Assembly: GCF_024808815.1 (NCBI RefSeq)
Contig: NZ_JANUCS010000002.1
Coordinates: 1 to 64,000, forward strand
Length of the DNA: 64,000 bases
Source of the DNA: Methanosalsum natronophilum
GTDB taxonomy: Archaea; Halobacteriota; Methanosarcinia; Methanosarcinales; Methanosarcinaceae
Direction: 5' to 3'
The notes beneath the pieces were generated by a model. That model saw nothing but the letters and a program-made list of their open reading frames with translations, had not been told where the DNA came from and made no database searches. Each line of letters begins with the position of its first letter. Within the stretch, counting starts at the first letter, position 1. The position numbers and the translations under genes are program-made. Shown piece by piece: positions 1 to 64,000 of this stretch.

Positions 1-327
1 CAATAATCACCACAAAACTAAAAAAAATCTAAAAAAATCAAACATACAATAAAAAAATTCTAAATATAGAATTATAAATTAAAGATTAGTTCTATTAATC
101 TTATTTTTACTTAATTAAAGTTATATTTTTAGTTAAATATTATTAAATGTTTTAAAATACCCTAATAAGCATCTAAATATAATTAAACTTCTTATTAATA
201 TATATTAAAGTTATTTTAATATTAATATAAATATAAAAGGTATTTATAACAATTATTATGTTTTTTAATCTTTTAAGTGTACTTATCCGATAGATATATA
301 TGTAAGAATTACTCTCCAGGTAGAATC
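1..327. other. AT-rich gene-free left edge
   Basis: This stretch is extremely A/T-rich, contains no open frame I can support on either strand, and shows no tRNA-like or repeat structure. It presumably holds the promoter of the EamA-family transporter that starts at 328; several TATA-like A/T runs are present, but none is distinctive enough to name. Confidence 0.5.
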
Positions 328-1308
328 ATGGCTCAAATTACTAAAAATCAAAATAATGCGTATTTAAACGTAGTGATAGGTTGTTTAATTGCAGGAATGG
401 TAGGTATTTTCTTAAATAGTATTAATAATATGCATGTTGGATCTATTTTATTTTATAGACTCTTATTTGGTTTTATAGTGCTATTTGGGTTCATAATACT
501 TACAAAAAGATTAAATGAAATTAGATTAACAAAAAATAAGAGATATATTGCACTAATAGGGGTATTAAATGTAATTACATTGTTTTCATACTTTTCAGCG
601 ATACAATATACCAATATATCAATAGGCGTATTGTTATTATATACTGCTCCACTATACGTAATTATATTATCGCCTATTTTCTTGAAAGAAAGAATAACAA
701 TGCAAGGAATTGTAGGTCTAATGCTTGCAATTACAGGAATTTTAATGATTGTAAACCCAAATGATGCAGCGATCGCTGGTGGTACATATGTTAATTACAC
801 TCTTGGAGTGATTTTTGGACTTTTAGCAGGTCTTTCATTTGGGACTACCATAATTACAGTTAATTATCTAAAAGAATCATACACTGGGTTATCACAGTTA
901 TTTTGGTCTACAGGAATAAGTGTAATAATATTGATACCTTTTGCAATCAACACTTCATATCAAATAGTACTAGATAATCTAAGCATATTGATTGCATTTG
1001 GAGTAATTACAACAGCAATAGGTGCATTGTTCTACCTAAGTGGAATAGTTGCAATAAAGGCACAAAAAGCAGGGGTTTTGGCTTTGTTAGAACCCGTAAG
1101 TGGCATAATGTTTGGTTTTGCAATCTTAGGTGACCCTATATTTAGCAGCACAATAAAAGGTTGTATCTGTATAATGCTCGCAGGATTTATCGTAAGTATG
1201 TCAAAAGAACAGTTTTTCAAACTACAAAAAATTCCAAGTATTGTGATTGGCAGAGCACGTAATGACAATAGGTACCAAGAACAAGCAATTAATACAGAGT
1301 TATATTAA
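328..1308 (+). CDS. EamA/DMT-family membrane transporter
   Basis: A 326-residue, very hydrophobic protein with about ten predicted membrane helices in two repeats (roughly residues 12-140 and 150-285), the arrangement of EamA drug/metabolite transporters. It sits in the cytoplasmic membrane; the substrate (metabolite, amino acid or drug export) cannot be read from sequence. The frame is open back to a GTG at 277, but the ATG at 328 begins a more typical N-terminus (MAQITKNQ) and has an AGGT element 12 bases upstream, so I use 328. It stands alone, convergent with the HTH gene that follows. Confidence 0.85.
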   Translation: MAQITKNQNNAYLNVVIGCLIAGMVGIFLNSINNMHVGSILFYRLLFGFIVLFGFIILTKRLNEIRLTKNKRYIALIGVLNVITLFSYFSAIQYTNISIGVLLLYTAPLYVIILSPIFLKERITMQGIVGLMLAITGILMIVNPNDAAIAGGTYVNYTLGVIFGLLAGLSFGTTIITVNYLKESYTGLSQLFWSTGISVIILIPFAINTSYQIVLDNLSILIAFGVITTAIGALFYLSGIVAIKAQKAGVLALLEPVSGIMFGFAILGDPIFSSTIKGCICIMLAGFIVSMSKEQFFKLQKIPSIVIGRARNDNRYQEQAINTELY

Positions 1309-1375
1309 ACATATATTTGCACAAGAAACAACTTTCAATCTTGTGCACTTATTTTTAAAGGATAGTAGTTGCACC

Positions 1376-1783
1376 TTATCTGTTTTTTATTCCTTTATTT
1401 TGATCTATTTCTTCAGCAACCTGTTCGAGTTCATCAAAGATGCGTTCCGAATCTTTTCTAATTTCCTGAACTGCTGCTTTAAGGCTACCGCCACGTAAGT
1501 ATATGTACCTTTTTTTGCGATATAACAAACCTGATTGAATCAAGTTTCTAATATGATGATTAACTCTTGATGTACTTATACCTAAATCATTAGCAATCAT
1601 TTCAGACGAGATATTGGTTTCACTTGGTATGTTGTTCAATAAATCCCTTATTATTTTTATTGAAATATCATCTATATCTCTTCCTGAAGACAACCCAAAA
1701 GAATCACAAATCCACCGGATATCTTTGTCCAAATCCTTTTCATTAGATTTTTCTATGTTGATTAATGTAATTTGTTGGGTCAT
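1376..1783 (-). CDS. winged-helix transcriptional regulator, divergent from groES
   Basis: A 135-residue basic protein with a winged helix-turn-helix at about residues 40-100 (MIANDLGISTSRVNHHIRNL is the helix-turn-helix core) and a charged helical C-terminal tail that may be a coiled-coil dimerisation segment. It resembles ArsR-like archaeal regulators. The frame is open to 1807, but a TATA-like TTTATATA lies around 1808-1815, which places transcription start near the ATG at 1783 (MTQQ), suggesting a leaderless or nearly leaderless mRNA. It is divergent from groES-groEL across 236 A/T-rich bases. A role in controlling the chaperonin operon is inferred from position only. Confidence 0.7.
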   Translation of the reverse strand: MTQQITLINIEKSNEKDLDKDIRWICDSFGLSSGRDIDDISIKIIRDLLNNIPSETNISSEMIANDLGISTSRVNHHIRNLIQSGLLYRKKRYIYLRGGSLKAAVQEIRKDSERIFDELEQVAEEIDQNKGIKNR

Positions 1784-1972
1784 GAGTAATTCTAACCAAT
1801 ATATCATATATAAATTTTATTTATTAAATAGAAATTATATCGATTTTTTTTTAATAATATAAATTTTATTATAATTATTTCTTTTTATAACTAACAATAT
1901 CTACTATATATGAATAATTTAACTTTAATTGATTAAATTTTTATATTACTTATACATTTATAGCAACATAAA

Positions 1973-1989
1973 ACTGGTTAATAGCCAGT
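1973..1989 (+). promoter_or_regulatory. small inverted repeat in the groES leader
   Basis: ACTGG and CCAGT form a perfect 5-bp inverted repeat separated by 7 bases, about 30 bases before the groES start and downstream of a TATA-like TTTATATTA. It could be an operator or short leader hairpin. It is not a CIRCE element. Confidence 0.25.
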
Positions 1990-2019
1990 GTTCAAAACCT
2001 TTTCAGGAGGACTGAAAAT

Positions 2020-2295
2020 ATGAAAATTAAACCAATCGGAGAAAGAGTCTTAATTAAACCTATAAAGCAAGAAGAGGTCACTAAAGGTGGCATATATATC
2101 CCAGAGTCTGCACAAAAAGACAGAAAAGAGGGGGTAGTAGTAGCCGTTGGAAAGTATGAGGATGGAAAAGATTTACCTCTTGAAGAAGGAGATCGTATCA
2201 TATATGGTGGTTTCCAATCAGATGAAATAGACATTGATGGGAAAGAACATATGTTTATCGATTTCAAAGATGTATTAGCTATCGTTGAAGATTAA
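2020..2295 (+). CDS. groES: GroES, bacterial-type co-chaperonin
   Basis: A 91-residue Cpn10, the usual family length, with the N-terminal IKPIGERVLIKP strand, the mobile-loop region, and the closing MFIDFKDVLAIVED. It caps the GroEL cavity during ATP-driven folding of cytosolic proteins. A strong ribosome site (AGGAGG, about 10 bases upstream) fixes the ATG. groEL follows after 33 bases, so the two form an operon. Group I chaperonins are bacterial; in archaea they are known from Methanosarcina and relatives and are considered acquired by lateral transfer. Confidence 0.97.
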   Translation: MKIKPIGERVLIKPIKQEEVTKGGIYIPESAQKDRKEGVVVAVGKYEDGKDLPLEEGDRIIYGGFQSDEIDIDGKEHMFIDFKDVLAIVED

Positions 2296-2319
2296 AAATA
2301 TTAGTACAAATAAAAATGA

Positions 2320-3955
<1,636 letters not shown>

Positions 3956-4208
3956 TCTATTCCCAATTATTTTGTTTTGTATTGTTCTTTTACTTAAATT
4001 TGAATTACATGTAAATTTTTTAGTTCATTGATTTACACTAAATTTAATAAATATGAATACATATCAAATGTGTTCATAGCAGATTTTGATAGATTAGCAG
4101 AAACAGAAAAGTAGAATCTTTTAACTTTATTTTATACATTTTATTCCGCTCAATTGTTGAATGGATTTACCTAATTACTTGTATTATATTGGATTTTATG
4201 GAGAATAA

Positions 4209-6122
<1,914 letters not shown>

Positions 6123-6140
6123 TTACCGATAGGTGAAATA

Positions 6141-8615
6141 ATGGAAGATAACAATCAAAGTAACTCTAAAATTGATAATAATAGACTTGGTGCAAATGAT
6201 GGTCATGTAGTACCTATTTTTATTGAAGATGAAATGAAAAAGTCATATATTGACTATGCAATGAGTGTTATTGTTGGTCGAGCTTTACCTGATGCAAAGG
6301 ATGGATTGAAGCCTGTCCATAGAAGAATATTATATGCTATGAAAGAAGCTGGGATTACATTTGACAAAAGTTATAAGAAGTCTGCACGTGTAGTGGGAGA
6401 CGTTCTTGGTAAATATCATCCACATGGCGATATGGCAGTTTATGATTCCATTGTTAGAATGGTTCAAGATTTTTCATTAAGATATCCATTAATTGATGGT
6501 CAAGGTAATTTTGGGTCAATAGATGGAGATTCTGCTGCAGCAATGAGATATACTGAAGTCCGTATGGATAAAATATCTGAAGAGCTGTTAAAAGATATCG
6601 ATAAAGAAACTGTTGATTTTAGACCGAACTATGATGGTTCACTATCTGAACCTATCGTTTTACCTGCAAAGCTGCCTAACCTATTGATTAACGGATCTAC
6701 AGGGATTGCGGTTGGTATGGCTACAAACATGCCTCCACACAATATTGGTGAAGTCATTAATGGACTTTCAATGATGATAGATAACCCTGATATTTCTATT
6801 AATGAATTGATGGAAGTTATCAAAGGTCCTGATTTTCCTACTGCTGGAATGATTATAGGTACACAAGGTATAAAGGATGCTTATCGTACAGGGAGAGGTA
6901 GAGTAAAAGTACGTGCAATTGCAGAAATTGAAGAGATTCGAAACGATAAGTATAGAATCATAGTCACTGAATTGCCATATCAAGTAAACAAAGCAAAGCT
7001 AATTGAAGATATAGCCGGACTTGTAAGAGATAAAAGAATTTCTGGTATTTCAGATTTAAGAGATGAGTCTGATAGAGATGGAATAAGGGTTGTAATCGAA
7101 CTTAGTAGGGGTTCGAATCCTAATATAATTTTGAATCAACTTTATAAGCATACACAAATGCAAACTACTTTTGGTATAATCAATCTAGCACTAGTAGACG
7201 ATGTACCAAATGTGCTTAACCTAAAAGAAATATTGAGAATTTATCTAGACCACAGAATTGATGTTATACAAAAAAGAAGTCAGTTTGAGTTGACAAAAGC
7301 AGAAAAAAGGGCTCATATACTAAATGGATTAAAGATAGCTCTAGATAATATAGATGAAATAATTAGTACTATACGAGCTTCTGATACTACTGAAAATGCT
7401 AAGAATAACCTTATCAATAAGTTTCCATTAGATGAAGTTCAGGCAAAAGCCATCCTTGAGATGAGATTACAGAAACTAACCGGACTTGAAAGAAAGAAAA
7501 TCGATGAAGAGTACGATGGGCTTTTAGAGTTTATTAAAGAATTAAAAGAAATACTTGGAAGTACTCCTAAGAAATATGAAATTATTAAAGAAGAGTTACT
7601 CGAATTACGTGAAAACTATTCAGATACCCGGAAAACAATCATACAAAAGTCAGATTATGAAATAGATGATGAAGACCTAGTCCCGAAAGAAGATGTTGTA
7701 GTTACTATAACACATTCAGGATACATAAAGAGACTTCCTCAAGATACATATAATCTCCAACATCGAGGTGGCAGAGGTATTGTTGGCATGGAAACTAAAG
7801 ATAATGATTTTGTTGAAAATATCTTTGTTGCTTCAACTCATGACTATCTTTTGTTCTTTACTAATACAGGAAGAGTTTATTGTAAAAAGGTGTATGAAAT
7901 ACCACAATCAAGTCGACAATCACGAGGAAAAGCCATAGTTAACCTTCTTGATCTGAAAGATGAATATATCACTACAATGATACCAATTACCGAGTTTGGT
8001 GACTCACATTACCTTTTAATGAGCACTAAAAAAGGAATTGTTAAGAAATGTCAACTTTCTGAATTTAGAAACAAAAGAAAAAATGGTATTGTTGCAATTA
8101 GTTTAGATGAGGATGATGAGCTTTCAAATGTAATTCTTACCGACGGCTCTAAAGATGTTATAATTGTATCTAGACATGGTAAAGCTATTCGATTTAAAGA
8201 AACAGATGTAAGAAAGATGGGACGCACCGCACGTGGTGTACGTGGAATTAGGCTTGAAGAAGAAGACTTAGTAGTCAGCATCGATGTGGTTGATGATGAT
8301 AAAGATGCGACACTTCTTACAATAACTGAAAAAGGATTCGGAAAAAGAACACTCTTTAATGAATATAGATCAATGAGAAGAGGTGGGAAAGGTATAATTA
8401 CCATTGTCACAAGTCTTAGAAATGGGCCCGTAGTGAACATAAAAACAGTGAAAAACGAAGATGAGGTAATGCTAACAACTTCTAATGGAATTGTTATTAG
8501 AATACCTGTTAAAGATATTAGAGTACAAGGACGCAATACAAAAGGAGTGAAGATTATGAATGTTCGTCCAGAAGATAAAGTTGTGGGTGTTGCTCGTATA
8601 AAATCTGATGAATGA
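6141..8615 (+). CDS. gyrA: DNA gyrase subunit A
   Basis: An 824-residue GyrA. The breakage-reunion domain holds the catalytic tyrosine in [10 protein letters not shown], and the C-terminal beta-pinwheel carries the GyrA box (RRGGKG), which distinguishes gyrase from topoisomerase IV and indicates DNA wrapping and negative supercoiling. In the quinolone-determining region, the position of E. coli Ser83 is methionine (Met98, in [10 protein letters not shown]) while the Asp87 equivalent is kept. It is translated from an ATG with GGTG upstream and forms an operon with gyrB. Confidence 0.97.
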
Positions 8616-8697
8616 TATGGTTATTTACTGCCAATAAGTAATGTATTTAAATATATGTGATATTATCAAATAATTAATTCTAATAAGGATGATTAAA

Positions 8698-9594
8698 ATG
8701 GAATTAGAGAATTTAAAACATGGGACAGAACTAATTAAAAGAGGATTTGCTAAAATGCAGAAAGGTGGAGTCATAATGGATGTCACTACCCCTGAACAAG
8801 CTAAGATCGCCGAGAATGCGGGGGCTGTCGCTGTAATGGCATTGCAAGCTGTACCTGCAGACATTAGAAAGGCTGGAGGAGTTGCAAGAATGGCAGATCC
8901 TGAAATAGTGTCAAGCATTATCGATGTAGTTACAATACCCGTTATGGCAAAAGCACGTATTGGCCATTTTGTAGAGGCGGAAATCCTTGAAAGTCTTGGT
9001 GTTGACATGGTTGATGAATCCGAAGTGTTAACTCCAGCAGATGACCAGTATCATATTGACAAAACTCAATACAATGTTCCATTTGTCTGTGGTGCACGTA
9101 ATCTAGGAGAGGCTCTTAGAAGAATATATGAAGGAGCCGCAATGATTAGGACTAAAGGGGAAGCTGGAACAGGTGATGTAAGTGAAGCTGTGAGACATAT
9201 GAAACAAATCATGGGTGAAATACATGAGCTTAAAGGAAAGAACAAAGAAGAGCTTTTGATGTATGCACGAGATATTGAGGCTCCATCCGAACTATTGTTA
9301 GAAACAGCTAAATTACAACGTTTACCCGTAGTTAATTTTGCAGCTGGCGGTATTGCTACTCCTGCTGATGCTGCTTTAATGATGAGACTAGGTTCTGACG
9401 GCATATTTGTAGGTTCTGGTATATTTAAAGCTGAGAATCCTGAAATTATGGCAAAGGCAATTGTAAAAGCTGCTAATAATTATGATAACCCAAAGGTACT
9501 TGCAGAAGTTTCAAAAGGAATTGGTTCAGGCATGAAAGGGACAAGTATTAGCACAATACCACAAGAAGAAAGTTTACAAATACGTGGATGGTAA
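8698..9594 (+). CDS. pdxS: pyridoxal 5'-phosphate synthase subunit PdxS
   Basis: A 298-residue (beta/alpha)8 synthase that builds pyridoxal phosphate from ribose 5-phosphate, glyceraldehyde 3-phosphate and ammonia supplied by PdxT. Family signatures include [18 protein letters not shown], the lysine-bearing [11 protein letters not shown], and [12 protein letters not shown]. The frame also opens at ATG 8689, but AAGGA lies 8-9 bases before ATG 8698, so the latter is preferred. pdxT follows in the same direction after 89 bases with its own A/T-rich promoter-like region. Confidence 0.96.
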
Positions 9595-9683
9595 CTTAGC
9601 TTTTTCCTTGCTTATACATAATTTTATAAATCCGCATAAGATCCAGCCAGATTATGAGATTTTTTGAAATTAAATATTAAACC

Positions 9684-10304
9684 ATGAGAACTCTTACAAT
9701 TGGTATTATTGCTTTACAAGGAGATGTAGCAGAACATCAAAATATGCTACACAATGCCTTGGATAATTTAGGTTTGAAAGGTAACATTATCATGATAAAG
9801 CATCATGGTAGCGTAAAATCTTGCGATGGAATAATCTTAACAGGTGGTGAAAGCACCACTTTGTCAAGTTTATTGATATCAGAAGGAATTAATGAAGAAA
9901 TCATAGAAGCTCATAATAAAAGAATACCAATCATGGGAACCTGTGCTGGAATGATTGTGTTAGCAAAAGAGGGAGATGAGCAAGTAAAGAAAACAGGTCA
10001 GTACTTGTTATCCTTAATGAACATAAAAGTTAAAAGGAATATTTTTGGACGACAAAAAGATTCATTTGAAACAGAAATAGATGTGAAATTTTTAGATAGG
10101 CCCTATAAAGGTGTTTTTATTAGAGCACCTGCAATAGTAGAGTTTGGAAGTACAGTAACTCCTCTTAGTTATATGAACAACGTTGTTGTTGCCGCAGAAG
10201 AAGATAACTTATTAGTTTTAGCATTTCATCCAGAACTTACTAATGATACAAGAATGCATGAGTATTTTCTAAATAAAGTTTTGGACTTAATTGAAAATAA
10301 GTGA
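9684..10304 (+). CDS. pdxT: pyridoxal 5'-phosphate synthase glutaminase PdxT
   Basis: A 206-residue class I glutaminase that hydrolyses glutamine and channels ammonia to PdxS. The oxyanion GGESTT motif, the nucleophile cysteine in GTCAGM, and the His-Glu pair in AFHPEL are all present. Length is normal for the family. No clear ribosome site precedes the ATG; a TATA-like TTTATAAAT sits near 9622-9631. It is convergent with the ribosomal operon, from which it is separated by an inverted repeat. Confidence 0.95.
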   Translation: MRTLTIGIIALQGDVAEHQNMLHNALDNLGLKGNIIMIKHHGSVKSCDGIILTGGESTTLSSLLISEGINEEIIEAHNKRIPIMGTCAGMIVLAKEGDEQVKKTGQYLLSLMNIKVKRNIFGRQKDSFETEIDVKFLDRPYKGVFIRAPAIVEFGSTVTPLSYMNNVVVAAEEDNLLVLAFHPELTNDTRMHEYFLNKVLDLIENK

Positions 10305-10337
10305 ATTAATTTGATTATCTATGTAAGAAACTTAAAA

Positions 10338-10369
10338 GGTTGAGAATAGGAATAGGTTAATTCTCAGCC
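10338..10369. terminator. inverted repeat between convergent pdxT and rps6e
   Basis: GGTTGAGAAT and ATTCTCAGCC pair over 10 positions (one G-U) around a 12-base loop. One arm overlaps the last codons of rps6e on the minus strand. A position between convergent genes suggests a shared 3'-end hairpin, but there is no long T-run on either side. Confidence 0.35.
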
Positions 10370-10764
10370 TCTACATTTTCTTCAGAACCGCCACCAAGAA
10401 TTTCTTCAATCGACTTATCACCATAAGAAATTACTTTAGTATTGATTTGAACTGTATCTGTTGCGATTTCACGACCATGCATTAATTTTCTTCTACGAAC
10501 ACCTTTTGATTTAGGAGTATAACCTACACTTTTAGAAACTAAGATCTTGCGCCTTTTTGGGCCAGGAATATCTCTTCTCATAACTACTCCAGTTTTATCG
10601 CTTCCACCAGTGACCTTCAGTGTATATCCTTTAAGCCCTAAGATGTTACCATCAAAATTATCTCCAATTGACTTACCTAACAATTTATTTGCTTCGGAAC
10701 CTTTTAGATCAAACTGATATGTTTTTGACTTTGGATCCGAAACTACTACTTTAAAATCTGCCAT
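10357..10764 (-). CDS. rps6e: 30S ribosomal protein S6e
   Basis: A 135-residue archaeal S6e with the family's N-terminal FKVVVSDPKSKTYQFDLKG and the basic GPKRRKILVSKS block. It lacks the phosphorylated C-terminal extension of eukaryotic S6, as expected for archaea. A GGAGGAG ribosome site is 7 bases before the ATG. It is the last gene of the rpl7ae-rps28e-rpl24e-ndk-aIF5B-rps6e run, 68 bases after the initiation factor gene. Confidence 0.95.
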   Translation of the reverse strand: MADFKVVVSDPKSKTYQFDLKGSEANKLLGKSIGDNFDGNILGLKGYTLKVTGGSDKTGVVMRRDIPGPKRRKILVSKSVGYTPKSKGVRRRKLMHGREIATDTVQINTKVISYGDKSIEEILGGGSEENVEAEN

Positions 10765-10832
10765 TATTTCTCCTCCAATTGCTTATACAATTTGTTTCAT
10801 ATAATTTAAATTATTCAATGATTATCGTTATT

Positions 10833-12608
10833 TTACTTTGCCCAAAATGGGTTATCTTTTCTTTTAATATCTAAGAATGTTTCGAATGATTCGATTTCAT
10901 CTGCATTCAAAGAGTTATGTAATTCTTTTTCAAGCACCTTGGCATGCTTTTCAGGAACATTTACAAACAGTGTATCACCTTCTTTGAGTTGTCTACCAAC
11001 CGTAGGTCCATCAATAGCCATGGCTACTTCCATGCCAACTGTAGCTTTATTTATATTCTCACCCTCAAGTTGGAGACCTTTAACTTTCCCAATTACATCG
11101 CCCTCTGTAGTAGCTATCTCTACATTATTCTTTACAGTCCCACCTACTATCTTTACACCAACAACAGCTGGCTTACTTTGTCGGAAGACACAACCTGGCA
11201 TTACTAAGAATCTACCAGGTTTTACAATGAGTTCAGCAATATTCTTTTCGGATTTCTCTTTTTTCTCTGATACCCAGTCTTTATAGTCATCTATTAGTCT
11301 GTATATAACATCATTTTTGAAGACTTTAAGGTCTAAAGATTTCATCTTTTCTTTGGCATCTGGCAAAATATTCACATTAAATCCAATTATAACTGAATAA
11401 TAGAGATCGTCGATAGCACTTACTTCAATAACATCTCTTTGTGAGATATCTCCAACTCCAGCCTTGCGAATAGGTATTTCTTCTTTTGTTAATTCATTTA
11501 CAAGCGCTTCCAGTGAACCAATAGTATCGGCTTTTATAGTGACACCTTTAGTTCCTGTTGGCAATGTGACTTGGTCAAGTTCAGATTTAATTTCCCTTGC
11601 TACCTCATCAACATTTTCACTATTTGCAACTCTTAGAGGAGTTCCTGCTAATGCCTCATCTAATGATGGTGCAGCAATCTTTACACCTATTGCAGCAGTT
11701 ACTTCATCTACAGCTTTGAATTTTTCCTCTGTATGGATTTCTTTCAAAGGACTTGGCTTCAACAATGCCCTTACTTTTGTGACAATAGGATCACCTAAAC
11801 TGCCAACTACAACTGTATCTCCCTTCTTCAGCTTTCCATCGTATAAAATTAGATCTATTGTAGTTCCAAGACCTTTTTCTTCTTTGATTTCTAGTACCGT
11901 TCCTATCCCAGGATTATTGGCATTAAAGTGTAGGTTAGATTCTAAGAATTTTTGAGCTAGTCCTAAAAGAACCATAAGAATATCAGGTATTCCCTCACCG
12001 CTTAAAGCACTGATTGGAACTATGCCTATATTTTTTTGGAAATCCTTTACTCGGTCATACCTCTCAGAGTTAAATCCCTGTTCGTATAATTTTCCAACTA
12101 GTTCATAAGTCTTGGTATCTATTATTTGCTGTACATAATCATTCTGTTTATTGAAAGCTTGAGAAAATGGTTCGTTAGGACAGCTTCTCCAGCCAGAAAT
12201 TCGATCAACCTTATTAGCTGCTACTAGGAAAGGAGTTTTAAAACGTTTGAGAATTTGAAGACTTTCAATAGTTTGAGGCATGAATCCTTCATTGATGTCA
12301 ACAATTACAATAGCTAGATCTGCAAGTGCACCACCACGGCTTCTAAGTGAAGTAAAAGCATGGTGCCCAGGTGTATCTATAAAAAGAAGTCCAGGAACTA
12401 TGAATTGATTTAGCAATTGTGGCTGTCCACATTTATTTACAATTGTTTCTATAGGAACTTCAGTTGCACCAATGTGTTGTGTAATAGCACCAGCTTCCCC
12501 TGATGTCACAGTAGTACCTCTAATTTTATCTAAAAGAGATGTTTTACCATGATCTACATGACCCATAACACAAACTATTGGTGTTCTCAATGTATCCTGC
12601 TTTCCCAT
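10833..12608 (-). CDS. infB: translation initiation factor aIF5B (IF2-like)
   Basis: A 591-residue GTPase that promotes ribosomal subunit joining and initiator tRNA placement. G motifs are clear: GHVDHGKTSL (P-loop), DTPGHHAF (switch II) and NKVD. The long N-terminal extension of bacterial IF2 and eukaryotic eIF5B is absent, which is the archaeal form. Beta-barrel domains and the C-terminal MPGCVFRQSKPAVVGVKIVGG region follow. It sits between ndk and rps6e on the same strand, with gaps of 69 and 68 bases. Confidence 0.96.
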   Translation of the reverse strand: MGKQDTLRTPIVCVMGHVDHGKTSLLDKIRGTTVTSGEAGAITQHIGATEVPIETIVNKCGQPQLLNQFIVPGLLFIDTPGHHAFTSLRSRGGALADLAIVIVDINEGFMPQTIESLQILKRFKTPFLVAANKVDRISGWRSCPNEPFSQAFNKQNDYVQQIIDTKTYELVGKLYEQGFNSERYDRVKDFQKNIGIVPISALSGEGIPDILMVLLGLAQKFLESNLHFNANNPGIGTVLEIKEEKGLGTTIDLILYDGKLKKGDTVVVGSLGDPIVTKVRALLKPSPLKEIHTEEKFKAVDEVTAAIGVKIAAPSLDEALAGTPLRVANSENVDEVAREIKSELDQVTLPTGTKGVTIKADTIGSLEALVNELTKEEIPIRKAGVGDISQRDVIEVSAIDDLYYSVIIGFNVNILPDAKEKMKSLDLKVFKNDVIYRLIDDYKDWVSEKKEKSEKNIAELIVKPGRFLVMPGCVFRQSKPAVVGVKIVGGTVKNNVEIATTEGDVIGKVKGLQLEGENINKATVGMEVAMAIDGPTVGRQLKEGDTLFVNVPEKHAKVLEKELHNSLNADEIESFETFLDIKRKDNPFWAK

Positions 12609-12677
12609 CTTTGAAGACTCTCCCCTAATAAGATTTGATTGAAATCAAACTTAAAAATGTAATTAGGTGTTTTTTAA

Positions 12678-13127
12678 TCACTCATAGAGGCAGGGCTCAT
12701 CTATCTTCGCATAGTCTACAATTTCATTATCATTAAAATGTAGAGCTATTTCTTTATCAGCTGACTCCTTTGAGTCTGATGCATGAACCACATTTCTACC
12801 TGTTTCAATAGCAAAATCACCACGTATGGTTCCAGGTGTAGCTTCTACTGGGTTTGTAGACCCATTGATTGTCCGCATGATAGATATTGCATTTTTTCCT
12901 TTAACTACCATTGAAACTGAAGGCCCTGAAGTAACATAAGATATCAAAGAACCAAAAAATGGTTTATTCTCATGTTCAGCATAATGTTTTTGAGCTTTTT
13001 CTTCACTGATAGTATTCATTCTAAGAGCCGCTACTTTTAGTCCTCGCTTTTCAATTCGAGAAATGATTTCGCCTACAAGACCTCGTTGAACACCGTCTGG
13101 TTTAATCATTACGTAAGATTCTTCCAT
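12678..13127 (-). CDS. ndk: nucleoside diphosphate kinase
   Basis: A 149-residue NDP kinase that equilibrates nucleoside tri- and diphosphates by a phosphohistidine intermediate. The active-site histidine is in RNVVHASDS; the N-terminal [15 protein letters not shown] and the Kpn-loop region are typical. Its place between rpl24e and aIF5B is the usual euryarchaeal arrangement, with a 15-base gap from rpl24e, so it is co-transcribed with the translation genes. Confidence 0.97.
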
Positions 13128-13142
13128 TTATATACCCCATAT

Positions 13143-13331
13143 TTATTGCTTTTTGAGATATATTCTACCTTGTTCGGTCCATACTGTACGCCTTGGGAGT
13201 CTACCCAACTTATTGTTGTTCTCACATTTAGATGAACAAAAATAATAAGTTGAACCATCTTTCTTAGCATATAGAGATCCACAGCCTGGTTGAAGTAGTT
13301 CACCACAAAATGAACATTTTCTTTGTTCCAT
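13143..13331 (-). CDS. rpl24e: 50S ribosomal protein L24e
   Basis: A 62-residue zinc-binding ribosomal protein. Two cysteine pairs (CSFC near the N-terminus and CSSKC about 25 residues later) form the zinc site, and the tail [15 protein letters not shown] is typical. Spacing to rps28e (9 bases) and ndk (15 bases) shows an operon. Confidence 0.95.
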
Positions 13332-13340
13332 TAGATACCA

Positions 13341-13556
13341 TCACCTTGTAGTTAATTTCTTTGCTTCTCTAGATGTTTCTAGTAACATAAATACATCGCC
13401 GATTCTAACTGGCCCTACACAGTTACGTGTAATTATTCTTCCCTTATCTCTACCTTCAAGAACACGACATTGTATCTGACTGGCTTCTCCATGCATGCCT
13501 GTATTACCTATAACATCAATTACTTCAGCTGCAAATCCAGTGTTATCATCTGCCAT
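13341..13556 (-). CDS. rps28e: 30S ribosomal protein S28e
   Basis: A 71-residue OB-fold protein of the small-subunit platform with the family core [20 protein letters not shown] and the C-terminal [11 protein letters not shown]. The frame has ATGs at 13577, 13571 and 13556; I choose 13556 (MADDNTGF) because it gives the usual family length and has GGGGAA upstream, though initiation at an earlier ATG cannot be excluded. It lies between rpl7ae and rpl24e. Confidence 0.93.
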
Positions 13557-13588
13557 ACCAAATTTCCCCATCTTCATTTATGATTTAT

Positions 13589-13948
13589 TCATTCATTAAG
13601 AGAGTTGATCTTTTCAGTGATATCATCAACTAACTCTTTGCCTTTACCTGCATCAGTTATTGCTACTGCTGCACATGCAACTCCTATTCCACAAGCTGCA
13701 CCAAGTTCTTTTTGTTCCTTGACAAAGATATAGGGTGTATTCTTCTCTTCACATAGTACTGGTAGGTGTGCTATTATTTCCTCAGGAGTTACATCCTCTG
13801 CAATTATGGTTATTTTTGTAATACCACGCTCTATTGCTTTCGTAGCTTCATTAGTCCCTTTTTTTACTTTACCGGTATCTCTTGCCATTTCAAGTGCTTC
13901 GAGTGACTTATTGACTAACTCTTCTGGAACTTCGATTTTCTTTATCAT
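13589..13948 (-). CDS. rpl7ae: 50S ribosomal protein L7Ae
   Basis: A 119-residue K-turn-binding protein; in archaea it acts in the ribosome, box C/D and H/ACA RNPs and RNase P. Signatures: [12 protein letters not shown] and LVIIAEDV-like [11 protein letters not shown], then [15 protein letters not shown]. The frame is open to 14002, but AAGGAG 9 bases before ATG 13948 decides the start. It opens the translation operon. The ribosome site abuts a 14-bp hairpin with kink-turn-like flanks (see the leader entry), suggesting autoregulation. Confidence 0.95.
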
Positions 13949-13957
13949 TTTACATTT

Positions 13958-14001
13958 CTCCTTCAAAATCACAATATTTAGAATATCGTGATTTTTCATC
14001 A
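13958..14001 (-). promoter_or_regulatory. rpl7ae leader hairpin with kink-turn-like base overlapping the ribosome site
   Basis: On the minus strand the leader reads TGATGA, then a 14-bp stem (AAAATCACGATATT against AATATTGTGATTTT, one G-U) with loop CTA at 13965-13995, then GAAGGAG. The 5' GA preceded by three unpaired bases, facing a 3' GA at the same stem end, is the arrangement of a kink-turn; TGATGA equals a box C. The outer stem is weak (two possible pairs). The 3' GA runs into the AAGGAG ribosome site (13958-13963). L7Ae binds kink-turns, and autogenous control through a leader kink-turn has been described for another archaeal L7Ae. The function here is inferred. Confidence 0.5.
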
Positions 14002-14017
14002 ATCATTGTATTTTATT

Positions 14018-14030
14018 GTATTTTTTATAA
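14018..14030 (-). promoter_or_regulatory. TATA-like element of the rpl7ae operon
   Basis: On the minus strand TATAAAAAAT lies about 25 bases before the position where the hairpin leader begins (near 14000), the normal archaeal TATA-to-start distance. The leader would then start almost exactly at the TGATTGATGA preceding the hairpin. Confidence 0.4.
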
Positions 14031-14207
14031 TAATTTGAATTATTGTTAATTTTATTTATTTTAGCTAATAGCTAACGTGTTTTAGTCAGAAAACCAAGCT
14101 AACTATTTTGGTTTAATGAATATTTCTTTTACATAAATACCTTATGCTAATAATATAATGCAGCTACAATTGCATACTAATGTATAAATCTTCTGATTCA
14201 AGTGAAG

Positions 14208-14237
14208 TTATTATGATATGATGATATATCATAATAA
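14208..14237 (-). terminator. 12-bp perfect hairpin just after a stop codon
   Basis: TTATTATGATAT and ATATCATAATAA form a perfect 12-bp inverted repeat with a 6-base loop, directly downstream of the TAA stop (14238-14240) of the secreted-protein gene. No T-run follows, so it may protect or end the mRNA rather than act as a classical intrinsic terminator. Confidence 0.45.
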
Positions 14238-15095
14238 TTACATTTCATCTGGCTCAATTGGTTCGCTTAAAACTAGTTCAAATGAACCTTGAATAGTTAC
14301 TTTCAAGATATCATCTATTTCTTCAACCGTATACTCCAAATTATCAGTTTCAGAAAGATCATCGATTAGCTCCACAAGTTCTTCACTTGGATTTTCATAT
14401 ATTGCCTGACGAGCATATTCATTAGTATCTGTCCCAGCATAACCAACGTACAATAGATCAAAATGATTGTTACCTGATCCAATAACCTGTTGGAATTTAT
14501 GTTCATTGACATCAGCATATTCTAAAATAGATTCAAATTGGTCATTTCCTTCTTTTTCCTCAACTATAATGTCAATAAATGACTCTATATCATTTTGCTG
14601 GCCTAAAGCCATTGGAGTTCCTATCGACATAAAGTATGCTTCACCAACTGGTAAAATTGGATAGTCTTTGTGCATATAAGGTTCACCAAAAGGAATACCT
14701 ATATGGTCATCTTCGATCGTAGATAATTCAAATGATGATTGCTGACCTGTTACTATATATGTATTAATCAATTTAGAGTTAAACATACGTTCAATATTAT
14801 CAAGACTTTCACCAAAAAGCATTTCAAATGATGTACCTCTTACTTTTGAAACGTCAACAAATTGTGCAGAGGCTACTTCTCCAGGAGTTAAATCTAATGC
14901 ATCTGATATTGAGTTTATAGGACTATTTACAGTTTCCCCAGGTATTGCATTAAAGGGAATTGGGTCCATTCTTTCCTGTTCTTGTTCATCATTTTGTTCT
15001 GGTGGAGATATGGCCGTGAATGCAATTGCAAAAACTGCCCCTACCATTATAACAGCTAAGAAAATAGCGATATACTTGAGGTTGTTGTTATTCAT
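14238..15095 (-). CDS. membrane-anchored extracytoplasmic protein of unknown function
   Basis: A 285-residue protein with one N-terminal membrane helix (about residues 6-27, IAIFLAVIMVGAVFAIAF) followed by a proline- and glutamate-rich linker and an acidic globular domain. I do not recognise a family. The domain has no cysteine pairs or obvious catalytic motif. The frame opens at 15170, but the ATG at 15095 (MNNNNLKY) has GAAGGT about 8 bases upstream and begins immediately before the anchor. An outward-facing, possibly sensor or substrate-binding role is only a guess. It is followed by a 12-bp hairpin and lies upstream of the rpl7ae operon. Confidence 0.75.
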   Translation of the reverse strand: MNNNNLKYIAIFLAVIMVGAVFAIAFTAISPPEQNDEQEQERMDPIPFNAIPGETVNSPINSISDALDLTPGEVASAQFVDVSKVRGTSFEMLFGESLDNIERMFNSKLINTYIVTGQQSSFELSTIEDDHIGIPFGEPYMHKDYPILPVGEAYFMSIGTPMALGQQNDIESFIDIIVEEKEGNDQFESILEYADVNEHKFQQVIGSGNNHFDLLYVGYAGTDTNEYARQAIYENPSEELVELIDDLSETDNLEYTVEEIDDILKVTIQGSFELVLSEPIEPDEM

Positions 15096-15220
15096 GTTGA
15101 GTACCTTCACTGTGATTTGTGTTATTAAGAAGATCCATTTTATATTAACTATTCGCCACAAATATATCATAATTTAAATATAAATATATTGTAGTTACAG
15201 TTCAGAACCATTTAATTTAC

Positions 15221-16009
15221 TCAGTTGCTAAATATTTCTTGTTTTACAAGTCCATATCTATCGAAACCAAATCTTATCGTCATAAGGAGAGTTAAAGAAA
15301 CTGTTAACATAGTAGATACATATATTCCAATCATGATAGCTAGCTGATAAGTAACTGCTAATAAAGGTGATTCGCCTGCAAGAAGTAAACCGGTCATCAT
15401 ACCAGGAAGAGTTACAATTCCTATAGTTACCATGCTAGCAAGTGTAGGTTGCAGGGATGATAATAGGCTATTTCTAATATAAGGCATTAAAGCCTCATAT
15501 TTTTTTGCACCGAAGGAAAGTCTATTGGTATAACTCATTTCGTCGTGCTTTAAGGATCTAAAAAAGTCACTTAAACCAACCACGTTACCTCTTAAAGAAT
15601 TGCCCAAAAACATTCCAGCTATAGGAATTAAATATCTAGCCTCAAACAAATTGTCTAATCTAATAACAAAGTGATTAAAATATAGCAATACTAAAACATT
15701 ACCTAAAAAAAAAGCAGCTGCTACTGGTAATATAAGATCTCTTACTTTTAAGTTTATATCTTTAATAGAAGTATATCCAGCCACCACTAACATAATCAAA
15801 ATCCAACTAAAATTCACATAACTATTATTTAGATCAAAAAGAAATGTCAAGAATATTCCAACTAAAAATAATTGGATTGACATTCTAGCTACAGTAACTA
15901 ATGTCTTGCTGATCAATTTTAATTTGATATAATAACTTATTAACAAGGGTATTAAGAGCAATAATAAACACAAAAAAAGGGAAAAAGAAGATATTTCATA
16001 AGTGTCCAT
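15221..16009 (-). CDS. fetB: FetB/YbbM-family ABC transporter permease
   Basis: A 262-residue membrane protein of the UPF0014/FetB family with about seven helices and the family block IPIAGMFLGNSLRG followed by TLPGMMTGLLLAGESPL. In E. coli FetAB has been linked to iron export; whether the substrate is iron here is not shown. It starts directly where the ATPase gene ends (stop at 16010-16012, ATG at 16009), so the two are translationally coupled. Confidence 0.88.
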   Translation of the reverse strand: MDTYEISSFSLFLCLLLLLIPLLISYYIKLKLISKTLVTVARMSIQLFLVGIFLTFLFDLNNSYVNFSWILIMLVVAGYTSIKDINLKVRDLILPVAAAFFLGNVLVLLYFNHFVIRLDNLFEARYLIPIAGMFLGNSLRGNVVGLSDFFRSLKHDEMSYTNRLSFGAKKYEALMPYIRNSLLSSLQPTLASMVTIGIVTLPGMMTGLLLAGESPLLAVTYQLAIMIGIYVSTMLTVSLTLLMTIRFGFDRYGLVKQEIFSN

Positions 16010-16639
16010 TTATTCACCTATCGGTATTACCTTAATATTATTTGATTCCCACTGAGAATCATGTGAGGCTATTATAAGAGTCAAATCGTTTTGCTCTAAA
16101 AAGTAGTTTATTACTTTGCTTTTCATCTCATTATCTAAGGACGATGTAATTTCGTCAAGAAGATAAATCTCCCGAGGCAATAAAATTGCCAAAATAATGC
16201 ATATCCTTTGTTTTTCTCCCCCAGAGAGACTATCATATTCTTGGTATAATTTATTTTTATCAAGATTGAAATAATTCATTAAGGAATCTATTTTAGAGTA
16301 ATCCAAGTCCTGTGCATTATTGTTATAAGAGAAAATTTCTTTAAATATATCTATAACTGGACCTTCCCATACATCTGAATGCTGCGATATGTAGCAAACA
16401 TTTTTCCTTACTTCCCAAATATTATCACAGTTTAGAGATTTACCTCTAAAATTAATTGATCCAAGAGAAGGAAACGTGAATCCCATTAGAAGCTTTAAGA
16501 GTGTTGATTTACCTGTACCTGACTTTCCTTTAAAAAGAACTTTTTCACCTTTTTTTAGTTTCAGGTTGAATTTTTTCACAATATCTTCATTATTGAAGCT
16601 AACAGTCACATCTTTGTATTCAACTAACACTGTAGTCAT
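16010..16639 (-). CDS. fetA: FetA/YbbL-family ABC transporter ATPase
   Basis: A 209-residue ABC ATPase with Walker A GKSGTGKST, Q-loop, signature LSGGEKQR, Walker B IYLLDEITSSLD and the H-loop histidine in LIIASHD. It powers the FetB-like permease encoded next. Its single-domain, short length matches FetA. An AAAGGA element lies very close to the ATG at 16639, so an internal start is possible. It heads a two-gene operon. Confidence 0.9.
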   Translation of the reverse strand: MTTVLVEYKDVTVSFNNEDIVKKFNLKLKKGEKVLFKGKSGTGKSTLLKLLMGFTFPSLGSINFRGKSLNCDNIWEVRKNVCYISQHSDVWEGPVIDIFKEIFSYNNNAQDLDYSKIDSLMNYFNLDKNKLYQEYDSLSGGEKQRICIILAILLPREIYLLDEITSSLDNEMKSKVINYFLEQNDLTLIIASHDSQWESNNIKVIPIGE

Positions 16640-17373
16640 ATTCCTTTCATTTTTACAAGTTTTCTAAGGTAGTAATATAAAGGCCTGAATGCTGGTATAT
16701 TAAACCTTAGATTGATGTAACAAATATAATCTTTTAAGCTAACAACTGTTTTATCAAAAGTTTTGTTAGTAACAACTGGTAATAAGAATCAAATTCTTTG
16801 TAATAGAATCCCTAAAATGGGATACTGTTTTATTAAATTTAATTTAATCACTTGACTTTTAGCCTTGAGTCGCGCTATTTGAACTAACATTAAAATTATT
16901 ATAAGGTTGGATTAGTATTTTACTACTAATTTTATTCATTGTAGTTGAAACAGCACTCATAAACTATCTATATAAATGTGAAAAAACAACAAGTTTCTAT
17001 GAAAACTTAGTCCTGATACATAGCATACAACCTATTAATTTCAGGAAGATTGAAACATATTTAACTAAAATATGATTGTTTTTTAGTTACCACTAAGTCA
17101 AGTATAAACTGCTACACTCTTTTTCGATTAACATTGTTCAGATTTAGGTTTAGTGTCAACCTTTAATAGAAAAAGGACAATATTATAAATTGGAGACTTT
17201 AAACTTTTTAGATAATACAATTTAGATGAAATTAAAATATATACATATTATTTTGAAGTCTTACGAGTCGAGCTAATTGTTATAAGTGATTTTACTTCAA
17301 TATCAATAAAAAAATATTTTGGTAATATCCCACGAAATTCTAGCTTATATTTAAGATAAGGGAGTTGACTGTT
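16640..17373. other. 734-base gene-free region between divergent genes
   Basis: This region separates fetAB (minus) from the YyaL-like gene (plus). I find no open frame longer than about 15 codons with a plausible start, no tRNA and no strong long hairpin. It is A/T-rich with scattered TATA-like motifs and looks like promoter sequence plus non-functional DNA, perhaps a decayed gene, but I see no residual protein similarity. Confidence 0.4.
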
Positions 17374-19386
17374 TTGAATGAAAAAAATACTGAACCTAAT
17401 CATCTAATTTACGAAAAATCCCCATATTTACTACAACATGCATACAATCCAGTAAAATGGCATCCTTGGTCGGATGAAGCTTTTGAAAAAGCTAAAAAAG
17501 AAGATAAGCCTATATTTTTAAGTATTGGTTATAGCACGTGCCACTGGTGTCATGTTATGGAAAAAGAATCATTTGAAAATGAGGAAGTTGCATCAATCAT
17601 CAACAAATATTACATACCTATAAAAGTAGATCGTGAAGAAAGGCCTGATATTGATAGTGTGTATATGGCAGCGTGCCAAGCCCTAACAGGAAGTGGAGGA
17701 TGGCCTTTAACTGTATTTATGACGGGGAATAAAGAACCGTTTTTTGTAGGAACCTATTTTCCTAAAGAAAGTAATTATGGAAGACCAGGTCTCAAAGAAA
17801 TTTTATATGAAATAGTTGGAGTCTGGAGAAAAGATAGAGACAAAATTAATAGAACGGGAATTCAAATAACAGAGGTGACAGAAAGAATTTTTAAGCACGG
17901 TGAAAGAGAAGTTTCTAAAAATGTATTGCAAAAAGCCTACGAAAAGTTAAAAGATAAGTTCGATAAAGATTATGGTGGATTTGGCCATCCTCCCAAATTT
18001 CCAACACCTCAAAACCTGTACTATTTATTAAGATATTGGGATATGACTGGGAACAAAGAAGCTTTGGAAATGGTAGAAACAACACTCGAATCTATGTATA
18101 AGGGTGGAATTTATGATCATATTGGATTTGGGTTTGCTCGTTATTCTACTGACCGGGAGTGGTTAGTACCGCATTTTGAGAAGATGTTGTACGATAATGC
18201 TCTGTTATCTATAGCTTATCTAGAAGCATATCAGGCTACAGGTAAACTTTTTTATGCCAAAGTTGCTGAAGAGATTTTCACTTACATTTTGCGGGATATG
18301 ACTTCAAATGAAGGCACTTTTTATACAGCTGAAGATGCTGATTCTGAAGGTGAAGAAGGAAAATATTATGTATGGACACCCAGTGAAATAAAACTAGTTT
18401 TAGGAGAAGCAAAAGGGGAAGCTTTTTGTCATTATTACAATATAACTGAAAAAGGAAATTTTGAAGGTAATAATATACCTAATCTTATCAACACAAACGA
18501 ATTACCTCAATTCAATGAAGAAAAAGATTTACTATTCCAATATCGCAAAAAAAGGGTACATCCCCTTAAAGATGACAAAGTACTTACATCTTGGAATGGT
18601 CTAATGATTGCTGCACTTGCAAAAGGTTTTCGAGTTTTAAAGAAGGAAAAATATATTCATGCAGCAGAAAAAGCCGTTAATCACATACTTGACAATATGA
18701 CTGATATTAATGGCCGCCTTTATGCAAGCTATAGACAGGGAAAAGTAGAACACAAGGGTTTTCTCGAAGATTATGCCTATCTAGTATGGGGTCTAATAGA
18801 ATTGTTCCAAGCAAATTACGAAGAACAATATTTGTTTAAAGCTTTAGAACTAAATGATGATATGCTGAAATATTTTTGGGATGATGAAAATGGTGGCCTG
18901 TTTCAATATGGGTGGGATGCAGAAAATTTAATTGTTCGTCCAAAAGATAGTTTTGACGGTGCTACCCCCTCAGGCAATTCGGTTGCTGCTGTAAACATGC
19001 TTAAGCTCTATTCTCTTACAGGCAAGATTGATATTTTAAAACGAGCTAAGATACAAATTAAATCTTTTGGTGATAATATTGAAAAAGTACCTGAAGGTTT
19101 TTGCTATTTTCTTATTGCTGTTTATTTCATGTACAATTCCCTTGAGCAGGTTATTATTACAGGTGAAAAGAAAAGTGTAAAAAGCATGTTGGAAATCGCG
19201 GAAAAAGGATTTAATCCACTTAGATTTATTTTGTACATTAATAAAGAAAATGAAGATATTTTTAAACTACCTTTAATGAAAGATAAGTTAAGTGACTCCG
19301 AGTCAAAAGCTTATGTTTGTAGAAATAACACCTGTTTAGCTCCCATAAATAATACCAAGGAATTAGAAAAGCTGTTATCTGATTAA
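17374..19386 (+). CDS. YyaL/spermatogenesis-associated-20-like thioredoxin-fold protein
   Basis: A 670-residue cytosolic protein of the DUF255 family. The N-terminal thioredoxin-like domain contains [10 protein letters not shown] and a conserved DREERPDID segment; the rest is an alpha/alpha barrel like N-acylglucosamine 2-epimerases and glycosidases ([21 protein letters not shown], then [10 protein letters not shown]). The biochemical role of the family is unsettled. The first in-frame initiator is TTG 17365, but GGAG at 17361-17364 abuts it; TTG 17374 has a 9-base spacing and is preferred. It appears monocistronic. Confidence 0.88.
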
Positions 19387-19782
19387 TATGCCTTAAAATG
19401 GCTTAAGCGTCTAATATTAAAAAAAATACTACTAAAGATACTTGAAAATAATATGTAGTGTAAGGTAAATGCTGTATTTTAAAGAAAATATTAGATTTTA
19501 ATGCCTGCTTAAGGCATAGCTGCTTTTCTAGCTTAGCCAAGTTAATTTCCAGAGAGTGGTATCTAAATAATCATTAATTAGCTTATTTACCTATCTTATA
19601 ATTATTCAAGATAAATTGATATTTTTAAATTAAAAATAAAAACTACTTTCAATTCCTAATTAAAATTTTACAGCAATTTAGTGACGCTATAAAGAGTTAG
19701 CTGACTATTTAGTGAGTTTAGCAAATAAAGTGTTCAATAATAAAGTTTTATTTAAAATATTGTAGCATTTTAGAAATATTAA
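19387..19782. other. gene-free region before the tRNA pair
   Basis: About 400 A/T-rich bases with no supportable frame. A short inverted repeat (TGCCT/AGGCA) occurs near 19502-19516, and the region would include the 3' ends of both the YyaL-like mRNA and the tRNA transcript. I see nothing else. Confidence 0.4.
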
Positions 19783-19857
19783 TGGGCCTAACCGGATTTG
19801 AACCGGTGATCACTCGGTTATGAGCCGAGCGCTCTAACCTGACTAAGCTATAGGCCC
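19783..19857 (-). tRNA. tRNA with anticodon CAU (Ile2 or elongator Met)
   Basis: A complete 75-base cloverleaf: acceptor GGGCCTA/TAGGCCC, D arm GCTT/GAGC, anticodon stem CTCGG/CCGAG with loop CTCATAA, T arm ACCGG/CCGGT and discriminator A. CCA is not encoded. The CAU anticodon serves elongator Met or, when C34 is modified to agmatidine, Ile AUA. The GGGCC acceptor and general similarity to archaeal tRNA-Ile2 make Ile2 a real possibility. It lies 13 bases behind tRNA-Asn. Confidence 0.93.
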
Positions 19858-19870
19858 TAAAAGAAAAATA

Positions 19871-19943
19871 CGCCGTCAACAGGGCTCGAACCTGTGACAA
19901 CCTGGTTAACAGCCAGGCACTCTACCAACTGAGTTATGACGGC
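19871..19943 (-). tRNA. tRNA-Asn (GUU)
   Basis: A complete 73-base tRNA: acceptor GCCGTCA/TGACGGC, anticodon stem CCTGG/CCAGG with loop CTGTTAA giving anticodon GUU, T arm ACAGG/CCTGT, discriminator G. CCA is not encoded. It precedes the CAU tRNA on the same strand and is probably co-transcribed with it. Confidence 0.95.
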
Positions 19944-20134
19944 TTTTTGTGTGTAAATGAAAGCGAAACTTCTAACGTACTAATTAGATTTAAAGTTTTT
20001 GTTTAAATTTTGCACACGGATGACAATTTGCCTAATAAAAATATTATCAATCATATAGTTACTAAATTAAGAGTTAGGCTTCGAAGAATATGCTAATTAA
20101 AAATTAGTTAACATACTTTACTCAATAGATTCTC

Positions 20135-21181
20135 TCATTTAGTTTTTATCGGTATGAATCTATTACATTTAAAGCATTTATAATTTTCACCTAGTTTACT
20201 AGAGTTTACACTAAAAACATCCCTTTCAATTAATTTTTCACCACATGAAGGACAAAAGGTATTGACAAACTTGCTTCCTGGAACATTACCCAAATAAACA
20301 AAGTCTAAACCTTCATCTCTCGCAATATTATAAGCATTTTCTAGTATCGATATTGGTGTAGGACCTACATTGCTCATTTCATGCTGCGGATGAAATCTTG
20401 AAAAGTGAATAGGAGTATCTGGCCCTAGTTTCTGAAAAATCCATCTAGATAATTCTCTTATTTCATCAGAGCTATCATTCATATTTGGAATTAGCAACGT
20501 CACAATCTCTACATGAATGCCTAGTTTTTTTGCAAGATGAGTTGATTTTAGTACTGGTTCAAGGCTTGCACCACAAACTTGTTCATAAAATTTATTCCTA
20601 AAGCTTTTAATGTCAATGCTCATTGCATCAAGATAAGGAGATAAATGTTTCAGAGCCTCTGGTGTTATGTAGCCATTAGATACGTATATATTAGATAGAC
20701 CTTTTTCGTTAGCTAGTTTTGCTGATTCGTATGTGAATTCATGCCATATAGTTGGTTCATTATATGTCCAGGCTATGCTTTCTGCATTCAAAGCTAATGC
20801 TTTTGATACCACATATTCCGAAGTAATTTGTTTGGTATAACTTGGGCTTTGTTCAACACTCATCCTAGCAATTTGCCAATTTTGACAGTTTTTACATCTA
20901 AAATTACAACCTATAGTGCCTAAGGAATAAGAAAGTGAACCTGGTTTAAAATGGTATAAAGGTTTTTTTTCAACTGGGTCTAAAGCTTCACTTGAAACTG
21001 TGTTATATATCAAACTGAAAAGTCTACCATCTCTATTTTCACGGACTTTACATATACCTCGGGACTTTGGTGCTATCTTACACTCATGGCTGCATAGATG
21101 ACAAATAACATTATTATTTTCTACGCTTTCATAGTGCATTGCTTCCTTAATAATAGAGAGTGCCCCCGTTCTTTCATTCAT
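20135..21181 (-). CDS. AmrS-like radical SAM protein (AmmeMemoRadiSam family)
   Basis: A 348-residue radical SAM enzyme. The N-terminal zinc-like cysteines CHLCSHEC precede the cluster motif CNFRCKNC (CX3CX2C) and the NEPTIWHEFT segment; the C-terminus has CPSCGEKLIER and CFKCNRF. It belongs to the AmrS group, which often co-occurs with Memo and AMMECR1 proteins, but neither is present here. The reaction is not established for most members. The frame opens at 21268, but the ATG at 21181 overlaps the stop of the PfkB gene (ATGAATGA), indicating coupling. Confidence 0.85.
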   Translation of the reverse strand: MNERTGALSIIKEAMHYESVENNNVICHLCSHECKIAPKSRGICKVRENRDGRLFSLIYNTVSSEALDPVEKKPLYHFKPGSLSYSLGTIGCNFRCKNCQNWQIARMSVEQSPSYTKQITSEYVVSKALALNAESIAWTYNEPTIWHEFTYESAKLANEKGLSNIYVSNGYITPEALKHLSPYLDAMSIDIKSFRNKFYEQVCGASLEPVLKSTHLAKKLGIHVEIVTLLIPNMNDSSDEIRELSRWIFQKLGPDTPIHFSRFHPQHEMSNVGPTPISILENAYNIARDEGLDFVYLGNVPGSKFVNTFCPSCGEKLIERDVFSVNSSKLGENYKCFKCNRFIPIKTK

Positions 21182-22067
21182 TAATAGGTTCATAATGTAA
21201 TTGAAAGCGTTCAACCATTTGAGCCCATGTAGGAAGTGAAGTTTGACATCCCACCGATTCAACAGCAAACGAAGCTACAGTTGACCCAACTTTACCACAT
21301 TTATCTAGAGGATACCCTTTTTGATATGCTACTAAGAAACCTGCCCTATAAGCATCCCCAGCTCCTGTCGGATCTACTGCACAAACATCTATGGCTGGAA
21401 TTTTATATTCAATGTTTTTATTATATATTGTACTACCTTTAGAATCATAAGTTATTATTAAAATATCAACTAAGTTTTTAATATGTGTTATATCAACTTC
21501 CAGGATTTCACAAACTCTTTTAATTTCATGTCTATTGGTAAAAAGGATATTTGTGTTTTCAAGTATTGATCTTAAATCCTTTTTAGAGTAAAGTACAAGG
21601 TCTTGTCCTGGATCAAATGAAACAAATGGTGTAATCTTTGCAATCTTTGAGTTGAAAATCGGATCCGCAGTAGCTAAATGTACAAAGTTTACATTTGGAG
21701 GTACTAGCTCAGGGAATTTAAATGAAGCACCCCAGTGAAAATATGTACATTGATTATGTTCTTTATCAGTGTAAACAAAAGCACTCGTATTTTTCTCACC
21801 TTCAATTATATATATTAAAGAAAGATCCACCCCAAGTTTCAACAAATGACTTTCATAGTCAGACCCTAAAAAGTCAGGTCCAACAGGAGATATTAATTGG
21901 CTATTGCCTCCTATTTTTGCAATCCCAGCTGCAACATTAGCAGCTCCTCCACCATAATATTCATTATAATCTATTACGGGATAAGATTCATTTGGGCCAG
22001 CTATTTTCTCAACATTAAATAAGTAGTCAACTGATGTATGACCAACTACAGAGATTTTCTGATCCAT
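21174..22067 (-). CDS. PfkB-family carbohydrate or nucleoside kinase
   Basis: A 297-residue ribokinase-fold kinase with the N-terminal GGGAANVAAGIAKIGG and the C-terminal signature VDPTGAGDAYRAGF carrying the catalytic aspartate. Archaeal homologues of this size include nucleoside kinases, and the substrate (ribose, nucleoside, other sugar) cannot be decided here. A GGTTG element lies upstream of the ATG. It follows the DUF555 gene by 22 bases and overlaps the AmrS-like gene by 8 bases. Confidence 0.85.
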   Translation of the reverse strand: MDQKISVVGHTSVDYLFNVEKIAGPNESYPVIDYNEYYGGGAANVAAGIAKIGGNSQLISPVGPDFLGSDYESHLLKLGVDLSLIYIIEGEKNTSAFVYTDKEHNQCTYFHWGASFKFPELVPPNVNFVHLATADPIFNSKIAKITPFVSFDPGQDLVLYSKKDLRSILENTNILFTNRHEIKRVCEILEVDITHIKNLVDILIITYDSKGSTIYNKNIEYKIPAIDVCAVDPTGAGDAYRAGFLVAYQKGYPLDKCGKVGSTVASFAVESVGCQTSLPTWAQMVERFQLHYEPINE

Positions 22068-22089
22068 AAAAACAACCTAATATTCTATT

Positions 22090-22431
22090 TTACTCAAATT
22101 CTTCAACATTAACTACATTTAATGGAACATCACGCAAAGCTTTACCTACAACTGATTTACCAATTCTTGCTGCATGTTCATCGCTTTCAGCATCGAAAAC
22201 TTTCATCTCTAATGCAAGACCAACTATGGCAGTGTTAGCTGCAAGAAAAACACTACTGAAAGGTTCCTCACATGCTGGGCACGTCGTTGTACCTACATCT
22301 ACTTCAACAAAATCAAGTTTTGGGTTTAACCTTTTTCCAGCTTCAGCAATTGCTACTCCTATTGCATCGTCTGCCGATTTAACATCTCTTACCAACCAAG
22401 CTGCTTCAAGTGTAACATGATAATTTGCCAT
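22090..22431 (-). CDS. DUF555/UPF0212 family protein
   Basis: A 113-residue archaeal protein matching the UPF0212 family in length and in the segments [14 protein letters not shown] and [10 protein letters not shown]. The CPAC pair could bind zinc or iron. Function is unknown to me. It is embedded in the minus-strand gene run from diphthine synthase to AmrS. Confidence 0.85.
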
Positions 22432-22533
22432 ATTCTTATCTCCAAGTTTAACTTTACTTAATTATTTAAATCTCTAAGTTCAAACATATTTTTGTGCTAT
22501 ACAAAGTTCACAAATAATTCTATTAATCTATAA

Positions 22534-22815
22534 TCAAATAGTAAACAGTGTTTCATCATCGACATTGAAAAGTCCAAGTCTTGCCCCTGCATCCAACCAT
22601 GCATGACCATAGCTGAAACATCCAAGTGCATTAACTAAATCCTTTAATTCAATAAAATGTTTACCATCTTCATAATAGGAAAGTGCCATATTATAAAAGT
22701 CTTCAGCTATTTTATACATATGAGATTGTTCGATTGGAGCATAATCTGCCTTTTCAAGTGCTTTCTTCAACATGTTCTCATACCTATACACTTTTTCTGA
22801 TAATTCTGCAACCAA
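22534..22815 (-). CDS. DUF357 family protein
   Basis: A 93-residue, mostly helical protein of the archaeal DUF357 family (AEDFYNMALSYYEDGKHF and GHAWLDAGARLGLF). It begins at TTG: an in-frame stop lies five codons upstream, and GGTGA precedes the TTG. Function is unknown. It follows the HerA-like gene by 38 bases on the same strand. Confidence 0.82.
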   Translation of the reverse strand: MVAELSEKVYRYENMLKKALEKADYAPIEQSHMYKIAEDFYNMALSYYEDGKHFIELKDLVNALGCFSYGHAWLDAGARLGLFNVDDETLFTI

Positions 22816-22853
22816 TTTATCACCATTTCATATAACAATGCTGTTTTTTGACG

Positions 22854-24473
22854 TTATTTATTAGCTCCAAAGAATTTCTTTAAAATACCTTTATTGCTCT
22901 TTTCAGATTTTCTTGTAGGCCTTCTTTTAGGTGGAGGATTTGCGACCGTTTCTTCAGATGAAGATGGACTCTGTTCCACTTTATTAATATTAGTTGATTT
23001 GTATTTTTTATTAGTCTCAACAACATCAACTGATTCACCACCATGTTTTGTTTTTCTTGTCCTTACATCTATAAGTATTGGTCTTTCTACTTCATTACTA
23101 ACAAGCATTGCAATACCGGGTGGAAGTCTTTTTAGCTCTTCTTCAACATAAGAAGTAACTCCTTCAAGACCTTTACTTATAGACTTGAGATCGTTTGGGT
23201 TTGTTACTTTCATAATTATTTGGGTCCCACATTGTGATAATATATTCTTATCAATTCTAGCGGGACGTTGTGATATTACCATCAATCCTAGTCCAAATTT
23301 TCTACCCTCAGAAGCAATTGTCCGCAATATCTCTGAACTCGGTGTTTTGCTGAAACCTCTTTCTGGCGCAAAGTTATGGGCTTCTTCAATAACCAGCATC
23401 ATTGGTGGGATTTTGTTTAACTTACGGGCCTCAAAAAGAGATGTACAAAGATGAGATACCAGCATTCCTTGAATGTTTGGAGGTACTCCTTTGAAGTCTA
23501 TTATAGATGCTTTTCCCTTCTCAATTAGTCCTTCAATTGAAGTTGGATTAGGTGACAGAATTTCAGTATCCCTTATTTCTTCAAGGTAGTTTACAACATT
23601 CCATCTGGCTTTACTTTCATTGTTTGCAACTTCAAAGATAACATCGTCAAGTGAATAACTTTCCATTTCTGCACGAACTTTCTGTACAGCTTCGTATAAA
23701 ATTCCTACATGAGTATTTGTAGAATTATCTGGGAAAATTGAAATTATATCCCTAACACTCAAGTTCATGCCATTTATTCTAAATACTTCATCTGCATCCT
23801 GATTAATGGCTTTATTAGCAGGAGTATATACCTTAATCTTAGATCCATAACCTTTTGATGATATCTGGTACTTCTTTTGAGATTCTGAATCGATAGACCC
23901 TTCTTTCTTTAAAGAAGAATATTCGCTATGTGGATCTATTATAAGTAAAGGTATTTTATTGTCAAGTAGTTCTTCCAACAAAACACTGGCCGTGTAAGAT
24001 TTACCACTACCTGTTTTTGCAAGTATGCTACAGTGTTTTTGAACAAGACTATTTACACTAAGATTTACAGGAATACCGGTTCCATCGAGCAACCCTATAT
24101 ACATATCCTTCCCATACAGTCCAAGAACAGAACAAATTAATTTATTATCCGCTTTATAAATCTTATCACCCGGGCTAAAAGGTATCGTAGGTGCCCGAAG
24201 TAAACCTGTCTTGTTTCTGCTCCCTATCACTGTTACGTCACCAATAATATTCTCCTCGTTTCTATCTGGAAGTTTTCCATTTTTAGCTTCTTCAAATGAA
24301 AAATTGTCGCTTGAGCTTATTAGCGAAACTACTTGCGCTAATACCCAGCCATCAGTTTCATGCCATATTTTTATGTATTCCCCTCTTTCAACTGCCGTAC
24401 TTTCAGAAACTAAAAACTTAAACTCAAGTGTACCTGTTTTACCAACAATAACTCCAATTGAATCTTTAACCAT
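22854..24473 (-). CDS. herA: HerA-type bipolar DNA translocase ATPase
   Basis: A 539-residue protein with an N-terminal HAS-barrel-like domain and a C-terminal hexameric ATPase: Walker A AKTGSGKSYTASVL, Walker B MLVIEEAHNF, and an arginine-finger region SQRPARIDKN. HerA works with NurA in end resection during recombination, but no nurA is beside it, so the protein could belong to a related DUF87 subgroup. The frame opens at 24509; ATG 24473 (MVKDSIGV) has GTGAG upstream and is preferred. The tail (about 70 residues) is charged and disordered. Confidence 0.82.
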   Translation of the reverse strand: MVKDSIGVIVGKTGTLEFKFLVSESTAVERGEYIKIWHETDGWVLAQVVSLISSSDNFSFEEAKNGKLPDRNEENIIGDVTVIGSRNKTGLLRAPTIPFSPGDKIYKADNKLICSVLGLYGKDMYIGLLDGTGIPVNLSVNSLVQKHCSILAKTGSGKSYTASVLLEELLDNKIPLLIIDPHSEYSSLKKEGSIDSESQKKYQISSKGYGSKIKVYTPANKAINQDADEVFRINGMNLSVRDIISIFPDNSTNTHVGILYEAVQKVRAEMESYSLDDVIFEVANNESKARWNVVNYLEEIRDTEILSPNPTSIEGLIEKGKASIIDFKGVPPNIQGMLVSHLCTSLFEARKLNKIPPMMLVIEEAHNFAPERGFSKTPSSEILRTIASEGRKFGLGLMVISQRPARIDKNILSQCGTQIIMKVTNPNDLKSISKGLEGVTSYVEEELKRLPPGIAMLVSNEVERPILIDVRTRKTKHGGESVDVVETNKKYKSTNINKVEQSPSSSEETVANPPPKRRPTRKSEKSNKGILKKFFGANK

Positions 24474-24568
24474 ATTTACACTCACTATTATACTAATATA
24501 AGTAGTCATTAAGTTTACTATCTATAATAAATTTCAAGCCTTATTTTAGATAAATGAAAAGTATCAAT

Positions 24569-25372
24569 TCAGTCATTAACCAAGTCCATTAAGGATTGTG
24601 GAGCGTTAGCTAGCTTTATTAAAGACTCGGTTTCAATAAAATGAAGATTTGCTGGTACTACAAGTATATGCAAAGGTTCCCCAAAATCAGCGTCCAATAA
24701 ACTCTTAAGGTAGTCACATTTAATGGTAGGATTGTCTGAGCCGGCTCGTGCAATACCTAAAACTAATGAATCTGAAATCTGGTTTCTATCTTTAATCAAA
24801 TCGATTTCAAGCAAGATTTTTAAGGCCTCATTGATTGTCATATACCCCTTTTCCATATCAATATCTAGAAATACTAACGTATGCAGACCCATTTTTAAGT
24901 TAGAGCAAATAGTTTCATGCGGAGTATGAGAAACTATTTTATTACCACGGCTGCTTAAATAAGGATAAGGAATTGTGGTTGATTTCCCAAACCTATAATT
25001 TTGTAATCCAGATAAACCACATACTGCTGATACTATAGATGATGCATGGATTAGCTTAGTTGGAATATTCATATCTATAGCTCGAAGCCTCAAATCTATA
25101 TGAGTTGTGGATACCATAGTATCCCCACCTGTTAGAAACACAATGTTTTTGTTTTTGCCTCGTTCAATCCACTTTGGGTTTATTTCCACATCTTCCCTTG
25201 TCAGCAAGTTAACTGGTTTACCATATAACTCTTCCATTTTATCAATAGTAGACCCTACTAATTTAGATGTATAAAATTCAGCATATACCTCATCTGCATT
25301 CTTTATAGCTTCTAAGCCTTTCACAGATATGTCTTTTTCGTCAAATAGACCAAGTCCAACAAAAGTAAGCAT
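24569..25372 (-). CDS. dphB: diphthine synthase
   Basis: A 267-residue SAM-dependent methyltransferase of the tetrapyrrole methylase fold that trimethylates the modified histidine of elongation factor 2 in diphthamide synthesis. The N-terminal LTFVGLGLFDEKDISVKGL and VFLTGGDTMVSTTH segments are diagnostic. The frame opens at 25432, but the ATG at 25372 (MLTFVGLG) gives the conserved N-terminus and has GAGTG upstream. It may head the minus-strand gene run. Confidence 0.94.
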   Translation of the reverse strand: MLTFVGLGLFDEKDISVKGLEAIKNADEVYAEFYTSKLVGSTIDKMEELYGKPVNLLTREDVEINPKWIERGKNKNIVFLTGGDTMVSTTHIDLRLRAIDMNIPTKLIHASSIVSAVCGLSGLQNYRFGKSTTIPYPYLSSRGNKIVSHTPHETICSNLKMGLHTLVFLDIDMEKGYMTINEALKILLEIDLIKDRNQISDSLVLGIARAGSDNPTIKCDYLKSLLDADFGEPLHILVVPANLHFIETESLIKLANAPQSLMDLVND

Positions 25373-25700
25373 AGCACTCGAATTCATTCCAATTGCTATT
25401 AAAGCTTTTGAGTCTAGCTTATACAATAACACACTGACTTGAAATAAAAACTAACTGTTAGTACAACACAAAATTCTACTTTAATAAATATATACCAATA
25501 AATAGTTCCTTTTAAAAGAAAAATCACATGTGCTAGCATGTATAGATAAAATACTTCAATGGTTAATTATAATTTAATCTACCTTTAAAACTGGTAGTAT
25601 TTGTTAATATTAAAACTAGCCTTAAGTCTAAAAACAGTTATCCTATATAGAATAAGAATATATTAGTTCAGTTAAACACTAGAAGAAGTTGGAGTTAGTG
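25373..25700. other. divergent promoter region between dphB and the histidine kinase gene
   Basis: About 330 A/T-rich bases separating divergent genes. TATA-like sequences are present, including AAATATATACC near 25485-25495, but I see no RNA gene, repeat or small frame worth reporting. Confidence 0.4.
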
Positions 25701-27338
25701 ATGGAACAAATATTTACTGTTAGTTTTTTGATTCAAGTTGGACTCTTATTCTCTATATTATTCGTATCCATTCTTGCATTATTATGTTCATCATATAGGC
25801 TGAAGGTAGGTACGAAATATATAGTAGCTTTCTTTGTTACTATTATTCTCTATTCACTATTTTACTATATGGAGCTACTAACTAATAATTCCTCTTTAGC
25901 TGAAGCTTTTTTTATACTACAGGTTATTTCAATTTCCTTTATGCCTAGCCTTTGGCTGATGTTTATACTTACATATACAAATAATGCAAAATATCTGAAA
26001 GCATCATTAATTTTAGCTATATTCTTGATACCAATCATAGGGCTCTTTTTAATAGTTACTATTGACTCCCATGAATTGTTTTATTACAATTTGACATTAG
26101 TCAGTATAAATGGTTTGTCAACCATAGAATTTTATAGAGGACCCTGGGCGTGGATACATTCAGGATATCTTGGATTTTCAGTTCTTTTAGGGTGTTATAT
26201 GTTACTAAAAGAATATTCAAACTCTTTAAGAGAACATAGGATTAACTATCTAATATTAGCAATAGGGTCCCTTATTCCTTTGTTCACATTGATTATTAAC
26301 TTATTATCTTTAAATCCATTTGGCTTTGATAGTAGTCCATTTGGACTCACTATAGGAAGTTTGTTTTTTGCTTACGGTTTCACTAGACATGACATATTAA
26401 ATCCATTACCTTTAGCACGAACTCAAGTTTTTGATGAGATAGATGATGCTGTACTTATACTAGACACAAAGGAACATATCATTGATATGAACACAAGTGC
26501 TACTAAATTAATTTATGAAAACAATAAAAAAGTGAACGAACAAATTTATAATCATTTATATGAGGCTTTATCATCCCAAAATGGAAAAATTGATGATATG
26601 TTCAAAATAGATCTTGCTAATCAAGAGAAATGGATTGAAATCAAGCGGTCATCAATATCAAACAATGATGGAACGTTACTCGGATATCTTATTATTTTAC
26701 ATGACACTACTAACAAAGTAAAAGCTTTACAAGCTGAAAAAAATGATCTTTTGTTAAAAGAAATACATCATCGAGTAAAAAACAATCTACAGGTAATCTC
26801 TAGCTTAATTAATTTAGAAAAAAAGAATATCAAAGATGAACAGCTTTTGACCATTTTAACAAGAACACAAACAAGAATACGTTCAATGTCAATAGCTCAC
26901 GAAAAACTGTACCAAGGAGAAAGTGCAGCTAGCATTAATATTCCAGATTATACAAAGCAACTATCTGATTATTTATCTCAGCTATATTGTCATGATAAAA
27001 AGGTTTTAGTTAAACATGACATTGATGATATAAACCTTGAAGTAGATCTAGCAACTCCTTTAGGCCTTCTGATAAACGAAATTGTAACAAATTCCCTCAA
27101 GCACGCGTTTTCAGGAAAAATTGATGGTAAAATTAAAGTTGAATTTAAAGATATAGGTGACGAATATAGGCTTAAAGTATGTGATAATGGTGTTGGTATA
27201 CCTCAGGACATAATCAAGGGTTATAAGCCTTCACTTGGCCTTCAGTTAATTGAAATGCTTACAAAACAACTACAGGGCAAACTTACTATTGAATCTAATC
27301 ATGGTACCAAAATGGAAATATTGTTCCCAAAGAATTGA
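25701..27338 (+). CDS. 7TM-PAS histidine kinase (HisKA_2 type)
   Basis: A 545-residue membrane sensor kinase. About seven helices fill residues 1-230, a PAS-like domain follows (about 240-335), then a HisKA_2 dimerisation domain with EIHHRVKNNLQ (phospho-acceptor probably His357) and a HATPase domain with NEIVTNSLKHAF and DNGVGIP. It should autophosphorylate in response to a signal sensed in or near the membrane. No response regulator is adjacent, so it is an orphan. ATG 25701 has GGAG at 25691-25694; an in-frame TTG at 25689 is less likely. Confidence 0.9.
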   Translation: MEQIFTVSFLIQVGLLFSILFVSILALLCSSYRLKVGTKYIVAFFVTIILYSLFYYMELLTNNSSLAEAFFILQVISISFMPSLWLMFILTYTNNAKYLKASLILAIFLIPIIGLFLIVTIDSHELFYYNLTLVSINGLSTIEFYRGPWAWIHSGYLGFSVLLGCYMLLKEYSNSLREHRINYLILAIGSLIPLFTLIINLLSLNPFGFDSSPFGLTIGSLFFAYGFTRHDILNPLPLARTQVFDEIDDAVLILDTKEHIIDMNTSATKLIYENNKKVNEQIYNHLYEALSSQNGKIDDMFKIDLANQEKWIEIKRSSISNNDGTLLGYLIILHDTTNKVKALQAEKNDLLLKEIHHRVKNNLQVISSLINLEKKNIKDEQLLTILTRTQTRIRSMSIAHEKLYQGESAASINIPDYTKQLSDYLSQLYCHDKKVLVKHDIDDINLEVDLATPLGLLINEIVTNSLKHAFSGKIDGKIKVEFKDIGDEYRLKVCDNGVGIPQDIIKGYKPSLGLQLIEMLTKQLQGKLTIESNHGTKMEILFPKN

Positions 27339-27487
27339 AAGGTACATAGAATGAACATATTTTACATCACTTGTAGTTGGAATTATTCCGCCAAATATTT
27401 ATAGAACTACTAACAGTTAAATCAATATATGACATGTAAGATTTGAAGTTAAATCAAAGGTAAATCACTTCTCGGAGGTAATATTTT

Positions 27488-29131
27488 ATGTCAGCAAATT
27501 ATAACAATTATAGCGGTCAACCAGTTTACATAATGGGTAGCGATAAGCAGCAAACTAAAGGTAGGGATGCCGTATCAATGAATATACGTGCAGCAAAAGC
27601 AGTTGCGACTTTAGTTAAGACTACGCTTGGACCCGTGAGTATGGATAAAATGCTAGTAAACCAAATAGGTGATGTTGTTATCACAAATGATGGTGCAACC
27701 ATACTAGATGAAATGGATATTGAACACCCTACAGCAAAAATGATTGTAGAAGTAGCACGCACCCAAGAAGATATTGCTGGTGATGGTACAACCAGTGCTG
27801 CCGTTCTTGCTGGTACGTTACTAGAAAAAGCACAAGAGCTAATGGAGCAAGGAGTTCATCCTACAAGCATCCTTAATGGCTATAGGTTAGCATCTGAAAA
27901 AGCAATGAGTTATTTAGATGAATACAAGATTGATATAGATTCATCAGATGTAGAAATTTTGAAGAATATTTCAAACACATCCATCACTGGAAAAGCATCT
28001 GAGAGCTACAGTGAGACCATATCAACCATTGCTGTAAATGCTGTCCTAAAGGTACTAGAAAACGGTGAGGTCAACATCGATGATGATATACTAATTGTAC
28101 AAGATAAAGGCCAAAAAATAACCGACAGTGAGTTAGTTGAAGGTGTCGTTTTAACAAAAAAGGCATTGCATCCAAACATGCCAAAAAAGATTCAAAATCC
28201 AAAAATAGCTCTAATAGATACTCCATTAGAAGTTGAAAAGACAGGAACTGAATCTAAAATCCAAATTAAATCTGCTGACCAAATGGAAGCTTTTGTCAAA
28301 GAGGAAGATAAAGGTTTCAAGAAGATGGTAGATGCTATTGTCAAAAGTGGGGCAAATGCCGTATTCTGTTCAAAAGGGATTGATGATAATGCTGTCCACT
28401 ATTTGCAGAAAAATGGTATCTATGCTACCAGACGTGTAAAAGAATCCGAGATGAAAAGTCTCGCAAGAGCTACAGGTGCTAAGCTTGTTAGAAGTTTATA
28501 TGAAATAGATGAAACTGACATTGGATCTGCCGGATTACTAGAACAAGTTGGTGAATCTGATGATGCTAAAACTTTCATCAAAGAATGTAGTAATGCAAAA
28601 ACAGTTACTATTGTATTAAGAGGTGGAACCGAGCATGTTACTGAGAATATTGAACGTGTTTTTGATGATGCCTTACATGTAATTGCATCTGCAGTGGAAG
28701 ATCATGAAGTTGTTCCTGGTGGCGGAGCGTCTGAAATAAGTACTGCAAACATACTACGCTCATTTGCTCCTTCTGTAGGAGGTCGAGAACAGCTTGCAAT
28801 AACAGCATTCGCAGATTCACTTGAAATTATACCAAGAACCTTAGCTGAAAATGCTGGATTAGATGGTACCGACATGCTAATAAAACTTCGTTCAGGAAGT
28901 GGAAAAGATAAGTATGTAGGTTTAGATGTATATGAAGGAAAAGTTGTCAATATGGTTGAAAAAGGTGTACTGGATCCAGTAAGAGTCAAAAAGCAAGCTA
29001 TTAAATCAGCTTCTGAGGCTACAGCAATGGTTCTAAGAGTAGATGATGTCTTAAGAGCCGATAAAAAAGATATGATGAATGTTAAACCTGAACATAACAT
29101 CCATAACTATGATGCTTCAGGAATGATGTAA
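27488..29131 (+). CDS. thsA: thermosome (group II chaperonin) subunit
   Basis: A 547-residue archaeal chaperonin subunit with [14 protein letters not shown], the ATP site [13 protein letters not shown] and [16 protein letters not shown]. It forms a built-in-lid double ring and folds cytosolic proteins without a GroES cap. The C-terminus ends in DASGMM. A TCGGAGG ribosome site precedes the ATG. Methanosarcina-like species encode several thermosome paralogues, so the exact letter is not certain. A hairpin follows the stop. Confidence 0.96.
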
Positions 29132-29147
29132 TTAGATAACGAAAAAT

Positions 29148-29171
29148 AGCAGTCTTTAAAATATGACTGCT
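29148..29171. terminator. hairpin between convergent thermosome and S4/FtsJ genes
   Basis: AGCAGTC and GACTGCT form a perfect 7-bp inverted repeat with a 10-base A/T loop, located between two convergent stop codons. It could serve as a bidirectional 3'-end structure. There is no pronounced T-run after it. Confidence 0.4.
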
Positions 29172-29186
29172 CTACCATTATTTCCA

Positions 29187-29846
29187 TTATGCATCTAGTA
29201 CACAATAAAGGTATATTTCTTTTTTAGTAGACCCAATTTTTTTTTTAATCCTAAACCCTAGTTCTTGAAGTTTTTCGGATATTGGCTCAATCTCATTAAA
29301 GGTCTCAGTTTTTAGAACCTGTATTAAACGACCATTTTCCCTTAGCATTGGAATTACCCTGCTCAAAGCAGTAACCGAATCTTGTGGATCTAATGTTAGG
29401 TCATTCAATATAACATCAAACTTCTTATCTCCGAATTCTGTTAAATGGATAGAAAAAATATCACCATAGATGACCGATATGTTATCATAAATAGAAACAA
29501 GTTCATCTAGTTCTTCTTTAAAGCTTAAGCTGTATTCAATACCTTGTACATGATCAACTATTTCTGATGAAAATAATAAAAAACCACCAGCACTTGAACC
29601 AATATCCAATACATGATCATTACTTCTTAATACATTCGTATGTGACTGGATATAAGATAATTTAAAATATCCTTTTGGCTTATCATGCCCCGATTCAACT
29701 ACAATTTTATCTGCATTATTAACTCTTTTAGACGGTTTAGATACAATTAAACCATCTAATCTTACAAATCCATCTTTTATAGCCTTTTTAGCTTTTGTTC
29801 GGGTAGAGAAATGACCAGTTTCTACAAGGTACATATCAAGTCGCAT
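29187..29846 (-). CDS. S4-domain FtsJ-like rRNA methyltransferase (TlyA-like)
   Basis: A 219-residue protein with an N-terminal S4 RNA-binding domain (about residues 1-60, RLDMYLVETGHFSTRTKAKK) and a Rossmann methyltransferase with the SAM motif HVLDIGSSAGGFLLF. TlyA-family proteins 2'-O-methylate rRNA, and the RNA target is not known here. It starts 12 bases after the flavin oxidoreductase gene on the same strand, so the two are likely co-transcribed. Confidence 0.85.
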   Translation of the reverse strand: MRLDMYLVETGHFSTRTKAKKAIKDGFVRLDGLIVSKPSKRVNNADKIVVESGHDKPKGYFKLSYIQSHTNVLRSNDHVLDIGSSAGGFLLFSSEIVDHVQGIEYSLSFKEELDELVSIYDNISVIYGDIFSIHLTEFGDKKFDVILNDLTLDPQDSVTALSRVIPMLRENGRLIQVLKTETFNEIEPISEKLQELGFRIKKKIGSTKKEIYLYCVLDA

Positions 29847-29858
29847 CTGAACCCTTCT

Positions 29859-30950
29859 TTAGAATTCATAGTTGCACTTAATGCCGGTTCTATCAAAGCA
29901 TAAATTACAGGAGGTGCAAATGGTTTTTTTTGTTATTCCATTTTTTAATGATTTTACAAGATCTGGTTCTACAATAAAAGGACGACTCATTGAAATCATA
30001 TCAGCATATTTATTGTTTATAACCTGTTGCATAATATCTATTGATCTTATACCACCTACCAATATAATTGGGATATTAACTTCTCTTTTAATAGCTAGGG
30101 AATATTTTTTAAAATATGCTTCTTTGTCTTTTAAGTCAATATTAGGTTGGGACATTACATCCCCAGCTTCGAAAATACCTCCACTTATCTCTATAGCAGC
30201 TATCCCTAAATCCTCAAGACACTTAGCGATTTCTACACATTCTGGAAGATCCAATGATTCAGGTATCTTCTCAATATCGAAACCATCTGTTGCATTCAGT
30301 TTAACCAGGATTGGAAAATCATTTCCAACCAAGTTACGTATCTTTTTCACAATCAAGTCTATAATTCTGACTCTATTTTTTATAAAGCCACCCCATTGAT
30401 CATTTCTCCTATTTGTATAAGCAGAAAGAAAGCTGCTTAGTAGAAAACCGTGTGCGCAGTGTAATTGTACCCCATCAAAGCCTGCTTTCTTAGCCCTTTT
30501 TGCAGCTGTTGCAAAATCATCTATTGTATTATAGATATCTTTTTCAGTCATTTCTTGTGGCTTTATATTAGTTGAAGTATCCCGCACAGAAGAAGGTGCT
30601 TTGGGTATTGGGTTAGAGCTTGTCACAAGAGATTGTCTACCACCATGGACTAGCTGTATTATAAGCTTTGAATCATAATGATTTTTTATCCTTTTAGTGA
30701 TTGGAATATAGCCATTAATTAAATAATCACTATGTATACCCTGTTGTTTTTCTGCGCTTTTACCCTCATAAGATATATAGGAATAACCAGTGACTATTAA
30801 ACCAACTTCGTTTTTAGCTAATTCTTCATATATATCACCTATTTTGGATGTAGGGTTACCATCTTCTTCTGCAAGCCACTCATGAGTTGCTGAACGGACA
30901 AACCTATTACTAATATTTAAATTACCAATTTTTATTGATTCAAATAACAT
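29859..30950 (-). CDS. NADH:flavin oxidoreductase, old yellow enzyme family
   Basis: A 363-residue TIM-barrel flavoprotein. Signatures: FVRSATHEW near the N-terminus, LVHGGRQS, the barrel block GFDGVQLHCAHGFLLSSFLS, and GGIRSIDIMQQVI for phosphate binding. It ends with CTSCNLCFDRTGIKC, a cysteine cluster that in 2,4-dienoyl-CoA reductase relatives holds a 4Fe-4S cluster; the NAD-binding half of those enzymes is absent. The substrate is unknown. It lies 71 bases behind mgtE and 12 before the S4/FtsJ gene. Confidence 0.87.
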   Translation of the reverse strand: MLFESIKIGNLNISNRFVRSATHEWLAEEDGNPTSKIGDIYEELAKNEVGLIVTGYSYISYEGKSAEKQQGIHSDYLINGYIPITKRIKNHYDSKLIIQLVHGGRQSLVTSSNPIPKAPSSVRDTSTNIKPQEMTEKDIYNTIDDFATAAKRAKKAGFDGVQLHCAHGFLLSSFLSAYTNRRNDQWGGFIKNRVRIIDLIVKKIRNLVGNDFPILVKLNATDGFDIEKIPESLDLPECVEIAKCLEDLGIAAIEISGGIFEAGDVMSQPNIDLKDKEAYFKKYSLAIKREVNIPIILVGGIRSIDIMQQVINNKYADMISMSRPFIVEPDLVKSLKNGITKKTICTSCNLCFDRTGIKCNYEF

Positions 30951-31021
30951 ATTTTACCCAATATCCCTATTTTTGTGCCGTAATAAATTCTACTAGTTGT
31001 GCTATAATAGAGGAATATTAT

Positions 31022-32038
31022 TCATAGAACTGTTGGGAGTAATAATGCAGCTAATCCAAAATAAATAATCAAACCGCTTACATCTTTAACGGTGGTTATC
31101 ATTGGATCAGAAACTGCAGCTGGATCGTATCCAACTTTATTTACAATCCATGGAATTACAAATCCTATAATTGATGCTAATAAACAAACACTTAATAATG
31201 TTAAAAATATTACAAGTGCAAGCTCAAAGACTCCTTGCCACAAATAAGCTATTAGAGCACCAATCACTCCTACTAAGAATCCAATCATCAAACCAACTTG
31301 TCCTTCGGAAATAAAGTGTTTTATAGCATTTTTATCGTCAATATGGCCTACAGCTAGTCCACGTACAAAAATTGTAGAGGCTTGAGTACCTACATTTCCA
31401 CCCATATCCATAATAACAGGTAAGAAAAATGCTAATGCAATAACAGCTTGCAGAGATTCCTCGTATCCTTCAATAACAACACCTGCAAGTAGACCACCCA
31501 TTAAAGCGAACAAGAGCCATGGAATACGAATTCGGAGAATATCCAAGGGTGAAGATTCAAGTATAGCATAGCTCCTAGAAACCTCAGCGTCAGAGAAAAC
31601 CATACCAGCACTTTTGAATATATCCTCTGATGCTTCTTCTTCAACCACATCTAACATTTCCTCTGAACGGATAATTCCAACTAGATTATTGTTAGTTCCT
31701 ACAACTGGTAATGCTCTATATGCCACATCAGACATTTTTCTAGCTGCTACTTCTATATCCTCTTCTTCATGTAAAAATGTTACATCTTTTTTCATGATAG
31801 CTTCTACAGGAAGAGTCCCTTTAGCATTAAGCAAGTCTCGAAGTGACAATACTCCAATAAGTTGCCCATCGGTATTAATCACGTATATATAATATATCGT
31901 AGTCTCTTCAGCTTCTGGTCGATAATATCTGAATCGAGAGATTGTATCTTCTACATAGGTATCTTTATCAACTGAAAAATATTTTTCATCCATTACATCT
32001 TTAACAAGATTTGCGTGAATGTTCTCATCATCATCCAT
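31022..32038 (-). CDS. mgtE: MgtE-family magnesium transporter
   Basis: A 338-residue Mg2+ channel/transporter. It begins directly with a CBS-domain pair (about residues 10-130) and lacks the superhelical N domain of bacterial MgtE. Five membrane helices follow from about residue 170, with the conserved PVIMDMGGNVGTQAST and DPAAVSDPMITTVKDVSG, the latter holding the ion-site aspartates. GAGGAGG at 32046-32052 is 7 bases before ATG 32038; the ATG at 32044 is too close to it. Its mRNA leader contains an M-box riboswitch, which directly supports magnesium as substrate and regulator. Confidence 0.94.
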   Translation of the reverse strand: MDDDENIHANLVKDVMDEKYFSVDKDTYVEDTISRFRYYRPEAEETTIYYIYVINTDGQLIGVLSLRDLLNAKGTLPVEAIMKKDVTFLHEEEDIEVAARKMSDVAYRALPVVGTNNNLVGIIRSEEMLDVVEEEASEDIFKSAGMVFSDAEVSRSYAILESSPLDILRIRIPWLLFALMGGLLAGVVIEGYEESLQAVIALAFFLPVIMDMGGNVGTQASTIFVRGLAVGHIDDKNAIKHFISEGQVGLMIGFLVGVIGALIAYLWQGVFELALVIFLTLLSVCLLASIIGFVIPWIVNKVGYDPAAVSDPMITTVKDVSGLIIYFGLAALLLPTVL

Positions 32039-32153
32039 AATCATTCCTCCTCGATTCTATATCAAAAAGTTCAACACTTCGAATACTACTGATTTAACTT
32101 TGTTTGACCAGAAGACAGAGCTTTTAGGTTAAAAGGAAAGTGTACAATAATAC

Positions 32154-32355
32154 CTTGCTAACGAAATATGAAACCATTTCTTAGTAACACTCTCCTAGTT
32201 CAGTTTTGGCATAATCAAACGTAGAATAGAATCCGAACTTCTATTCAGCTGGATTGGTAGAGCCTTAAGCCGACAATCCCTGCTTTACCCATTGGCATCT
32301 CTCGATGTTTTTGGGCACCAGCCTATGTTTCAAAAGTAACCTCACCCAACAAGGT
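32154..32355 (-). promoter_or_regulatory. M-box (ykoK) magnesium riboswitch in the mgtE leader
   Basis: The minus strand carries the M-box core in order: GGGTGAGGTTA, CTGGTGCCCAAAAA, GATGCCAATGGGTAAAGCAG, GTCGGCTTAAGGC, CCAGCTGAAT, and TTATGCC. These match the B. subtilis mgtE leader blocks GGTGAGG, CTGCTGCCCAAAAA and GCCAATGGGT in sequence and order. ACCTTG (32350-32355) pairs with CAAGGT (32154-32159) to close P1. No T-run terminator follows; mgtE begins about 115 bases further on behind GAGGAGG, so control could be translational or by mRNA turnover. M-box RNAs are known to me chiefly from bacteria. Confidence 0.88.
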
Positions 32356-32361
32356 GTTCTG

Positions 32362-32392
32362 TAATCTGCTTTATTAAGAGGCTGATTACAGG
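32362..32392 (-). promoter_or_regulatory. stem at the 5' end of the mgtE leader
   Basis: TGTAATC and GATTACA form a perfect 7-bp inverted repeat around a 17-base loop immediately upstream of the M-box aptamer. It falls inside the predicted transcript and may be a 5' stabilising or accessory helix. Confidence 0.35.
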
Positions 32393-32416
32393 TCTCACTA
32401 TATATATGAATTTCGA

Positions 32417-32429
32417 CAATATATAAAGC
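32417..32429 (-). promoter_or_regulatory. TATA-like promoter of mgtE
   Basis: On the minus strand GCTTTATATATTG resembles an archaeal BRE/TATA box. Transcription would start near 32398, just before the 7-bp leader stem, giving a leader of about 360 bases that contains the whole M-box. Confidence 0.45.
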
Positions 32430-32456
32430 AAGCCAGGGTTGAATTGGCAAAGAAAA

Positions 32457-33074
32457 TTAATCAACCAAGTTTGTGCTTATTTCAGGATGTGTTTTTAGTA
32501 TACTAGAACAAACACATTTTTTGACTGATTTTATTAGATCACTACCAAACTCAGTATAGCTACCAGTATATTGTGTAATAGTATCCCCATTTTTTGAAGA
32601 TGTTTTATCTTCAGCCACCACCACTGCATCAGTAGTTGTTCCTAGAAAATCAAATCCTAGATCTAACAAACACAAACTTTTAGCTTCTGTAGCTGTAATA
32701 ATAGCACTTGCCATTGCTCCCTTTGATAAGGCTATTTTAGATACTATTATAATGTTTATTGTTCCGATATTTTTTAGCTTAAATGGAGATGGATGAGTAA
32801 TTCCAGCTGTGACAAATACAGTCATATTTTCATTTTGTTCAATACATAAATTTGTCATGTCAACCGCTGTCAAAAGTCCAAAATATTTACCCTTAATGTC
32901 ATTTAATTGTGCTAAATTTACTACATATTCGATTGGATCCTTATATTCAAAGTCAGAAGTTACTGAATGATTAAATATACAAGATACTTTTGACATACCA
33001 CCATTTATACCTGTACTAATTGCTTCAAAATTGCCCTTTATTAAAAGTGTATTATTTTCAATATGGTATTTCAT
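32457..33074 (-). CDS. cbiZ: adenosylcobinamide amidohydrolase CbiZ
   Basis: A 205-residue CbiZ enzyme, which cleaves the aminopropanol side chain of adenosylcobinamide so that salvaged corrinoid can re-enter cobalamin synthesis. Family blocks VFVTAGITHPSP, ITATEAKSLCLLDLG and GTTTDAVVVAEDK are present. A corrinoid salvage enzyme fits a methanogen with corrinoid-dependent methyl transfer. It precedes mgtE on the same strand, but mgtE has its own promoter and leader. Confidence 0.92.
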   Translation of the reverse strand: MKYHIENNTLLIKGNFEAISTGINGGMSKVSCIFNHSVTSDFEYKDPIEYVVNLAQLNDIKGKYFGLLTAVDMTNLCIEQNENMTVFVTAGITHPSPFKLKNIGTINIIIVSKIALSKGAMASAIITATEAKSLCLLDLGFDFLGTTTDAVVVAEDKTSSKNGDTITQYTGSYTEFGSDLIKSVKKCVCSSILKTHPEISTNLVD

Positions 33075-33277
33075 ATGATTAAATCCTAAACTTATTTATA
33101 GATATGATTAGTTCTGTACAAATAACTTATTAGATATAAGTTCTTATTACCACCTAGTTTGCAATAACTATATATTAAAAAAACATCTTTATTGAACTGA
33201 ATTTATCTGCTTTTTTTAACAATTATTGTGTAAAGGAGCACACTCTTTAATTACTAAGTTAAAGTGATGGAAAAACT

Positions 33278-34552
33278 ATGACCTTAATGAAAGATGCAAA
33301 AAATGGTATTATTACAGATGAAATGAAAAAAGTTGCACTATTTGAGGATATTGACGAGGAGACAATATGTTCATGTGTAGCAAAGGGTTTAATTACAATA
33401 CCAAAAAACATCAAAAGAGATTCAAAGCCTTTTGCTATTGGAAAGTATATGAGCACAAAAATAAATGCAAATATAGGAACTTCACGTGATTTTACAGATG
33501 TTGATAATGAAGTTTTAAAAGCAAAAGCTGCTGAAAGTGCAGGTGTTCATACTTTAATGGATCTATCAACTGGTGGTAACCTTGATGCAATTAGAAAAAG
33601 AATAATCAAAAATATTACCATTCCTATTGGAACTGTTCCTATCTACCAAGCAGCTGAGTCAAGAAGTTCAGTAGTTGATATGACAGCAGACGATATGTTC
33701 AATGCCTTAAGAAAACAGGCGGATGATGGAGTTGAGTTTGTAACTATACATGCAGGCATTAACAAAAATTCCATAGAACGGCTTCAAAAAAGTGATAGAA
33801 TCTTAGATATAGTTAGTAGAGGAGGATCTTTCACACTTGCATGGATGTTGCACAATGAAAAAGAGAACCCATTTTATGCAGAATACGATTATTTACTTGA
33901 GATTGCGGCAGAATATGATCTAACTATAAGTCTAGGTGATGGAATGCGTCCCGGATGTGTCGCCGATGCAACAGATCGACCAAAATTTATCGAATTTATT
34001 ATACTTGGTGAATTAGTTAAGCTATCAAGGGAAAACAACATTCAGACTTTTGTAGAAGGGCCTGGACATGTTCCGATCAACGAAATCGAAATCAGTGTCA
34101 AAAGTATGAAACATTTATGTAACGAAGCTCCTCTATATTTACTTGGACCATTGGTGACAGATTTAGCTCCAGGTTACGATCATATTACCGCTGCCATTGG
34201 TGGTAGTGTTGCTGGTATGCATGGTGCCGATTTTCTTTGTATGACAACACCATCCGAACATCTTGCGCTTCCAACAATAGATGACATTAAAGAAGGGGCA
34301 AATGTTACTAAAATTGCAGCCCACGCGGCCAATCTGGTAAAAGAAGGTCAGAAAGAAAAAGAATTAGAACTAAATAAAGAGATGGCATACGCCAGAAAAA
34401 GTTTAGATTGGGACAAACAGTATAAGCTTTCAATTAACCCTGAGCATGCACGTAATATTAGAGAAAGTAGAATTAGCTGTAGTGATGCTTGTTCCATGTG
34501 TGGGGATCTTTGTGCAATGAAGATAATAGATAAGGCCTTAAACAAAGTTTGA
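33278..34552 (+). CDS. thiC: phosphomethylpyrimidine synthase ThiC
   Basis: A 424-residue radical SAM enzyme that rearranges 5-aminoimidazole ribotide to hydroxymethylpyrimidine phosphate for thiamine. Diagnostic parts are [41 protein letters not shown] and the C-terminal cluster motif CSMCGDLC (CX2CX4C). ATG 33278 has a second in-frame ATG three codons later. No TPP riboswitch is seen upstream. It is convergent with the radical SAM gene that ends at 34576. Confidence 0.96.
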
Positions 34553-34575
34553 GTATGAGGTTACAAATACATCAA

Positions 34576-35640
34576 CTACACAATGTCCAAAGTTTCTTTT
34601 TCTTTTACAAACAAAGAAGCTTTTTGCATTTCTTCCTTTGTTAAGCATCGGTAAATCTTTGGATCTTCATATGCTTTATAGTGTGGATAATACTGAAACA
34701 TCAAGTTAAATCTTATTTTAGGAATATTTTCAGCTATCCAAACCACTAAAGGATAAGTACAGCATTCAATGTGATTAGGTAATAAAAGATGTCTAATAAG
34801 AATTTCTGATGTAGAATAGGCTTTATGGAAGTTTCTTGTGACAGTGTTCATATACTCGTTTGCATTTGAAAGCTTTTTAGCGCATTCGTCATTTCCATAT
34901 TTGAAGTCACCGAGATATAAATCAACTACACCCTCAAGCAGTTTAGAAGTCTCTATTGAATGATACATGTTAGAATTCCAAATTATAGGCATATTAGTAT
35001 CTATATTGTTCACTATATCTAAAATCGTGTGCAAGTGGGGTATTGGTGTTACAAAATTTATGTTAAGAGATTCTTTTTTTCTTCTATCTTCAACAATTTT
35101 AGCAAGGTTGTAAGAATCAATTTCAATACCACTTTGTGGAGATGTAGATATACTGCAATTTTGACAATAAATACATGAGAATGTGCAGCCTGTAAAGAAA
35201 ACAGTATGTGAAGGAACAAGTTCTGGCTCTTCCCCCATATGAATAAACTCTGTCGCATATTTTGATATTTCTCCAACACCACAATATCCGACTTCATTGG
35301 ATGTTCTGTCTACCCCGCATTTTCTTTCACAAAAACAACAGTTTTGAAGCAGTTTTTGACTAATTAAAAGTTTTAATTTCAAGAGTGAGTTTGATACTCC
35401 ATTTTTTGTAATATAACCCATTCTAGCTGCACTGTCTTTTATGATCTTTTTATATTCTTCAATTCCCTTATCATGGATTTCCCATAGACTATTTATTGAC
35501 ATTTTATGGTCAAATTTTAAAGGAATACTTTGAGCTACTTTAAATGCAGCTGTCTGCTTATTATAGGCTATTTCCCTATAAGTTGATAGAAACTTAGGTG
35601 AAGACATAGATTCAATGGCCTTATTAAGCTTAATACACAT
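34576..35640 (-). CDS. radical SAM protein, pyruvate-formate-lyase-activase-like
   Basis: A 354-residue radical SAM protein with an N-terminal cysteine-rich segment (CCFCERKCGVDR) and the canonical CTFSCIYC motif (CX3CX2C). It resembles PflA-related enzymes of unknown substrate. It follows tldE by 33 bases on the same strand and so closes the lonB-tldD-tldE gene run. It ends in TAG, one of two such stops in the window; an in-frame TAA follows five codons later, so read-through would add only five residues. Confidence 0.83.
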   Translation of the reverse strand: MCIKLNKAIESMSSPKFLSTYREIAYNKQTAAFKVAQSIPLKFDHKMSINSLWEIHDKGIEEYKKIIKDSAARMGYITKNGVSNSLLKLKLLISQKLLQNCCFCERKCGVDRTSNEVGYCGVGEISKYATEFIHMGEEPELVPSHTVFFTGCTFSCIYCQNCSISTSPQSGIEIDSYNLAKIVEDRRKKESLNINFVTPIPHLHTILDIVNNIDTNMPIIWNSNMYHSIETSKLLEGVVDLYLGDFKYGNDECAKKLSNANEYMNTVTRNFHKAYSTSEILIRHLLLPNHIECCTYPLVVWIAENIPKIRFNLMFQYYPHYKAYEDPKIYRCLTKEEMQKASLFVKEKETLDIV

Positions 35641-35673
35641 TAAATATTAATCTTTCTTAAGATAAGTTCAGCA

Positions 35674-36996
35674 TTAAGAACCAATTACTTTCATATCAGT
35701 CAATTTTATGGATGGCGTTACCGTTCCACCAACCAGCCTAACATCAAATCCAGCACCTGAGATTTTATGTAGTAATTCGAATATATTGCCCGATATCATT
35801 ACAGATTTAATAGGTTTACTTATTTCACCGTTTTTGATAGTAAATGCATTTCTAGCTTCCACTGAAAAATCTCCAGAAATAGAGTTTGCAGTATGAGCAC
35901 CTATCAGTGATGTAATATATATACCATCAGCCGTTTCTTCGACAACATTAGATTGTGGATATTTTAAAATAAAATTTCTTGGGGCTATGTTTGGAATCAT
36001 ATTATATGAGCTTCTTGTTGAATTACTAGTAGACTCAGTACTGTCCTTGCCAGCAGTATAACTATCATAGAGATATGAATTGAAAATACCGTTTTCTATT
36101 ATTTTTGTTTCTTTTGATGCTGACCCTTCATCATCACAAATAGATGTATTGATCCCATTATCTAACAGACCACTATCAATAATGCTTAGTTCTTCTGAGC
36201 CTATTTTTTCTCCAATTTTTCCTTTTAGACTAGACCTTCCTTTTTGTACATTATCAGAATTAAGAGACGGAACAAATGAGCTTTCTAGTAAATCAGTAAT
36301 TGCAAAAGGATGCAATATAATATCCGTTTTCTGAGATGTTATGGACTCTCCATTTTGTGATTTTAGAGCCAATTGAGCTGCATTTTTACCAATATTATGT
36401 ATATCAATATCAAGGTTTCGAGATATTTGAAAATCATATGCAGTAGAGATATGGCTTGGGTTACTTGCTCTAGCTATAGTATCCACAAAACCAGAGACTA
36501 AAGTCTCTTCTTCGAACACATTGACTCCATTTGTATTCATAATCAATTTTTTCCCATATGAACGTGAAAAGCTACCTGATGTCACATCAACACCATCTAA
36601 CTCATCTACTGATTTTATCATTTGATTTGTTAGCTCGAGTGATGTTTCCAATTCCATAAATTTAATGTTTTCATCCATTATTCCACGAACTTTTGGATAT
36701 TTTGAGTTAGAAGGAAGTGCTTGCCAATCAGGATCGTTTTCTCTGACACGGGCTGAAGATACTGCTCTTCTAACAGCTTCTTCAACTTTACTTGAAATAT
36801 TGGTACTAGCAAAGCCTACAGAACCATTTATTATTGCCCTTATACCAATACCTTCTACTTTTTGCTCTTTCGCACTTTCTATCTTGTTATTCCTAACATC
36901 AGAGCTCGTAGAGTAATTCGTTTGAACATATACTTCAGCCTCTTCGGCTCCTTCAGAGGTGGCAAGTTTTAGTGCCGCTTCTCCAAGTTCGTACAT
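35674..36996 (-). CDS. tldE: TldE/PmbA metalloprotease-complex subunit
   Basis: A 440-residue member of the TldE/PmbA family, the non-metal subunit that with TldD forms a heterodimeric metalloprotease taking unfolded or short peptides through a narrow channel. It lacks an HEXXXH motif, as expected, and has FSVEARNAFTIKNGEI near the C-terminus. The ATG is two bases after the tldD stop, indicating tight coupling. Confidence 0.92.
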   Translation of the reverse strand: MYELGEAALKLATSEGAEEAEVYVQTNYSTSSDVRNNKIESAKEQKVEGIGIRAIINGSVGFASTNISSKVEEAVRRAVSSARVRENDPDWQALPSNSKYPKVRGIMDENIKFMELETSLELTNQMIKSVDELDGVDVTSGSFSRSYGKKLIMNTNGVNVFEEETLVSGFVDTIARASNPSHISTAYDFQISRNLDIDIHNIGKNAAQLALKSQNGESITSQKTDIILHPFAITDLLESSFVPSLNSDNVQKGRSSLKGKIGEKIGSEELSIIDSGLLDNGINTSICDDEGSASKETKIIENGIFNSYLYDSYTAGKDSTESTSNSTRSSYNMIPNIAPRNFILKYPQSNVVEETADGIYITSLIGAHTANSISGDFSVEARNAFTIKNGEISKPIKSVMISGNIFELLHKISGAGFDVRLVGGTVTPSIKLTDMKVIGS

Positions 36997-36998
36997 TA

Positions 36999-38330
36999 TT
37001 AATCACCACCCACGAGTGCCTGAGATACAAATATATGAGGAGAACCATCTGCTACTGGGATTAGCTGTCCATTTTTACCACATCTTCCAGAGTGCATTTT
37101 AAGATCATTTCCTACCAATTCAACATTATTTAATATATCTAAAGTATTACCAGATAGTGAAACGTTCTTTAATAGGTCAGTTATTTCTCCATTTTCTATT
37201 AAATAACCTTTCTCTGCGTTGAACTGAAAAATACCCTCTCCTGTATTAACCTGACCACCACGTGATCCGCTAAGATATATCCCATCATTGATCATCTCAA
37301 CCATTTCATCAAAATTTGAATCGCCATTTTCTATGTAAGTATTACTCATTCTTACTATAGGTGTTGAATAGCCTTGTGACCTGCAGTTTCCAGGCCTTCC
37401 TCCTAACTCATGAGCTGTTTCTCTAGAGTGCAAGAAGGAGTTTAGTACTCCATCTTTAATGATATTATTTTTTTTAGCTTGTGCACCTTCAGAGTCAAAG
37501 GGGTAGTATCCATACTCGTGTAATGTTGGGTCATCTATGACGTTTACTATAGAAGATGCTACACTTTCACCAATTTTCCCTTTTAATACAGAACTACCTT
37601 CTTGTACTAAATCAGCTTCAGAAGCATGTCCAACCGCTTCATGAACAAAAACACCAGCCAGTTCAGGATCAAGTATAACGGGTAATGTCCCTCCAGGTGG
37701 TTGTTTTGCACTTAAAAGATCTACTGCAGTATTTCCAGCATTTTGTGCTAAATCATAGGCATCATGTAAATCAAAAATTTCATAGCCATGTATACCAAAC
37801 CTGCTTTCTCTTCCTACCTGATATTGATCATTCTCTGAAGCAATTGCACTTATTGCAAATCCGGTCCTAACAGATTCATACTCGCAATCAATTCCTTCAG
37901 AATTGGTATATTCTAGTTTAACCTGAGATTCTGCATACATCAGGCTAGTACTTTTCACACCATTAACTCTTGCATTTTTTTCGATGTCTTTAAGTAATGA
38001 GACTTTCTCTGCAATCGATATATCATTAGGATTGATTTTTATAGTTGGTAAATTCCCTATTTTAGGGTCTTCAATTGAAGCAAGTTCAATCTTATCTTTT
38101 GGGCTATAAGAATTCATTTTATAGGCTAGCTCTTTAGCAGAGTCCAGAGCATTATTTAATTCTATCTCTCCTTCAATAGATGTAAAGCCCCAAGACCCAT
38201 GGCAAAGAGCTCTGACACTTGCACCCTGACTAAAGTTGACTGATATGTCATCTACATCACCATTATCTAACGTAATGGCGGTTACTGTACCTTCAATAAT
38301 TCTAGCATCAAAAAAGTCAATTTGTGACAT
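36999..38330 (-). CDS. tldD: TldD metalloprotease subunit
   Basis: A 443-residue TldD with the zinc motif HEAVGH (HEXXXH) at residues 230-235 and the downstream MHSGRCGKNGQ segment with a ligand cysteine. TldD/TldE degrade unfolded peptides and in bacteria also mature ribosomally made peptides. The start overlaps the end of lonB by 14 bases, so the peptidase is co-translated with Lon; this suggests it trims Lon products, but that is inference. Confidence 0.94.
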   Translation of the reverse strand: MSQIDFFDARIIEGTVTAITLDNGDVDDISVNFSQGASVRALCHGSWGFTSIEGEIELNNALDSAKELAYKMNSYSPKDKIELASIEDPKIGNLPTIKINPNDISIAEKVSLLKDIEKNARVNGVKSTSLMYAESQVKLEYTNSEGIDCEYESVRTGFAISAIASENDQYQVGRESRFGIHGYEIFDLHDAYDLAQNAGNTAVDLLSAKQPPGGTLPVILDPELAGVFVHEAVGHASEADLVQEGSSVLKGKIGESVASSIVNVIDDPTLHEYGYYPFDSEGAQAKKNNIIKDGVLNSFLHSRETAHELGGRPGNCRSQGYSTPIVRMSNTYIENGDSNFDEMVEMINDGIYLSGSRGGQVNTGEGIFQFNAEKGYLIENGEITDLLKNVSLSGNTLDILNNVELVGNDLKMHSGRCGKNGQLIPVADGSPHIFVSQALVGGD

Positions 38331-40281
38331 TGTTACTACCTTTGTTTGAATTATTCACTTTATTAAGTGATGCCGGAACTACTTCTGGTATATCGAGATT
38401 CAGCTGTAGATGAGTTACTTTTTTTAATTTATTGATTATAGTTGTTTTTTCTTTACCGACCAAACTGTGCTCAATAACTTCAGTTATTGTTGAGACTGGT
38501 ATGATTTCTACTAGCTCTTTGTAATGATCTTCTATTAAAACATCAGCTTCGTTGGCCTTTGGAATGATAACTTTTTTAATTCCAGACTGAGCAGCTGCCT
38601 CAATCTTATAAGTAACTCCACCCACAGGCAATACGTCACCTCGAACAGAAAGTGAACCCGTCATAGCAACTTGTTGATCTACTGGAATTTCTTCAATTGC
38701 TGAGATAACTGCTGTTGCAATTGAAATTGAAGCACTATCGCCTTCAACACCTTCGTAAGTTCCTACAAACTGAACATGTATATCTCTATTTGTAATATCT
38801 TTCCCAGTAACATTTTTAATTACTGCAGATACATTTTGAACTGCTTCTTTTGCAATATCCTTGAGCATACCTGTGGCAATAACGTTTCCTTGAGCTGTAG
38901 ATAGAGGTGGTGTTGTTTCAGCGATAATTGGAAGAACAATACCTGAATCTCCGCCCATAACTGCTAGTCCATTAACTCTTCCTATAGCAACTCCCTCTTT
39001 TGAGAAGAGTTGATAATCTTTTCTTCTTTCAAGATAAGTATCTGCAATCTGTTGTTCAATTGACCTTGCGGTTCTTTTTGCATCAACTACATGTTTTGCA
39101 GTTGTTACTTTTTCACCATTGGACCGAGCGATATCACCTGCAACTCTTACAAGACCACCAAGGTCACGAAGTTTTAGGGTTAAATGTCCTTTTCGTCCCG
39201 CTCTTCTTCTAGCTTCTCTTATAATTTCTTCTACTGCTTCTGAATTAAACGGAGGTATATTTCCATCACTAGCCACTTCTTGAGCTACAAATCTATAGAG
39301 TTTTTTAAGATTTTCTTCATTTTCTTCCATTGAGTCACGCATATAAACTTCGTATCCATATCCTTTTATACGTGATCTTAATGCAGGATGCATTTTTTCA
39401 ATCGCATCAAGATTCCCTGCTGCAACCATTATAAAGTCACATGGAACAGCTTCAGTTTTAACAAGTGCTCCTGAACTTCTTTCAGATTGCCCTGTTATAG
39501 CATACTCTTTTTCCTGAAGTGCTGTTAATAGGCTCTGTTGAGATTCTAGTCTAAGTGTGTTAATCTCATCAATGAATAATACACCTTTATGAGCTCTATG
39601 GATATCACCACTTTCAACCCTGTCGTGAGAAGGTGTTTCCAAGCCACCTGACTGGAATGGGTCGTGCCTGACATCTCCAAGAAGAGCACCTGCATGTGCA
39701 CCTGTTGCATCAACATATGGAGCATGTTCTTTCTTATAACTTGAAACAAGTAGCTTTGGTACCATCATATCCTCTTTAGGTAAAAAGTGTCGGGATAAGA
39801 GTAGAATTAAAATAACAGCAATAATTCCCCAAAGCAATTGCCCCACATAAAACGAATATATAAGAATACCAAACATAATCAACATAATAATCATGTTTCT
39901 GGATTGAGCTTTCTTTCTAGCTTCCATTTTATGTGCAGAAACGATTTCTTTGCCTTTGCCTGCTGGAACTTTCCTGATCTTAGGATTGTTTTGGTCTTCA
40001 AAGTTTGGATATGCTAGAACATCTTCAAGTTCTTCTTTTGGTAAGAGTTCAGCCATTGCTTTGGCTAGAAGTGATTTACCAGTACCGGGAGTACCTATCA
40101 TCATTACATGTCTTCTCTGTCGAGCAGCATTTTTTACCACTTCAACTGCATGCTCTTGCCCAATCACTTGGTCGATAAGTTTATCAGGTACTTCGATTGA
40201 GTCTGTTGTTTCAATATTAGAATCTACTATGTTGGTCTCTTCTTTAGTAGTATCTTCTTCATTAGTGGTTTCATTTTCCAT
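38317..40281 (-). CDS. lonB: archaeal membrane Lon protease LonB
   Basis: A 654-residue archaeal LonB. Walker A GTPGTGKSLLAKA is near residue 60; two membrane helices (about residues 128-165, IIMLIMFGILIYSF and LLWGIIAVILILLL) are inserted in the AAA+ domain, anchoring the protease at the inner face of the membrane. The protease domain has the Ser516-Lys559 dyad (EGDSAS and TYKIEA). It removes damaged and regulatory proteins. It opens an operon with tldD, tldE and a radical SAM gene. Confidence 0.96.
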   Translation of the reverse strand: MENETTNEEDTTKEETNIVDSNIETTDSIEVPDKLIDQVIGQEHAVEVVKNAARQRRHVMMIGTPGTGKSLLAKAMAELLPKEELEDVLAYPNFEDQNNPKIRKVPAGKGKEIVSAHKMEARKKAQSRNMIIMLIMFGILIYSFYVGQLLWGIIAVILILLLSRHFLPKEDMMVPKLLVSSYKKEHAPYVDATGAHAGALLGDVRHDPFQSGGLETPSHDRVESGDIHRAHKGVLFIDEINTLRLESQQSLLTALQEKEYAITGQSERSSGALVKTEAVPCDFIMVAAGNLDAIEKMHPALRSRIKGYGYEVYMRDSMEENEENLKKLYRFVAQEVASDGNIPPFNSEAVEEIIREARRRAGRKGHLTLKLRDLGGLVRVAGDIARSNGEKVTTAKHVVDAKRTARSIEQQIADTYLERRKDYQLFSKEGVAIGRVNGLAVMGGDSGIVLPIIAETTPPLSTAQGNVIATGMLKDIAKEAVQNVSAVIKNVTGKDITNRDIHVQFVGTYEGVEGDSASISIATAVISAIEEIPVDQQVAMTGSLSVRGDVLPVGGVTYKIEAAAQSGIKKVIIPKANEADVLIEDHYKELVEIIPVSTITEVIEHSLVGKEKTTIINKLKKVTHLQLNLDIPEVVPASLNKVNNSNKGSNNVTN

Positions 40282-40785
40282 GTTTGATTCTCAATAGTTA
40301 TGGATACAATAAAAGTCTTAGTGTATCAGTAATTTAAGCAAAATGGTGTCCATCATTTGATTATGTTGAAAGTATAGATTATTCCACTTTCTATAGGTAT
40401 ATGGATAAGATTTAACACAATATTTGCATTTGAATTGCCTTTACTCCAATTCAGCTTGCTTTATACCTTTTTTGTTTAGGATCGAGCAAATCATTCGGGT
40501 AGATTATTAGTAAATACTTCAGCCCATTGGTAATCAAGGGATGAAATATCATAAACAAGTTGATTATGATGACTATTTTCTGTATTGAAAGTTACACAAA
40601 CTTTATATAACTAACGCCATTTATAACTTTTGATATCTTATATAATATATTTAGGTTGATAATTTAATATTTACTACTAATACGGTCGAATATAATAAAT
40701 AGATATAGAATTATAGTTGTTTTGAATAATTGATTACGTAGAATTGGGATCATTTATTAAAAATTAGAGTAGTGTCGTGAAATAA
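40282..40785. other. 504-base gene-free divergent region
   Basis: A/T-rich DNA between lonB (minus) and a secreted-protein gene (plus). I tested the short ATG frames and none exceeds about 14 codons. TATA-like elements occur near 40590-40600 and 40635-40650. No RNA structure was recognised. Confidence 0.4.
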
Positions 40786-41238
40786 ATGAGAAGAAAAGTC
40801 TTAATCTCCTTATTATTAGTATCTGTTATTCTTTCGATGCCTATAGCCTATGCGATATCTGACCATAATTCAGCCGAATACATGCATGTATACCATATGA
40901 CAATAAAGTTTCAAGAAGAAAATGCTGAAGTTTCGCTTTATTACAATTTAGATCTTTTCTCTAGTATTTACACATTATTCTTAGGTAGTAGAAATTTAGA
41001 GCAGACCTTTGAAAATTTCTTGTACGAATTTGATTCAATAGAAATTAAAGAGATTGGTAGAAACTATGCAATAATTAACGTGTATGATATTTCAAGGGAA
41101 GCTGACCAATATTATTTACATGATTCAAAAAAATTGGCTGCTCCAGTAGATGTTCTAACTATCATATATCCTAATGGAGCTCAAAGAGCGCATAATGATG
41201 TGGATGCTACACCAAACATTTTTTACTCTAAAGCTTAA
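40786..41238 (+). CDS. small secreted protein of unknown function
   Basis: A 150-residue protein with a clear Sec signal peptide (MRRKVLISLLLVSVILSMPIAYA, cleavage about residue 23 after AYA), so it is exported. There is no second membrane helix, no cysteine and no recognised motif; the mature part is beta-rich and near neutral. It is upstream of the DUF1638 gene in the same direction, separated by 172 bases that include a T-run. I do not recognise a family. Confidence 0.72.
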   Translation: MRRKVLISLLLVSVILSMPIAYAISDHNSAEYMHVYHMTIKFQEENAEVSLYYNLDLFSSIYTLFLGSRNLEQTFENFLYEFDSIEIKEIGRNYAIINVYDISREADQYYLHDSKKLAAPVDVLTIIYPNGAQRAHNDVDATPNIFYSKA

Positions 41239-41410
41239 AGCCACTATATTTAGAAGGAAATTTACTCAACAAACTTCTGTTTATATAGTTTCACGGCATG
41301 ATTATAGTGCAGCCACATGAACAAGAACTGAATTTTTTTAATAAAAACATCTTTATCTTTTCAGCAAAAATACTTTAAGAATTAAGTCGAATGTTTAACA
41401 GGGATTTTCC

Positions 41411-42220
41411 ATGAAAAATAAAAGTTCAACAAATATCGGTATTGTTCTGTGTAAGATATTCGAAGATGAATTAATACATATTATCCAAAAAGGACCCTTA
41501 CCAAAAAATATTCTTATTATCGATAATGGAGAAGCTGATAACTTTACTGAAAAGCTCGATTCGCAAGGATTACCATACAGTAAGTTTAAGCAAAAAGAGA
41601 TTGAACCATATCTTAATCAGGAAGAAACAAATGGAATTGTACTTATTATACACATACTAGAACTTGCATTACACGCACATCCAAACAAATTGAAAGAATC
41701 TGTTTATGAATCCATTAATGAAATGTCATCTTATTGTAATGGGATATTCTTATTATATGGACTATGTGGAAATGTGCTTGCTGATGTAGAAAGTGAATAT
41801 AATTCATCTGAGACGGCTGTGAAAATTTTAAGAGATGATGAGGGCATAATAGTTGATGACTGTATAGCTGCGGTTCTAGGTGGAAGAAAGGAATACCTCA
41901 AGACATTAAAGAGTTGTAGGGGATCTGGAACTTTTTTCTTAACACCAATGTGGGCAGCTAATTGGAGAGATATGGCTAAATCTGCTGGAATGTGTGCGGA
42001 TCCTTACGATGATGAAATGTCCAAGTTTGTTTTTGAACAAGTTGGTTATAATACCGTTGGAAAAATTGATACTGGACTAAACTACGAAAGAGATTTTCAT
42101 CAAAAAGTAGAAGAATTTGCTAAAATATTTAATTTCAAGATAGTAGATATGAATGGAAGCCCAAAACTAATTGAAAAGTGTTACCAGGAATTTCTTAATA
42201 ATGTGGTTGAAAGTGATTAA
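41411..42220 (+). CDS. DUF1638 family protein
   Basis: A 269-residue cytosolic protein of DUF1638, a family I associate with methanogens and with corrinoid methyltransferase neighbourhoods. It has LLYGLCGNVLADVE and CRGSGTFFLTPMWAANWRDM, the latter a likely active-site or ligand segment with a nearby CADPYDD. No biochemical role is established to my knowledge. It is convergent with the small membrane protein; the two stop codons share the bases TTAA (42217-42220). Confidence 0.82.
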   Translation: MKNKSSTNIGIVLCKIFEDELIHIIQKGPLPKNILIIDNGEADNFTEKLDSQGLPYSKFKQKEIEPYLNQEETNGIVLIIHILELALHAHPNKLKESVYESINEMSSYCNGIFLLYGLCGNVLADVESEYNSSETAVKILRDDEGIIVDDCIAAVLGGRKEYLKTLKSCRGSGTFFLTPMWAANWRDMAKSAGMCADPYDDEMSKFVFEQVGYNTVGKIDTGLNYERDFHQKVEEFAKIFNFKIVDMNGSPKLIEKCYQEFLNNVVESD

Positions 42221-42426
42221 AGTTCTTTCAAATAAAAGTGTTTCATTAACTTAGCTATGATGAATGCAACAGCGCCTATCAATAATGCCATTAATATTAC
42301 CAAAATAGGATTTCCCTGATCAGCAAACCTCATCATTAAATAAAAAAGGATAGTTATGATACCAGCTGAGATTATCATATAGAGGTAAATTTTATTATCT
42401 AAATTAATTTTAGTATCTTTATCCAT
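42217..42426 (-). CDS. small two-helix membrane protein
   Basis: A 69-residue protein with a charged N-terminus and two membrane helices (about residues 14-33 and 41-60), both ends probably cytoplasmic. The frame opens at 42471, but ATG 42426 (MDKDTKIN) has GAGGTGA 7 bases upstream and is clearly the start. Function is unknown. It is downstream of the carboxymuconolactone decarboxylase-like gene on the same strand. Confidence 0.75.
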   Translation of the reverse strand: MDKDTKINLDNKIYLYMIISAGIITILFYLMMRFADQGNPILVILMALLIGAVAFIIAKLMKHFYLKEL

Positions 42427-42477
42427 TGAATCACCTCTATATAAAAAATAGTTAAAGCTAATTGTTGACAATGATTT

Positions 42478-42837
42478 TTAGAAACCTAGTCTATCCATTT
42501 CTTCAAGAACTACAATACTAAAGTCAGTGAAGTTTTGAACACCACTTGTCCATGTAGCTATCATCATCACATCTTCAATCTCCTGACGTGTTGCATTAAA
42601 TTTTTTTAGCCTTTCAAGTATTTTCTTAGCACTGTCCGTATTATTCTTTGAGCAAGCTATAGAAAATGTGATTAGATGCTTTTGTTTCATAGATAGGCCA
42701 TTTTCTCTATCTGTCCATATCGATTTGTATAGCTCAGAAATTCCATTCGCAAAGCCACTATCTACACTTTGAGCATATTTAACTGCCCTTGGCATGAACC
42801 CTTTGACATCTTTTACTTCTTCCTTATTTGCTGACAT
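42478..42837 (-). CDS. carboxymuconolactone decarboxylase/AhpD-like protein lacking the CXXC
   Basis: A 119-residue all-helical protein of the CMD/AhpD fold (LSMKQKHLITFSIACSKNN, then NATRQEIEDVMMIATWTSGV). The usual redox CXXC and histidine of AhpD are replaced by NNTDSAKK, so peroxidase-type chemistry is unlikely; a single cysteine in FSIACSK remains. Many archaeal CMD proteins lack assigned functions. ATG 42837 is taken three codons inside the open frame. It precedes the small membrane protein gene by 51 bases. Confidence 0.78.
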   Translation of the reverse strand: MSANKEEVKDVKGFMPRAVKYAQSVDSGFANGISELYKSIWTDRENGLSMKQKHLITFSIACSKNNTDSAKKILERLKKFNATRQEIEDVMMIATWTSGVQNFTDFSIVVLEEMDRLGF

Positions 42838-43005
42838 ATGAATCAACTAAATGAATTGTTGATACATGATATAAGATTTTCTATAACCTTGACTTTGTAA
42901 ATAAACTACTTGTTTTCTGACAAATGTCGTAAGAATAGCCTCAACACTTAAAAATGAAAGTTATAAATCTGAATGAAATTGGCTGATTAATTGATACTTC
43001 TTGAT

Positions 43006-44115
43006 TTAGATTATACCAATATCGGATAATCTATCGGGTAGATATATATCTGTTACAAAATCCAATCCTTTACCTGCAAAAGCCTGCTGTTCTGCCTTTT
43101 TTTGGATTTCTAATTGGAGATTTATTTGTTCATTCCAATAATCTGTCTCAAACCTCGGGTCTGAAAGTTCACTTCTTAGTGCGCTTATATCTTTATCCGT
43201 TAATTTATCAGTAGATAGTTCATATTCAACGATATCTGTTGGTTGAACTCCAATAAATTTTGCAGCAGGTGTAGCCATAAATTCAGATAAGTGTGCACTT
43301 TTGATTGCTCCATAAGCAATTGAAGCATAAATTCTGTATGACCATGGGTCTCCATCAGTAAATACTGCCACAGGTATACCAAGTTCTTCGTTCATTCTTT
43401 TAATCAATCTACGAGTAGATCTAGCAGGTTGTCCTTTTAAATGGACAAGTATAGCATTATATTTTTCATCAAATCCGTTTTCAATCAGTCTTGCGTACAT
43501 ACCACCTGTTTCAATGGCGATTATGAAATTTGCATCATGGTCCACAAAGTTTATGTTCTCTACATTGAAAGGTATTTGATAACCACTTTCACCTATATCT
43601 TCCTGACAGTGTATTATCCGGTCACCCCTTTTTGTCTCTTCATGAATCCTAATAGGTCCAAACATGGTTGCTCCATCTTCTTCTGGACGCATGTGGAAAT
43701 ATTCCCGCTGAAGATTTGTGATTATTTCAAGGTCTTCAATTAGCCTATCACTTTCAGGTTGCTCTTTAAACTTAGCAACATCCCAGTTTTCAGAAATGTA
43801 GTATAATTCCCTTAAAGTTGAACCACGGTTTTGAGATAGGTGATTGCTCAATAAAAAATCAATTGTATGGGTGGTCTTCAGTAGTTGAAATGCACCTTTA
43901 ACCGTCTTAGAACTTCTTTCACTTTCTCGTCCCCCATATACCCATACATCACTTTCATCATTGTACTCAATGTTTTTTTTGGTTCGGCTAGGCATAACTA
44001 TGTTTGGAATTATGCCTTCCTTGAATTGATCATATAAGGATTCTGTTACCTTTAATAAATTCTGCTTAGCCAGCCGATCATGTTCAAGTTTCTTTTTTGA
44101 GATTTCAGACGCCAT
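43006..44115 (-). CDS. top6A: DNA topoisomerase VI subunit A
   Basis: A 369-residue Spo11-like subunit that cuts both strands. The catalytic tyrosine is in [10 protein letters not shown] (Tyr105 or Tyr106), and the TOPRIM domain follows with ETGGM and [10 protein letters not shown]. It pairs with Top6B to relax and decatenate DNA. The ATG abuts the top6B stop (TAA ATG), showing coupled translation. Confidence 0.96.
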
Positions 44116-45981
44116 TTATACCCCTTTCACACATTTAGCACCAGTTACAAGTTCTTGTTCCATTCCTTCCACGATAATATTTCCTAATTTATTTTCATCA
44201 TTTTCATCAATTAGCTCTAAAGTATATGTTAAGGCTTTAGAGTTACCTGGGTTTATTTTTACAGGCCAAATATAATCATACTGATCACCAACACTCACAA
44301 CCTTTGGTTCAGGACTTGCCCTTTTAATTTCATAAGGAAGAAGTTGATGAATATCAAACTCGAACGATTTGGAGCCATGGTTATTTATTTTAATTCTAAC
44401 ATTAATCTCACCTGTCTCATGTTTATCTGCACTTGAGTCAATATGCACGTTACCCATGATCTTAGCAACAACTGGGCTTATATCAGGAACTGGTTTTTCT
44501 AGCGTATTTGCAAGCTTTTCAGCCATTTTAGGTAAAACTTTGGTGATTATAATTTCCTTTTCTCTTCTCTTTTTAAGTGTACCTTGTCGCTTCAAAAATC
44601 TATTAAGCTTTCTAGCAATTTCTTTCAATGCAAGCTCAGTCTCATTTTGTATAGCAGGTATTTCTGCGATAGCATCTTTTGACTCTGAAGTGAATGGTAC
44701 ATTCGTAGAAGCCACATGAACCAGAAGAATAACTGGTCCGATTGGAAGCCCCCCTCCAGGCTGATTAAGACCATATTGTTTCCATCGAATGGATTCAATT
44801 GCTCTAGTGGTCACACAGGCACCTTGTTGATATAGTAAAGGAACACGATTTGCAAATCTTGAGATATCAACTCTATCGTCCTTTTGAAGTCTGCCACCAT
44901 ACGCGATTCCAACTTCTATAACAAATGGGTTCCCCGAGTATACAGATGGAGATCGTGTAGCTGTAGCTATAAAATCAACGTCAAACTCCTTTTGAAGCCC
45001 TTTATATATCAGTTCTTCTCCAATTGGAGATAAACAGTCTGTTGGAGGTGACATGATTTTCACTTTTTTAAAGGCCTCTAAGATTTTCTTCGCCTGGTTT
45101 CGATCGATATCATGCGGGTCAATATCAAAGTCTAATCCTGAAGCTTTACATATCTCTTCAGCTGTAAAAAGACCTATTTTAGAAAATGAGTAACGTAAAA
45201 AAGCACCAAGTTTCTTTCTTTCTGTATATCGCAACATTCTCATTAGTGTGCCCAGTTCAATTCCATGTGGATGTGGTAAAATTTCCTGTGCCTGTTTAGG
45301 TAATTTGTCTGTCGCACGTTCAAACACAATTTCATTTCCATCCGGCTCTATTAAAGTAATTCTTGCATGTGGCGTCACAACAGCCGTTGATTTCAAATAT
45401 TCATAGACTGACTGTCTTCTACCTTTTACATAAGAAGCTTCCATTTCTAACTCTATTCTAGTCCCCTGGTTTCGGTCCCAGTCAATCTCCTCATCTTTAA
45501 AGATTTCAGGTTCATTCGTACGAGTGTTAATCATCAATTCATAATAATGTGCAGGAGAGTGTGCTCCTATTTTAGAAATTATCTTAGTAGGTTGTCCTGA
45601 AGTGAGTTGAGAATATAGAACAGCAGCTGATATACCTATTCCTTGTTGCCCTCTACTTTGTTTTAGTGAATGAAACCTAGAACCATATAGTAATTTAGCA
45701 AACACTTTAGGTATTTGTTCTTTTACAATACCCGGTCCGTTATCTTCAATAGTTACAATAACATGATCTTTACTAATCCTCTGTACATGAACTAAAATAT
45801 TTGGGAGTATTTGAGCATCTTCACATGAATCCAGTGAGTTATCTACAGCTTCTTTGATAGTTGTAATCAAACTCCTTGGCCCTGAATCAAACCCTAATAT
45901 TTGTCTGTTTTTTTCAAAGAATTCCGCTACACTGATGGCTTTTTGGTTTTTTGCGAGTTCTTCAGCGATTAAAGTACTCAT
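44116..45981 (-). CDS. top6B: DNA topoisomerase VI subunit B
   Basis: A 621-residue GHKL ATPase subunit. ATP-site motifs are [18 protein letters not shown] and [12 protein letters not shown]; a transducer domain and a C-terminal Ig-like domain follow. The frame opens at 46053 inside rfcL, but ATG 45981 (MSTLIAEEL) has GAGGTAA upstream and a 16-base gap to rfcL, so it is the real start. The order is rfcL-top6B-top6A. Confidence 0.96.
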
Positions 45982-45997
45982 GTGATTTACCTCATGA

Positions 45998-47488
45998 TCA
46001 AAAATCAAATATTGTTTTTTGAGATTTTTTGTTTTCTTTCGAAGATTTTTCATTGTCTACCAGACTAAGACTGTTTTCTTCATTGTTTTTTTGTTCGTCT
46101 TCAGCCTTGATATCCATCTTGTATTTATCTAACTCTGATACACTTGCTTGCTTCTTTTTAGATTGATAAAATAATGTTTCTTCCTCTTGCTCCTTGTATG
46201 AGCGAGTTTGTGCAATTTCATAAATTTCCTTCATTTTTTTAGTAGGTTTTGTATTACCAGAAAGATATACAACCTCATCCATGCTCAAATCAAGTCTCGA
46301 TATTGCATCGATAGCATTATTTTCATTTTTAATAAAATGAGAGTATAAAGGTATTAAATTAGATCTTGAATACCTCATTGATTCATTACAGTGTTCACCA
46401 ATCTTTACAGATACATTATCTCTAAGATTTCTTTTTGTTCTTAATTGCCCGAGTCTTCTCCACATAGAAGGCGGCTGATATCTCACAAATCCAGATTTCC
46501 GCTTACTCCCAGATACTAGAACCCCAGCGGTCATCATCATACTCGCATATTTCCACAAACCATAATTTTGTCTTTTTTTAACTCTACCAAGATAAATATC
46601 TGAGCGTGAAAGACAAAAAAGTCCATTTATTATATCCTCATTTATTTTTTTATCATCTGTCATATACTGATAAATCAGGTTTTCATCTATCCAGTGTATA
46701 AGGTCTTCTGGGCTCTCATCAAGCGAATATACTGACCTATAAGCTTCCACAATATTATGTCCCTTGAATATCTTAGGAAGAACTTTGAATATTGAAGCTT
46801 GTGTATCTCTTGCAGATATAACAATGTCTTCAAGGTTTACCTCATCTCTACCCATTGATACTGCTTGGAAATCATTTAGTGCACTTCTTAGATCTCCATC
46901 TGCTCCTTCTGCGATTTTTTCAAGGACACCAACACCACATTTAATGTTTTCATTCACTGCAATCCTTTTTAGAAGAGGAATCATTGACCTAGTTTGAATT
47001 GAATTGAACTTAACTTCAACAGAATATGACCTGATGGTCGATGCCACGCCATACATATCGTTAGCAATTAGTATAATAGGTTGATTTGTCTCTTTTACCA
47101 TCTTACCAATTGCACGTGTTCCTCCACGATCACTAGTTCCATGAAGATTATCAGCTTCATCAAGAATTATGAGACGTTTAGAAGTACTACCATCCAATGA
47201 ATGCATTGTTGAAGCTGAACCGGCAATTCTTTCAACAGCATCTGCAGTTCTTTTATCACTTGCATTGAGCTCAATTATATCCCAGCCAAAATCAGCAGCT
47301 AGAGCATGAGCTGCTGATGTCTTCCCAATACCTGCTTTTCCTGTAAGTAAAAGAGCTTTTTTTTCTGGGATGTCACGAATCCATTCATCGGCCCAACGAC
47401 TCATAGTCTCAATAGCTTTTTTATTACCCACTATTTCAGAAAGAGAACGGGGGCGATATTTTTCGGCCCATTCATCTATAGTCATCAT
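45998..47488 (-). CDS. rfcL: replication factor C large subunit
   Basis: A 496-residue clamp loader subunit that helps place PCNA on primed DNA. Walker A is [11 protein letters not shown], Walker B is [10 protein letters not shown]. After the AAA+ module a charged linker leads to a C-terminal PIP box, QKTIFDF, that binds PCNA. Two adjacent ATGs are possible starts. It is divergent from mtxX and upstream of the topoisomerase VI genes. Confidence 0.96.
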
Positions 47489-47564
47489 CTTGTATACTCA
47501 TAAAGGGGAAAATTAATTAATGTTTGCATTTAATTCTTTTTCAAGTAACAGTCGAGGAGACGCT

Positions 47565-48395
47565 ATGGACTCACAAAATAATGAGCTCTTAGAACGAATT
47601 CAAAAAGAAGCATTAAAGAACAAGGCTAGAGTTGCAATCGGTATCAGAAACCCGACATCTAAAATGATTTCAAGCATAAACCTAGCTCAGAAGCAAGGGT
47701 ATGCAGATGTAGTAATAGTTGGGAATAAGAAACAAATTGAACCTTTCGCTCCTATTTCTCGCATATTTGATACCAATGACCCTGAACAAGAATTAGGAAA
47801 ACTATTAGCTGCTAAAAAAGTTGATGCAGCAGTAAGAGGAACTGCAAATGCTTCCGATACATTAAAAGTAGTGAAATCAGAATTAAAAATTGATAAATTA
47901 CATAGGATAGCACTCCTTGTAACTTCTTCTGGTAAATTTTTCTTTTTAGCACCCGTTGGAATTGACGAATTTGGAAGCCTTGCAGATAGAATTGAATTTA
48001 TAGTCAGCGGAACAAAGCTTATTAAAAGATTTGATATCGAGCCGAGAGTAGGAATTTTATCAGGAGGCAGAATGGGAGATCTTGGAAGAGATCCAGTTGT
48101 TGACAGAACATTAGCAGATGGAGAATTTCTGCTCAACCAAATAAGATCTAAAGGAATTAAAGCTGAGCACTATACCATTCTAATTGAGGATGCTATAAAA
48201 GAAAGTAACTTTATTTTTGCACCCGATGGTATTTCTGGTAATCTTATATTCAGAACACTCGTATTTTTAGGTAGTGGTGATGGAATAGGAGCTCCAATCC
48301 TAAATGAAGAACATATTTTCGTAGATACATCAAGAGTAGGTGGACATTATACAAAGGCAATAACACTTGCTAGTGCATTAGTTAAATTTACTTGA
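47565..48395 (+). CDS. mtxX: MtxX, methanogenesis marker protein 4
   Basis: A 276-residue protein with a phosphotransacetylase-like fold (VAIGIRNPTSKMISSINLA, then AAVRGTANASDTLKVV and VGILSGGRMGDLGRDP). MtxX is a methanogen marker; the name comes from an mtxXAH cluster described in Methanosarcina barkeri. Its reaction is not established. The frame opens at 47520, but GAGGAGA lies just before ATG 47565. mtxA follows after 34 bases. Confidence 0.9.
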   Translation: MDSQNNELLERIQKEALKNKARVAIGIRNPTSKMISSINLAQKQGYADVVIVGNKKQIEPFAPISRIFDTNDPEQELGKLLAAKKVDAAVRGTANASDTLKVVKSELKIDKLHRIALLVTSSGKFFFLAPVGIDEFGSLADRIEFIVSGTKLIKRFDIEPRVGILSGGRMGDLGRDPVVDRTLADGEFLLNQIRSKGIKAEHYTILIEDAIKESNFIFAPDGISGNLIFRTLVFLGSGDGIGAPILNEEHIFVDTSRVGGHYTKAITLASALVKFT

Positions 48396-48429
48396 CTTTA
48401 TTTGTAAAAAATAAAAATTAGAGGATAAG

Positions 48430-49023
48430 ATGGACAATATAGCTGAAAACTGGCCACCTTTCAAAGGTGATTATATCATTGGTGATCCTGAGTCATGTAT
48501 TGCAGTTGTTACTCTCGCTAGTTCAATCGAAACATGTGATGAGGCAGCTATCTGGGGAACCTGTAAAACAGAAAATTTGGGTGTTGAAAAGGTAGTCACC
48601 AATGTAATATCAAACTCAAATATAAGGTACATTCTTTTATGTGGTGGAGAATCTAGAGGTCACTTATCAGGAAAATCTTTAATTTCATTACATGAAAATG
48701 GAATAGATAATAATGGAAGAATCATTGGTTCAGAAGGAGCAATACCATTTATTGAAAATATTCCTGAAAGTGCTATCAAAAGGTTCCAAGAACAAGTTGA
48801 TATCGTTGATATGACTGGAATAACAGATACAGAAAAAATTCATAGATTAGTTCATGAGTACTACAGAAAAAACGGACCATATGAGGAAAATCCCTACATA
48901 CTTCAAAAAAATAATAAAAAACCAGCTAAAACTATAAAAGCAGGTTCTTCTGCAGATATAATTATAAGTGAAGAATTTGGCATAGATTCGGTCACAGGTT
49001 CCATATTTAAAATTAATGTATAA
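48430..49023 (+). CDS. mtxA: MtxA, soluble MtrA-like corrinoid protein
   Basis: A 197-residue homologue of MtrA, the corrinoid subunit of methyl-H4MPT:coenzyme M methyltransferase. It keeps WPPFKGDYIIGDPESCIAVV and the segment GGESRGHLSGKSLISLHENG; His78 there probably matches the cobalt-binding His84 of MtrA. The C-terminal membrane helix of MtrA is missing, so MtxA should be soluble and not part of the sodium-pumping Mtr complex. It likely carries a methyl group for or from MtxH. Confidence 0.92.
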   Translation: MDNIAENWPPFKGDYIIGDPESCIAVVTLASSIETCDEAAIWGTCKTENLGVEKVVTNVISNSNIRYILLCGGESRGHLSGKSLISLHENGIDNNGRIIGSEGAIPFIENIPESAIKRFQEQVDIVDMTGITDTEKIHRLVHEYYRKNGPYEENPYILQKNNKKPAKTIKAGSSADIIISEEFGIDSVTGSIFKINV

Positions 49024-49039
49024 ATTATGAGGATTAATA

Positions 49040-49972
49040 ATGTTCAGATTTCAAAAAGATCAAACAATTTGCAACATTGCGGGAACTAAAGTAGGTGGAC
49101 AGCCTGGAGAACTCCCAAGTGTTATTGCTGGAACTATATTTTACAAAGGTCACAAGATTGTTAGTGATCCAACAAAGGGCTTGTTCGATAAGAGCTCTGC
49201 TGAAGAGTTAATTAACATTCAGCAACAAGGTTCAGATGAAACTAAAATACCTTCTATCATACATATATACGCAGAATCATCTGAAAGTATTATACGATAT
49301 ATTGATTTTATTGACAATATTTCTGATGTACCTTTCATTGTTGATTCCTCGGAACCAGATGTTAGAATAAATGCTTCTAAGCATGTTACAGAAACTGGAC
49401 TGGCTGATAGAGCAATCTATAATTCTTTGAATATGAGCACTGAATATGAAGAAATTGAAGCCTTGAAAATTTCAGATGTTGATAGTGCGATTATTTTAGG
49501 TTTTAATGCAGTAGATTCGTCATTAGACGGTAGAATAAGTTTATTGGATAATGGTGGTAATTTACTAGATAAAGGACTAATAGATGTAGCTGAAGAATGT
49601 GGGATCCGAAATAAATTAATTGATCCTAGTATTACTCCTATGGGAAACGGTGCTGGAATAGCTCTTCGAATGTCAATTGTATCAAAAGCTAAGTGGGGAC
49701 TCCCTGTTGGCTCAGGAATACATAATGCACCATCATCCTGGAAATGGTTACAAGAAAAGAAAAAAGAAGATTACCTAAAATATAAAATATGCGATATTGG
49801 ATCAGTTAGTATGCAAGTTGTAGCGGCAGGAGATTATGTATTATATGGCCCCATAGAAAATTCACCTTATGTGTTTCCCATTGTCTCAATGGCTGACATC
49901 ATGGTACGTGAATCGGTAGATGATCTGGGTATTGAATCCTCTTTAATGCACCCAATAAATTATCTAGTATAA
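49040..49972 (+). CDS. mtxH: MtxH, MtrH-like methyltransferase
   Basis: A 310-residue TIM-barrel homologue of MtrH, which moves the methyl group between tetrahydromethanopterin and the corrinoid of MtrA. N-terminal CNIAGTKVGGQPGELP, PFIVDSSEPDVR and PMGNGAGIALRMS are typical. Together with MtxA it should form a soluble pterin:corrinoid methyltransferase module for an unidentified methyl donor or acceptor. AGGA lies 9 bases before the ATG; the gap from mtxA is 16 bases. Confidence 0.92.
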   Translation: MFRFQKDQTICNIAGTKVGGQPGELPSVIAGTIFYKGHKIVSDPTKGLFDKSSAEELINIQQQGSDETKIPSIIHIYAESSESIIRYIDFIDNISDVPFIVDSSEPDVRINASKHVTETGLADRAIYNSLNMSTEYEEIEALKISDVDSAIILGFNAVDSSLDGRISLLDNGGNLLDKGLIDVAEECGIRNKLIDPSITPMGNGAGIALRMSIVSKAKWGLPVGSGIHNAPSSWKWLQEKKKEDYLKYKICDIGSVSMQVVAAGDYVLYGPIENSPYVFPIVSMADIMVRESVDDLGIESSLMHPINYLV

Positions 49973-50097
49973 AATAGTAAATCCATGTATTAAAACAGCT
50001 ATTTGTAGAGGAATAATTTAAAACACCTATACCTATTAATAAAAAGAATATGTTCGAACTGTATGATTTATTCATTAAAGACCTTTAAATGATCAAC

Positions 50098-50832
50098 ATG
50101 AAAAGATTAACTATAAGTCTACCAGATGATTTATTTGAAAAACTAAATGAAATAGAAAACAAAAGCCATTTTGTAAGAGAATTAATAGAAAATCATCTAA
50201 ATTCAGCTGAGCCTATGGAAACACAGTCTTCTCTTGTTGAAGATAATAATAGCAAAGACTTTGAAAATAACAAAGACCTTTCTACTCTTTTCGATGAATT
50301 AAATGTTATCACAAAAAAAATTGAAGTTTTAGAAACCACTGTTTTTAACCTAGATCAAAAAATAAATATTCAAAATGCTAATGAATTAGAACAAAAGGTA
50401 TTCAGAGATGAAACTCAAGAATGTCAAATTGATGAAAATAAGGATACCATTGATACCATTAATTACGAAAACTTCAATTTAATCCATTGTCCAAAGGATA
50501 AAGATTTTTTGATTGCTGATATTGGTGATAATCAACCAATAAGTAATAGTCTATCAATTGAAAATAAAACATTTTACCATCATGATGAAAGCTCTTTACT
50601 CAAAGATGATGAGAACTTTTTTAACAATAGCCCACAAAACTCTAATTCATTGAAGAAGAATTTGCTTGCATATATCCCAATTAGATCAACTATAAAAAAA
50701 GATGTTGTTACAAACTTACTCGCGAAAAAGTATAATGTTGAGCTGATCGAAGAACAACTTGAACATTTACATGAGTCAGGTCAAATCAATAAAATCCAAG
50801 AAGATGGTATCACTTACTTATCTCGAGCTTGA
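50098..50832 (+). CDS. ribbon-helix-helix protein with C-terminal wHTH-like domain
   Basis: A 244-residue protein. Residues 1-35 (MKRLTISLPDDLFEKLNEIE) form a CopG/NikR-type ribbon-helix-helix DNA-binding domain. A long acidic, asparagine-rich linker with a coiled-coil-like stretch (about 60-100) follows, then a C-terminal basic domain (LLAYIPIRSTIKKDVVTNLLAKKYNVELIEE begins it) that looks like a winged helix. An in-frame ATG lies three codons upstream at 50089. It comes 125 bases after mtxH and could regulate it, by position only. Confidence 0.68.
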   Translation: MKRLTISLPDDLFEKLNEIENKSHFVRELIENHLNSAEPMETQSSLVEDNNSKDFENNKDLSTLFDELNVITKKIEVLETTVFNLDQKINIQNANELEQKVFRDETQECQIDENKDTIDTINYENFNLIHCPKDKDFLIADIGDNQPISNSLSIENKTFYHHDESSLLKDDENFFNNSPQNSNSLKKNLLAYIPIRSTIKKDVVTNLLAKKYNVELIEEQLEHLHESGQINKIQEDGITYLSRA

Positions 50833-50855
50833 TTGTTGAGCAATAGTCCAAAGTC

Positions 50856-50999
50856 TCATATATTCTTACCTTTCATGCATAATTTACATAATCCAGTATT
50901 ATTCTCCAAACAACTACTACATACCAAGCTACCACATATTATGCAGGTATAAAGTTTAGTATTTCTGTTACATGCAGTACATAATCCTATAAATTCCAA
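50856..50999 (-). CDS. 47-residue zinc-ribbon protein with four CXXC pairs
   Basis: A small gene on the minus strand: TTG start at 50999, with GAAGGA 9 bases upstream, and TGA at 50856. The product begins MEFIGLCTACNRNTKLYTC and has four CXXC pairs (Cys7/10, 19/22, 27/30, 38/41), enough for two zinc sites, in a protein with 8 cysteines in 47 residues. An in-frame TAA upstream excludes a longer form. It follows ilvD by 56 bases on the same strand and may be read from the same transcript. Function is unknown; small double zinc ribbons often bind nucleic acid or protein. Confidence 0.7.
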   Translation of the reverse strand: MEFIGLCTACNRNTKLYTCIICGSLVCSSCLENNTGLCKLCMKGKNI

Positions 51000-51055
51000 A
51001 TTAAAACATCCTTCTAATAGTAAAAATAAAAAATATAAGTGATTTTTTTATTCCC

Positions 51056-52720
51056 TCAATCAAATACACCACCTTTATTTGCAGGACCGGCAAATCTCTG
51101 ATACCTAGATAGGTATCCTTTTATTTCCTTTTTGGGTGGATGTGTCAACGACTTTTTCCTTGATTCTAGTTCTTCTTCACTTATATTTAAGTTTAAAATT
51201 CTCTTAGGAATATTAATCTCTATTTCATCACCTGTTTTTACAAGAGCAATAGGGCCTCCATCAATAGCTTCTGGGCAAACATGTCCAATACATGGGCCTC
51301 TAGTACCTCCAGAAAACCTTCCATCAGTTATCAAAGAAACAGAATCAATTAGACCAAGTCCAGCTATTGCAGATGTTGGTGATAGCATCTCTCTCATTCC
51401 AGGTCCACCTTTAGGCCCTTCATACCGTATTACTACAACATCATTCTCTTGGATCTTACCATCCATGATACCTTTCATTGCATCCTCTTCGCTGTTGTAT
51501 ACTTTAGCTTTTCCTGTATGCACTAGTATTTTATCACTAACGGCTGATTGTTTTACAACAGCACCTTCTGGTGCAAGTGTACCTTTTAGGATAGCAATAC
51601 CGCCTTCTGCATGAACGGGATTCTCTAAAGATGATATTACTCTTTGGTTTGTTTTTGGATTAGCGATTATAAGTTGTTTAAGATTTTCTTTGACCGTCTT
51701 TCCAGTTACAGTTTTGGCATCCATATCCAATAAAGGCTCAAGTTGTTTAATTATAGCTTGGACTCCCCCAGCACGGTCAAAGTCAAGCATTAGGTCTTCT
51801 CCACCTGGTCTAAGAGATACTAAATGAGGTGTTGTCTTGCTGAGTTCATCAAATAACTCTAAAGGTAGCTCCATTCCAAACTCTTTTGCAATAGCAGGTA
51901 AATGCAAGGTCGTATTAGTACTTCCTCCAATAGCCATATCGATCTTTATTGAATTTTCTATTGATTCGGGTGAGATTATTTTACTTGGTGTTAGATTTTC
52001 ATGTACCATCTCCACAATTCTTTCACCAGATTCTTTAGCATAACGTATTTTTTTAGCATCAACTGCGTGTGCTGTAGCACATCCAGGTAAGCATAACCCT
52101 AGTGCTTCAGTAAGACAAGCCATAGTATTTGCAGTAAATAAGCCTGCACATGATCCTGCTCCCCCACAAGATAGTGTTTCTATTAAATGAAACTCTTCCT
52201 CACTAATCTTACCATTTCTGAATTCACCAATGCCTTCAAAAACCGAGACTAGATCTCTATTTTTATCATCTGAAAAGCCAGGTAGCATAGGTCCACCTGT
52301 AACAACAATCGTAGGTATGTCAAGTCTACCAGCGGCCATTAAATGACCAGGCACAATTTTATCGCATGTAGGAATCAATACCATGGCATCAAGCTGATGA
52401 GCCTGAACCATTAGTTCAATTGAATCCTCTATAGCTTCTCTACTTGGAAGTGAATATTTCATTCCTTCATGTCCCATAGCCAAACCATCACATATACCTA
52501 TTGTATTAAATTCAAAAGGTACCCCTCCTGCAGACCTTATCCCTGCTTTTACTCCTTCAGCGAGTTTATCAAGGTGTATATGTCCTGGAACGATTTCATT
52601 CCAAGAGTTTACTACTGCTATGAAGGGTTTTTTGATTTCAGAGTCTGTAAGTCCAGCTGCCTTTAACAAAGAACGATGAGGTGCCTTTTCGACACCTTTT
52701 TTAATACTATCACTTCTCAT
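51056..52720 (-). CDS. ilvD: dihydroxy-acid dehydratase
   Basis: A 554-residue iron-sulfur dehydratase of valine, leucine and isoleucine (and pantothenate) synthesis. Cluster and active-site cysteines are in [10 protein letters not shown] context, [10 protein letters not shown] and [10 protein letters not shown]; the C-terminal [19 protein letters not shown] is diagnostic. The open frame begins at 52732, but ATG 52720 (MRSDSIKKG) has AGGTG 9 bases upstream and gives the conserved N-terminus. It is divergent from the CX5CX2C radical SAM gene. Confidence 0.96.
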
Positions 52721-52850
52721 AAAATAAAACACCTAATAGTTAAATATTAATCAAAATATAAGAACACTTTTATTGATGTAAACCACGAGTAAATATACCT
52801 TGATTAAAGATATACTACTTCAATATAAGACTAGCAAATAAAATGATAAA

Positions 52851-54536
52851 ATGAAAGTGATGATAATTGATGGATATGTTGACGAGCCTGCTTGCCTTGG
52901 AGTAGATCCATACATTTCACCTTATCCAAGATATATAGCTGGTGCACTCATTGACGCAGGTTTATCTAAAAACAGCATAAATTATACTACAATAGATCAT
53001 TTAAGAGTTTATCCTGAAAATACAAAAGATTGGATTGTGAATTCAGATATCTTGATAATAATTGCAGGTTCAACAGTCCCGGGAAAATACCTTAATGCAA
53101 CCCCAATAAGTGAAAACGAAATACGTTCATTATTTAGAGCATCAAAAGGAATCAAATTATTAGGTGGCCCTGTGCACTTGGGTCTTAGTAAAGAAGGTGG
53201 AAGCGTAGCCAAAAGCATAGATGTTGAAACTGATAATTTTTTACTGGTAAAGGGCGATATAGAAGCATTTGTCTTCGATTTGATAAAATACGAAACTAAG
53301 AATGAAATTTCTAATATTGATTTTAGGTTGCGTACCAATGAAGAAATTAGTAGATGGAGTTGCATAGGTGCATATCTGCCAATCTTACACCCCAAATTCC
53401 CTCACATTGTTGCGGAGATAGAAACATATCGAGGGTGTGCAAGGAAATCCTATTGTGATTTTTGTACTGAACATTTCTATGGTGAACCTTATTTTAGACA
53501 AATAGAAGATGTTGTTTCAGAGATCAAAAGTTTATATGAACAAGGTACTTTGCATTTTAGATTAGGTCGTCAACCCGATCTATTTGGTTACCATGCACGT
53601 GAAACCAGTGAAAGAATGCCAAAACCACAACCTGAAATGATCAATAAATTATATAAGGGCATACGTAGCGTAGCCCCTAAATTAAAAACACTACATATGG
53701 ACAATGTCAATCCAGCAACTATAGCACAATATCCAGATGAATCTCTAGAAATCATGAAAACAATAATTCAGTATCATACACCGGGTGACGTAGCTGCTAT
53801 TGGAATGGAAAGTGCAGATCCAGTTGTGATTAAAGCAAATAATCTGAAAGCAGATCCAGATGATGTTTTTTTTGCTATAAAGTTAATTAACAGTGTTGGA
53901 AAAATAAGAGGTTACAATGGATTACCTGAATTTTTACCTGGACTAAACATAGTACATGGATTAGCAGGAGAATCAAAAAAAACATTTCAACTTAATTATG
54001 AGTTCTTGCAGAGAGTCCTTGAAAATGATTATTACCTAAGACGGATCAATATAAGACAAGTAATTGCTTTTCCTGGAACTCCAATCTACAATAAAAAGAA
54101 AAAACTCAATAAAAACAAGAAACTTTTCATGCAATATAAAGAACGTATTAGAAACAAAATTGATTTACCAATGTTAAAAAAAGTTGTGCCTGCAGGAACC
54201 ATTTTAAAAGATGTCATATGCGAAGAATCCCATGATAACTTTACTTTGGCCAGGCAGCTTGGGACATATCCCCTTATTGTAAAGATTCCAATAAAATATC
54301 CTGTTGGAAAAGTACTGGATGTAACTATTTTTTCTCACAAACCAAGGGCACTACATGGATTACCCTATCCACTAAATGTAAATAGATCAACTCTGAACCT
54401 AATTAGAAAAATTCCAGGTGTTACTGAGAAACAAGCTATAAATATTACTTCCAGTAGACCATACACCAGCAAAAACGATCTATTGCGGAAAATAGGGGAA
54501 GATCATAATGACTTCATTAAATACATATCAATCTAA
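52851..54536 (+). CDS. radical SAM protein with CX5CX2C motif and C-terminal HhH
   Basis: A 561-residue protein with an N-terminal cobalamin-binding-like Rossmann region ([20 protein letters not shown]), a radical SAM barrel, and a C-terminal helix-hairpin-helix segment ([17 protein letters not shown]). The cluster motif [10 protein letters not shown] is CX5CX2C (Cys196, 202, 205) rather than CX3CX2C. Related archaeal and methanogen proteins carry similar spacing; substrate unknown. The HhH suggests nucleic-acid contact. It is convergent with, and overlaps by 9 bases, the flippase-like gene. Confidence 0.85.
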
Positions 54537-55553
54537 TATTCTATTAATTATATCCATGTCTTTTAATATTTTTATACTTACAAACCCACCTATAACTATG
54601 TTTAGATAATATGTAATTGATCTCCAAGCAATAACAACAAGTCCCAGCATTGGTGAAGGAACAAAAAGTGCAAAGATAGGTGTTGCACCTAACTCAACAA
54701 TACCACTTGAGCCGGGAGTTATCGCTGCAATCGAGATCAAAGTGATTAATATCTGAGCCGAGTATGCTGCTATTACAGATGGATTTAGATTTAAACCTAG
54801 CAATATCAAAGGTAATATCGAGAACTGTACTAGCCAATAAAATATAGTAAAACAAATCCCATAAATTAAACCAATTTTTCCATCTGTTAAGAATAAAGAA
54901 ATACTGTTATGGAAATTATCAAGCTCTGAATCAATTTTAGATAAGATTCCAGTCATCTTGTCCGCAGTTTTACCTATAGTTTTTCCAATTTTATTAGCAA
55001 TAAAGTGGACAACGTTTCGTGTATGGTCAGGACGCCAAAGAGCATAAATCAATATCATTATGATAAATATAGAAAACAATATCGGATATATTAAAAAGGC
55101 ATTCATTCCAGATGATGAAAGTAAATCACCAAAGATATATAGAGCAAAAGGTAAAGTAAGCACAATGAAGAAGGCATCCAGCAACCTTTCAGCCAACACA
55201 ATAGCTGTTGATTTGCCTAAAGGAATATTGTGCTTGTTAAGTAAATGAATCCTAACAGGCTCACCACCTGCTGAAGAAGGTGTGAAAGTGGCTGCAAAAG
55301 CACCTGACGTTATTATTTCAGTTGCTTTTAAACTACTTATATCATAGTTTAAAGCAGAACACATGAACTTTGTCCGAAGTCCCCATATAAAGTAAGAAAA
55401 AATATGAACAGCAATAGCTAAAATAAGATACTGGGGTTGAACATAAAGCAAATGTTGAAAAGTAGTTGCATCAACTGTGATAATTAAGATAAACAAAATT
55501 GCTATAATACTTATAATAAAAGATGCAAGCAAAAATTTTGTGAATTTGTTCAT
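54528..55553 (-). CDS. UPF0104/LPG-synthase-like multipass membrane protein
   Basis: A 341-residue membrane protein with about eight helices and the family blocks PSSAGGEPVRIHLL, AERLLDAFF and ITPGSSGIVELG. This family covers lysylphosphatidylglycerol synthase-type membrane domains and archaeal AglD-like proteins involved in lipid or glycan assembly. An in-frame TTG at 55595 overlaps the previous stop, but a TATA-like CTATATATC about 25 bases upstream of ATG 55553 fits a leaderless start there. It follows the sugar nucleotidyltransferase gene, consistent with envelope glycan work. Confidence 0.8.
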   Translation of the reverse strand: MNKFTKFLLASFIISIIAILFILIITVDATTFQHLLYVQPQYLILAIAVHIFSYFIWGLRTKFMCSALNYDISSLKATEIITSGAFAATFTPSSAGGEPVRIHLLNKHNIPLGKSTAIVLAERLLDAFFIVLTLPFALYIFGDLLSSSGMNAFLIYPILFSIFIIMILIYALWRPDHTRNVVHFIANKIGKTIGKTADKMTGILSKIDSELDNFHNSISLFLTDGKIGLIYGICFTIFYWLVQFSILPLILLGLNLNPSVIAAYSAQILITLISIAAITPGSSGIVELGATPIFALFVPSPMLGLVVIAWRSITYYLNIVIGGFVSIKILKDMDIINRILD

Positions 55554-55591
55554 TGAACAAATAATTATGTTAAAGTTGATATATAGTTTTT

Positions 55592-56770
55592 TCAAGATCC
55601 ATCTTGTGATGTTTCATAATCCATATTTATTATATCTTCTTTAACATTCATATTTTCCTCGATTGTAACATCAGGCCAAACTTTAATTTCAGAATGAATT
55701 GTAGACCCTTGACCAATTAAAACATTAGGTCCAATAACAGTACCATTTTCAATACTGCAATTATCACCAATATTTGTGTTATTATCAATAATCGAACCTG
55801 AAAGGTTACAATTATTTCCAATTTTGATATGATTAAATATATAAGATGAGAGTATTCTACTATTGTTCATGATATTACAATTAGAACCAATGGTAGTATA
55901 AGGACCAATCAAAACATTATCTCCAATTACTGTATTTTCTCCAATTACAAGCGGTCCAACAAGTGCAGAATTATATCCTACCGAAACATTGTTCCCAATT
56001 TTCAAAGGACCGTTTATACGCGACTTTGTTGCCCTAAAGCTCCCTTCTATTTGTGTTTCAGGTAAACCTTCAAGCATCCATCTCTGAGCCTGCCTGTAAG
56101 CTGCTGGATTACCTACATCTGTCCATTGACCCCTTACAAGCATTCCATTAATGAATTTTCCTTTTCCAAGAATGTCTGGAAAAACATCTTTTGCAAAATC
56201 ATATCTTTTACCGCTTGGTATCCACTCAAATATTTCAGGGTCACACATATAGATACCAGTACTTGCAAGATTACTAAATATCTCGCCTGGGCCAGGTTTT
56301 TCTAAGAACCTTTTTATACGGTTATTTACATCCATATCAGCTATACCAAACTCCCGTGGGTCATCTATTGAAAGGAGACCAATTGTAACTATACCATCGT
56401 TTATCTTATGGAATCTATACATTTCACGAAGATCTAAGTTTAGAACATGATCTCCCCCTAAAACAATAAATGGCTCATCAGAGAGATATTTTTCAGCGTT
56501 TTTCACACTACCTGCAGTTCCAAGCTTTTTATCCTCATATACATAATCAATATGCACACCAAACATACGGCCATCGCCTAGATATTCCTCTATCTTTTCA
56601 GCCATATAACCTACCGTAATTACAATATCATTAAAACCTTCTTTTTCTAAATGTTCAACCAAGTGAGCAACAGATGGTTTGTTTAGTATAGGAATATTTG
56701 GTTTAGGTCTTCCAAAAGTCAATGGTCTCAACCTTGTACCGGCCCCACCACACATAATACAAGCTTTCAT
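55592..56770 (-). CDS. sugar-phosphate nucleotidyltransferase with left-handed beta-helix
   Basis: A 392-residue enzyme: an N-terminal nucleotidyltransferase (MKACIMCGGAGTRLRPLT, GGDHVLNLD, VGNPAAYRQ) and a C-terminal hexapeptide-repeat beta-helix (from about residue 250, VSVGYNSALVGPLVIGEN). The domain pairing resembles mannose-1-phosphate guanylyltransferase or glucose-1-phosphate thymidylyltransferase/GlmU-like archaeal proteins. It makes an NDP-sugar for glycan synthesis; base and sugar are not determinable here. Confidence 0.88.
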   Translation of the reverse strand: MKACIMCGGAGTRLRPLTFGRPKPNIPILNKPSVAHLVEHLEKEGFNDIVITVGYMAEKIEEYLGDGRMFGVHIDYVYEDKKLGTAGSVKNAEKYLSDEPFIVLGGDHVLNLDLREMYRFHKINDGIVTIGLLSIDDPREFGIADMDVNNRIKRFLEKPGPGEIFSNLASTGIYMCDPEIFEWIPSGKRYDFAKDVFPDILGKGKFINGMLVRGQWTDVGNPAAYRQAQRWMLEGLPETQIEGSFRATKSRINGPLKIGNNVSVGYNSALVGPLVIGENTVIGDNVLIGPYTTIGSNCNIMNNSRILSSYIFNHIKIGNNCNLSGSIIDNNTNIGDNCSIENGTVIGPNVLIGQGSTIHSEIKVWPDVTIEENMNVKEDIINMDYETSQDGS

Positions 56771-57069
56771 ACTTCTATAATCATCTTTATTAATTTATAT
56801 TGTTTTCTGATAATGAATAAATAGATTATAAGTCTGTTATTTGTAAAAAACATATTTAGAATGAAATTTTAATTATTATTGGACATTAGATACTAGCTTG
56901 ATGCTGAAGTGGTTTTAATTAAAAAATTTTTCTAACTTGATATTGCATTTATCTAACAACTGCTAAAAAGAATTATATAGCTAGCTCATATAAAACTGCT
57001 AGTTCTTAAAATAATTTATACCTAGATACTTTACACTTTATACTAGACTCAGAATACTTTTTTCTTATA
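56771..57069. other. A/T-rich intergenic region
   Basis: About 300 bases between the nucleotidyltransferase (minus) and the following plus-strand genes. It holds TATA-like motifs but no frame, repeat or RNA structure that I can support. Confidence 0.4.
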
Positions 57070-57201
57070 ATGAATTCAAATGAATGGTTCGCATTTTTAT
57101 TTAACTCTTCAAATCAATATAGACTTATTTATAGGGCTAAAAAAGCCGTCAATTTTTCAGATTTGAGTACAAAATTACTCTATAGAATGAAAAAAAATTA
57201 A
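57070..57201 (+). CDS. possible 43-residue leaderless ORF
   Basis: An ATG frame of 43 codons (MNSNEWFAFLFNSSNQYRLI at its start, basic C-terminus) stays open in very A/T-rich DNA and ends 19 bases before the next gene's start. A TATA-like CTTTATACT is centred about 26 bases before the ATG, the distance expected for a leaderless archaeal mRNA. No ribosome site is present and I recognise no family, so it may be chance. Confidence 0.25.
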   Translation: MNSNEWFAFLFNSSNQYRLIYRAKKAVNFSDLSTKLLYRMKKN

Positions 57202-57220
57202 TTTGTGGGGTTGGATAAAT

Positions 57221-58132
57221 ATGACCGTAATGGATAGTTTAATGGCTACGCTAGATCAATTTATAGCAGTTATCCCTATATTGGTTGCTGTTATTGTTTT
57301 GTTGCTTGTAGGATGGATAGCAGGAAGATCCTTGGGTAAAATTGGATCTAAATTATTTACTAAAGTTGGGCTTGTAAATATGATTGATAAAACATCTTTA
57401 GGAGATGTGATAAGTAAAGCAGGGACTACATCGGCTGATTTTTTTGGTGGCATTATTCGGTGGTTTGTCTACATTGTTTTTGCTGCAATAATCATAGACT
57501 TTCTCAATATAGTAGTGGTTGCGGATTTCATAACAACAGTACTCATGTATGTACCAGTTATAGTTGCAGCACTTTTGGTGCTAGTGATAGGATTGATTGT
57601 TGTTGATTTTATTGCAAATACTGGTCATAAGCTCCTCGATGCTACAGGAATCAATGAAAAAATTGACAACAGTGCTATAGGAGGACCAATTAAAGCTACA
57701 AATACAACTGCTGCAGGACTAATTGCTGCTTTGATAAAGGTTTTTGGTTATTTGATATTTATAATTGCAGCACTTAACATTCTTCAGTTAACTCTGATAA
57801 CAAATTTCTTGATAGCAATCGCAGCATATCTACCCCGTGTGATACTTGGTGTTTTGATATTAGTTATAGGTATAGTATCTGTTGATTTTTTCATGAGATA
57901 TATACAAAATGTTATCACTGAAATGAATGTAGAGGTTGCGAATTTCATAACACCACTAGTCAGAGGTTTCTTGTTCCTGGTTGTGATTCTCATTGCATTG
58001 GATACCATGCTAATCGAAACAGGAATATTGTATGCATTCCTAATGCCGCTTGGATGGGGTATTGCAATAGTTGTGGCTTTTAGGTGGGGAGTAAAAGATG
58101 CACTCGTCGCATATGCAGAAAGTCGAAAATGA
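57221..58132 (+). CDS. mechanosensitive-channel-like membrane protein (TM-helix repeats)
   Basis: A 303-residue protein with about eight membrane helices and repeated units of a conserved helix (LLVGWIAGRSLGKIGSKLF, LVIGLIVVDFIANTGHKLL, LVIGIVSVDFFMRYIQNVI), as in the small-conductance mechanosensitive-channel-related TM-helix family. It ends in FRWGVKDALVAYAESRK. A direct channel role is not proven for this family. The frame opens at 57203; ATG 57221 has GGTTGGA upstream and is preferred. Confidence 0.83.
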   Translation: MTVMDSLMATLDQFIAVIPILVAVIVLLLVGWIAGRSLGKIGSKLFTKVGLVNMIDKTSLGDVISKAGTTSADFFGGIIRWFVYIVFAAIIIDFLNIVVVADFITTVLMYVPVIVAALLVLVIGLIVVDFIANTGHKLLDATGINEKIDNSAIGGPIKATNTTAAGLIAALIKVFGYLIFIIAALNILQLTLITNFLIAIAAYLPRVILGVLILVIGIVSVDFFMRYIQNVITEMNVEVANFITPLVRGFLFLVVILIALDTMLIETGILYAFLMPLGWGIAIVVAFRWGVKDALVAYAESRK

Positions 58133-58519
58133 GGGAGTGCACTCTCCCACATCTTCACCTTCAGAAATAACCCTATTTTTTGTACCGTCTTTTTTTAGAA
58201 CAATGAATTTCAACAGTGTATATATTTAAATTCTATACTATTCAGAATCTATTTATCCGTATTGTAGCTCATAATAGATAACACAATTATTCTGTAGAGT
58301 TACTTATGTAAATAACAATTCCAAAAGAGAACAAAACTTATCCTACATTTCTAACTAAAACATTCCAGAAGCTATTTAGGTTCAAGCTTGAACAACCAGA
58401 GTTTGGACAAAATCTTTCTTAAATTTCATAGTTAATCGAATTTGATCCACCTAGATGTGAGTAAAATCCACACCTCAAAAATAAAAAATACTATTTAACA
58501 GATATAATTTTTAAAATAA
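58133..58519. other. gene-free region before tRNA-Ala
   Basis: Nearly 390 A/T-rich bases with no supportable frame. GGGAGTG/CACTCTCCC-like bases just after the preceding stop (58131-58150) can form a short hairpin that may end the upstream mRNA. Nothing else was seen. Confidence 0.4.
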
Positions 58520-58624
58520 TGGACCGGTCGGGATTTGAACCCGAGGCCTCTACCATTTTGGATGTTCCACATTTAATTGGAGAACAATTGCCAAGGTAGC
58601 GATCTTCCCCTGATCTACCGGCCC
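58520..58624 (-). tRNA. tRNA-Ala (GGC) with 33-base intron
   Basis: Acceptor GGGCCGG/CCGGTCC contains the G3-U70 pair that identifies alanine tRNA. D arm GATC/GATC, anticodon stem CTACC/GGTAG, T arm TCGGG/CCCGA, discriminator A. The intron (58556-58588) interrupts the anticodon loop after position 37. A bulge-helix-bulge is visible: 3-base bulge CAA, 4-bp helix TTGG/CCAA, 3-base bulge AAT, cut after the second base of each, giving the mature loop TTGGCAT. Mature length 72; CCA not encoded. Confidence 0.93.
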
Positions 58625-58781
58625 ATGTTAGAGATTTGTATTGTAGAGGTTATTATGTTTGATAAAACTATCGATATTTAACAGTTTCATGCACAAACGA
58701 CCATAACAAATCGAAATCTTAAAGTAGGAGTAAGCTTATGGAAGTGTCGCTTTAATAACTAAAATTAAAGACAATCCAAAT

Positions 58782-58855
58782 GGGCCCGTAGCTTAGCTTG
58801 GTGGAGCGCACGGCTGATAACCGTGAGGTCCTGCGTTCGAATCGCAGCGGGCCCA
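58782..58855 (+). tRNA. tRNA-Ile (GAU)
   Basis: A complete 74-base tRNA: acceptor GGGCCCG/CGGGCCC, D arm GCTT/GAGC, anticodon stem ACGGC-side pairing with loop CTGATAA giving anticodon GAU, T arm CTGCG/CGCAG, discriminator A. CCA is not encoded. It is divergent from tRNA-Ala across about 157 bases. Confidence 0.95.
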
Positions 58856-59019
58856 TCAAACAAAACAAACTCTTTTTCCAGTTTTTACACTTTTTGGTTT
58901 GATAAGTTCATCCCATGTTTAAATATAGTATACATATATAATAGTAAAACCATAAAGCTTATAAGTAACATAAAATCTTAGTCTTATTATATTTTAATAG
59001 TAATAACAATGGTGATTAT

Positions 59020-59394
59020 GTGAGAGAGCAATATGAATCAGTACTGGGTGATACTGAGTATGAAATGGTAGAACTTTTAAGAAAACTCAACTTAACACGT
59101 CCAATAGCTTTAAGCCTTGTTTGTTTAGCTACTAAAAATGAAATTACATCAAGAGAAATTGAAATGATATCAAATCTACGCCAACCTGAAGTAAGTATCG
59201 CAATGCGTTACTTAAAAAAGAATTCATGGGTTGAGATAAAAGAAGAGAAAAAAAGTCTTGGAAAAGGAAGGCCAATAAAGCTCTACAAACTGACAGTTCC
59301 GCTAGAAAACATAATTCAATCTATTGAACATGAGATAATTACAGAAAAAGAATGTGTCCTTGAAGATATACAAAGACTAAAAGAATTAACATAA
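59020..59394 (+). CDS. winged-helix transcriptional regulator
   Basis: A 124-residue protein with a MarR/TrmB-like winged helix (about residues 25-90: TSREIEMISNLRQPEVSIAM forms the helix-turn-helix, and SLGKGRPIKLYKL the wing) and a charged C-terminal helix. It starts at GTG with GGTGATT just upstream. The target is unknown; the next gene, a LeuC-like dehydratase, starts 275 bases further on in the same direction. Confidence 0.78.
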   Translation: MREQYESVLGDTEYEMVELLRKLNLTRPIALSLVCLATKNEITSREIEMISNLRQPEVSIAMRYLKKNSWVEIKEEKKSLGKGRPIKLYKLTVPLENIIQSIEHEIITEKECVLEDIQRLKELT

Positions 59395-59669
59395 TCAATT
59401 TAAAATTAAATATTAAGTCCTGAGCTATAAGCAACAGGTACACAATATTAGTTAAATTATTACTTAAGTGAATAAAATCGTTATATCACTACTCTACAAA
59501 TGAAATTTTAAATTATAATAAATTACATGAGCTCTCAGCATAATGTAAAACTTTAGTTAAAATACTAATTAATTAGATAACTTACAGGCATTAAAAGTTA
59601 TCTTACTTTTTATAGCATAAAAATACCTAATACCACCATGTACTGAAATTGATTTTTAAGAGGGATTTT

Positions 59670-60911
59670 TTGGGAACTATAAGCGAAAAAATACTTAGCA
59701 ATGCATCAGGGAATGAAGTTCATGCAAATGATTTTGTTATAGCGAATGTAGATTATGCAATGGCTCATGATGGTACCAGCATACTTGCAGTCAAGGCATT
59801 TAGAGAAATGGAAATTGAAAACGTTTGGAACCCCGATAAGATAATAATTCCCTTTGATCACCTAGCTCCTGCTAATAGTGATGGTACTGCTACATTACAA
59901 AAAGATATTCGTAATTGGATCCATAAGCAGAATATAAATAATTTTTATGATGTAGGTGAAGGCATATGTCATCAAGTTCTACCTGAAAAAGGTTTTGCAA
60001 GACCTGGTAAATTGATAGTAGGTGCCGATTCACACTCTTGTACATATGGCGCTTTTGGAGCTTTTGGGACTGGTGTAGGAGCAACTGACATGGCTGAAAT
60101 ATTTGCAACGGGAAAGCTCTGGTTCAAGGTTCCAGAAACCATCAAAGTTAATGTAACTGGTAAATTACAAGATAAAGTATATCCAAAAGACCTTACATTA
60201 AAAATAATTGACCGGATTCGATCAGATGGTGCTACATATAAGTCTTTAGAATTTTATGGGAATAGCATCAAAAATCTAACTATGTCTGGTAGAATGACAT
60301 TATGCAATATGGCTATAGAAATGGGTGGAAAAGCTGGAATAGTACCCCCCGATAAGACCACTGATAATTATTTGAATAGTTTAGGTATTACAGACTATGA
60401 GCCAGTTTATGCTGATCCTGATGCATCATATGAAAGCACTGTAGATCTCAATATAAATGATCTAGAACCACAAGTATCAAGACCCCATGAGGTGGATAAT
60501 GTTTGTGGTGTTTCTGAAATCGAAGGTACTAAAATCGACCAGGTTTTCATAGGAACATGCACTAATGGTAGGTTAGAAGACTTAGATGCTGTAGCTTCTA
60601 TCCTAAAAAATGAAAATGTAAATGTACGTACAATTGTTATTCCCGCATCAAGGAATGTATTAATTGAAGCTACAAGAAATGGTTCAGTTGAAACACTACT
60701 AGAAGCAGGTGCCACGATAGCTACACCAGGTTGTGGACCGTGTTTGGGTGGACATATGGGAGTGATTGGAGAAGGGGAAGTTTGTATTTCTACAGCCAAT
60801 AGAAATTTTAAAGGAAGAATGGGAAAAGGAGGATACGTCTATCTAGCCTCACCTGCTACTGCTGCAGCTTCTGCAATCAATGGTGAAATTACAGACCCAA
60901 GAAGAGTTTGA
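59670..60911 (+). CDS. leuC: 3-isopropylmalate/homoaconitate dehydratase large subunit
   Basis: A 413-residue aconitase-family large subunit. 4Fe-4S ligands are the cysteines in GTCTNGR and [25 protein letters not shown] is typical. In methanogens such proteins are either LeuC (leucine synthesis) or AksD/HacA (coenzyme B and 2-ketosuberate synthesis), and the deciding residues are in the small subunit, not present here. TTG 59670 has GAGGG 5 bases upstream and is preferred over TTG 59649. Confidence 0.85.
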
Positions 60912-60932
60912 CCAGAGGAGGAATTAAAATTT

Positions 60933-61145
60933 ATGAATAAAGAGTTAGATAAAAAAAATTTAGTACACTTATTAGATCATTGGATTGAACATAATGAGCA
61001 ACATGTTACCAGTTTCAACGATTGGATATCAAAAATAGAAGAAGCTGGATTTAAAGACGTTGCTGAAGAGATAAAGGCAGCTTCAAAAAGTATGGAAACA
61101 TGTACAATGTATTTACATAAAGCAAAAGAAAAAATAGATGAGTAA
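60933..61145 (+). CDS. small helical protein of unknown function
   Basis: A 70-residue all-helical, charged protein (LLDHWIEHNEQHVTSFNDWI followed by EEAGFKDVAEEIKAASKSM). I recall similar short helical segments near nickel/cobalt-related genes but cannot assign a function. Histidines at HWIEHNEQH could bind metal. A strong GAGGAGG ribosome site lies about 12 bases before the ATG, and the gene starts 21 bases after the dehydratase stop, so the two are co-transcribed. Confidence 0.75.
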   Translation: MNKELDKKNLVHLLDHWIEHNEQHVTSFNDWISKIEEAGFKDVAEEIKAASKSMETCTMYLHKAKEKIDE

Positions 61146-61154
61146 TCAAAGTAT

Positions 61155-61796
61155 CTATTCTTGAGATCTTTTCGACATTCTCAGGTTAGTAAATGCACTC
61201 CATGTATCACATAATGGTTTTGTCACATAAATGGTAGCAACATCTTTGTTGAAAATATTTGACGTATTGTCATAAGTTTCATGAGTTTGTGGAGCTCTAA
61301 TGATATAAGCATTTGCTTTAAATCCACTAACTACATCTTCATTTAAACCATTAATAATTGATTCAGATTCCAATCTTATATGTAAATTATACCACTTTTT
61401 TTCTTTACAATTGGATGGAACATCCTCTAGTGTATAAATCAATAGCTTATTCCCTAATGCTTGTAAATTAAATATTTCACCAAATTCATAATCACAATCA
61501 AATTCTATGAATACATAAGATTTTGAATAAGCATTTTTTTTTATCTCTTCAAAATCATCTGATGAAAATACACATTCATCTACAATGAAATTAGTGTCTA
61601 AGTACTGAGCTATACTTAAAGCTGTAGCAGCTCTGCTATTTTCATCTAACCCCGTAATCAAAATACTAATATTTTCTTTAGTACAATCAACTACTTTTTT
61701 TAATCCAGATAAAAAATCTGATGTACTGCCTAAAAACAACTTTAACTCTTGAGTGTCTTCAGTTTTAGATTTATTTTTTGTCAGCCAATCCCCCAA
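61155..61796 (-). CDS. hypothetical protein
   Basis: A 213-residue soluble protein with alternating strands and helices, possibly a degenerate Rossmann or P-loop fold (ISILITGLDENSRAATALSI resembles the first strand-loop-helix but lacks a GKT/S lysine). I do not recognise it. It begins at TTG, since an in-frame TAA lies two codons upstream; a TATA-like element about 25 bases before suggests a leaderless mRNA. It ends in TAG with an in-frame TGA three codons on. It is convergent with the small helical gene. Confidence 0.65.
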   Translation of the reverse strand: MGDWLTKNKSKTEDTQELKLFLGSTSDFLSGLKKVVDCTKENISILITGLDENSRAATALSIAQYLDTNFIVDECVFSSDDFEEIKKNAYSKSYVFIEFDCDYEFGEIFNLQALGNKLLIYTLEDVPSNCKEKKWYNLHIRLESESIINGLNEDVVSGFKANAYIIRAPQTHETYDNTSNIFNKDVATIYVTKPLCDTWSAFTNLRMSKRSQE

Positions 61797-61880
61797 TGTT
61801 TACTAGCCTAATTATAGAATATTAATACATTATAACATTTAAAGAAATCGTTTTCCAAAAAATGTTCTGTTTCATAAAAA

Positions 61881-63128
61881 TCATCTACCTAAAGCTGCAT
61901 GTGCTTTGGCTAAGTGCCCAGCTGCCTGAGCTCCAATTAAAGATATTTCTCCCGCTAAAACAGATGCTGTTACAATCTCAGCTAACTTTTTTGAATTATT
62001 TCCGGGAATTTGCCCACCACCTTCAATTCCCAAAAGATTCAAGCAGTCTGATTGGGTTTCTACAGATGTGCCTCCTCCGACAGTACCAACAGAAACTGCA
62101 GGCATGGTAACAGTAGCATAAAGATTACCATGACTATCAACATCCATTGTAGTTATGCAATAACTTCCTTCAACAACGTGGGCAGGATCCTGACCACATG
62201 CAATATATAGTGCAGCAACCACATTGGCTGCATGCGCATTGAAACCAAGGGAACCAGCCCTAGCAGATCCCAAAAGGTTTTTTCGATAATTTACTTCCAC
62301 CATCTCTTCGGGAGTACATTTTAGTTTTCTGACCACAGTTTCACGAGAAATGGTTATCTCTGAAACAACTGTTTTCCCACGGCCATTTATAGACGAAATT
62401 GCTGCTGGTTTCTTATCAGTACACATATTACCTGATAAAGATATTATTTTGACATCAAACATTTCAGATATAAGTTCAGCAATTGATTCTGTGGCAAGGG
62501 TAACCATATTCATACCCATTGCATCTTTTGTATCAAATGAAAATCTAACGTAGACAGTATTTCCCAGAATATATGGTTCTATACCAACTAGTTCACCAAA
62601 GCGAGTTACCTCTTTAATCTTTTCTTTCATTAGTTCCCTTGAAGAAGCTTTTTCTAACCAGTCTACAAAATCTTTAGCTTCATACAGATTTTTAAATTTA
62701 AATACAGGTGCACGTGTCATTTCATTCTTGAATATTTTAACATTGGTTCCATTAGATTCTGTTATAACAGAAGTCCCTCTGTTAACACTAGCAACCAAAG
62801 CTCCTTCGGTAGTAGCTAATGGGATATAGAAAGAGCCTTGAGCATGATCCCCATTTATTTTTAGGGGTCCTGCAACACCTAAAGGAACCTGCACAACACC
62901 TATCATGTTTTCAATATTCTTTTGAACTACGGATGTAATATCAATTGAGTAATTTTGAATTTGATTAAATTCAATACCCATAACTTTTTCAACCGCATTT
63001 CTTCTGATTCTAATAGCGGATTCTTGAGATTCAGCAAGTTCTGAAGCTTTTCTGATGGATAAGCCATCATGAATAACCTTATCTACAATTTCCTTTTCAT
63101 ATGATGATAATTCATTCTTAGAATCCAT
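61881..63128 (-). CDS. hmgA: 3-hydroxy-3-methylglutaryl-CoA reductase, class I
   Basis: A 415-residue NADPH-dependent enzyme making mevalonate for archaeal isoprenoid lipids. Class I motifs are ENMIGVVQVPLGVAGP, DAMGMNMV, GTVGGGTSVETQ and the C-terminal HLAKAHAALGR with the catalytic histidine. GGTGG lies about 9 bases before ATG 63128; the GTG at 63143 that opens the frame is therefore not used. It is upstream of the hypothetical gene at 61.2 kb on the same strand. Confidence 0.96.
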   Translation of the reverse strand: MDSKNELSSYEKEIVDKVIHDGLSIRKASELAESQESAIRIRRNAVEKVMGIEFNQIQNYSIDITSVVQKNIENMIGVVQVPLGVAGPLKINGDHAQGSFYIPLATTEGALVASVNRGTSVITESNGTNVKIFKNEMTRAPVFKFKNLYEAKDFVDWLEKASSRELMKEKIKEVTRFGELVGIEPYILGNTVYVRFSFDTKDAMGMNMVTLATESIAELISEMFDVKIISLSGNMCTDKKPAAISSINGRGKTVVSEITISRETVVRKLKCTPEEMVEVNYRKNLLGSARAGSLGFNAHAANVVAALYIACGQDPAHVVEGSYCITTMDVDSHGNLYATVTMPAVSVGTVGGGTSVETQSDCLNLLGIEGGGQIPGNNSKKLAEIVTASVLAGEISLIGAQAAGHLAKAHAALGR

Positions 63129-63187
63129 TAGTACGTCCACCAATTAAAAATTGTAATGATTAAATTTCTTTTTTAATAAATAAAACT

Positions 63188-63553
63188 TCAAAATGTTAAT
63201 ATGAGATTATTATTTTCATGATACTCTAAAAACAAGTCGGCTAGTTCATGAGAAGGTACTATTTCTATCCCTTTAATCAACTCTTCCTGTTTTAATCCAA
63301 CCATGGAAGCTGCAAGATCGCAACACTTTATTTCAACACCTATATCTATACATTCACTGATCTTTTCATCATATGAAGGAGCACCATGCTTATTTTTCTT
63401 GCCAAATATTGCACCCATTGGCCCAAATAATACCACAGTTACATCAATTCCTTTTTTTTGATAATATCTTGCCATCCGGATTATCTCTTGAGGAGATGTA
63501 CTCTCATAAACCATATTTTTCAGGATAAGAAGTACCTTACTAATGTTTCCCAT
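63188..63553 (-). CDS. DsrE/TusD-like protein
   Basis: A 121-residue protein of the DsrE fold (ISKVLLILKNMVYESTSPQE, then VTVVLFGPMGAIFGKK and KCCDLAASMVGLKQEELI). DsrE relatives relay sulfur or bind small ligands; the CCD pair could be the reactive site, but no sulfur-relay genes are adjacent. GGTGG precedes the ATG. It is followed on the same strand by hmgA after 59 bases. Confidence 0.82.
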   Translation of the reverse strand: MGNISKVLLILKNMVYESTSPQEIIRMARYYQKKGIDVTVVLFGPMGAIFGKKNKHGAPSYDEKISECIDIGVEIKCCDLAASMVGLKQEELIKGIEIVPSHELADLFLEYHENNNLILTF

Positions 63554-63678
63554 AATACCACCATTAACTCATAAATTTTTTATTTCGATTCCGATAATCC
63601 TGCTTATATTTAAAGGTTGACATATAATGTGAAACTTATTCCATTTTTTAAACCTAAACCATTTGATATGACCTTATT

Positions 63679-64000
63679 TCATTTTACAATAACTATAACA
63701 ATTCCTTTTACATCAAGTACATCTACCTCACGGCCTCCTGACATAACTTCTTTCTCTATAACCAAGGCCTCAGGTTCAAGTTCAACTTCTTCACCATCAA
63801 CCTCTATTACTAAATTACCATGACTAATTTGTTCATGGGCAACTTTTGGGTCTAGTTCATTGAGTTTACTAATTATGTTACCTGCCTTCTTCCTAAATTT
63901 AGGCCCAATTACACCCATATTAGCTTTAATTTCAACTGGTACATAATCAAAATCAGGTGTTCCAGGCATACATTCAACTTTCGAATTTGTTGCCCCAGCA
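63679..64000 (-). CDS. valS: probable valyl-tRNA synthetase, C-terminal end (5' part outside window)
   Basis: The frame is open to the right edge of the window (residues ending AGATNSKVEC precede the first ATG at 63969), so this is the C-terminal part of a longer gene. The region VEIKANMGVIGPKFRKKAG, a valine- and glutamate-rich strand segment, and GGREVDVLDVKGIVIVIVK resemble the end of archaeal valyl-tRNA synthetases. The catalytic domain is not visible, so another class I synthetase cannot be excluded. Confidence 0.6.
   Translation of the reverse strand, partial: AGATNSKVECMPGTPDFDYVPVEIKANMGVIGPKFRKKAGNIISKLNELDPKVAHEQISHGNLVIEVDGEEVELEPEALVIEKEVMSGGREVDVLDVKGIVIVIVK

Follow-up and report, generated by a model that had tools for sequence, protein, structure and literature searches.

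An rpl7ae leader of Methanosalsum natronophilum with a probable kink-turn at the ribosome site and a proposed second kink-turn module upstream

Described l7ae leaders and the M. natronophilum locus

L7Ae autoregulation was shown in Sulfolobus by Daume 2017 (PMC5539422), who also obtained repression of an E. coli reporter with the leaders of Archaeoglobus fulgidus, Haloferax, Methanosarcina acetivorans, Thermococcus and Methanococcus; in that paper the leader RNA is described as highly conserved in sequence in Sulfolobales only. The crystal structure of the A. fulgidus leader kink-turn (k-turn) with L7Ae was reported by Huang 2019 (PMC6298567), together with in-line probing in which the ribosome site of this leader was hidden once L7Ae was bound. 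The models in the latter paper contain one k-turn per leader.

The DNA analysed here, referred to as the window, is a stretch of 64,000 nucleotides of M. natronophilum (contig NZ_JANUCS010000002.1), belonging to a genome of 2.03 Mb in 46 contigs. Its minus strand carries rpl7ae, with the ATG start codon at 13948-13946. The first-pass annotation placed L7Ae first among six operon genes and our gene calls agree, the order being L7Ae, S28e, L24e, NDK, an IF2-type factor and S6e (Table 1). The five genes after rpl7ae (10357..13577, minus strand) are presumably co-transcribed with it, and the gene order from L7Ae through IF2 is conserved in relatives. The protein sequence of the window L7Ae keeps N33, E34, K37 and R41, the residues that read the k-turn according to the contacts given in PMC6298567. 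On the same strand, the gene at 14238-15170 encodes a protein of 310 aa with a hydrophobic N-terminal stretch and without a Pfam match, and directly past its stop lies a long AT-rich palindrome (14206-14238; 12-bp arms, 6-nt loop), probably a terminator-like hairpin.

The leader resembles the published l7ae 5'-UTR k-turns in preceding the same gene, in its RAU/GAU bulge followed by tandem GA and in the position of the Shine-Dalgarno sequence (SD) inside the putative C-helix, and it shares a terminal loop on the NC side with some of them. The M. acetivorans leader tested in PMC5539422, from the same family as the window, has the same design. In contrast to the A. fulgidus leader, which is unstructured without protein (PMC6298567), the window leader has a preformed NC hairpin of 13-14 bp that is stable without protein. 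The inner strand UGAUGA reads as box C, as in the k-turn of box C/D sRNAs; unlike these, the window RNA is an mRNA leader with UGAAGG as partner strand, and assignment to the box C/D sRNAs was rejected, since box D CUGA is absent opposite box C, where the strand reads UUUUGAAGGAG.

Table 1. Features of the rpl7ae leader and operon in the window
Feature	Position	Strand	Basis
rpl7ae (L7Ae/eL8), 119 aa, presumed ligand	13589..13948	-	Pfam PF01248 E 4.5e-28; PDB L7Ae matches
S28e, downstream in rpl7ae operon	13577-13341	-	
L24e, downstream in rpl7ae operon	13331-13143	-	
NDK, downstream in rpl7ae operon	13127-12678	-	
IF2-type factor, downstream in rpl7ae operon	12608-10833	-	
S6e, downstream in rpl7ae operon	10764-10357	-	
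Shine-Dalgarno AAGGAG	13958..13963	-	sequence; AAGGA invariant among parsed leaders
G, last SD base, proposed closing partner of C 14008	13958	-	
Second non-bulged GA (n2), within SD	13960-13959	-	
AG of SD, inter-module strand	13962-13961	-	
Inner k-turn non-bulged-strand GA (n1)	13963..13964	-	invariant in parsed leaders
NC-side hairpin, 14-bp stem, loop CTA 13981-13979	13965..13995	-	z -3.37; covariation 7/7 scored pairs
Outermost hairpin pair, 3b:3n position	A13995-T13965	-	
Inner bulged strand (b2): GAT bulge 14000-13998, GA 13997-13996	13996..14000	-	L2, L3, GA invariant; L1 mostly R
Inter-module dinucleotide TT, against AG 13962-13961 (U-A and U.G)	14001..14002	-	-1 pair U-A in 84/92 distinct cores
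Outer bulged strand (b1): C 14008, AAT bulge 14007-14005, GA 14004-14003 opposite the SD's own GA	14003..14008	-	Methanosarcinaceae conservation, 2-nt spacing
TATA-like stretch, 19 nt before C14008	14022..14033	-	TATA distance varies across family

The inner k-turn and its conservation

Read from 14008 to 13958 on the minus strand, the leader is C-AAT-GA-TT-GAT-GA-AAAATCACGATATT-CTA-AATATTGTGATTTT-GA-AG-GA-G. The elements listed in the first-pass annotation, namely TGATGA, a 14-bp stem, a 3-base loop and GAAGGAG, were all recovered from this sequence. The stem contains 13 Watson-Crick pairs and one G.U, the two GA dinucleotides (13997-13996 and 13964-13963) oppose each other at its base with the three unpaired bases GAT before the first, and the SD overlaps the second, thus beginning within the motif as had been claimed; the rpl7ae ATG follows 9 nt after the SD. 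The fold beats 200/200 dinucleotide shuffles. In the protein-free prediction the SD is mostly unpaired, but should an outer stem UACA/UGUA be formed, the unpaired value of two of its bases falls to 0.32-0.38. The short outer stem, which had been named as the weak point, is indeed one for this species. The window offers one canonical outer pair plus the possible UACA/UGUA, and the latter is missing from the congener G001 (a closed genome of 2,138,444 bp).

The leaders of 50 relatives were collected via l7ae protein matches. ATGA together with a stem of 4 bp or more that directly abuts GAAGGA was found in 44/50 of them, compared with 0.9 expected from shuffles, these counts including related, non-independent genomes. 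Every parsed leader has AU at L2-L3, the opposed GA dinucleotides and AAGGA around a hairpin of variable sequence, so that the GA pairs are conserved in relatives as the first-pass annotation required, although the parser itself requires ATGA and GAAGGA, whose constancy is thus not independent evidence. The stem covaries: among 34 aligned Methanosarcinales leaders compensatory double changes occur at 7/7 scored pairs, 94.0% of the stem cells are paired against 71.3% in shuffles (0/500 reach the observed value), and sliding the strands against each other always leaves pairing below 49%. Both the conservation of the sequence geometry and the covariation of the stem are direct observations. In one relative, a 126-bp direct repeat duplicates the leader element together with the opening codons of l7ae (L050 1-321; G043 C29 2950-3270), the first copy hitting a stop, and represents either a recent duplication or an assembly artefact.

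For a covariance model (R1) constructed from the Methanosarcinales leaders, rpl7ae is the single strong match of the genome (E 3.3e-10). When 147 genomes of the phylum were scanned with the model, which is blind to gene position, the 13 best matches outside the family (E <= 0.0035) all lay directly before l7ae, and the model thereby recovered leaders of this gene from other orders. A second match in the window (23157-23223) was discarded as a regulon copy, being located inside a long coding frame with an E value of 0.04, and nothing recognisable as the element was seen by eye in the nop5 leader of this genome. In Rfam the leader matched no family above its gathering cut-off.

Two other RNA matches were recorded on the minus strand of the window. 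The first, at 32184-32360, is a strong match to the M-box (magnesium) riboswitch (Rfam RF00380, 123.5 bits, E 3.4e-27), upstream of an ORF (31022-32044, minus strand) whose product resembles MgtE magnesium transporters with CBS domains; riboswitches of this class are known mainly from bacteria. The second is a tRNA match at 58520-58624, which at 105 nt is longer than usual and possibly contains an intron.

A k-turn at the rpl7ae ribosome site, and therefore autoregulation by L7Ae, is strongly supported by the invariant core and the covarying stem. The part of the first-pass interpretation that did not hold is its novelty as a euryarchaeal version of crenarchaeal autocontrol, euryarchaeal cases having been published in 2017 (PMC5539422) and 2019 (PMC6298567). 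This kind of feedback is already known in archaea and the new part is a second module upstream.

A second RAU-GA module and its possible readings

A second RAU-GA module occurs exactly 2 nt upstream of the inner one, and the GA opposite it, inside the SD, is likewise 2 nt off. The strand is made up of C, RAU, GA and WU, followed by the inner RAU and GA, and its upstream part is itself a k-turn bulged strand. Since the modules are 2 nt apart on either strand, the outer GA falls opposite the GA of the SD (G13960, A13959); C14008 is opposite G13958, and a Y:G pair would close the outer module. The interval given by the first-pass annotation stops before this second conserved module (14001-14008), and the element is probably larger than it described.

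Conservation has a sharp edge at C14008. The base at this position (-8b) is C in 30/30 distinct Methanosarcinaceae leaders (2.0 bits); the columns upstream mostly carry 0.1-0.4 bits, with 0.7-1.1 bits in a few A-rich columns just before it, and those from C(-8b) to the inner bulge carry 1.4-2.0 bits, except -7b at 0.89. The full tandem pattern was detected in 93/150 l7ae leaders against 0.15 expected from shuffles, and in 118/150 by a looser parse of which four f10 cases look spurious, the relatives in these counts not being independent of each other. A whole-genome pattern search of 60 relatives placed 36 of 39 occurrences before l7ae, with one match in the reversed control; beyond Methanosarcinaceae, the pattern precedes l7ae in 45 places (11 families) and lies elsewhere in 16. 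Within the 60 relatives, one place away from l7ae carries the pattern, G004 C1 1526272-1526307, and it is shared by three congeners, its copies being in G017 and G036. In the family labels used here, f1 appears to be Methanosarcinaceae, some of f9 Archaeoglobus, f6 Methanotrichaceae, f5 Methanoperedens, and f17 and f21 Methanocellales; the motif is absent from f3, part of f4, most of f10 and the haloarchaea-like families. Archaeoglobaceae-like leaders (L114, L115, L205, L206, L224-L238) contain the element in its shortest form, with the inner hairpin reduced to a 6-9 nt loop (k-loop-like) and both RAU-GA modules intact.

On the basis of this pattern, we propose a tandem k-turn that would bury the whole SD, with all SD bases paired. 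We put at about even the chances that such a tandem is present in the l7ae leaders of the Methanosarcinales, the Methanocellales, the Archaeoglobi and several other families of their phylum. The entire SD would then be closed by two L7Ae molecules, or by one together with a second kink that is already ordered, the feedback would be steeper than that of a switch with a single site, and the A. fulgidus k-turn as published would be an alternative register of the double element. A quite possible alternative, to which we give somewhat less credence, is that the inner k-turn (b2:n1) alone is real and that CRAUGAWU is kept for an alternative register, a start-site signal or L7Ae contacts, with no second kink.

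The spacing of the modules argues against the inner k-turn alone. In leaders anchored on the inner hairpin alone, the upstream RTGA of b1 is exactly 2 nt from b2 in 77/90, any other spacer occurring at most 5 times, and n2 stays 2 nt from n1 even though the spacer may be AG, AA, AU or GU. The same is true of the outer helix, whose pairs are formed in 58.2% of cells compared with 52.6% in shuffles (0/2000 reach the observed value) and with 34-43% when the strands are slid. Of 92 distinct cores, 59 have C-G and 23 have U.G as the closing pair -8b:-5n, the -1 pair between the modules is mostly U-A (Table 1) and is C-G in one genus, with both sides changed (L213, L254), and where the SD continues as GGUG the outer strand lengthens to suit (AGCC, TACT, GACT and CGCT facing GGUG). 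Other data favour the inner k-turn alone, namely the single k-turn of the published models in PMC6298567, the single Watson-Crick pair of the Methanosarcinaceae outer helix and the lack of b1 in f3, the haloarchaea-like f13, f18 and f22. Position -2, the would-be 3b:3n of the outer k-turn, is also mostly non-canonical and mostly A.G, and spacer pairing is not above chance, its observed value being reached by 1625/2000 shuffles. Within Methanosarcinales the lower (C) helix is devoid of Watson-Crick covariation, and a plain Watson-Crick C helix, of which only the -1 U-A pair holds, was rejected; the formation of the lower helix rests on conservation and on the published examples, and this helix would end in a C-G pair if a second tandem GA module is included.

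As for a start-site signal, an initiator behind the conserved strand was rejected, as several families have a TATA-like box 30-42 nt upstream, or none, and keep the strand; C14008 alone could be the initiator base in some leaders. The TATA-like stretch of the window would place the transcript start, with some uncertainty, near or just inside the element, and an RNA starting close to 14008 could clip the outer module.

The tandem strand of the window recurs in a genome of 2,178,400 bp (G149), which we take to be A. fulgidus and whose leader reads GCC-GAU-GA-AU-GAU-GA-UUUGAU-GA-AG-GA-GGU. According to Huang 2019 (PMC6298567), the A. fulgidus k-turn has A:U at 3b:3n and C:A at -1b:-1n, with -3n and 5n changed to restore pairing. 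We infer that the only register to fit these features is the one in which the outer (first) bulged-strand GA pairs with the first GA. In the tandem register, C-G, C-G and G.U would instead form over the SD, with all four GA used and no mismatch.

Two adjacent k-turns would not be unprecedented, because a double kink-turn module has reportedly been described in euryarchaeal RNase P RNA; going by the title of that report, it comprises two adjacent L7Ae-binding kink-turns in one RNA, as proposed here. The RNase P RNA of this genome has no copy of the tandem strand, and the leader was therefore discarded as a mimic of that RNA. Engineered double k-turn units (PMC5058347) likewise contain two k-turns in one duplex, but these are arranged head-to-head, their loops lying on opposite strands at a distance of ten base pairs, whereas both bulges of the window are on one strand, 2 bp apart. 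A second upstream module pairing with the SD's own GA is discussed in neither PMC5539422 nor PMC6298567, and a partial literature search returned no published description of a tandem k-turn in an l7ae leader.

A role of the hairpin only as a stabiliser of the mRNA 5' end or as a processing signal, with no part for L7Ae, would suit a hairpin that is stable and lies close to the predicted 5' end, but would need neither the invariant RAU-GA and GA nor the association with l7ae only, and is very unlikely. Even less probable is a short leader ORF opened by the conserved RTG of b1 and controlling rpl7ae translation: ATG or GTG is present there in 49/54 distinct leaders and the window ORF has 18 codons, ending ATGTAA before the gene start, yet the predicted uORFs vary in length from 5 to more than 20 codons and fall in any of the three frames with respect to rpl7ae, and close relatives differ by frame-shifting loop changes. 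A DNA operator for a transcription factor, with an incidental RNA hairpin, would suit a stem that is a near-perfect 31-bp inverted repeat near the TATA-like stretch, but is scarcely credible, since the repeat is a single site in the genome, allowing <=3 mismatches, and in relatives its sequence changes freely with pairing kept, the reverse of operator behaviour.

Proposed feedback and its reach

The data taken together make it highly probable that the leader acts as a translational OFF switch responding to L7Ae, the SD being hidden on L7Ae binding by a fold that probably includes the second RAU-GA module. The strong hairpin would form by itself and leave the SD open, so that the first gene of the operon is translated. 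L7Ae in excess of its rRNA and sRNA targets would then bind the RAU-GA/GA kink-turn at the hairpin base and fold the strands below it, covering AAGGAG. The same fold would probably take in the second RAU-GA module, 2 bp further out and facing the GA of the SD, and closure of this outer module by C14008-G13958 would leave every SD base paired. One or two L7Ae may be bound per leader, and repression may extend to the five downstream genes.

L7Ae is common to the ribosome, RNase P and the rRNA-modifying sRNPs, and its feedback therefore sets the balance of several machines. A covariance model is now available for this family, which is absent from Rfam 15, and with the compact rule Y-NAU-GA-NN-NAU-GA, hairpin, GA-NN-GA-G, the element can readily be spotted across a large part of the phylum. 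In M. natronophilum the feedback possibly covers five further genes, most of them related to translation.
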